Assembly: GCF_964355755.1 (NCBI RefSeq)
Contig: NC_092675.1
Location: forward strand, 23,352,412 to 23,416,411
From: Antedon mediterranea
Lineage: Eukaryota; Echinodermata; Crinoidea; Comatulida; Antedonidae
DNA: 64,000 nucleotides
Direction: 5' to 3'
Shown here: positions 1-64,000 of the stretch, piece by piece
How positions within the stretch are numbered: position 1 is the first letter of the stretch
Layout of the letters: every line of letters begins with the position of its first letter
Position numbers and translations under genes: made by a program
The notes under the pieces: model-generated
Told to the model about the DNA's origin: nothing
The model's input: only the letters and a program-made list of their open reading frames with translations
The model's database searches: none

Positions 1-320
1 TTTTAAAAAAAGTTGTACATCGGATATGTAAGTTTGTATCAGGGTGTTATATATAAGAGAGGCGAAGATGATTAAAAGCGAAAACTGTTTATTGATCACA
101 ACTCGTGTTTTATTGTATTGAAAATGTTTTAGACGAAAGGTAAAAAATATTTAAAATCAATTAAAAATTATGAAATTTTATATCTGTAAAACTGTGTTCA
201 GAACTGCATACAATAGAAGGCATGTTAAAGGAGAAATTCTATGGACCCAACAAAGTGTCTGTAAAAGACGAGTGTCCCTTGAATAGTGGTTGATCGTGTT
301 ATACAGGTATTCCTTTCATA

Positions 321-520
321 CAAAATGTCTCCAGAATAGGGGTGTGCTTTGACTAGGTGCTGGTAGTAGGCCTAGTGTTAATATATTACCCCTTATTCGT
401 TTACACGGAGACCGTCCCCTCAAAATGTCTCCAGAATAGGGGTGTGCTTTGACTAGGTGCTGGTAGTAGGCCTAGTGTTAATATATTACCCCTTATTCGT
501 TTACACAGGAGAGCGTCCCT
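321..520. repeat. Two-copy tandem repeat, 100-bp unit
   Basis: A 100-bp unit starting CAAAATGTCTCCAGAATAGG occurs at 321 and again at 421, nearly identical through the TAGGCCTAG core and the TTTACAC end. A degraded third start (GCAATATGTTCCTAGAAT) follows near 521. The first 1.2 kb otherwise shows no coding signal. Confidence 0.9.
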
Positions 521-1276
521 GCAATATGTTCCTAGAATATCAGTGATGTCTCAAAGGAGGGGGGCCCTACTGTTATCGCCTTTTGGTTTCAAGAAAGAAA
601 GTAGGACAGTAACAATGCTATAGTTATAACACATTTTCGTAGGCATCTTGCTGTTCAAACACACTTTGTATGAAGAAAACACATAAAGATAAACACAAAC
701 AGAATAGTTATTTAAATGTATACAAATATTTGGTCTATCAATCGAATAAGGAAATCATCGAAACGTAGCTGATATACACAAAATATGCCTTTATTTTTGT
801 TGTTAGTGTTTCCACGGTAACAATTCGGAGTTGATGATCCGTATAGAACGTGATTTTATTTTGCCAGAATTCGTATATAATAAGCCTGCAAATGCCTGTA
901 TATTTGAGAATGAGTTATATTTAGTGGTTTCTAAGAAGGACAAAGGAACTAGACGCCATTCTATCTCGATGACTTGTACAAGGTAAAATCTCTCTGTTAG
1001 CTTATGAAAGAGTAGGCCTATAATCAGTCTGTATTAGATAGAAATGTCCATAATAGTTGTAATATTATGTAAAATAGCACAACTGAGACTTGGGCCCTAC
1101 ATTCATCAAAACAAAGAATTAAAAACTTATAAATGGATCTGTAAAGAATTGTGTCTTTCCTTGCCTAAACTGTGGCAACTAAATAGTAGATAAATTTATA
1201 TGCAGCTATTAGGCCTAAATACGTTTATGTTATGTTTTTATTTGATTTATTTAAGGAAAAGTAAATCCGCTTTGCA

Positions 1277-2516
1277 ATGAATACAACGACACCATTGGAT
1301 TTTAATAACATTCCATTGATAGCAACTCAGAAACCATCAGAAAATAGTAACTTAGACATATTAGGTAAGTATATCCATTGAACGATTACTTACTTACTTT
1401 ATCTTCTAGGAAATGATGAGAAAGTCTAGTAATAATTTTTATCTTTTACATTATAAATATAAAAATACATTATTATGATTGCCTTAAAAATCTCTCACTA
1501 TTAGTATTACTATACCTTTGACAAGTATTACTTATGATAACGAATACGTATAAATTATAACAAAGCTAGATCTTATTAATAAGTATAATATTAAAGTTAA
1601 ATATTATAATTTGATACATTGAATATAGTATAACATAATACATACATATTAATACTGTAATACAAGATGTATTATAAAATCGTTTTGTAAGAGAAATAAT
1701 TTTATTTTCAGAGAGTCGTTTGATTGCAGACAGTATACATCCGGTACTTTTGCAATAAAATGTTTAATACAAATTAATGTGTTAAAACAGTTAAAAGAGT
1801 TATTAGATTAAAGATCAATTAATGTAAATATTACGGTAAAATGCATGCTTTAATTTCTATCCAGCGTACGTGACTATATCCTTTGCATTGGTGTTTTTGT
1901 TGTTCTTTTTGTGGATAAACTTAAAACATGTAAGGTAGGTAGATTTATTTTACATAAACAAAAGTTACAATTATAAAATGCTAGTAAGTATAAGATTTAC
2001 AAAATAAACATTGAATATATCCTGAGTATAAATATAATTAGCACCCCACGGGTTTATTTTGATTCTGTACCACATAAAAATCGTTTCTTCATTTCCTTCT
2101 TTTTTTTTGCGTTAACTTTACAAATTAATCATTATCTTCCAACCAGAAATAACAATCGGTTCCAGGGTTCTACACCAGTAATGGTACCACAAATCATCCA
2201 GATTTCTAGTATTAGCAGTAGGCCTAATTCATTAAGATCCATAGACCTAGATCGTACAATAAGCAGCATTCCTAGGAGCCAGCACTCTTTTGTTGCAGAG
2301 GACATGTATTCTAAGGTTCAGGAAACAACAAGAGAGAACATGAAAAATGATACAATTGAAAGAAACTCAAAGAAAAATAAACATAGGCCTAATCATGATA
2401 TATACGCTGATATCGATACAGTTATTGTTGAACCTTCATCAAGTAATACAGGAAAAACTGACCAAGCAGCCGTACCTATCTATGCCAAAGTAAATAAACA
2501 TCCGAAAAAAGTGTAA
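1277..2516 (+). CDS. Gene A: small single-pass membrane protein with YxxV/I cytoplasmic motifs
   Basis: Three exons, 1277-1364, 1865-1934 and 2147-2516, join in phase (1, then 2) through GTAAGT and GTAGGT donors and CAG acceptors to give 175 aa. The first 29 residues are polar and show no signal peptide. Exon 2 encodes one hydrophobic helix (about residues 31-48, core FALVFLLFFLW) followed by basic KHVR, which suggests N-outside/C-inside topology. The tail of about 120 aa is Ser/Asn/Lys-rich and carries three tyrosine motifs: MYSKV (Y107), IYADI (Y139) and IYAKV (Y165). Such YxxV/I motifs are known docking sites for SH2 domains or sorting adaptors, so signalling is inferred. The family is not recognised. 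An in-frame stop just upstream supports this ATG, and a non-coding 5' exon is possible. Gene B lies tail-to-tail with it. Confidence 0.7.
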
Positions 2517-3007
2517 TTCGTACTGATTTTCTCAGTTACATCTGACATTATCTTACGGTAAGCACCTGTAGTTTCTTTTCTTCTGATTACAAGCTATGTC
2601 TACTCTTACATTGCCTTTTTGTCAACCATTTGCGCAATCGTGAAGACAAGCTTGGTTCGAATCCTTTCGACGTGTGATTTTTACCTATTTACATTTACGA
2701 CTTGGTTTCGGAAACATTTAATTTTAATTATTATATTAATTAATATTATATTATCATTTATTTTAAAGAATTGTGCAAGTATATGTGTTAGCTAAGTTAT
2801 GCGGTTTACTTTTTCCAATATCACTATAGGTTTCTTTTAAGCAGGATGAATGAATTACTTATTTTTTATATACTGTTACTGTGGAAAATATGGATTTTTA
2901 ATTATTATCCATACATTTCATTTAAATACAGTAGGAATAATAAGAACATGCCAAACATTAAAAGCTATAGAAATTATGTCTGAATCAAATGTTTAATTAC
3001 TACAACT

Positions 3008-5661
3008 CTACATTATTGATGTTGCTGATTCATAAACGATATTTTCCTCCCAAATCGTATTTTTTAGATCACTGTAGTCATAAGTTGGATTGTTATCATT
3101 ATTTAAGCTTATATTATTTTTGGGGTCTTTTGTATGAAATGTGTTATCGTACTCTCTGCTGTTAATATATGTTGGTTCCAAATCCACATAAGACGGCTCT
3201 ACTTCATGGTAAATATCACCAGGTTCAGTCCCATTAGCTTTCGCCGATTCTTTATCATACTGTTTTGTAGTAGGCCTTCGAAAAAAAAAGGAAATATAAT
3301 AGTAAATTATGTAGGGTGTATAATTATATAATAATATGCAGTAATGTTATATTTAATTTTTATTTAAATTTTTCGATAGATATACAATTTAAGTACACAA
3401 TTTAAATTCTAATAATAATAATAATAATAATGTAATGTTTATCGTATTTTTGATGTTCTTATTTGTTGCTTTTAAAATGTTGTATCCCTGTAGTATTCAT
3501 GTCTGTTTTTAATATATTGATTGTTTTAAATAATATAAATATTGTATAATATTTTTCTTAAATTTTCTTAGTATACATTTTAAAATTTTGAAAATGTACT
3601 AATATTATTTCCATTTTAATTGGTAAAATAAAATTGAATCTTGAATCTTCTGTTTCAAGGTTTGTTACTAAACAGTACTACATTCAATGATTGTATTTCA
3701 TCACACTTAAATCCACAGTCACTACTGTATGAAGTTTATTTATGTTTATTTATTTACAAACATATTTAACTGGATAACATTTTCATTTACAAAATTATAT
3801 TTTTACAAATGGTACACGGAGAGAATAAATTATTCAGAAAGCCTATTAGGCCTAAGTCTTCCAATCAATCAACTCATGTTTAACAGTAAGTAATTCAACA
3901 TACCATTTGAACAAAATAATTCCCCCAATAACAAGTAAAACGACCACACGCAGACAACACCAACGGACAAGTACCACCGCCAGTTACCGTTTGATTGGTT
4001 TAAATATTATCTAGAAACATTAACAGGAATACGTTAGCTTAGGCCTAAATATATGTAATATAAACAAGTTTTGGAAACATCAAAATTGGAACAATAACTG
4101 GTTAAGATACCTGTTATTATACCGGCCAGATGACGTTTAAAGCCTCTTATCCACTTTTTAAAATAAATAAATTTCATCCAATAAGTGTTGGTGAAATCTG
4201 TCCATCAAATGGGCTAATAATATCCATTATTTGGGTTTGTTCTCTCCAAAATAAAGGCCGCTGAGGGCGCTGGTGTCCACGATATGGGCTTTCCATTTAT
4301 AAAGCATGAACTCCTGAGCCACAGCATGGTTTGAATTTTTTTCACATCATAAAATGGAAATACAAATATACATGCGCATAAACCAATATGAATACATTTT
4401 ATCGAGTGGAAAACAACAAAGTTCGAAATGAAAATAATGATAAAAATGTTCTTAATGCGTACACATACCTTTGAATTAGAAACAAATTACTAGGTTACTT
4501 AGGCCTACCTTGTTTTTTTAAAACAGTAGACATTGTTTCCGTTGACTGCATGTGATTATTATACCTACAAAAATCATTTAGTTATAATTATATTTGTGTA
4601 TATCAGCATGTAGAAATATGCTATACCATTGAACCGTGGTATACAACGCATTACGATAATATAAAGAACATTAGTATAAGTATGTTGCTAAGTTAGTTTT
4701 TGTGATTATCCTGTGTGTATTACACATGTTACCCATATGAATTGTCGTCTAGTCCTACTTACGTTGAATTAGAAGACCGAAATGAGTTCTGAGTTGAAAG
4801 CAAATCTTCATCTGTTGTAACTTTTGGATATGGACGATCTGAATTCGATTTTATTAGTAGAGTTGTAGAAGTAGTCTTATAAAACGTGGTTCCTTGTGTT
4901 GTTACGTCTGAAATTCAAGAACTAAAACATAGCAGAAAAAAACAACATGCCAAAAGGTGACTCTATTTATTGTATCTATGGCATAGTTAGGCCTACATTA
5001 TTAGGTAGACCTAACCTAACCTTCTTTTGTTTTTATATTTAGAATAACACCACAAAGAAAATAAGATTGTAATCATGTTTAATTATGTTTCAACAACAAA
5101 ACTCACAGGAATTTCCAAAAAAACTTCGGTATATCTTACATATATATTTGCCTATATATTTTTAGACCATCACTTGACTGCCTCACTATAAGCAGTAGCT
5201 ATTGCTCAAACCAGAGTTTGGGTAATGTGTTGACCAGTTGTCGTCCCAACGTTGGCATTTCTTATTACTTTTTGTTCTACTCAAGAAACCTCTGTAGTCT
5301 GAAGCATCGCTTCTTGTGTAACATTCTGGAAGTTATGTAGAATGAATATGATATGCATAGATGCCATTGTAAAAATCATTCAATTTAACATAAACATAAC
5401 AAAGAATCAATAGTTCACCTGCAGGTACGTTATATAAATTGTTAATACTGACTTTCGATCAACTTAATGAGTAACAACAATATCATTGGTTATAGATGAT
5501 GAAGAAGAATTAGGCTTGCTTCTTTCCTTTATCTCTAGACCTATATCGCTTTTTTAAATACCACTGTATTCTTACTTACCGTTTGCTTCAAGTCCACACA
5601 TTAAACAGTAGAACATAAGTATACTGGGTATTACACCGATACATTTAGGCCTAAACAACAT
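3008..5661 (-). CDS. Gene B: secreted-start, Thr/Ser-rich receptor-like protein with tyrosine-dense tail (membrane exon unresolved)
   Basis: Exon 1 (5661-5580) encodes a signal peptide (MLFRPKCIGVIPSILMFYCL, then MCGLEAN) and ends at GTAAGT in phase 1. Exon 2 (4907-4763) and exon 3 (4564-4509) join in phase and encode a Thr/Ser-rich ectodomain. The last exon (3275-3008) encodes an 88-aa tail with IYHEV, SYVDL, TYINS, EYDNT, YDYSDL and VYESA motifs and ends in TAG. A membrane segment (core LRVVVLLVIGGIILFKW) sits at about 3904-3975 with a good GTATGT donor in the phase the tail needs. No AG acceptor precedes it in an open frame, so the model is incomplete. Either the acceptor is non-canonical, the sequence has an error, or the gene is broken. 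YINS and YDNT resemble Grb2-type YxN sites and YVDL/YSDL are YxxL sites; function is inferred only. Confidence 0.55.
3634..3648 (+). repeat. TTGAATC short tandem repeat after AATAAA
   Basis: AATAAA at about 3627 is followed by two copies of TTGAATC. Short heptamer 3' ends of this kind are typical of some truncated non-LTR retrotransposons. It could equally be a poly(A) signal for gene A. No reverse transcriptase is visible nearby. Confidence 0.35.
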
Positions 5662-6816
5662 TGTAGCCCGTTTTCTTATAATAGACCCAATACAATGCAA
5701 TTATGTGGAGTAGTGTCGACAGTGTTTTAGGTACGGTAGGTTACTTTACTTAATCACAGGAAACTTGACACACCTTTATAGGATTTAAAAGTGCACTCAG
5801 ATCAGCTGTGTTCAACTCGCAATGAATCTATAGGTCTGTGTATTAATATTTGTATGTAGTTTTACATTGTTTGTTTGTTTTGTTCTTCAGAATACGCCAT
5901 CTTTGCGTTCAACTGTTGAATTCGTCATATAAAGACATGATGCAGAATTGACGCCCGTACACAAAAACCTCACGGAACCATTAGTCGATAGAAAGAAAAA
6001 AACCTTGTGTTTTATCATTAGTTGCTTGTATCCGGTTTTTCCCAATACCCTGTATATACTCCATCCAACATAGATTTATATCAATGCGACAAAATTGAAA
6101 TACGTATATTTAATTACATTTTGTAGTAGCCAATAATATTACAAAACCATTAAAAACAAAGGCCTAGATATACAAAATAATACTGTATTAGTTGACTTTG
6201 TTACGCCTTATGTAACCGTCAATTATTTCTAACGTATACCGTGTGCTAAAAATAGAATAGAGCATGTAGGCTACAACCACCGGATTTTAAAGACAAGTCG
6301 GTTTGAGAACTAGGAAGGTATACTAAAAAAAAGATTATGTATAGAGGGTTGATTTACTTTGGTCATTTTGTAGGCCTACTATTATTTGTAACGATTTTTC
6401 CTCCTGTAGACTAATTAAGTGATAATTATTTGAATGTGAATTGTGATAAGCTATTAGTATTCTGGCAAGGATAATTAAATACAACAGACAGTTTGTAATG
6501 ATAAAACGAAGTGTCGGCGGTTAGTACTGCAATTGTTTTGTAGGTGTAGGTATTTGGTTTTTCAGTCCCACAGCATCAATGAAAACCAACAAGACTGACA
6601 ACGACCAATTTTCCAATCGTATAACCGTAAGTTTCTCAAATGAATTTAGGCAAAAATGAGTCAGATATTAATGCATAATCAAATTCTTTTCTACATTAAC
6701 TACATTGAAATCTGTTCTTACTGTCTATTGAAACGAACAAAGCCCATTTTATATAGCCGTTTCTGTGACTGTAGAATTTATTTTAAACCCGTTGTGGACG
6801 ACTACAGTATTCTTAT

Positions 6817-9360
6817 CTATACAATAGGATCATTGTCTGTCGTAACGTTCAGCTCGTCGTCAATATGGGTTTCTGCAATATCCGCGTTAGTTATGTCTTC
6901 CGCTATTACATCACGTTTATCATTATGTTTTCCGTTCTTAACATTGTTACTTTCGGTTAACATAATTTCATCTGTTTTTGTTTCCTCTTTATTGTATAAA
7001 CTTTCAGATGTGTCTGTAGTTTCATTTATTACAAGAGGAGCTCGTTTACGGTTGCCAGACGGACTAGTACGTCCAAATGTTTCACCGTCATGCTTGTATC
7101 GTTTGTCCATTAAACTTGACCGTTTGCCAATTTTACCTGCTAATGGACCTACATATTGATTATCTTCTTCATCATTTGCTCCATCATACAACCAGTCTTG
7201 TCGACTGTCGTTAAATACCCATCGTGCACCACTAATGTCACCCTTTTCATCATCGTATTCAGGTTCAGTAGAAGCCTTTGAGTACTCATTCTTCCGGCAT
7301 CTAGATGCATGTAAATAAAATAGTAATTATTTGTATTAAATCATCTGATTGGTGATGGTGGACCTCTAAATCCATATGAAGAAAAATATAGTAGATCTGT
7401 CAAAATCCTATGTCAGTACATAATACAAATAATACATAGTTTGCTATCATCTTACAGATCCTATAAACTAACAGTATTAATGTTAAAATGCTTTTAACTC
7501 ATCAAAAAGAAAGGATAATACGATTTTGAAATTCTGTGAAACAATTAGAAAGAGGAAAACCAAATACTCACCGCTTGCAAATAAATATGGTTAGAATGAT
7601 GAAAAAGATTAGTGCTAGAGCACCAGTACACGCTGCTCCAACTAAGATGTATATACTTTTATCAGACACTGGGAAGAAACAATGAAATATAAAAATACAA
7701 CAAGTTGGACTGTAAATCTATTTTGATGGACAGTTGCTGATCATTGTGATGAGACGATGATGTGGATATGAAGAATGTCTAATGGTATGATAAAGAAATA
7801 ATGTCAGGCCTATACTCGACTCACCAGAAATAGAAGACGTAGTCAATGGCAATACCACCGCCTGTGACGTAGACATTATTATAGCCTTAGACGTAAGAAT
7901 TGTTGACTGAACATCTGATTGGCTTGTCTCTAAAAACTGTGTGCTTTCCATTGCGAATGTTGTTCGACTAGTTTCAGTCGAAAACACCGATACTTTTTTA
8001 GTTCTATTAATAGAATCATACGGTGTTGTTTCAGTAGAATGTATTACTGTCACGTGTTCCATTGATGCACTTGTTGGGATGGTGTCAGTATTCATCATTT
8101 CATTTTCTTGAGCCAATAAACCTAAAATTAGATTAAATATAATTATACCAAAGTATAGGTCTCGTTATTTTTATAGGCCTCGTTATTTTTATAGGCCTAC
8201 TATTTCTTTCGTTTGCTTTTTGCTTATTATATACAGTAGTGCCGTTGGGAAAATTTTGTGTGACGAACACATTAAAATAACAATTGTCTAACGCCTATGT
8301 TAGTGACATGCACATTGTTTTAGCTCCTCATACTTAGAGCAATTATTACTTTCTGTCGAAAGGTTTACATAAGACGTTAGCAAACACATTGAAGATAACC
8401 CGATGTCAAATGATAAGCGACCATGGTGGTGTTAACTTATTATTGTATTTTGAAGTACTGTTGTGCTACAATAACATTTTAACCAATAGGCCTACTGTAT
8501 ATTAAAATGTAGGCCCCATGTGCCTAATGTCATGGAATGAATGTACCTTTCTCTGTTCCTTTTGACGGGACAACTTGTCCAGTAGACCCCATGACGCGTC
8601 GTCATCAAATAGGTCTATTGTTCATTTATTCCAAATGTAATCGATAGTATCGATATTTCTTTTTAGGCCTATATTACCATTATAATTTAGCCTATAATAT
8701 TAAGGAAATAGCACATATTACACGCTATATGTAACGTTGGGATTGCGCAGAATCATAGCAACAAGTGTGACGATATCTTAATCATTGACTATAGTAAATG
8801 TTAGGTCTATGTGTTTGGTGTTTCGATAATAGGCTAGATAGTCAAGCCTTGTCAAAAAGTATAAAACCGAGACATGCAGTCATATCATAATTTTACGCCA
8901 AGATATATCACAGCATCAAAGTCGTACTTCCATCTTGAAATCGAGTTCAGATACAGTGTTTTACTTTAATTTCAAACTACCCATGACCACGCCCACATTC
9001 TGAGTGTTGCATCTGTAGGTATCATAATATCTATACGAATGATGGCCCTAATGATATAAGAAGGTGAAAGGCATATTTCAATAGGAATAATAGACCTACA
9101 TTTTACATAGGCCTAAATTAACTAATATTGCTGTTGCAATAAAAACTTGATTAACCAGCCTTGGGACTCGACCCATTTACTCACATAAGCAAGAGACAAT
9201 AATCTCTTTACCCAAGTTGGAGTACCCGCGAGCCCGATAGTTGTTTCTCACGATGCCGCATATCGGGTAGATTTAAAATTAAGTGCAAAGTCCACTTACC
9301 ATTAAAGCATAGTAATATCCATGCTTTTAACAAATATTCCACTGGTCTTGATTGCAACAT
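6817..9360 (-). CDS. Gene C: mucin-like single-pass membrane protein, 312 aa
   Basis: Four exons, 9360-9300, 8121-7825, 7668-7572 and 7300-6817, join in phase (1, 1, 2) with good GTAAGT, GTGAGT and GTGAGT donors. Exon 1 plus the start of exon 2 gives a signal peptide (hydrophobic WILLCFNGLLA, cleavage probably before QENEMM). Residues about 25-118 are Thr/Ser-rich with few cysteines, which suggests an O-glycosylated stalk. Residues about 125-147 form one membrane helix (YILVGAACTGALALIFFIIL) followed by CKR. The tail of about 160 aa is acidic and basic, with EYDDE, QYVGP and SLYNKEE tyrosine contexts. AATAAA lies about 35 bases past the stop. The family is not recognised. The membrane exon has the same 1-to-2 phase as in gene A, and the tail is likewise a single exon. 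Confidence 0.75.
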
Positions 9361-10743
9361 ATTGGAAAATTATAATGGCAACTCAGGAAACACTTCGGTG
9401 AAATAACTCCGGCACGTGATCTTGAATTCGACGGTTCGATTCTTTAGTACAATGCAAATTTCAGGCTGAATTTTTCAGCTTTATTCCATTCAGGTAAAAT
9501 ACTTAACAAACAAAACGTTTGAAAATTCGTTGAGCCCTGTACAATGCTTGTTCATTCAATGCGTTGACCAGGGATCACACTGATCTTCTCTGGTATGACA
9601 ATGAACAAAAGCGCGATGTAAAAATCCTTACCACGAAAACCATGAAAGGCCCATTGTTGTACTAAGTGACATAGGAAGCAGCAATCTTATCTAGATAGGC
9701 CTATATAAGTTTTACAATAATACGAAGTAAAATAATAAATATAGCTAGCATATATAGGCGCTTTACCTACCGATGGTGATTAGTTTGATTCGAAAACCCT
9801 CTGGTAAAATTCCTATCGCAAAGAAAAGTTTATTTGTCAGCGGGTGGTTCATAAACCAATTTTGTATAGTCAGTGGGTAGGCATATCCAGGTAGGTAAAT
9901 ACACATGATCTTATTTCACCATGGGTAGAGCCAGACTTCTTTCTATACTTGTTTATACTATTGCCTGGCGAAAGTGGTGAATAAGTCGGAATACATCGAC
10001 ATAGACCAAAAAAAAAAAAGGAAAAGAAAAACAACCAGGCCTATTAAGCCTATGCATAGAAAACTGTAATACAATTTGTGTTGATCATCGATTTATTATT
10101 GACAATTAAAAAGAAAATGTATGTATTCGAAGGCTGGTAGGCCTACTGCTAAGCAACCCATCTATTATGATAGATTTTGGACAAGAGATAATTATTGGCA
10201 ATACGAGTTACATCATTTCTGTTTGTGTATTTCTTTTTATTTTGGAAGACATTTTACAGTATAATTACATTTTGCTACAAAATAATGAATTTGTGATATA
10301 ATAGTCAATAGAAATTGACTATTGTGATATTAATTGCATAAAATCAATATAGCGCCCTCATTCATTATTGATTTTACTCGACGCGTACCTGGGAGAAAAA
10401 TAGAAGCGTCCGATTTGCCAGAAATAAACTAAATAATATTATATTTATTTAACAGATTAAAATGCATGTAATTATTATATTTTGTACATTGTTTTACAGG
10501 TTCAGAAAATATGATATTCTTAATGTGGTAATCGTTTATTTTATTTTATAATGTTATTTTAGAAATTTTAAAATAAGGTAACTCTGGAAACTGTCTAGGA
10601 CTAGACGAATTTGCAAAACACAAAAGTACGTAGAGAGAGAAGCCTTGCATCGACTCGACACCCACCTAGGCCTACGTCAGTTTAGCCTCTAGTAGATAGA
10701 TTAACCACGATTAGTAGGCCTAGCCTAGATTTAAGACTAAAAG
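9361..10743. other. Intergenic region between gene C and ACSS2
   Basis: No gene was found. Scattered TAGGCCTA/AGGCCT words increase toward 10669-10730, just before the ACSS2 start. A poly-A run sits at about 10007-10020. The two flanking genes diverge, so promoters for both may lie here; no TATA box was identified with confidence. Confidence 0.5.
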
Positions 10744-13700
10744 ATGTCTGAAGATATATATGCGCCGGCGACTGAAGTACAAAATATAGCGCATGTAAAG
10801 TCGATGGAACAGTATGAAGAAATGTACAAAGAATCGGTGAATGACCCTGAAATTTTTTGGACTAAAATCTCAAAAGACTTTTACTTTCAGAAGCAGCCGA
10901 CAGGAAAGTTTCTTAATTACAATTTTGATGTTTCAGATGGAAATAAAGTGTTTGTTGAATGGATGAAAGGAGCCGTTACCAATGTATGTTATAATGTTCT
11001 TGATCGTCATGTTGAAAATGGCAAAAAAGACAACGTGTGTTTTTATTGGTGAGTCAATATAATTAGGCCTATAAAAAGGCTACTATGCTATGGGCCTACC
11101 TAGGCCTATATTAATAATATATAGGCCTAGGCTATACTAATATAGACTAGGCCTACCTAGGCCTAGCAGTAGTAATGGTCACAGTGCATATCGGCCGCCA
11201 GTCGGGTGTCACGAAACCTAAGACCACAAAAGCTAAGACCCCCTAAGACCTAAGATCACGAAAGCTAAGACCCAAGACCTAAGATTACAAATATTTATCT
11301 TTCGCACCTGCCTTGTATTTTAACTCCCAACATTTATTCTGAATACCACACCTTAGAATTGGCACTTTCATGAAAAAGAATCACATAAAAAGTAACAAAT
11401 ACATTTTTAAATTGATGATTTTACAGACGTTTTTCTCGCACACAAAATGACTAGCCTACAGACAGTATAGTACACTAGTAGGCCTACCCCATGTTCAATG
11501 TTTTTGTTTCTATGGAACGTCAAAAGAGCAAAAATTATGTAGAGGGCTGAAAACTCTGTGGAGTCCATCTACATAAACAATGTAAAATTAAAATTGTAAT
11601 GATAATAGTATAATCATGCAAGTACGAAGAAATAAATACTGGCAAATAAATTTTAACTTAAAAATCAATCAAGTTTTTTTGTTTCGTTTTCTTTCTGTTT
11701 TTATACTTGTACTATTATTGTTGCTCTTTTGGCGCTCCATAGAAACAAAAACATTGAGCGGGGAGCTCGAGGAGTTACATTACAGTATACAAAGAAACAC
11801 GCCTGTAAAATCATCAATTTAAAGGATTTATTTATTTGTTATTATGTGTTTCTCCTTCTGAAAGTACTTATAAGTCCTAATTTTAAAGTGTGGTATTCAG
11901 GATAAAGTTAGTCAACAAATTTGGAGTCAAAATACAAGAAAGGCAGGTGCGTAAGAAAAACATCCTCTGAACCAACACATTGGAGTAAATATATACCAAC
12001 AAACAACCCGTCAAGTTTGTTTGTTGTAAAGAAAAAATATACATTTACTCAACGGGCGAAAATAATGTGAGTTTTATCTATGTTTTTCGGTAGTATTAAA
12101 TTATATTTATGGTAATAAATGAAACCTACTGTGTTTAAAATTATGTATGGATAAACAAGTATTGTTTTTAAGCTGTAGTATATCTTAGAATTTGTAATCT
12201 TAGGTCTTGGGTCTTAGCTTTCGTGATCTTAGGTCTTAGGGGGTCTTAGCTTTCGTGGTCTTAGGTTTCGTGACACCCGCCGCCAGTCATTTCGGCCGCC
12301 GGTTATAAAACACCCAAAATCATGAAACGCCAAAAAGGACAACAAATTGTCAAAAAGGGTGTATACATGTACTGTATGTGCCTATCGCCTGAATAGACCT
12401 GCGTATTCAAACAGCAAGCAATCATATCAACAAAAACGATATACTTCTTTTTGATGTGCATGGTGTTGCACTATCAATATTTTATTTTTACTATCTTTTA
12501 CCGGTTTCTTCCTGAGCCCTACAAAGAAAATGTTATCTTGAAATAATTTTGAAAGGTTTTTACTTTTTTGCCTTTGCAGGGAAGGTAATGATCCAGATGA
12601 TAGCAAGGTAATCACGTATGGAGAGCTATACAAACAAGTATGCAAGTTTGCCAACGTCTTGAAAGATCTCGGTAAGTTTAAAAATAATAATCTGTATATT
12701 GAAATAATTTATATTGAAATAATTTATTATTCGCTGTGGCTAAAGATACGGTACCATATCCTAACTTCCGTTTGCTAAAGGTACGGTAAAATTGCATTAC
12801 GTCATAATCAGCCAATGGGGTGCTGGTACGTGTGTGACGTCATCGTATAAGGACTTGGGATTTTTTTTTTCATATCGCGAAATAAAAACAGTGATCAACC
12901 GGTGGCTTAACATTTTCTTTATGCTTCATTTAACGCTATTATAAAATATCCCCGTCGTGTGACAAAAACTAACTGTAGCCTAGGCCTACCTCTGCTATTA
13001 TTGATAGGCCAACCCATGTTAATTTTAATTCTAGAATACAGAAGTTTACCATTTCAAAAGAGGCGCCTACTACGTACTATAACCATGCTATAACCTATAG
13101 CCTCGGTATATGAGTTTGTTTGTGACTAATTAAGACCTGGGCTAGGCCTATTGTCTAAATCATAGTATTTGAGGGCCCCTTTATTGTCCGCATTTGCTTT
13201 TTGTTTATGGTCACCATCTGTAAACGAAGTTTATTAAAAAATATAGGCCTAAATAGGCCATTTGGAATAAAAATAAAACCCTCATAGTAACTATGGACGA
13301 ATGAAATCGACGCAACCAAAGAATATATATTCTTTGACTCACAATTTCCAACATTGAATTATAATTCCTTTACTTCTAATTTGGCTATCAACATATTTCT
13401 ACTGTAGTGTAGTGTATAATGTTGTAATTAATGAAATAATATTTGAGATTGAGTGCATGTTTAAAACGCTTATGTAACGTCCACCAACCCATGATCTTGC
13501 TCTATTACTACAGCATCGACGATTCTGGATTCAACATTGCTAGGTCTAGCCCCGAGGCTGAGTCACAGAATCATCAGCCCACACATCCGGTCCATGCAGC
13601 CTGGCTTCGTCGATAGGCGCTGCATTCGCGATGTGAAAAAACAATCCAAAGTCCTTATACGATGACGTCACACGCGTACCAGCACCCCATTGGCTGATTA

Positions 13701-16700
13701 TGACGTAATGCAATTTTACCGTACCTTTAGTAGACGGAAATTAGGATACGGTACCGTATCTTTAGCCACGGCGTTTATTATTTCAATGGCATTTGACAAA
13801 AATCAATGTTTATTAAGCAGAATTGAATAGTACACAGATGGTGATGCATCCATCCAGTGTTCTTTCAGTGCTTTAAATTGTTATAGCGTTATTATGAGGA
13901 AATTTCCTCGGATCGGAATCAAAAACATTACAAAAGTCATCCGTTCATAGAAGCATTGATTGATGTAGAAAGTCTATCCGTAGTGACTAATAGAGTTTGG
14001 TCCTGGTACATGACTATACTTCGGCTTTAGTTGATAGAAATTGAAATGTTTGTTAGAGATAGAGTATACGATGTTCAACTACAGTGTATACTGTTAGGTG
14101 TTAAAATAGTATATAGACAAATTCAGATTCATTTTATTTGTCATAAAACATATGACATTTATTTCCAGAGACAAAAGTTAAAATGTTATTTAAAATTGCA
14201 TAACAAATTGAACAATGTATTTAAAATGTTTATTTGTTATTTTGAACTGCTTCTATACAGGAATCAAGAAAGGAGACCATGTTGCGATCTACATGCCTAT
14301 GATTGTAGAGCTAGTCGTTGCTATGTTAGCTTGCGCAAGGATTGGTGCCGTTCACTCTATTGTGGTATGTTGTTCGTCATAAATGTTTGTAACTAAGAAA
14401 TAAGAAATGCTGTCTTAGCTTGGTATTTTAATTGATCTACAAGTACATTAAATTACAAAGTAGCTTAATTTCCAAATTAGTAAATACTTCTGTTAACACA
14501 GCACTAACCCAAAACACGTTATTGACAGAATTTCACGCCGTTTGAGATGATGAGGCACCTTTTAATTCCCCTTTAGCCATTCACCTATATTACAACAACT
14601 TCAGATGCTTCAGATAATATTTATTTAGATAATAATGAATGAATATATACAAAATAGAAAAAAGATATTAAAGTGAACATAGATAAAGCAGTAATTGGTA
14701 GTCATTATTATCATGGATCCCTTCTAGAAGTTAAAAACTTGTCTCGTAGGGACCCACAACAAAACACATTACTAAAAAAATAAAAAAAAAATAACCTAGA
14801 ATATATAATTATAAAATTTAGGATAAAAAATTACAGTATAATAACATAACTAACATCTTCTTTATAAAAATTATTTAAATTATATTTCAACAATTTTCTT
14901 GTGGAAAGCAAGAAAGGTCACATATTGGTCATCATGAATTCACTAATTAGATGTTCCCATTCATTGGACGGGAAAATGGCTACTAGTGTTATAATAATTG
15001 TTCCTTATATAAGCTATGCGTTCTATTTGTTTCTCTTTCCGACTTGCTTGTTTTCGAGCATATGTTATCGTATCAGCAAAACATCGATTCAAATCTTTCT
15101 CCTTTGGAGTAGGCTTTCCATATTTATAGCACCAGTTCATAATGTAGGCTGTAAAAGAAGGGGTTAGCAAGAAAATGGTTAAATCAAAACCAGTGTTGTA
15201 TAGTAGCACAAGCCCCACACCATGACCCCAATCACCCATTGGTTTCATGTTATTTAAATCAAATTGCTACACAATCTGATGATATTGTCACAACTTCATC
15301 CACACCTGTAGGAAATTCTCCACATGACTCTAGAAGCAACACAGAAATATACATGATAAAGTGTGCATAGTCATGTCATACAGAAAATGACCAGGGTACA
15401 TTGCCATTATTTTTTCCCAATGTGTCAATGCAGAAATCATAATAGCTAAACTTACACCTAACCTCTAAAAAATAATCTTTCTGACTGTAAAATATGACAC
15501 CTTTCGAAGATGTTTAACACTAAACGTTCAGCCAAAATAGTGGCTTGCAGAAATGACAAAACATTTGATTTAACAATACCTTATTAAAATAATGCTGGAA
15601 ACATTTTACACACAATGTGTGAATACCTTTAGAGCAATCAACAACTAAGCATTATACTGTAGTATGGCAATGCACTTACTTTTTAGTGTTTGACAAACAG
15701 TAGTGTCAAGTGGAGGTTTTGTAGAGTGTCCTCTTCTAAGACCTAAACCTCCAGCATCCATCAGTTGAGTTGGTGTGAATGTAGATCTGATAAGATTACG
15801 CAGAAGTTGTAACGGGTCATCTGTTGCTGATGACAGACTCTCCAGCAAGGCACTGGTTTCCATGAATACAGGAGAATCTTTAACTAGTTGGACCTGTTGT
15901 TGAGGCTAGAAGGAAAAAGTCTATGTGAGATATCAAGCCTCTTGATAGTAATCTCCTAATGGTTACTATATATTTTAGTAGTGTAGTGTCCCATCAAGAC
16001 TGCAGTATACTTACTGGTGATGGACATATTGTTTCCATTACTGTATGTTTTTCTTCATAATTAGAGTTAATTGTCTTTCCATTCATTGTATCAATAACAG
16101 ATTGAAAGTAGTCCAACACACCTTGATTAGGAACTGAAAGATAAAGTTTGAAATTAAAAGTCCAATTTTGAAAATGTCAGATTATGTAGTTAGTAGGACA
16201 CAGCTATATTTAAATCAATCAGACCTTGGTAAAAATAAAAATCATGATGTGAATTGGGTCTCCACAAGGTTATAAAAAGTAGGTACCCATATCCAAACAG
16301 AATGGCACAGTTTAGGAATACATAGATTACAAATGTCAGCTTAGTACTTTAATATATTACCTGGTACAGCTTCTTTTTTAGATTTCTTTAATTCTTCTTT
16401 TAGCTTCTGTATCTCCTTCTTTAAGACCAAGCAATTTGCACAGCAAGAATCAACATATTCCTTTTTTTTGCTCCAATTATCATCATTAGTTTCTTCTTTT
16501 TCTTCATCCACATATGCAACTTCTAGTATCATATTCACATCCTCTTCGATCTTTACCTTTTTTATAAATTCATTTTCTTCACTATCTGAATCACTGTGTT
16601 CACTTTGTTGAGGGCGATTTTGTGAAAGTATTGTTGTTGGTTCCTGTTTAATTAATTGACCCAGCCTGGTCCCCCCTGAATTGTAAAAAATACAATATAA

Positions 16701-19700
16701 AAGATAAAACACTTAATTTTACAATTTTTTCGCCCTTCCCTGAAACATACAGGGTACTGTACACCATCTGTATAATTGATCTTTCATTGCTATTGGTTTA
16801 ACCTATAGCCTTTGTCCAATTTAAAAGGGTTTTGCATTCAACAAACCAAAATAAATTACCGTATATAATTTGGAAATAACAATTTACTTTACAGGGTTAG
16901 GAGTGTTGTTGTATGTATAAATAATAATCCATTCATATGAAACATTAAATATTTGTTCAGTAATTAAATGCAAATTGACCTTAAATCCATTTGAATGATT
17001 ATTTTGTTTCATTTGAGGGTGGGTGCCTGAATTTTTAGTGTGGGTGATCCTACAGTACTAACCACATCCTAGCACAATTTACATGAACATGTATAACATG
17101 TTCCCTAACTTATACATTAATTATTACATCAATGATTCAAACATAATTTTATTGTTGGTAATAGTGCCTCTATTGTATTAACTGTCCACCTAAAGAATAG
17201 CAGTATTTTAATATAAATTCCGGGTCAGTCTAATTACCGAAAACAACCGAAAACAATCGAAAATAACCGAAAACAACCGAAAACAACCACAAACAACCGT
17301 AAACAACCAAAAACAAACCGAAAAAAAAATTAAAAAAATCTAAATACCGAAAACAAATTTTGTATAATATTTTTTTAAATGTCGCCCTCTATTGATGGGT
17401 GTTTCTAAAGCTAAGACCATACAGAGGCGCAAAAGTCATGGAAGACCCTAAGAAATGGTAGTGTGCACAAAATACAACTCAAAATCGTACAAATTCAATG
17501 AAATACACCGTAGATTACATTTACTTACAAAATCTATAAACACATTTCGTTTTTAGTCTTTTCAAAAACAAAGCATGATTTTACCTAACTTTGCGTTTTT
17601 TCGTCCCCGGTTTTCGTCACTTATTAAGTGAATACTGAAGCGATTAAGGATAAAAAAGTTATTTACTCGACTACAGTAATTTTACTGAATAGATTTTATT
17701 GTGAATCCTTTATAGTGAGCTTGTTTTAAGTATACTTTATAGTCCCTAGTATCTTTGTATAATTATCTTTGAAAATCTATAATTAAATCGATCATGATTA
17801 ACCATAGTCAATATACTTTATATACTATGGATTAACATATTCACAATTATTGTAAGGAGTAATGCGCTGGTTTCTGGATCAAAAATCGAAAGACTAAAAT
17901 TAAAATATTTTTATAGATTCTGTAAGTAAATGCGATGTTATCATTGATTGATTGCATGATTTTTAGTTGTATTTTGTGCACACTACCATCGTAGGGTAGG
18001 GTCTTCCTTGGCTTTTGCGCGCGCGGTTTTGTCTCTGTTATGGTCTTAGATTGAGAAACACCCATCAATAGAGGGCGACATTTAAAAAATATTATACACA
18101 TTTGTTTTCGGTATTTAGATTATTTTATTTTGTTTTCGGTTGTTTATGGTTGTTTTCGGTTGTTTGTGGTTGTTTTCGGTTGTTTAAGGTTGTTTTCGGT
18201 TTTTTTCGGTAATTAGACTGACCGTAAATTCCAACCCTCCATTATTCCCCATACTGGTGTTAAATGTTTCTTTGTTAGATAGTCTTAAATAAGTGGTACT
18301 ATTATTATTACTATGACTTAAGACTATACATGAATTCAATTTCAACTGATAATTAAAATTAAAAACTAATAATTTCTGTAGGATCCGATCAAGTACTGTA
18401 TAGATCCACAATTTGGTGAACATAATCCTAGGGTAGGATTTTACTCGGATTATATAAGAATTTTATCAAAGATTTATTTTCCGAATTTATCCTACAGTAA
18501 CATTAATTATATTCCATGAGAATGAGATTATTCTACTTCACAATACGGTATAATGAAATATATTGTACTATAATTTAATGAAATCAGGTCATTTACAGTT
18601 TCCAGTCTTATTATTACATTACAGTCTATTGAATGACTTTTTCTGTACTGTACATGCTTGGCACCAAAATAATTATATTAATGTATAATAATATAATTCC
18701 AAAGGCAAATTAATGAAAAAATGACAATGCTGTGGGTATCAGTGGCTTTATCTCAATGGCGATACAAAAAAAAAAAAAAATCAAAAAGATAAAGTAAAAC
18801 AGCCAGAAAAGTTAGCAGAGCTTTCGGGCAACACTAGCCCTTCATCAGTGCAAGATATATAATAGATATAGAACACAATTTTCATAGCAAATACATATGG
18901 AGAATAAGCAGTACGGTAAATGATAATTTTACCTAAGGAACATTCTGATTTCTCTCCTTTTTTTTCTGGCCTAGTAGACTTCCTTCTCTTGTTACTATAT
19001 ACTTCTGATATATTACTTCTCTGACGCTTCATTCCATCGTCTGTAACTATATTTGTGGCTGAATCTTGATAAATAATTCTTTCTTGTTCCATTTTCAAAA
19101 TATTGATCAGTTAGAATGCACAGGAAATGTATAATGGGAGCTTAAGTGAGACACTTAACCAACCAACTGAGCTGACTTGCATCTGACTCATCTGACTCAC
19201 ACTATTGATTAACAATTGAATGACCTTTGTGCATGACCTCACATGGCCAACCAAATAAAATAAATAGTTTACTATCATTCAACTTAACATAATTCATGTA
19301 TGAAATTTGTTTTATTTACATTGTTAATATTTATTTTTTTGGATCAGGTGCCGTTTTCGGCCACCTCGACTTGTATGGACTATACCATTATAAAAAGATA
19401 GGAAAATAGGGGTGTCCCATTTGTTAATTGAGTGTGCTAATGTGTTAAAATACTGCTGCTTTTGTTCTTTTGTTTAGTGCATTATGTTTCAGCAACGGCA
19501 CCTGATCCCAAATATTTTTTATGTCTTATTAATTTTTAAAAAAATGTAATATTTTTTTAAGTCATTTAAAAAAATGTCATAACAAAATTAAATGTATATT
19601 TTTAAGAGATTTGTCACAATGATATATCTATATTATTTTCGTTTTTATAGTTTGGTGGATTTTCTTCTGACTCATTAGCAGAAAGAATCTTAGATGGAAA

Positions 19701-22700
19701 ATGCTGTTTATTAATTACGGCAGGTTAGATTTGCATTCTCTTTTATAACTTTTATCAAACTAAATTATTTTATGAATTACCGTAAAGTATGTTTTTTATA
19801 AAAAATAATGCAAAAAAGGAGGAACAACATGGGGTTGTTACAATCTTTTCTATTGTTATTTTTAATTGAATTATTTTATTGTTTCAAAATTGTTTTAAAT
19901 AGTTATTAAAATAACTATTCAACAAAACAATTGTTTTAAAATTGTTTTTGTTTCAGGAATACAATAATATATCTTTAAATGTCTTGGAATGGCCTTTTTT
20001 TGGAGTATTTTACTGTATAATATTTTTTTCAATTAGATGGCGTATACAGAGGCACAAAATTGGTAAATCTGAAAGATATCGCTGATGGGGCTCTTAAGAT
20101 CTGTAAAGAGAAAAAGTTTGAGGTGAAAAAAACGATTGTGGTTTGCCATCTTGGACCAATGTCACCACCAAGTGATAAGAAAGTGTCATCACCAGCTGCA
20201 AAGAGACCATGCATGTCACTTGTTGTAAGTACTGTATCTGTGTCATATATTCACTCCAAGTTCTCCTGTTTTTTTAGCAATTATGTGCAACTTATACGGC
20301 ATTTCTGTGCCAATATAGCCAAGGCTTGACAACTGTCAATCTGCCAGCCATCATTAGTTTTCAAGATTTTCATTTTAATCATGTGTGAATAAGAATATTG
20401 CAACAATACTAAAACAATTTTAGCTTGTTGATTAATATCCCACAATGCAATGCATTCATGGATTTGTATAGTAAAATGGTATTACTCTTTCTAAGCCATG
20501 ACATTACTATCCAACTGGTGCTTAAGGATTATGGTATTGGTGTGGAAGACAATAGAGTATCTCTAGTTGTGCAATATGTATCATTTTAAATAAATTAGTT
20601 AGAGAAAAAAAAAATTCAAATGTATAAAATAACCACCTAAACATAAAATGGGGAACGCCATACAATATTGCACAGTTTTGAGGAGGTACCAAATCACTAC
20701 TAGCCATGTCTCGTAAGATGTTATTTTCCAGTGGCCTCTGCTAGACCACCTCCAGAATCATGGGATCTCTGCTTATGAGAAGTACTGTAATATTTAAAAA
20801 AAAAAATATTTTTCATACTATGAATTTCTTTTATTAGACTAACTTTGTTGAAGGTTCTGATCTATGGTACCATGATGTAATGTCAAATGCCAGCGAGGAG
20901 TGTAAACCAGAGTGGTTAGATGCTGAAGACCCTTTGTTTATGCTTTACACAAGGTGAGACAACAGTCAATATGGAACTTTCATTATTATACTTATATGAT
21001 GTTCAAGTGGAATGGAGTTGTGGCTTGGTAATTATGATGCTTGGCTACCACTCCAAGGGTCCTGGGTTCAAGTCCCGTCACATTTTTTCTAAGGACAAAA
21101 TTACAACACCCCTCCCAAAGACTTGTAATAAGACTTTGTTTATGTAGAGCATGTTGTGTATATGTTTGTCTTGTGAACCTCCTAATGATCAGCAGTTGCT
21201 GGATGGATCACCCATTGCTGGATGGATCACCCACATTAAATATGGTATAAAAAAAACAAACAGAAGTTGTAAGTAGAAAGTATCGGTCAACTTGGCTCAA
21301 TTTTGTATTCATCAAATTCAATGTTGTCACCATTATCATCCCTAACATTATTGAGCTGATCAGAAAGTAAGCCCTGATTTGATATAATTTACGAATAATG
21401 GTTTATTTCAGTGGATCGACTGGAAAACCAAAAGGAGTGGTTCATACTCAAGCAGGCTATATGATGTATGCAGCTACGACATTCAAGTATGTTTTTGATT
21501 ATCACGATGGAGATGTCTATTGGTGTACTGCTGACATTGGTTGGATAACTGGTCATTCCTACATCACCTATGGACCAATGGCGAATGGAGCCACAAGTGT
21601 ACTGGTAAGAATAACAGTGCGAGATGCCAAGGATAATAAATTTTTGATCTACTTTGAATAAATCTCAATTTCCAGACATCCATACATGAACACATCTCAT
21701 AACTTCTGCCCCTACGGTATACAGTACCTCAAAATCCATGAATTATATGCTTTATCAGTCTATTTTGTGCCTAGGTTATCTGGATAAACTGAGAGTAACC
21801 CATGCTCTCCAGAGAAAGGGCTTGGATACAAAAAGTTAAACATTACTAGAGCACCCCTTTATCATAATGGACTAGGCCACATGAAAAAAAAATCAAATTA
21901 TGGGATAATGTTGAGAATTGTGAATTTGTGTATACATCTTCATACAATATATTATACAGTTTTTAGCTCGTCAAAATGTATAGTTAGTATAGAGAAAAAT
22001 GAAATAATTGCAGTACTATATTATCATTGATTATTTAGGATGTTTAGTAACTAATTAGCATAATTTATCATTTTCTGTAATGTAGTTTGAGGGCGTTCCA
22101 ACATACCCTGGACCAGAGCGGTGTTGGCAGGTTGTTGAGAAATACAAAGTCTCTAAATTCTATACAGCACCAACACTTATCAGAACTTTGATGAAATATG
22201 GAGATGAGCCCATCAAAAAGTGAGATTTCACACATTACATATTTTATTATTATTGTTTATGTTTATTATATATTTAAGCAAATTGCCAAGGATAACCATA
22301 AGCGAATTCATTCACTATCCTTCTTAAAGGTGGCAATCCTGTTCACAAGACAAACATATACACCATATTCTCTACATAAACAAAGTCTTATTTGGGAGTG
22401 GAGTTGTAATTTGTCATTAGAAAAAATCCTGACATATGACAGGACTTGAACCCAGGAACCTTGAATTGGTAGCCAAGCATCATAACCACCAAGCCACAAC
22501 TCCTTTATTAAATTGTTTGTTCAGTGTTAGCTATTCTAATACATTTTTTCAATGTATTTTTTGTAGATATGATCGTAGTTCACTAAAAGTTCTTGGCTCG
22601 GTTGGAGAGCCTATAAACCCAGAAGCGTGGCGTTTCTACTACAATAATATTGGCGAAAAGAAGTGCTCAATAGTGGACACATTCTGGCAGACTGAAACAG

Positions 22701-25477
22701 TAGGTCAAACATTAATGAGCTTAATTGCTTTCAGAGGTCAGTTGATTGACCAATAATTTACTAAAATAGAAATTAAGGACCATCATAATCTAAATCCTTA
22801 AATTTGTATTAGCTATGCTGTTATTAATTTTAAATGCTTTTCATCATTAATTTTAAATGCTTTTAATCATTAATTTCATTTCATTTACTCATATTACACT
22901 CATGTAAAACAATCTAATATTACACAACATAAGTAATTTGACCAATCACAAGCGATGAATTATTCAAAGTCGCTTGTCATTCATTTAAGCTTCGTTCCAG
23001 AGTGGGAACGCAGCTTAAAAATGAATTGATGTTTTATTTTCTAGGGAGGTCATACTATGACACCATTACCAGGCTGTACACCAACAAAACCTGGTGCTGC
23101 TGTAAGTAGTTTCTTATTAATAAAATGATCATCTGTTAGTGTATTACTACTGTATATTGTAGTTTATTATTAATATTCCTACAAATAGGCATAGAAGATA
23201 GATAGAAGATTTTTCAATATCATAGGTTTACTTTAAATAATGTCCAGCCATTTTTTGACAAACATTTTCATTATAGCAAATAGAAATATGTATGTTGTAA
23301 ACAATTTGAGACCAAATAGAAGCCTCTACAGTTAGCGGTTGCTAACATATACAAATTTAAAATAAAAGAAAATGGATTTTTGTAGATTTTGGATATGTTA
23401 TTCTCCATACAATTCCGCTTCCAATGATGTAAAAATTTCTTTTGTATTATTTTTTCCCGGTTAAACCCTTCAACTACCAGACTAAATAGAATATATGAGA
23501 GAACGACCATGAAAAGCAATTAAATTGCCATTTTGTCTCTTACACATATAATTATTGAACTTGTACCAACATAGTTGAAGGTGTTATATACTACCTACTT
23601 ATAGTAACTTGGAGAACTCTGTAATGATAGGTGCAAGTCTGGGAGTTGAATGTAAAGAGTTAAGTCACACATACTTTAGCCTAGCAATAACTATGCATAA
23701 TATTTGTTTCAGACGTTTCCATTCTTTGGAATTGTGCCAGTACTGTTGGATGAAAATGGCAAAGTTATTGAGGGTGTAGGAGAAGGATATCTGGTTAGTT
23801 GTAGTCAATAAAATTAAAAAGGATTTAGTTGAAGGTTGAAAATGTTTTAATTTGGAGCTATTTTTTAAAATCATTTTACTTATGCCCTTACGTAAATTTA
23901 TATATAGATTTAAATACAACACGGCTTTAGTTATGAAGAACCCGCTGAAAAGGTTGTAACAAAAATGTATTTCATTGGTTCATTAAAACAAATTTATTAA
24001 TAGGAAACATAACTTTCTAACAGTAGAAGCAAGAATCAATCAATCAATCAAAGTAACATTTATTTCTCTTCTTGTCTTTCATAGAAAATAAAAATTAACA
24101 GTAAATATGATTAAAATAAGAGGGGCAACATTCCTAAAAAGCTAAGCTTGTATAAGGCAGCCCATAAATGTCAATAGAATGTCAATACAGTAGATCCAGC
24201 TAGAATAAGAAAAGATAATTTAACAGCTTGACATAGAGTATGCAAGATAAGAAAAAAACACATAAATTTATGAAACAAAACTGCAATGGACTTTGTGACT
24301 GCTACCTTTTTAATTCTTTATATTTATACTGTACATTTACAGGTGTTTAAGCAGCCTTGGCCTGGTATTATGCGTACTATTTATGGAAATCATCCAAGAT
24401 ATGAAGAAACCTACTTTACTCAGTTTCCAGGTTATTACAAGACAGGGGATGGTAAATACGCTTGTTACAGACATTAGATCTTAATCGTTGAAGTTCCACA
24501 ATCAACATATTTTTTTTCATCAGTTAAATGAAAAAATAATTTTGATGATATAAAAAGGAAAATTCAACCCGATAAGTTATCAGGACTTTCAATACAAAAT
24601 ACAGTTGAATATAGAGACATTTAAACCGATAATTATTTTTTATCCTAATGATACTAAAATGTCAATTTTATATTTTATTGTAGGAGCCAAACGTGACAAA
24701 GATGGTTATATATGGATCACAGGTCGCATAGATGACATGGTAAATGTATCTGGCCATCTTCTCAGCACCGCTGCAGTTGAGTCGGCATTGGTGGAACATG
24801 CTAAAGTTGCCGAAGCGGCAGTAGTCAGTCTACCTCACAAAATCAAAGGAGAAACATGTTACTGTTTTGTTACTTTAATTGATGGCAATACCTTCGATAG
24901 TGAGCTAATCACAGAATTGAAACACTGTGGTAAGACACTCTTCATATATAATACAGCAGAACATATACAAAAGCGACACCACTGTGTCCCAATAATAGGT
25001 ATATCCCCTTGATAGGGAGTAAACCTCTTGATAGGTGGGGGAGGGGGGAAGTATCTTCTAAGGTTTGGCTGTAAAACATTTTTATTGCGCTTCTTAATTT
25101 TGTTCATATGAAACAATCCTTTTACTTAATATAGGGTTATCCCTGAATAAGACTGTTCCCTTAAAAAGAGTGTCCCAAAGGATGCTTCATTTTTAAACTC
25201 AAGTTTATTTATTTTTTTTTTATTGAAGTGCTAAAACCACATAAAACTATATATTTAACTGTTTTTAATTGTAGTTCGAACAAAGATTGGTCCATTTGCA
25301 CAGCCAGAAGTTATCCAGAATGCTCCTGGTCTTCCCAAAACTCGATCAGGAAAGATTATGCGCCGTATTCTCAGAAAAATTGCTGTAAACAATCGTGAAT
25401 TTGGAGATGTGTCGACTATGGCTGATTCTTCAGTGATCGATGTTCTGTTTGCAAATCGACCAACATCGACATCATAA
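10744..25477 (+). CDS. ACSS2: Acetyl-CoA synthetase, cytosolic/nuclear ACSS2 type, 677 aa
   Basis: AMP-forming acetate-CoA ligase: acetate + ATP + CoA gives acetyl-CoA via acetyl-AMP. Fourteen exons join in phase: 10744-11048, 12580-12671, 14261-14364, 19651-19723, 20037-20224, 20838-20953, 21412-21604, 22086-22219, 22567-22699, 23045-23101, 23713-23793, 24343-24451, 24684-24929 and 25275-25477. Visible motifs are the phosphate-binding SGSTGKPKG (about 293-301, split across exons 6/7), [17 protein letters not shown] (about 439-446), YYKTGDG, the hinge [16 protein letters not shown], and TRSGKIMRR, whose lysine (about K637) is the catalytic and acetylation-regulated residue in this family. The N-terminus has no mitochondrial presequence, so this matches ACSS2 rather than ACSS1. 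Length fits (human about 701). No key residue is missing. A candidate AATAAA lies at about 26762. Confidence 0.97.
11204..12278. mobile_element. Foldback DNA element 1 in ACSS2 intron 1, with 10-bp target-site duplication
   Basis: Both ends carry about 85-90 bp inverted arms starting GGGTGTCACGAAACCTAAG, with internal CCTAAGACC-type repeats. The sequence GCCGCCAGTC occurs directly outside both ends (11194-11203 and 12279-12288), a perfect 10-bp direct duplication. Inner parts also pair: GCACCTGCCTTGTATTTT near 11305 with its complement near 11930, and GTTTCTATGGAACGTC near 11506 with its near-complement near 11740. Much of the 1075 bp is therefore a decayed palindrome. No transposase is encoded, and the open frame at 11616-11822 lies inside the element. 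Target-site length fits Mutator-like elements; assignment is inferred. Confidence 0.85.
12732..13773. mobile_element. Foldback DNA element 2 in ACSS2 intron 2, with 9-bp target-site duplication
   Basis: Inverted arms of about 135 bp (12732-12870 and 13640-13773) begin CGCTGTGGCTAAAGATACGG and CGCCGTGGCTAAAGATACGG. They share GTACGGTAAAATTGCATTAC, CAGCCAATGGGGTGCTGG and ATCGTATAAGGACTT. TTTATTATT flanks both ends (12723-12731 and 13774-13782). The 770-bp centre is unique and encodes no recognisable transposase, so this is a non-autonomous element. The 9-bp duplication plus long arms suggests a Mutator-like origin. Confidence 0.85.
14961..19098 (-). CDS. BEN-domain protein, 337 aa, nested antisense in ACSS2 intron 3
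   Basis: Five exons, 19098-18933, 16675-16361, 16133-16015, 15905-15680 and 15148-14961, join in phase with canonical splice sites. Residues about 20-50 are basic ([20 protein letters not shown]), a likely nuclear signal. Residues about 60-130 are acidic and Ser-rich, and residues about 138-158 form a Lys/Glu coiled coil ([18 protein letters not shown]) preceded by CCANC. The C-terminal ~110 residues fit a BEN domain: [16 protein letters not shown], then a KPPLD turn, then [20 protein letters not shown] and [14 protein letters not shown] helices. BEN domains bind DNA or chromatin partners, so a transcriptional role is inferred from family. The whole gene lies inside one ACSS2 intron on the opposite strand. 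The family call rests on pattern only. Confidence 0.75.
17222..18224. mobile_element. Foldback DNA element 3 with ACCGAAAACA subterminal repeats and 8-bp target-site duplication
   Basis: Ends are GGGTCAGTCTAATTACCG and the complement of CGGTCAGTCTAATTACCG. TAAATTCC flanks both sides (17214-17221 and 18225-18232). Each arm starts with a run of about 10-bp ACAACCGAAA repeats, followed by inverted copies of GTCGCCCTCTATTGATGGG, GGTCTTCC-type and AGTTGTATTTTGTGCAC segments, so the arms pair for about 250-300 bp. The 1003-bp element lies in intron 1 of the BEN gene and in intron 3 of ACSS2. No transposase is encoded. Confidence 0.85.
21008..21245 (+). mobile_element. tRNA-derived SINE, family 1, ACSS2 intron 6
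   Basis: The head resembles a tRNA: GAGTTGTGGCTTGG (A-box region), then GATGCTTGGCTACCA, then GGGTTCAAGTCCCG (B box). The body runs through CTTTGTTTATGTAGAGCATG and TATGTTTGTCTTGTGAAC. A related copy in opposite orientation lies 1.2 kb downstream. A tandem GCTGGATGGATCACCCA duplication lies near the 3' end. Confidence 0.7.
22283..22503 (-). mobile_element. tRNA-derived SINE, family 1, ACSS2 intron 8
   Basis: Read on the minus strand, this copy starts GGAGTTGTGGCTTGGTGG, continues GATGCTTGGCTACCAATTCA and CCTGGGTTCAAGTCCTGTCA, and ends with GGATAGTGAATTCGCTTATG. It matches the copy at 21008 through head and body. It sits between two intact exons and does not disrupt coding. Confidence 0.7.
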
Positions 25478-25600
25478 GAAGTAACTTCACAATAATTAGT
25501 ACAAGTTTAATTCTTTTATTTTATTTTCAAATCGACCAACATCGACATCATAAGTAATAAGAGTAATTTACAATAATTAGTACAAGTAACATTCTTTTAA
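25452..25600 (+). repeat. 76-bp tandem duplication spanning the ACSS2 stop codon
   Basis: CAAATCGACCAACATCGACA, the codons just before the stop, starts at 25452 and recurs at 25528. It is followed in both copies by TCATAAG, ACAATAATTAGTACAAGT and a T-rich stretch. The second copy is 3' UTR. The repeat therefore holds the last eight codons and stop twice. Confidence 0.85.
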
Positions 25601-28600
25601 TTTCATTGATTACAGTACAATTTTAGTAGTAATTGAAGAGTACTTTTGTTTTTAAGAGATCTAAGACTAGTACCATGAATTAGTTGTTTTTACTTTTTAA
25701 AAGGGGTGTGTATTTACACATGCCTTCTGTTGCAGCTGTCAAAATCAATATGGAGGTTTTATTTATGATGACCATTGAACCTCAACACAGTGTTGACGTA
25801 CAGATTCTTGTTTCGATCAATTGTAGAATAATGCGTCCTAGGTCGATGACAAATTTAAAAGACTATGATTGATTTATTGGTCACTTAAACTTTGATATTG
25901 ATTCTTAGACTGTTTTCATTAGTACTTTAAATAATTATATTTATTCAGAGGACCAATCATGATGTACACAGATTTTTTTTAAATTTTGTTTAATTATATT
26001 TTGTTTATTAGTATACTGTAGTAGATGAAACGTCCTGGCTTTGTCATGTTACTTGAGTTATCTCATAGCTGCAAACATGCCACAGCACAATACAAGGATC
26101 TCATAATTAGGCTCAATTTAAAGGCATGGGCTTTCAACATTTTGTAATCGTCGACCTTGCTATTTGATATGGTTTAGATAAATATTTATGCTGACTACAA
26201 AAACATTGAGTAGGAACAATCATATTTATTAAAAAAACTTTTTTAAGTTGTCACAGCAACAAGTTGTATGCAAGTCATGGTCAAAAAAGTAATATTAAAA
26301 TGTGATCATGAAAATTAATTAAACCAAAACATAAAATAGACCCATCAACTGAAATGTATATTATCAAACTCCTTTGTCTCGTTTTCTTTTAATTTAAATC
26401 TTTGTATTTAGTACACAGTAAATTGCCAGACAAACCACTGCCTAACATTCCCTGAACAAAAAAACCCAAATTCTTTCGTATTCAAATACAGGATGAATTA
26501 AAGAGATCTTAGATTTGAGAACTGTTTATGATGTTATTTATACCTATGTGGTTGTTATTTATGTACTAGGAGTTCTACTTATATAAATAATAATCATCAT
26601 CATGGCTTGATTTTCTGTTAAATTATCTTTAAACGTCTACCCCATACCAACCAATTTATCTTCCCGTTGTTCCAGACATTTCCCACCACCGATCTTTTCA
26701 ATTTTATCAACAACAACTATACGACTAGATAATTTATTATTTTAGTAGTTTCAATTTTCTAAATAAAGATAGTGTAGTATTGGTGATGGGTATAAACAAA
26801 TATTTTTTTTTATATTGAATTTGTATCATTAATTGTTACCCATTCCTTTTCTTCCATCTTTTACTGACAAATTGCGGATCATTTTGCTTTTAAATGTATC
26901 TTGACCAGCCTTCACATCTCTGTCAATTGTTTTGTGCAGTTGACATTTTCTCGTTTTTGTATTGTAGCAAAATTAATTTGGTAGTTTATGAGTAATTTTT
27001 TTTCTGTATCTTCAATAACAGTATAAACATTTTGCAGGGAAATATTTGTAGCATTATCGTTTGTAATGATTGCCTGGTGAATAGTAGGTTTTGTAATCTC
27101 TCTATATATTAGGCGTGTGACCATAAACATTGAATTCAACACAAATTATTAATCAATGTACTATTTATTTTCCAAATAACTGTACTGCAATATTGAAATA
27201 AATTTTTGAAATAGGCCTAACCTTATTATGTTGTAATCTTGATCCTAAAATTAAAACTTCACACACACACACACTTGCTTTTGTGGTTGCAGTCAAAGAA
27301 AATGAAATAGTTATTGCAAGGCAATCTAAAAACAACACTGAGCTCGCCTTGCTGAGATAGGAACTCATAACAGTCCTTTGATCTTATGTCTGGAGGCGAC
27401 AAATACCAACAATACTGTACTAATACTATGTACATATTCTCTACTGCGCGCAGTATCTGTTAAAAGAGCATGGAGCTAATCTTGTCGAAACCGAAGATAA
27501 ACCCCTCCGGAGCTCACAATCTTGTTAGATTGCCTAGGTTATTGTTAATTGGGTTATAAATAACTTGATGTTCAGTGTTTTCAACTCGTTTTGTCTTAAT
27601 GACATGTTTATCATATCAGTCGGTGATATCGCGTGCGCACATGTGAGGCGGTGGTGACGGTGTTTTCTCATTGCTCAGAAGTTCATTATCGGTTTTACCA
27701 GGTACCTGAGATATCGCCCTAGAAACATGAACTGTTTCGGGTTTTTTTCCCCCTTTTTTTTATAGTTTTGAAGAAAACAACGCGAAAAAACGGTGTAATC
27801 AAAACAGTTTAAAGTCTTGTTGTCTTGTCTTGTGAACTATGTAGTATTTCCTACGTTACTACAACCGACAAGTTTCATTCATGAACATTTTCAGTTTAGT
27901 TAAATCGAATCTGTCGTGTGTGAACATCGTGTATTTTTTACCCGCGTAAACTACCAATTAGGTCTATATTGTCGACAGTGTACATTGATGGTAGGCCCTA
28001 CAGCGCATGGAGTTAGCCACTACTACTGTTGTAACGTGTTGCCATACAACAGCTAGATCCATGATTAACAAGAAAGATCGAGCATCGAGTTGTCAAATAA
28101 TTATTAAATAATTCGGGCTTCATTTGTATCCCTCATTTCTGTACTCATCTGATGACATGTACAGCCACCAAAGATTTGTATTATAAAATACTCTACCTTT
28201 AATTTTATATATATACTATATTTATTTTTTTATCTATTGTATCTAATTAATTATTGTTCTATAACCTCAAATGTATTTCTATTTTGTTAATGATGATGGT
28301 CTCTGCTTAGAGTCTATTATCTTAGACTTATTTTTACCACCATCCACTTTTAAACTTAACTAATTATTTATAAAAAAATATTTTATGTATTATTTGTGGA
28401 AATCAAATAAAAAAAACAAACTCTAATAGTTGGAGAATAGAGACAATATAAACATCAAGATATCCGTATTTTATAAGAGTTCATAAAATATTTATTTGTT
28501 ATCAAAAATATATGTATATGTCATATACAGTATTTATTTATTATTGAATAATTATAAAAATGACAATATTGCACGATTAGTCTAAAAGTAGGCTATAATT

Positions 28601-28715
28601 TAGGAACACCGTGATCGAGGCATCTGAAAGATATCAAAAACAAAATGTGTTTAAATTAGTATGCAAATGATTTCAGACTACAGTGACTTAAAGTTAAGTA
28701 TTTTCTACCGTAGGC
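25601..28715. other. Intergenic region after ACSS2
   Basis: AT-rich. It includes the probable ACSS2 3' UTR, a CA microsatellite at about 27258-27271, and a possible coding remnant (listed separately). A more G+C-rich stretch at about 27420-27730 (CTGCGCGCAG, GCGTGCGCACATG) looks like a small promoter-like island, but no gene could be attached to it. Confidence 0.5.
26840..27142 (-). pseudogene. Possible coding remnant, family unknown
   Basis: On the minus strand, a frame from about 27142 reads a plausible protein (TRLIYREITKPTIHQAIITN, then NVYTVIEDTEKKLLINYQIN). Near 26945 the natural-looking reading switches frame to CQLHKTIDRDVKAGQDTF and KSKMIRNLSVKDGRKGMGNN and then a stop near 26838. 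No splice site explains the switch, so this is either a frameshifted remnant or chance. The family is not recognised. Confidence 0.3.
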
Positions 28716-30234
28716 CTAGGCATTTACTGTATAATCAATATTATTATAATAATGTAATAAGACATTAACATTCTTTGTAAGGCTCTCGATTGCTTCTTCT
28801 TCTAATTGTGGGTTGTCTTTGTGGCAATGATATATTCCAGATGTTGGAAGTGATGATCCACGGAACTTCTTTGTTCGGTAAATGTCATCAGCATGTGTCA
28901 CATTCGCCGGTAATTCTAATCCTGCTGTTTGCCGAATGGAGCTATCGAAAATGCAACACATTTTATTATTTGTATCGAACATTATATTTACATTTATATC
29001 TAGGAAAATTGCAAAGGATGATCATATTATGCAAATTTGTTATCTATCCTTAGGTTAGGCATAAAGGTGGCAATCATGACACAACACAAATAGGCCTACA
29101 GTAAACAATCATAAAATAGTCTTTGGGACTGGAGCTGATAATATTGACCATTTCACGCAACTGATCTTTTGAGATTCATTTTTGACTCGGCAGTATAATC
29201 GTGTGGCGCATCCAGAAAACGTAAGAATAGGTTTTATTGATGATGAAAATGATCAGGATGACAATAATGCTTGGTTATTCATATACAAGTCGTACATACT
29301 GGTTATCAGTTTCTTTATTTCATCTCTGGCTTTTCTTAACTGTTCCATAAATTTTTCACATGCTTTCTTTTCTTTGCTTACTTCGCAACATTTCTCATTC
29401 AACCTGAATCATAAAGTGAAACAAAGTTTAAAAGTTTAATTAAATAAACATTATAATATGAGGCTATAATGTAATTGTAAGTTCATTAATCTTTAACATA
29501 GATTAGAAATTAGTACATATCAACATGATACAGTTATCAAATGCATTTTCTACCTACTTTGTGTTTTCTGTTTTAAACCGATCCAAAGATTCCTGCTTGT
29601 GCATTTCAAATTCTGTCATCAGTTCTTTTTTCTCATCAGTTACTTTCTTAATTTCATCTCTTGCTTTCTTTAACTGTTCCATTAGTTTTTCACATGCTTT
29701 CTTTTCTTTGCTTACTTCGCAACATTTCTCATTCAACCTGAATTATAAAGTGAAAACAAAGTTTAATTAAATAAAAATTATTATAAAAGGTAATATAAAC
29801 TTAACGGTCAATTTGCTCGGAACTTAGTGCAATATTCGCATGTTCATTAAGTTGTGTGATATCGTTTTGTTGAAGGAAGGAACCCATGATGATCTGATAA
29901 AATACCAAAAAAAAAAAGGTTTAAGAAACATATACATTGGTCCTTTAACTATTTACATGTACCTACCATGCAATTGCATTGCCTACAATACAATTTTTAG
30001 CAGCTATTGTTTTGCCAGAATCTCAGTCCTATATAATTATTTACAAAAAGTGGCATTTAAAGTTGATTCGGTATAAAAATATTTCCAAACCTTGTTCCCA
30101 TCCATTGTATGCATAAAAAGCAATTTGCTTGAATCAAGATAATCTATCTTTGATGCCGAAAGTGGAGCATTCGTTAGGGTTGATCCTGTTAGAGACTTCT
30201 TACAAACTTCATCTAAAGTTGTAAAGTTTGCCAT
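28716..30234 (-). CDS. Small coiled-coil protein with a duplicated exon, family unknown
   Basis: Exon 1 (30234-30091) starts MANFTTLDEVCKKSLTGSTL. Exon 2 (29893-29806) contains LQQNDITQLNEHANIALSSE. Exon 3 (29737-29558) is a Lys/Glu coiled coil (KKARDEIKKVTDEKKELMTE). The last exon (28941-28716) ends in a 75-codon tail with HYYNNIDYTVNA and joins exon 3 in phase. A second copy of the start of exon 3 lies at 29403-29300, diverges after EIKKLITS and ends at a strong GTATGT donor that does not keep the frame of the last exon. The exon 2 to exon 3 junction is off by one base with the splice sites seen, so the model is imperfect. AGGCCT repeats just upstream (30325-30360) mark the likely promoter. 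Confidence 0.5.
29300..29403 (-). pseudogene. Duplicate of the coiled-coil exon
   Basis: The sequence LNEKCCEVSKEKKACEK, then MEQL, then KARDEIKK is repeated almost exactly from the exon at 29737, including the intron flank before it (CAG acceptor). The copy then ends early at CCAGTATGT. It is either an alternative exon that would shift the frame, or a decaying duplicate. Confidence 0.7.
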
Positions 30235-30439
30235 CCCTACTCTCAGGAAGTTAGTTCTTAGGTTTTAGAAAGAAAACAAATATAGAAAATTGAAAGTTAT
30301 TTTTTTCACTCTAGGCGCGCCTATGCCTATTTAGGCCTAGGCTAGGCCCTTGGCCTAGTTAGGCTATAAAAGTAGGCATTGTGTTAGTCTCATAATAGCA
30401 CTCTAGAAAATCGGCCTTAATATTAAATAGGGAGGATAA

Positions 30440-30930
30440 ACTCTCAGCTCAGCAAACCATTAAATTTGTACAATGAAGAACTTCTGCTACTGCCAGTTTC
30501 GCCAAACCATCAGGTTTCAATAATGGAGAACTTCTACTACTGTCAGGCTCAGCAAACCATCAAATTTGTACAATGGAGAACTTCTGCTACTGTCAGTTTC
30601 GCCAAAATGAAACCATCAGGTTTCAATAATGGAGAACTTCTGCTACTAGCAGGCTCAGCAAACTATCAAATTTGTACAATGGAGAACTTTTGCTACTGTC
30701 AGTTTCGCCAAACCATCAGGTTTCAATAATGGAGAACTTATCTGCTACTGTCAGGCTCAGCAAACCATCAAATGTGTAATGGAGAACTTTTGCTACTGTC
30801 AGTTTCGCCAAACCATCAGGTTTCAATAATGGAGATCTTCTGCTACTATCAGGCTCAGCAAACCATCAAATTTCTACAATGTAGAACTTCTGCTACTGTC
30901 AGTCTCGCCATGGGGTATTAACTCACCGAA
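30440..30930. repeat. Minisatellite, 50-bp unit, about nine copies
   Basis: ATGGAGAACTTCTGCTACTG recurs at about 30523, 30573, 30629, 30679, 30729, 30779, 30829 and 30879, almost always 50 bp apart. Two unit types alternate (GTTTCGCCAAACCATCAGGT and GGCTCAGCAAACCATCAAAT), so the higher-order period is about 100 bp. It lies upstream of the coiled-coil gene. Confidence 0.9.
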
Positions 30931-31850
30931 CCATTCCAACATCAAGTTTGCATTGTACTAAGTTCATAGACTTTTGCTAATTATACCAGGCTCACCAATT
31001 ATAAAGTTTGAATGTTTTTTTTTTCGTTCCAAATTCAATGAAATACAAATATTAAACCCAAAAGTAACATTGCTAATTTTAATATATTTTTATATAAGTC
31101 TCTCTACAATGATAAATGATATATAATAAAAATACAACACAATGTCAAAATTGGTAAAATACAGTAAAAAATTGTATAAAAATGCATGGTATAGATCATG
31201 AAAGTCGAAATATTATCATACAATAATATTGTGTGTACAGTAGGCATATATGGATGTTATTTCGAGGCGTGTTTATTCCAAACGATGTTCTATTGGGGGA
31301 ATTTATTCGAGGGTGGCATTTATTCAAAGGCGGTGTTTATCCAAATAAATACGATGCTGATATACAAAATAAACATTACATTTTAAAAATACACTACAGT
31401 ATATTACATTTTATATATACAGTATCTACAAAACTTCTATTTAGGAAAGTCTCAAACTGTTACAATTCGCTAGATTACAATACTATATTTCTTACATAAT
31501 TAAAAAGTATATATACATTAACTTTTACATTATTTTAAAACAATATTACATATTAATATACAGTGCCGTGATTGTACTGGTGTAGGGTACAACTTTTCAT
31601 TCAAAATAGACTGATCTTCTGGGGGCCTATGATACTTTTATATTCACAATGTCGAAGAAAAAGATTTGGCTTCATTTATTAAAAATTAAAGGATAAACAT
31701 ATATTTGTTCCATAATCAATTCAATTCTTATTAATATGTTTCAAAATATAATCATGAAGATAACACTTGCATACTCGTTTATTTTTTAACACCCTGTGTC
31801 ACCATCTTTTTCATCATTGTGCATTCTTTCACTAAATTTAATATTGTTCT
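30931..31850. other. Intergenic and 3' UTR region, AT-rich
   Basis: No gene found. AATAAA on the minus strand (31783-31778) lies about 70 bases past the TRP stop and is a plausible poly(A) signal for that gene. The rest is low-complexity AT-rich DNA. Confidence 0.5.
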
Positions 31851-34800
31851 TCAGCATTTTGGATCAGTGCTGGCGTCTGCAGCTTTACTATCTTTAACAA
31901 CTTCTACGGGAATGCTGTGCTGTGATTCGCTGTCTGCTGTATTATCAGTATTGCCTCCACCCTCTTCATCATATTCACTGACAGATGAGCTTACTAATGT
32001 CAATGAACTGGAATCATAAGACTGATCTGAAGAAGCTTTTGATGCAGGTCTGGCAACAGAATCAGTAACATCTATTGCACTACCTTGCTTGACTTCTACA
32101 GTCACAGGTTCATTGTTGTCAGTGGTGTTGCTTTCTATATTACTGGCTATTTCCAGACTGTTATTACCAAGTGGCTGTGGCTAGAATGAAAGAACATACT
32201 TATTATTGAACCTTCCTACACCATATTAATTACTGCCACTTTTCCAACAGTCTAGCTCTTGTTTTCCTATGTCTGGATTTAATTTTTAGATCTACAGTAT
32301 AGATATTATCAGTGGACCTATTCTCTACAAAAATTTAAAAGCGTATGCTTAGTACTGTAAATTCTCCAAAAACTGAATGAATACAGAAAACAGATATGTT
32401 ACTAAGGTTCGAAAATATAAAAAAAAATCTGGAAAACTAAATAAGATTTTAAGAAAGTTAACAGTATAATGATAGTTTGTATGGTAGATGCATATGGACT
32501 TTTCCAGGTAAGTCATTCTCATATGGTGGTCCTGAATTAGTACAAACTAGACTTACTGTAACAGTACTCCTAAACTTTAACCGGTTTAAAAGAGACTGTT
32601 CATCATCACTGATAATCAGTGAATGCTGCAGAGGTGAAAGAGCTCTTTCTGCAGGCTGCTGTGATGATGAAATATCAAGAAGACCTCCACCACCTTTGCC
32701 CTTTTGCTTGAGTTCAAGATAATTCTCCTGTTCCTTTCTCTTTTTAAATGTTTTCTTTCGTTGTTCACGATATAAACTCAATCTGAGAAGTAAATAATTG
32801 TGAGTTCATTTCCAGTGAAACGAACAAGGTGCAATACAAGAACGATACAATATTAACTCTATTATTAAACAATAATTTCCGTTGATCATCTGAGATACAT
32901 GCTTTAACACAATGGCTAACCTTTATTTAGGTGACACACCTATTAAGCAGACACTTTGTCTTTAATAGGAGTTTTACTGTATATAATTTATATAATAAAT
33001 TGTTTGTACCTTTCTTTACTACTAGCCTGAAGTAACTGCTCTCTGGCACTGATGTCTGTAGCACCAGGAAGTACAGGCAAGTTTAGTATTCTTCGCTGAT
33101 CAATAGATTTGTTCAACAAGACATCCTCTTCAAAATCATTACTAGAAATTATGACAATAACATACATATTATGTACATACATTGGTTACATCTTAACAAT
33201 GCATAGATCACAAAATGTTTGGAGTGTGAGAAGCAAAAAGAACACCAAACAAACATATAACATTGATGCATTATGTCACTCAATATGATACAGGTACTAC
33301 TTAATACATGGTGGAGGCTAAAATTATTACTATTATACAGATAAATCAAAAGTTGCTTGCCATACATATACTTATATTTACCTTCTAATGTTTCTTGGAC
33401 TTGACTGAACTGGGTTTTGAACTCCTTGAAATCGTGGTTGCATGTAGAGTTTATTTTCATTTTCCAATGTCAATGATGGTAGTTGAGTTGCTCTGTGAGG
33501 TAACATCTGACTGTTTATTGGAGTTACTTGACCTGAAGGCTGGTAACTTCTTGACAAAAGGTTATATCCACCAGACGATCCGCCACCACCACCACCTTTC
33601 AACATAATTAGTGTAATTATTGACCACATTCTACCATGCCATAATAATATAGCTCTACAAAACAAGAACATAACGTTTTTTCTCCTACCTGGTTGACCTG
33701 GTCGATCAATTAGCTGTTGTACTAGTTGTTTAAGTAGATGCAACTCTGATGTAATCTCACTAACAGCTATTGATTGCTTATCTTTCAACTTTTTTATCTC
33801 ACTCTTCATAGATGCTATAACTTCCTTACTATCTTCATCTACTCCATGATAATGCTCTCGAAATTGGTCAAAGTCATCCTTAAAAGTCAAGTATTATTAT
33901 TATCATTATGTGTTAGCCTAGTAGCCATCAATAAGTATTACTAGAGGTATGAATACCAGGATGGTGATCTGGAGGCTGTCGTTCAAGTCACACTCAAGAA
34001 TTCCATATTTACGATACAACTATATTATTGATCTTTATTGATCATGACATTATTTAATTGGATTGTGAAGTTTTTCTATTCTAAAACATTTAAAATTTCA
34101 TTTGTGTGGAGGCATTAACTTGTAATGTTTTTGGTCATTAGAAATGTATGTCTTGAGATAGACCCAGATTTGGAAACTAAGGCCATTGGATTGACAAGCA
34201 TTTATTTTACAGTATAAAGTAGAAATAAGTAACAAACAGTTGTTGTTGACAATGACATACTGTTGAAGTACACAATGAAATGTACATCTAACATTTTAAG
34301 AGGTTTTCTTTAAATGCAAAATTGAAAAACAAAGTACTAACTTTTATTTGGAATGTAACTTTTTTAAGCTCATCCCCACCCTCAGTAACCGTATCATCAT
34401 CATAGAACAGTGTTTCTGGTGAACAGTGTTGATGTACATAGGCACGAACACTTTGTTTTTTCGAATGGGACAGGCCTTCTTCTATTCCTTGCATGATGGA
34501 TGCTCGCTGCATAATGGCGTTTGAAAAGGCGTTATCATATACTCTATAAGCAAAAGAATATATAACACATGATGGAATATATATATACTGTATTACATAA
34601 TATATGTATATGGTATGATAGTGGAATTATTTCTGTACCGTTTTTCCTAAAACGTACCTTTGGAAAGTATCTGACAGCAGTGCTATGAAAAGATTAATGC
34701 CAACAAGTGCAGATATGGCTAAAAATGACCCCAATAAAATATTAGCCATAAACTTATCAATTTCCTTCATGCCCTGCAATGAAAGTGAAACCATGATTAG

Positions 34801-37800
34801 TATTATTTTTTTTAAATTTGTTCAACATTTATTTAGATTATTATTATTTTCTGCTTAGACAAAAAAGAGAAAGAGATGAGAGGAGGGTAAGAAGGCAGTA
34901 AACACCACATGGCTTGACATCTTTAAATGATGACCCTAAAATGTAGACAAAAACGGTTCTGGATTTGACAAATTCATATTAATACTCCACTACCACCAGT
35001 GATGACAGCTGTTATCATCTGTGCTGATGGCAGTTATCATCTGTGATGATGGCAGTTATCATCTGTGATGATGGCAGTTATCATCTGTGCTGATGGCAGT
35101 TATCATCTGTGATGATGGCAGTTATCATCTGTGATGATGGCAGTTATCATCTGTGATGATGGCAGTTATCATCTGTGCTGATGGCAGTTATCATCTGTGA
35201 TGATGGCAGTTATCATCATTGATGACCGCAGCTATTATCATTGATGACGGCAACTATCAATGATAACGGCAGCTATCATCATTGTTGACGGCAGCTATCA
35301 TCATCATTGTTGATGGCAGCTATTATCATTGATGACAGCAGCTATCATCATTGATAACAGCAGCTATCATCAGTGATGATGGCAGCTATTATAAATGATG
35401 ATGGCAGCTGAACTTGATCTTCAGGTTAGTCTACATAATTATTCAATCTGGAAATGTTTAAACAAAAAAAAGAATAAGGAGACTTAAACCTTGCAATACA
35501 AAAAAGATTCTTACATCATAATCATAGTCATCGACCAGTGTGATTCGAAACAGGCTAAAGGCTAGATCATCAAATGTTGTCATTCCAGTAACTTCTGTTC
35601 CTTTATCTGTTCCACCAAATATCATCCAGAAGGCACACACTAGAATAAAAAAAGTCAGTGATCCTTAGCTTACTGTAGCTTATTTAGCCATTTACAATGG
35701 CTAAATCTTCTCAGTTTTCCTGAGACCATTGGCAAAAACTCATGGTATATCGTAATAATATATATATATATATTTTTTCATTAAAGAGCAAATAAAACTT
35801 ACAGTATGGGATATAAAACTCCATGTATAAGAATAAAAATCTTGCACAATCCTTTGTAATATGCCCAAGCATTACAATAAACGGACCTGTAAAATATGAT
35901 AATAGTATTGATAAACCAACTTGTCATCAGTAAAGAGGATTGAATTAATTTGGCCAAAAATTTGAATGCTTGCAGAAAAAAAAATCACAAATTGTTATCG
36001 GCATCTACATTTTCAAGTCAGGTTTAGGCAAAGTTTATTCCCTAATACTATTTTAACAATAATACAAATGAGTGTATTAAAAAATGAGTAAAAATAACAA
36101 AGAACAAAATGAAGGAAATGTAATATCTTTGATAAGAGTAGATTTCTTTAGAAATATTTACTATAAAAAAAGATAGATAGATATCCACATTAGTGCATAT
36201 GTTTAAACGTCATTAAATTACCATTTAAACATTAAACTAACAAACCAATCATTGAATACACTCACCAATAGCTTTGAATGCTCTGGCAACTTTCATAAAG
36301 CGACACCAAACAAAGATGATTGTGACCGCAAAGATTCTTATGGTGACATCACTAAGAACATCACTTTTAATGAGCCAAGCTGTCAGATGGCAAATAGACA
36401 CTGCCAATAATAATACATACACAAACCAGTCCAAGTAATTCCTGTAAGTAACAAGAGTGATACCGATTGGAATTAGTATTCTGATAAAGTTATAGATGTT
36501 TTAATTTTCAAATTTCAAAAGAAATATATTCATGTCTTTCACTTCACTTCTATTTTACTCGATTCTTACCAAAATTCAGAGAAATATGACGGTCCTTTGC
36601 TTTCAACAAAGTCTATTTCACATTCTAAGTATGACTTCTCTTGGGGCCATCTTGGATGACAAAACTTAAGGTCTTTTTTTAACTCCCCAACACGCCATTC
36701 TTGCCATTTCTATAGAATAAAAAGTAAAATAATATATTGGTTTCATACTGTCTGTAAAATTTCAAATCAGGTTGCACAAAATAGTCTTTCTATAACAAAT
36801 GATCAATCAATCAATTAAATTATTCTCCTCCCCAGTGATCAAGCCCAGATTTTCAGCCTATACTATTGTATATGGTTTGTGTACTTTTAATATAAATTAC
36901 TGTTGTCTAATAATAAATATACTTTACTGAACCACTTGAAATCAATGCTTCAGCACTGAAAGTGTCATTCATACAATGCATCCACAAAATAAATACCTTA
37001 AAATTCTTCTTGCTCTGCATGTACTCTCTTATTTCTAAAAATATCTGGACGAATGTGCAAATTGTTGCTAGAATCTAATAAACCAAAAAAAAAAAAATGG
37101 GAAGAAAATACTGTAATCGAGTTGAACGATTGGACTGGTTTTTTTAAGCACAATCTTGCATTTTGACAGCACCAAATATTTTATTAGATTAGTAACTTTT
37201 TTTAATATATTCTTTTACTCCAAAACCATGGCATTATACTGGAATGTTTGTAGCCAGTGATTGTGCTGACTACTTTCCACTTTTACTTTTTACTTGGTTA
37301 AAAGTATCAATTAAAAACCTAAAACAACAGACAGTTTACTTTATATTTTACTTTAAAATACTGCAAAATTCACCTTTCAAGCTATATTTGTCAACTCACC
37401 ATTATAGAAAACTGGAAGATATCAATAGCTTTTGAAAAGTCGTAAGTAATTGGAGACTTCATTGTAACTGCAAGAATTGTCCACAGCAAAATGATAAAGA
37501 TATTCCATATTACCTGCTTCAAAACACCAAACCTAATTGAAATGTAAACACAATTGATTAGAACAATCTTCAACATTCATAAATGATAATGTACTAATAG
37601 TAGTTACACTATGGCAATAAGCTCACCATAGGGTATAAGAGTTAATTGAATATAGTGAAATCTTCTATAAGTAGGATGATCGATTGATTGAACTCTTTGG
37701 TCACAATAAAAGCTTGACCAATGTTTACACCAGTACCTTAAGTACTATAAAACCACTCTAGACCTTAAGACCCATTAGAACAATTTCATAACTTTCCATG

Positions 37801-40800
37801 GACAGCATAAGTGTAAATGTTCACTTACTAAATAGACAACCATTGAACAATTAGTTGTAGCCTACCTTCCACATAGCTGCCATTTGATGTCAATGAGCCG
37901 CAGTATAACTGGATGCTTAATGACCTCAAGTTGATTGTACTCTACAACAACTTGCAACTATTACAAATAAATGGAAAAGCTTGTAATACATTTAAAGAGC
38001 AACATCACATCAATCTTTTTAAACAACTGAATGTAAAGTGATCTTATCTACTAATCAAATTTGTACAATACACAAGGGGTATAATCAGAGTTTATGGAAT
38101 AAATGGGATATGACAATGATAATATGTTCATTTGGAAATAGCGCATATAAGTTGGTTCTCAATGCGATGCATTGTGTGAAGAACTATTTAAATCAAGCTC
38201 TTGCAAGATGTAAATGACTGACATGTCTTGATAATGATTGCGTTTACTTACAACAGATCTACTCTTAGGCTCCCTATCGGTTTCCTTTATAGGCTCTAAC
38301 AAGTGTATGTCATAATACTGTTTACGATTAGCTCGGTCTCTACGATGGAAATTGTTAAGAGCTTCAATTGCCTGTGGGAAAATGAAACACAGGGTACTTA
38401 TAAATAGTTCAAGGGTTTAAAAATGAATAATAAACCATAATTAGAAGAAAATCAGACTATACCACAGTAGGCATCTTGCAAATCATCAGAATCATTGCAG
38501 TTAACCCAGACTTATCAACATCACAAGCCTTCGCTCCCAGCTCCAACAAGACAAGAGCAGTTTCACTTCGATCTGTTGTACATGTAGAAAAAAAATCAGT
38601 CCAGAATCTATTCCCATGATTATTGTTTTATACATTATCTAAAATAGTTTTCTTCCAATATCATTATTAAGAATAGGAAGTTAAGATCTGGAAATGGATA
38701 GGACATGTGCTTAAAATGGAAGATGACAGGTATTGTACTGTATAATAGCATTTATGAAAGTATAATTCAATTATAGTTAATCGTCATCATTACCAAGTTC
38801 TGCAGCAACTTGAAGGGGTGTTCTATCTTTGTAATCTCTTGGGTTGATATCCGCTCCAAGTTTGTGCAGCATCTTCAATGATTCACATGCATCGTTACGA
38901 GCAGCATAATGTAGTGGTGTTTGAAGCTCCTCTTTAGTTTTAGACTCAATGTCAGCTGATGGATTAATTGATAACACGACATAATGTAAATGTCAAGTAG
39001 CAATATCGATAAATCAAAGATAAAAATAATCAAATTTCTACAAGTTTTGTTTACCTGGGTACCGGTAGGTGTGTATGTAATTGAGAGCTTACCTCCATTT
39101 TCAATGAGAAAATTAACCATTTCTGAATAGTCCACAGCAGCAGCCACATGCAAAGGAGTTCGACCAAAGCAATCTTTACAATTCACATCAGCTCCTCTCT
39201 CCAACAAAAATTGGGCAACATCAGTTTCCCATTCCCTGGCAACCTTTTTTTTTTTAAAAACAAAAAATAAGTATCTTTCCAACGGCATAAAATATATAGT
39301 GCTCTGAAAGAATGTCTGGCAAAATGCAAGAGCCATCATAAAACAAACCAACTGTTCAACATTCTTCTTAATACTCTCTCTCTCTCTCTCTCTAGACAAC
39401 AAATAAAATCTATATGTGGCCTATGTTGAGTGCCAACAGATGAACAAAACAATACCTCATGTAAAATAGTCTGTCCATATCGATCAATACAATTGACACT
39501 TGCTCCTGAACTCAACATCTGGTCAACATAATCCAGGTCAATTTCTTCCGATACATCAGAAGATTCTGCTAACTTTGAAAAGTAAGAGATGAGGTACCGA
39601 TTGCGTGGATTTGGTTTCATATCTTCGTTCACAATTCCATCTAATCCACGAATTCCTTTGGATGGACTGCCTACAAATAGAAATTAAACATAAAAATTTT
39701 ACAGTAAAATGTAAAATCAATATTTCTTTTAAACTTGGTGGTCTTACAACATAAAAGTAAATTTTACATTTTTAGTAAATTAATATGAATTTGTCTTATA
39801 TTAACCATGATTTTAATTTACTGTTAATGCTATGCAGGATAACTGAGGGTTATTATTGTGAGATAAAAACACTAATCTAAATGTAATGTTAAATTCTAAG
39901 TAGAGCAACAACACTTTGTGAGAAAATTTAGGTTTTTAATGGTGCATTCAATTGGGGATGTAATGGTGCTGATTTTACAAACTGACTATAAGTACTACAT
40001 TGGTTTGCTCAAAATCAACAGTTATTGTAGGACTGCATAGGAACAACTATGGCTAAGATACTGCTGGTCAAATGTTACAAAAAGCATGTACTGGTTAGAT
40101 GTAAAATATATATACAATCATGCTTAACACAACTAATATAAAAATAATTACAATCAGTAAAACCTAAAATAAATAAGTGAATGGCAACTACTCACAAAAT
40201 TTGCTTTGGTTACAAAGATCAATGTATCCTAACATGTTTACGCTAACCATAGATACATTAATAATTCCGCTCTGGTGTTTTATTTATTGATCAGCGATGG
40301 TAAATATGAATGCTTTTTGATTAATTGAAGTTTTGTATGAAATGGAAAAGTACAGTTTGAATAATTATGTTAATGTGTAATTGTTGATAATATTGCAGAA
40401 TTTTATACTATTGACTGTTGATCCAATTAAATACAGAAAGAACAATTGAATTTTGAACAAGTGAGGGCCTAAGTTTCCATTTAATTTACTCTGTCACAAC
40501 AAAACTGTTTTGTGTGACAAGTGACAGGAAAACCTAGAGAGTTTTTATCTCTACAAACCAGGCTTTACCAGAGAGAGAATGTGAGGAATCGTTTTTTTTT
40601 GTTTAATAAAATTATTAGTGTATTCTTAGACTAATCTGGTTTCTAAACATAATATGAATATGTTTCTACTCAGCACTATAATAATATTGTGATTGTAGCC
40701 ATATGATCATGGTGGCATTAGTATCAATAGCTGGCCTATAATATGATGTAATGATCAATCAATTTTATGAAATGCTGTGATGATTATGATAATAATGAAA

Positions 40801-42569
40801 ATATGTTAGACTAGAGGTTGGGATAATGATGTATGATGATTAAATAAATTATGATATATTAATTCAATTTTTTCATAGATTTACAACAAACAGTGGTTCT
40901 AATTAAACATCTGCATGATAAAACGACCAAATTTGGCTAAAATAAAATTTTTAACTGCTTTAAACTTAATTGCGCATCATAACCACCATACCAGAAGATT
41001 TTGGTGGTACAGTACCAAATCTGTAGCCAGTTAATGAGTTAGTGTTTGTGTGTTCGAAAGAAACTCCTCTATAACTGTATCTCTGATAAACTATCATTAT
41101 CAAGGCATGGGTATAGAAATGTGTTTACTTTCATGCCTATACGTCAGACAAATATCATCTACTGTACTGCAGAACACAATCTTAAACAAAATGTATGTCA
41201 TTTTTTGGAAAGGGGGGGGGGGGTAAGGGGGTTGGAATCTCCTATAACAATCCTGGCTAAATCTTGGTTCCCACTAGAACGTAACGCAAGGACGTAAACG
41301 CAACGCAAGCGTTTTAACCAATGACAAGCGAAGTTATAGACAGTTAGCAATCACAAGCGAATAAGCCATCGCTTGTGATTGGTCAATTCACTTGCGTTGC
41401 GTTACGTCGTTGTGTTGCGTCGCTAGTGAGAACCACACTTAAAGGCTTAAGTACTACAGTAAGTAACATCATTGATATGTTCATTGATTTATAATATTCA
41501 ATGATTTTTTTAATGAAGATGATAGCTAATAATTGAGGGCTAAAAATCTTAGGTGAAAATTATACAATAGCAGTATCCTGTAGTTAGCTTCTGTGAGTGA
41601 CAAACATGCAGACATAATGTAAGCCCATCATACTGACCATGACAACTTCCATTAACAAAGTGTCTACCTTTTGCATGCTCTGCAAAAATATATAATTACA
41701 TCATTGACTGTACAATACAAATAAACACAGATTTACAGTTTTCTTTTTGCAATTTTTTCATACTGTACATACCTCTTTTGGCTTGAGCATAACAGATTGC
41801 AAATAGTTTTGAAGAAAATATGATGAAAACATAATATAAACTAAGTAAACACTGTAAAAATCGTAGTAATATACAATAGAAAAAGAAATATTCATGCAAA
41901 TAATTAATTGTTACAAATTATTATTATTTTTATATATAATACATATAGGGGGGACGACCCCACACAAGATAAAAAAAAAACTAAGTAAACATTTAAATAT
42001 TTAAACGAATTCAAAGATCTTTCGGTTCAGTTTCTTATTTTTTAAATTCAATATTTAGTGAATTCTAATAGTACAATTAGGCAATTTGATATAGATAAAA
42101 AAAGATTATATAGCAGTAATATTTCTTATATTATTATAGAAAATATTTGCCATAGAAAATTGTCAGTACAGACCTCATATCAAATTTCTCCAACATATCA
42201 AACAAGATTGACAAACAAATATACATAAATTTTTATTTATTTAAAAATAACACATTTAGAATAACAAATAATGAATGGCAAAAAAAAATCAAAATAAATA
42301 CCTATTATACATCTGCGACGACTTGTTCGCATTACTTTAAACTTTTCTACACCTTTCTTGACATTTTTTATGACAGTGACAGTGTCTGCTGTGGACATCT
42401 TTGCACCATCTCTTGCTAACTTTGACCTTTCCATGTTATTGAGTTTCTTCATGGCTGTATCGGATCCAAAATCACCTAGTTCCATATGTGAAAGTAAGGC
42501 ATCATCACCACTTGGGGAAACCTTCCCAGTTCTTCGCCTTTTCTTTTTGTGTTTTTTGCTGGAACTCAT
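31851..42569 (-). CDS. Ankyrin-repeat TRP cation channel, about 1087 aa
   Basis: Twenty exons join in phase: 42569-42302, 39670-39456, 39243-39093, 38955-38794, 38572-38463, 38371-38252, 37957-37866, 37532-37400, 37074-36997, 36709-36570, 36441-36266, 35886-35803, 35639-35515, 34773-34658, 34543-34342, 33878-33689, 33595-33382, 33141-33010, 32782-32557 and 32180-31851. Residues 1-89 are basic. Residues about 130-300 hold four to five ankyrin repeats (GRTPLHVAAAVDYSEMVNFL, TPLHYAARNDACESLKMLHK). S1 is at about 375-395, S2 412-440, S3 490-513, S4 520-545, S5 550-590, the pore about 600-620 (FRITLVDDYDYD) and S6 630-655 (INLFIALLSDTFQRVYDNA). A coiled coil (about 740-785) and a 300-aa Ser/Gly-rich tail follow. 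Architecture is TRPA/TRPV-like; the subfamily was not assigned. The exon at 39243 has a weak, A-rich acceptor. Confidence 0.9.
34995..35410. repeat. 22-bp minisatellite in TRP intron between pore and S6 exons
   Basis: The unit GATGATGGCAGTTATCATCT plus GT repeats every 22 bp (about eight clean copies, 35030-35215) and degrades to GATGACGGCAGCTATCATCA variants to 35410. The unit is nearly self-complementary (GATGAT...ATCATC), so each copy can form a hairpin. Confidence 0.9.
39372..39395. repeat. TC microsatellite in TRP intron
   Basis: About eleven uninterrupted TC dinucleotides lie between two ankyrin exons. No other role is seen. Confidence 0.9.
41265..41435. mobile_element. Short inverted-repeat element (MITE-like), 171 bp, TRP intron 1
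   Basis: The left end TGGTTCCCACTAGAACGTAA and the right end (complement TGGTTCTCACTAGCGACG) pair, and inner ACGCAACGCAAG and CAATCACAAGCGA segments also pair. Related CAATCACAAGCG and CGCTTGT sequence occurs at about 22940-22980 in an ACSS2 intron. No clear target duplication was found. Confidence 0.6.
41668..41679 (-). other. Candidate 12-nt micro-exon of the TRP gene
   Basis: On the minus strand, TATTTTTGCAG is followed by 12 bases (AGCATGCAAAAG) and then GTAGAC. The insert is in phase 1 on both sides and would add four residues (E-H-A-K) between exon 1 and the exon at 39670 without a frame change. It is short, so chance cannot be excluded. Confidence 0.35.
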
Positions 42570-44454
42570 ATCTGTTTGTTACAAATATGATGTTAAAGAT
42601 GTATTGTCCCTCTAAACATGTAAATAGGCCTTTTTGTTTTACTTATACAAGGCAAAATAATTGTAAGATTGACCCAAAAACATGTCTGACAGATTTACTA
42701 AATATATGTTTGGTAATGTGAATAAATATGTGACATTAAAAATAAATAAATAGGCCTAAATGGCATGTCACATGTCATATATACAAAAACTGTTTTCTTT
42801 TCTGTCTTTTTCAGGACAATATAATATCTCTAGGCTATTATAGGCCTAGCTAGGCTAAAAAGGACATTATAATATAGGCCTAGGCCCCCTCCTAGGTAGC
42901 AACAAAATATTGTCATCATCAAAAAGAAAAGGAATCAACTAGGCTAGTTAGGCTAGGCTAGGCCTACCCTAAACTAAATAAAAGGTCTAGGCCTATACTA
43001 TAGGCTGCTGTATCTCTACTCGCCAACAGAGGCCCTACTACTCTCTCTAAGTGTATACTCCTACTACTACTCCTAGGCTAGTAGTAGTACTAGATAGTAG
43101 CATAGGCCTAGACTAAAGACTAGCCTAAGTAGGGCCATCATATTCAGTCAATTTTAGTAAATTTGGTAGCTAGCCTAGCTAGAACATGTAGATTAGGCTT
43201 AGGCCTGGGACTAACCCTACACATTACAGGGAAAATCTAGCTAGGCCTAGATCCTAAAACTAGAAAGCTTACTACATTAGGCCTTATTTTATCTTTATAC
43301 TTCTCAAAATTCCGATATTTTTTCCCTTCACTCGACGTCTCAGTTTTAATTTATTTACATGTTGCCATAGTCCAATTACCTTCAGCCAATCAGAGTCAAT
43401 CAAAATTCTGATCCTTTTTATGAAACGTCAGAAATGCCTTAATCGGCGTACTCTGTACACAAATTAGAAAAACCATTAGCTCCTGACGGAGGCATGCAAA
43501 CTAAAACCTTCAAATAATATATTACTCCTGACGGTACATATACAAACAATTATAACTATACTATTAAATTTTGTACAAATATACCGACCTAGAGCCGATT
43601 CAATGTTGTAATTGTAGATTCAATTGTTTGTATCATTATTTATATTGGGCTGACCAAGGCCCGGTCATATGCCGTAGGGCTCTAACAGTAACACCCTGTT
43701 TGTTACTGTCTTTCACCCCGACAGTTGACTTTTTTTTTTTTTATATCTATTCGTTTGTGTTTCATTTGAAAAAAAACAACAATATATAATAATAGGAAAA
43801 AATCACACACACAATCACACACGCACAAAGCACTTTTTTTTTCACTTTTCTTTGTTTTTTTTTGTTCAGGGGGACAATATGAAGTAAGATAAGACAATGT
43901 ACAGTACTCAGATGGTACAGTACTTGAATTGTTAATTGTAGAATCTGTTTTTTGTGTGTGTGTTCCGCTGCGTTGGTCCTGTTTTTGTTTTGTTATTAAA
44001 TTATAAAATATGAAAACAAAATAATTAAAAATATAGAAGAAATTGTACTGAAGAAATGTAGAAAGTTCAACATTTATAATAAATACAAAAATTTGCTATA
44101 TACATGGAGTTGTAAAAAGGATTTTGTGTATTGATATTGAAATTATTTGCTCATTCGATCGAATGTAAGCCTATTAGTATTTTATACGAAAAGTGCCTTC
44201 CATATACGTTTTCTTGATTTCTTAAAACCCTTGAGGGCAGCAAATAAATATTGACAATTTACTTTTTTCCGACCTCCAAAAGGTCGTCGATTCTATCGTC
44301 GCTGCCCGTATTTTAGGTGAATTTCAAACCAAATTTTATAAATAAGGAACAATTATGGACGTTTTTTGTCATAATACATGAAATCCATATTTAATTTAAA
44401 AGAAATATCCTTGGATTTTGTTTGAAATTGGTAAGGTATTTTAATTAATAAATC
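42570..44454. promoter_or_regulatory. Divergent promoter region between the TRP channel and MIB1
   Basis: The two genes start 1.9 kb apart, head to head. The half near the TRP start (42620-43280) is packed with TAGGCCTA/AGGCCT and CTAGGC words, and the MIB1 side (44757-44890, first intron) has a similar cluster. No TATA box could be chosen. Low-complexity poly-T/poly-A and CA tracts lie at 43728-43865. No other gene was found. Confidence 0.45.
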
Positions 44455-56257
<11,803 letters not shown>

Positions 56258-58402
56258 GTAAATATTTAAAAGTAGAAATATGTTTCTTATCAATTCATTT
56301 TTTATTATTCGTTCTTTTCATAATCCATTTTTTTTATATCATTTACAAGTTGACTGTTTTTGCATTATAGGATGAAAGTTTTCATGACATGACATTTTCA
56401 GTCCTGTCTTCTTCATAAATGTGCAGAAATTTATTTTCATTTATTGCAGCAGATCCATGCCATTTTTAATGTCAATGGTTTTCGCAGTTAAAGACAATGC
56501 ATAATAGGAAACTATTGAATTGGGTACTACTAGCACATGCATTGTGAATTGTGTGGTTTATTGAGGAATGTTATGTTTTCATGCTTCAATCTATAATTAA
56601 TGTGTATAATAATATTAATAATGACATTATAATATAATAATAATATGATATATTATTTATATAGTTGTTTCTAAATTCTTATGTAGAAAATAGAAATATT
56701 TTTTTTGAATAGGTAGCGATCCGGATCAGTTGTATAATACTACAATAGAAAATAGTTTTATACACCTATATATTTCTATTACAGGTAGCAATTTCACAGG
56801 TCTAGGATAATGGAAATTTTGATCTGCCTCATTTGAAGCCAAATTTCTAATTTTTATTGCAGATTTATCATAGCAGGATTCAAATCATCATCTCTACACG
56901 TTAATAGTACACATTTAATCAAGTATTTAATAGGTGCAGAACATATAGGTAATTTAGGTGACCTTCAAGTTAGCAATATCTAGTAGTGAGATGAAAGTAC
57001 AGTACTGCATATCATCTAGTGGTAGACCAAATCAGCACCATGGTTAATCATAGCCAACACCACAGCTACTTATGAACCAGTGTAGCGTCGCTACAAATTT
57101 ACCACTGCTACTGATAGACCTACCATATAACTGTGTGCTACATATGACTTCAACTGATGGACCAGTTTTTGAAGACCAAACTGCTACCAACCTGTCTACT
57201 GGCTACCAACTGCTCAATAGCTACATGATTGTCAACTCCATTACACAAAGTAAGTACTTGTTTTTTATTTTTTTATCTTTTCTAGTCTTCAATAAAGTCT
57301 CTACATCTAGTATAGCAACATTTTGCTTGCTGTAGCACCAAATTCTGTTGGAACTCATGTTAATACCGAAATACTATTGTGATGGAGTGCTAGTAAAAGT
57401 GTTGTTTGTAGCAGCTACTGCCCCCTCCCTCTCATGTATGAAGAGAAATCATATTGTATTACCTTCATTTTACCATATTAATAATATTATTATTATTATA
57501 TAATGGTACTAAACACTACAGTATTTTAATATTAAAATCTCCATGGTTCATTTGCTATGATGTTGTCTAAATGAAAAAGATTTCCTCTGTTTTTATACCT
57601 TCATTGTTGTATTAATTTGTATACTATATATCTGGCATCAATATCTGGCATCATGCAGACTACGTTCGATTTTGGCATTTCTTTCTGGCAAAATTTCAAG
57701 AGAATACCGTGATTTTAATCACATGTTATAGTTGGAAACCACCCATTTATTAAGTCATAGGGAATAATTAGAATAATAACTTTAAAAAAACATAAAATAA
57801 ATGTAATGAATTATTGCTTCTGTCATAAATGTCTTTTTTTCTGCTCATGCATTGTCATAAGACAGGGTTTGTTGGTAAATTTGGGTGAAAGGTCACATAG
57901 CTTTTATACCCTTTCCAATAAGCAATTATATCATGGCCTTTTTTGGTTTTCTAATGTTTCTACTCAGGAATTTTGTTTTATTTTTTATATTATTGTACAT
58001 TAATAATCATCATGATCAACAAAGTTAAAATGATTAGGATTATAACCATTATCAGTAAATATTCAGCAACAATATATTCGGAATGATTAGCAGCAGCATA
58101 TAGTAGTCACAATCATTTATCAATCAATCAACATCATTTCATGAGCAAAATATAGTCAACAAGACCAAGTACATGCAACATGATCAGCAAGAACATGACC
58201 AGAGATATAATCATATATCATCAACATAGTCTGAGTCAACACTGTCAACATTCATCATAGTCATCATGACAGCAATACACGCAACATAATCAACAACAAA
58301 TGTAACATAATCATAATAATAAAAGCATAAGCAACATTATCAGTAATATATATATAAAAAATTTAATAACCAAATGTAGTGATCCTTTAATAATAATATC
58401 AA

Positions 58403-58676
58403 CCCGGGCCCATTTACACTTACAATTGTGTCCTGGGCCTCTCCAGGATCGGGTCTAGATTTAATTATTTGGTTTCTGATCAAGTATGTTTACACGACAC
58501 GACCTTTCAAACGACAGCCCTGAGGATTCATTTTCTCAAGTCATTGGTCACGGTTCACTGCATAACCCTGCTCGAAAAGTAAAAGCCCCTCCTAGACCTA
58601 CATTGAGAGGTGGTTCATGTCTCATCTGACCCATGGCTGGGTCTGAGCCTACTCAAATTTTATGTGTAAATGGGGT
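58403..58676. mobile_element. Short inverted-repeat element (MITE-like), 274 bp
   Basis: GGGCCCATTTACACTTACAA at the left pairs with ATGTGTAAATGGGGTC at the right. Inner CCTGGGCCTCTCCAGG is a further palindrome. It is G+C-richer than its surroundings. No clear target duplication was found. Confidence 0.5.
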
Positions 58677-58870
58677 CATAGTCAACATAGCTAGCAAAGT
58701 CAGAACGATCATTGTTGTCAACAATATAGTCCAGCAACATGGTCAATCATTATCAAGATTGACAACATGATCTTCATAATGAATACATTGTCAACAAGAC
58801 TACCAACATAGTCACCAGTAACACATGGTACGTGACCACAGTCATCAACACAGTTTACCTAAGTAACAAA

Positions 58871-59830
58871 ATAGGCACCATGATCAGCAATGCATGCAAC
58901 ATGTCCAACAACTCATGGCAACATGATCACCAATGACATGATAGTAGTCATTATCAACAGCATTCTGTATTCGTCATTATCAAAAATACATTTGTCATGT
59001 TATCCGTCTATCAACGATATAAGAAAATAGGCACCATGATCAGCAATGCATGCAACATGTCTAACAACTCATGGCAACATGATCACCAATGACATGATAG
59101 TAGTCATCATTATCAACAGCATTCTGTATTCGTCATTATCAAAAATACATTTGTCATGTTATCCGTCTATCAACGATATAACAAAATAGGCACCATGATC
59201 AGCAATGCATGCAACATGTCCAACAACTCATGGCAACATGATCACCAATGACATGATAGTAGTCATCATTATCAACAGCATTCTGTATTCGTCATTATCA
59301 AAAATACATTTGTCATGTTATCCGTCTATCAACGATATAACAAAATAGGCACCATGATCAGCAATGCATGCAACATGTCCAACAACTCATGGCACCATGA
59401 TCAGCAATGACATGATAGTAGTCATCATTATCAACAGCATTCTGTATTCGTCATTATCAAAAATACATTTGTCATGTTATCCGTCTATCAACGATATAAC
59501 AAAATAGGCACCATGATCAGCAATGCATGCAACATGTCCAACAACTCATGGCAACATGATCACCAATGACATGATAGTAGTCATCATTATCAACAGCATT
59601 CTGTATTCGTCATTATCAAAAATACATTTGTCATGTTATCCGTCTATCAACGATATAACAAAATAGGCACCATGATCAGCAATGCATGCAACATGTCCAA
59701 CAACTCATGGCACCATGATCAGCAATGCATGCAACATGTCTAACAACTCATGGCAACATGATCACCAATGACATAATAGTAGTCATTATTATCAACAACA
59801 GTTTGTATTCGTCATTATAAAAAATACATT
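58871..59830. repeat. Satellite, 159-bp unit, about six copies
   Basis: ATAGGCACCATGATCAGCAA starts at 58871, 59027, 59186, 59345, 59504 and 59663, so spacing is 156 then 159 four times. Copies are almost identical from GCATGCAACATGTC to GTTATCCGTCTATCAACGAT. The last copy is rearranged and more diverged. Confidence 0.95.
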
Positions 59831-61049
59831 TGTCATGTTATTTATCTATCAACGATATATTGGAATGATAAAAATAAACATATTCATAATGATAAGCTGC
59901 AACATACTCAACATGATCAATGACATTATTTATTAGAATCAATACGGTTAATAATAAGTAGCAAAGTTAACATGAACCATAGAATATTCACCATGACCTA
60001 ATACAATACCTACAGATTAATTGGTTTGAGGCAATTAATAGCATTCTATGCCTAAACCTAAAAACTAGGGACTTTTTGATTTGATTGAATGAAGTTCTCA
60101 TCCACATGGGTAGTAGTTGACTGGTACTCATCCACGAATAAATTAACATTTTGATTATTAGTGGACATTGACGTGCCAGTGAACATATGACGTAATGACC
60201 ATGTACTGTAATATCTAGTAGTACTCTTGTGCTGGGCCAGTGGAAGTACACAGGTTTATCTATGTTATCTATAAGCCTAGATACTTAATTTTCAGTGTTA
60301 TGACGACATACTGTACGTTCACTCGTACTCAGAGAGAGAGATCGGAAAAAGGCCAAGTTCTCAAATTTTGCACTTAACGTGCCTGTCGACTTGCGCATGC
60401 ACATGTCATAAAAACAATCAATTGGGCATCAGTCGACATAGTGGACGCGCAAATCGAAAACTCCCTATATTATCAACAACATACTGATAGTCTACATTAA
60501 CAGCATAGCCAGCATGATCAACAAAATAGTCATCAACTCAATAGACAGCATGATCAACAATCAGGATGATCAACAACAACACAGTCACCAGCAAAGTCTC
60601 TTCTCATCATGCTATTTACCGTTGAATTAAGAAAATTAAAGTTATTGGCTAATCGTTTGACATATACTGTTTCTGCAAATACAATTTGATGCGATTGAAT
60701 CCATCTGTGCGAAGCTGCTAACTGGTTTATGTTGATATGAAATGGAGTGCTACGGCTGGTTGAAGGGGACCAAATCCATGTAAAGATACGATGTGATTCC
60801 CATTTACCAGCTAAAGCCCAACATTTATTATCGTTCTTGCATCTTCCATAGTTCAGATTTTTCCTTTTGTCCTGTGTCCTTTCTTTGTGTACCATACATT
60901 TTTACTGTCTTCGTACTTACTGTTTCTAATATATATTTGTATTGTCTTGTTTCTTGTGTCTCGTATGCTGTTGTTTGTTTCTTGTGTCATGCGTTGTTAT
61001 TGTTTTATTGCTTTTTTATTCTTCACATATATTGTACTGTCTTGTTTTG

Positions 61050-61155
61050 CATGTGTCCATCTTTGTTACTTGTGTCCATCTTTGTTACTTGTGTCCATCT
61101 TTGTTACTTGTGTCCATACATTTCTATCTTCGTTACTTGTGTCCATACATAGTTA
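61050..61155. repeat. 20-bp tandem repeat
   Basis: TGTGTCCATCTTTGTTACTT repeats about four times, then varies to GTGTCCATACATTTCTATCT. A looser CTTGTGTC-rich stretch precedes it from 60860. Confidence 0.85.
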
Positions 61156-61681
61156 TTATTTTGTTTCTCCATAAATTCTTTTTCCATCATTATTGTTGTT
61201 GTCTTTTGCCTGTACTTCATATAAACCAAAAATATAAAAAATATTATTAATATTATAACTATATCAAATAAATCGGTGCTTGCAATTAGTCCTCAAGCTC
61301 CATTTACAAAGTATATTTGTTGATCATGAATTTCTTGTTTCCGTCACATTAAATTGAATTTGAATATAATATTCATTAAATATTAACAGTATTCTCATAA
61401 AACTATTAATTAATATTAGAAAAAAAACTGTGTTTGTTAAGCTTCATGGAAATCTCTTTATTAATTTAGGTAATTATTTTATTAGATGAAATGTTAAAAA
61501 TTAAACTCCCACATATCATATAAAAAATGTTGTAATATCCATTGTAAAAACAATGACCTTTCTTTTGAGCTAAGAAAGATTATTTTCAAGACAAACATTG
61601 ATTTGACAATTTGTTTCAGTTGAGGTTTAAGTGAAATTTGATTCAGCATTGGCAATTCATGCAAGACATTCATATCATTAT

Positions 61682-62010
61682 GGCTAGTCGAGTGGGTGAG
61701 CGGTCAAGACAAACGCACTGCAAGCCATAACTATCATTTCTACATACTGTATGTTCAAGGCATTCCTCGATAGTTGGTGACCGAACAAGTCTTCTTTCAG
61801 GACTGAAAACTAGCAATTTAATTAATAATGATTGCTTATTCAGATCTCCCAATAGAGATGTTGTTTGCCATAGGCTTTCTGTTCTGTATCCATCTCATGC
61901 ACTTAAAAACTGGCCCCGTTGTACTTTAAAAACCCTGGGTGCAGTTTTTAGAAGAGTAGGGAATTACCCTGGTATACTGATCCACTATCTTTTGCTGTTA
62001 CTGGTTGGCT
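61682..62010 (+). mobile_element. Diverged tRNA-like SINE, copy 3
   Basis: GCTAGTCGAGTGGGTGAGCG resembles the head of the copies at 50225 and 55058. GAACAAGTCTTCTTTCAGGA, TTGTACTTTAAAAACCCTGG and AGAGTAGGGAATTACCCTGG match their body. It is older and its B box is degraded. Confidence 0.55.
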
Positions 62011-64000
62011 ACACTTTGGGCGGTGTGGGTCTGTTAAGGGCCTAATCCGAATTTGCTAAATTGAGAATGAACTGTAAAACAAACAAGACTTAGACTATGA
62101 CCCTTTAAGATGCTAATTCTATTATACTGTATAATGTACTTACAGTTTTGATGCAGTAACAAATGATGTAAAAGTAATGCACTCAATTAATCTTACTCAC
62201 TGTAACAAAAGGAAACACTTATAATTACAACAATCATATTGTAATTGTTTATAGGCCAATTTAATCCACCAATCAAACAGGCCCATCATGCTCTGAAAGT
62301 TTATGATTTTAAAAAGATCAAAATCTACCTAGTCATTATATTTTAATAGTTCTTATCATTTAGGCAATTTGTATAGCGTGATATGCTATTTATGGGTGCG
62401 TCACATTGATGTACTATAGCAAAAGCTAAGTTTGTTTTAAAATCAGTGCGTTTTTAAGCAACTTCTATGTGTGTGATGTATATTATACTATTAGAAGTTA
62501 GTTAATTGCTTAACTATCTATTTTGATTTTTCTGTTTTTTTAAAAATGTATTGCAATATTAATAAAGACGAAGTGGAGGGATATAGACTGTAGTAGTATA
62601 GACTGTAGAATAATGATGACAGATACGCTAGCCAAGCAAGCTACACATTCAGTTCAATCTAGTATATCGTTCATATACAACATAAATTTATATTCATACT
62701 ATAAAAAAACATAGTTGGGAATATACAATGTATGTTACCAATCAAATGATGTGAATTTAATGTTTTTCAGAACTTGTCATGTCAAGTACTGTTTTTTAGA
62801 TGTTTTAACATTATAATGCTCAGTAATGTGTGTTTAAAAAAGGGAAGATAATGCGCCCTCTGTTGGTCCACAGATAGATAGATAATTAAAAGGGTTATTT
62901 TATAATGAATCCAAAGAATAGGAATAAATAAATGACTGAAATGATATAAATATGTTCAGCAACATGATGAGACTAATATGGGTATTCAGAGGAGTGGTAT
63001 GTTCATGAATTCATAGTTGACTAAACAACATAAAGGCGGATGATTTATACAGTAATTTCATGCTAATAATTCGTAATGATCCAACACTGATCTGTTTGAA
63101 GTTCAGTGTGGTCAGATTAAAATATTCCACATGTGTAAATTAGTTGATTTACTACATGTCTTTGAACAAGTGTGAAACAAATTTATTTACTAGCTGTGAG
63201 TGCACATCAGATCTAATTAAATATGTCTTATAAATCTCATGCATATTCATTAGAACAGCTGTCAAGTTGGCATACAGACATAGTCAATATTTATGAGCTT
63301 ATGATACTATATTATTAGAATATATATACCACATACTATAACCTTATTTGTATTGTGTGGGTGATGATAATGAGATGATATTCTATAATAACTAACAATA
63401 TTTTTTATTCTTAATTATTGAGTATAATTATCTTTTTAAAGGGCAAGTCCGTATTTTAACATTTCTATTTGCAACCACAAATAATGGTACATTTTTTGTT
63501 AACCGGCGAAGCAGAACTAACTTTGTTAAAAAAAATTTCCTGGCTTATGAAAGAATTTTACACACAAAAATTTGAGAATCTATTTAGTGACTAGATTTTG
63601 GTATCCAATAATTAATTAGTTATTACATAATATGTGCTATCAATTGTATATTTAAATACAATAGACCAATTGCAAACATGCAATTTATTCAAGACAATTT
63701 GTAATTTTAATTATTCAAATTATCTTTTGCAATATGTTAGTAAAGAGCTAAGACAGAGAGTTATGTGTAGATTATTTGACAATATTTGTATATGACAAGC
63801 TTGTTGGTGACAAAATATCGTAATTGTCTCATATAATAGCCAATGAAGTTCTAAGCCATCAATTCTTTATGTTTGACCAAGACAAGGAATAAGTAGACTG
63901 AAAGGAGAACGGTGCGCGTGCATGTCAGTTGGTTAGTAATTGGATAAGGTGTTGGTGAGGGACCTCAAACTGTGTACTTGATGGTATACCCTAGCATTAT

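Follow-up and report, generated by a model that had tools for sequence, protein, structure and literature searches.

Gene models at the left end of the window

The window, the whole 64,000-nucleotide stretch analysed here (C6:23352412-23416411), belongs to a chromosome-scale genome of 354,431,138 bases in 18 contigs. Three gene models, A, B and C, lie near its left end (Table 1), and on the best reading A and C are predicted to encode lineage-restricted single-pass proteins. Coordinates are window positions; the left flank of 50 kb was also examined, and negative numbers denote positions to the left of the window.

Table 1. Gene models A, B and C and their exons, in window coordinates
Feature	Position	Strand	Description
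Gene A, predicted	1277-2516	+	3 exons, canonical GT-AG joins, one open frame, 175 codons
Gene A exon 1	1277..1364	+	ATG and 29-residue N-terminus, GT donor, phase 1 out
Gene A transmembrane exon	1865..1934	+	phase 1 in, phase 2 out; also recovered by the mechanical scan
Gene A tail exon	2147..2516	+	3 tyrosines (YSKV, YADI, YAKV), then stop
Gene B signal-peptide exon	5580..5661	-	phase 1 out
Gene B Thr/Ser-rich exon	4763..4907	-	joins in frame with 5661-5580 and 4564-4509
Gene B small exon	4509..4564	-	phase 1 out
Gene B membrane-like stretch	about 3890..3988	-	not spliceable: in-frame TAA, no acceptor
Gene B tail exon	3008..3275	-	needs phase 2 in; Tyr-rich, 8 tyrosines
Gene C, predicted	9360-6817	-	4 exons, canonical splice sites, one open frame, 312 codons
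Gene C signal-peptide exon	9300..9360	-	phase 1 out
Gene C Thr/Ser-rich ectodomain exon	7825..8121	-	ectodomain of ~100 residues
Gene C transmembrane exon	7572..7668	-	phase 1 in, phase 2 out; gene model and mechanical scan
Gene C tail exon	6817..7300	-	~160 residues, acidic, no YxxV/I/L site

Gene A begins at an ATG directly preceded by an in-frame stop, and a search of the nearby sequence for a signal-peptide exon gave weak candidates only, none of them convincing. Its 29 N-terminal residues are slightly acidic and its membrane segment is followed by the basic KHVRNNNR; because positive residues thus flank the tail side of the segment, the tail would be cytoplasmic by the positive-inside rule. 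Every tail tyrosine sits in a YxxV/I/L site (shuffle P 0.006), and all three also fit the narrower pattern Y[AS]x[VI], which appears in none of 20,000 shuffles but was chosen post hoc, from the tail itself. Codon bias in the frame of the tail (-0.05) is not coding-like, being inseparable from that of non-coding frames, so the support for gene A comes from its exon structure. The sequence has no Cys beside the membrane segment and no CxxC palmitoylation motif, and it finds no PDB match at E 1 or better. Genome-wide, the motif YAKVNK occurs at 14 sites, compared with 9 for its reversed control, which is no real excess.

The tail of gene C has a coding-like codon bias (0.275 in frame) and carries six tyrosines, none of them in a YxxV/I/L site. 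The N-terminal half has no paralogue in the genome below E 2, and the protein has no significant PDB match. Disorder is expected in the tails and stalks. An ACAS_N domain (the acetyl-CoA synthetase N-terminus) at 10741-11052, which starts 1.4 kb from gene C, is an ordinary neighbour, as is an exon at 44452-44769 with the MIB_HERC2 domain of a mind-bomb-type ubiquitin ligase.

Gene B does not assemble. Its membrane-like stretch ends in a fitting donor; an in-frame TAA stands directly before the hydrophobic part, no AG follows the TAA, and all acceptors further upstream read into a stop, TTTCTAG doing so whichever of the three frames is used. The sole candidate for an alternative membrane exon, a phase-0-in stretch at 4468, fits neither adjacent exon. 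Given the lack of a usable acceptor and the in-frame stop, gene B is either unproven or broken: canonical splicing of the given sequence yields no membrane protein, and the cause may be decay or an allele, or else an error of the assembly or a splice site of unusual type. The tail itself has positive codon bias in frame (0.10), and YxxV/I/L sites account for three of its eight tyrosines (shuffle P 0.07).

The membrane exons were also sought by a mechanical scan for hydrophobic exons that covered 114 kb. It returned four with phase 1 in and phase 2 out (1-to-2 below), namely those of genes A and C, that of a neighbouring gene, D, and a stretch at 60.9 kb. Repetitive low-complexity hydrophobic open frames, rich in Cys, Leu, Phe and Val, occupy 60815-61250 and look like a membrane exon to the phase scan.

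A preliminary description of this DNA had proposed a cluster of three single-pass membrane proteins with signalling-type tails. Two of the three, A and C, do assemble by canonical splicing, whereas B fails at the membrane exon; and the signalling label does not fit C. Other observations made there hold up: the 1-to-2 phases of the membrane exons of A and C, found in both gene models and by the scan, the signal peptides and Thr/Ser-rich ectodomain exons of B and C, and the presence of several YxxV/I/L tyrosines in A and B.

Gene D and the SRCR/WSC receptors of this genome

Beyond the left edge, where the same description had suggested a count of similar neighbours, an SRCR-WSC receptor gene, D, adjoins the window and has the same membrane and tail exon plan as A and C. 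Gene D occupies C6:23345099-23351852 (-7312 to -560) on the + strand and comprises eight exons, all with canonical sites, which encode 737 residues in the order signal peptide, SRCR, WSC, a Ser/Thr-rich stalk of ~300 residues, a 1-to-2 membrane exon and a single tail exon. All ectodomain exons are phase 1-1, and both domains pass the Pfam cut-offs (SRCR at 49 bits, WSC at 43 bits). Between genes D and A, at 300-520, a direct repeat of ~110 bases (CTCCAGAATAGGGGTGTGCTTTGACTAGG...) is present in two near-identical copies. Further to the left, at about -45047 to -44115, lies a protein kinase domain encoded by one exon (PK_Tyr_Ser-Thr, 146 bits).

The SRCR domain of gene D belongs to a family that is expanded in this genome. 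At E < 1e-20 the genome holds at least 150 SRCR-domain exons, out of 408 first-look candidates, and WSC domains are found in 34 places. In the sea urchin, SRCR genes have expanded massively, with WSC and CUB as partner domains, and stand mostly in tandem clusters; starfish, amphioxus and a brachiopod show smaller SRCR expansions (PMC10855680). The expansion seen here is echinoderm-like, and the genome is probably that of an echinoderm; mitochondrial COX1, whose code might have indicated the lineage, is absent from the assembly.

The exon plan of gene D recurs elsewhere in the genome. In the SRCR/WSC genes on C6 at 23.12 Mb (with CUB) and at 24.10 Mb (L039 and L040), a 1-to-2 membrane exon precedes a single long open frame for the tail, in which tyrosines are numerous, and three WSC loci on C11 have a candidate 1-to-2 exon near a tail-like frame; the latter are scan hits rather than full models, and one of the three has competing 1-to-0 donors. 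At C11:12.997-13.005 Mb (L024 and L061), an extended WSC domain and sushi exons precede, on the same strand, a 1-to-0 membrane exon and tyrosine-kinase exons, which suggests a candidate WSC-sushi receptor tyrosine kinase. The 1-to-2 plan thus appears to be usual among those members of the SRCR/WSC receptor class in this genome that have no kinase.

The tail of gene D is single copy and resembles that of a WSC gene at C11:20.88 Mb (LYSRVDFSKKKNRRM versus LYAKVDMSKKTKMRM; shuffle P 0.005, one of five pairs tested), a likeness that agrees with the related WSC domains of the two genes (44% identity). The C11 gene (L060) is of the WSC-sushi kind, with a tail frame from about 3642, and LY[AS][KR]VDxSKK is common to its tail and that of gene D. 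A stricter motif built from the two tails has one site, and its control four; it is unable to match gene D itself because gene D uses an AGT serine codon.

Relatedness and readings of the cluster

Proteins A, B and C match no Pfam family above cut-off, and each of the four tails (A, B, C and D) occurs only once in its own genome, with no paralogue below E 3; the earlier remark that the three belong to no recognised family thus stands. Local HMM searches of 1-10700 in all frames, introns included, found no SRCR, WSC or CUB exon in the loci of A, B and C, whereas they recover those of gene D at E 1e-18 or better. Lacking these domains, A, B and C are not members of the SRCR superfamily. The immune-type character proposed for the cluster agrees with its setting, in that the genes adjoin a receptor of an immune-type class.

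The further proposal that the three arose by local duplication finds no backing in the sequence. Pairwise comparisons were judged against shuffles, with 15 pairs tested: the tails cannot be aligned with one another and score at chance level, and the best pair, A-C, reaches a shuffle P of 0.01-0.035 before correction for the 15 pairs and is not significant after it. The genes lie on both strands (A on one, B and C on the other). A 1-to-2 membrane exon with one tail exon after it is seen in A, C, D, L039 and L040 and not in B; since further SRCR/WSC genes of the genome have this phase too, it can hardly mark A, B and C out as one family. Shared ancestry of the three genes is, on these sequence comparisons, not supported.

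What A and C do share is the exon plan of the local known receptor class, minus its ectodomains, and comparison with the SRCR/WSC genes of this genome makes the 1-to-2 phase a suggestive link to that class. With moderate confidence, we read A and C as separate, fast-evolving, single-copy genes for single-pass proteins on the SRCR/WSC-type 3' exon plan, and B as incomplete or decayed. The 3' ends of A and C would then consist of a 1-to-2 membrane exon and one tail exon of the SRCR/WSC kind without the folded ectodomains, and B would be an incomplete or decayed gene on the same plan.

Gene A might instead be no separate gene. Lying 1.8 kb downstream of gene D on the same strand, with no signal peptide of its own, it could supply membrane and tail exons as an alternative 3' end of D, a second Tyr-rich tail on the same SRCR-WSC ectodomain. 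The stalk exons of gene D are phase 1 out and the gene A membrane exon is phase 1 in, so that an in-frame splice is possible, and the gene A sites DMYSKV and PIYAKV look like the motif of the D and L060 tails, the related site in gene D being DLYSRVD. Yet gene A starts with an ATG exon of its own, which ends in a good donor and is preceded by the in-frame stop, and its tail aligns with those of gene D and the C11:20.88 Mb gene no better than shuffles do (P 0.27); we consider such an arrangement unlikely.

Local duplication in another form, in which A, B and C go back to copies of a D-type receptor's 3' half, since diverged or in decay, with later loss of the SRCR and WSC exons, would account for the common membrane and tail exon plan, the clustering within 17 kb and the apparently broken state of B. 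Similarity that is not above chance in either the tails or the membrane exons, together with the mixed strands, leaves this with little probability as well.

Some of the cluster could also be non-genic, made of chance open frames in AT-rich DNA, with A or B the likeliest candidates. The codon bias of A, which is not coding-like, and the failure of B to join fit such an origin, but 1-10700 contains four stop-to-stop frames that reach 123 aa or more, where an order-1 null predicts 0.155, and the exons of gene A fit together perfectly at canonical sites on both sides of its membrane exon, which makes such an origin improbable. Least probable is a module of receptor (D), adaptor (A) and mucin-like partner (C), in which A and C derive from or share the 3' cassette of the receptor class and which would be an invertebrate analogue of vertebrate adaptors of the LAT/PAG type, or else one in which D acquires the A cassette by splicing, as another signalling tail.

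Adaptors, sialomucins and scavenger receptors

If A and C are separate genes, as we favour, gene A could encode a transmembrane adaptor: a Src-type kinase would phosphorylate the tail, and SH2 proteins would then dock. This reading draws on the 29-residue ectodomain, the absence of a signal peptide, the positive charge on the tail side and the Y[AS]x[VI] form of all three tyrosines, of which those in YSKV and YAKV could presumably suit a Csk-type SH2 domain. Gene C, whose tail has no YxxV/I/L docking sites, could encode a small O-glycosylated, mucin-like surface protein.

Transmembrane adaptors (LAT, LIME, PAG and others) combine a short extracellular domain, one membrane segment and a long tail with tyrosine sites, and LAX, SIT and TRIM lack a palmitoylation motif (PMC2803307). 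Gene A is similar to the vertebrate adaptors (LAT, PAG, LIME, NTAL, LAX, SIT, TRIM) in its very short ectodomain, missing signal peptide, single membrane segment and long tail with several YxxPhi tyrosines, but differs from them in having no Pfam match to a named adaptor family. The juxtamembrane CxxC palmitoylation motif of LAT, LIME, NTAL and PAG is absent from gene A, as it is from LAX, SIT and TRIM. By analogy, gene A may work like a transmembrane adaptor, which falls short of identifying it as one.

For gene C the nearest likeness is to the CD34/CD164 type, small sialomucin-type single-pass proteins. Gene C shares with them a signal peptide, an ectodomain of ~100 residues rich in Thr and Ser and one membrane segment; there is no sequence match, and the likeness is one of composition only. 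A small mucin-type surface protein would be the simplest reading.

Orphan single-pass genes beside expanded innate-type receptors are common and usually unnamed, and A, B and C are in this respect nothing out of the ordinary. What is useful is the neighbouring gene D and its exon plan, which provide a concrete link, through alternative tails or adaptor function. Gene D belongs to the SRCR-superfamily receptors with WSC or CUB domains; A, B and C differ from these receptors in having no SRCR, WSC or CUB domain, while A and C share the membrane exon phases and the single tail exon of gene D. If gene A turned out to serve SRCR receptors as a phosphotyrosine adaptor, this would be relevant to the way in which the kinase-less scavenger receptors of invertebrates signal.
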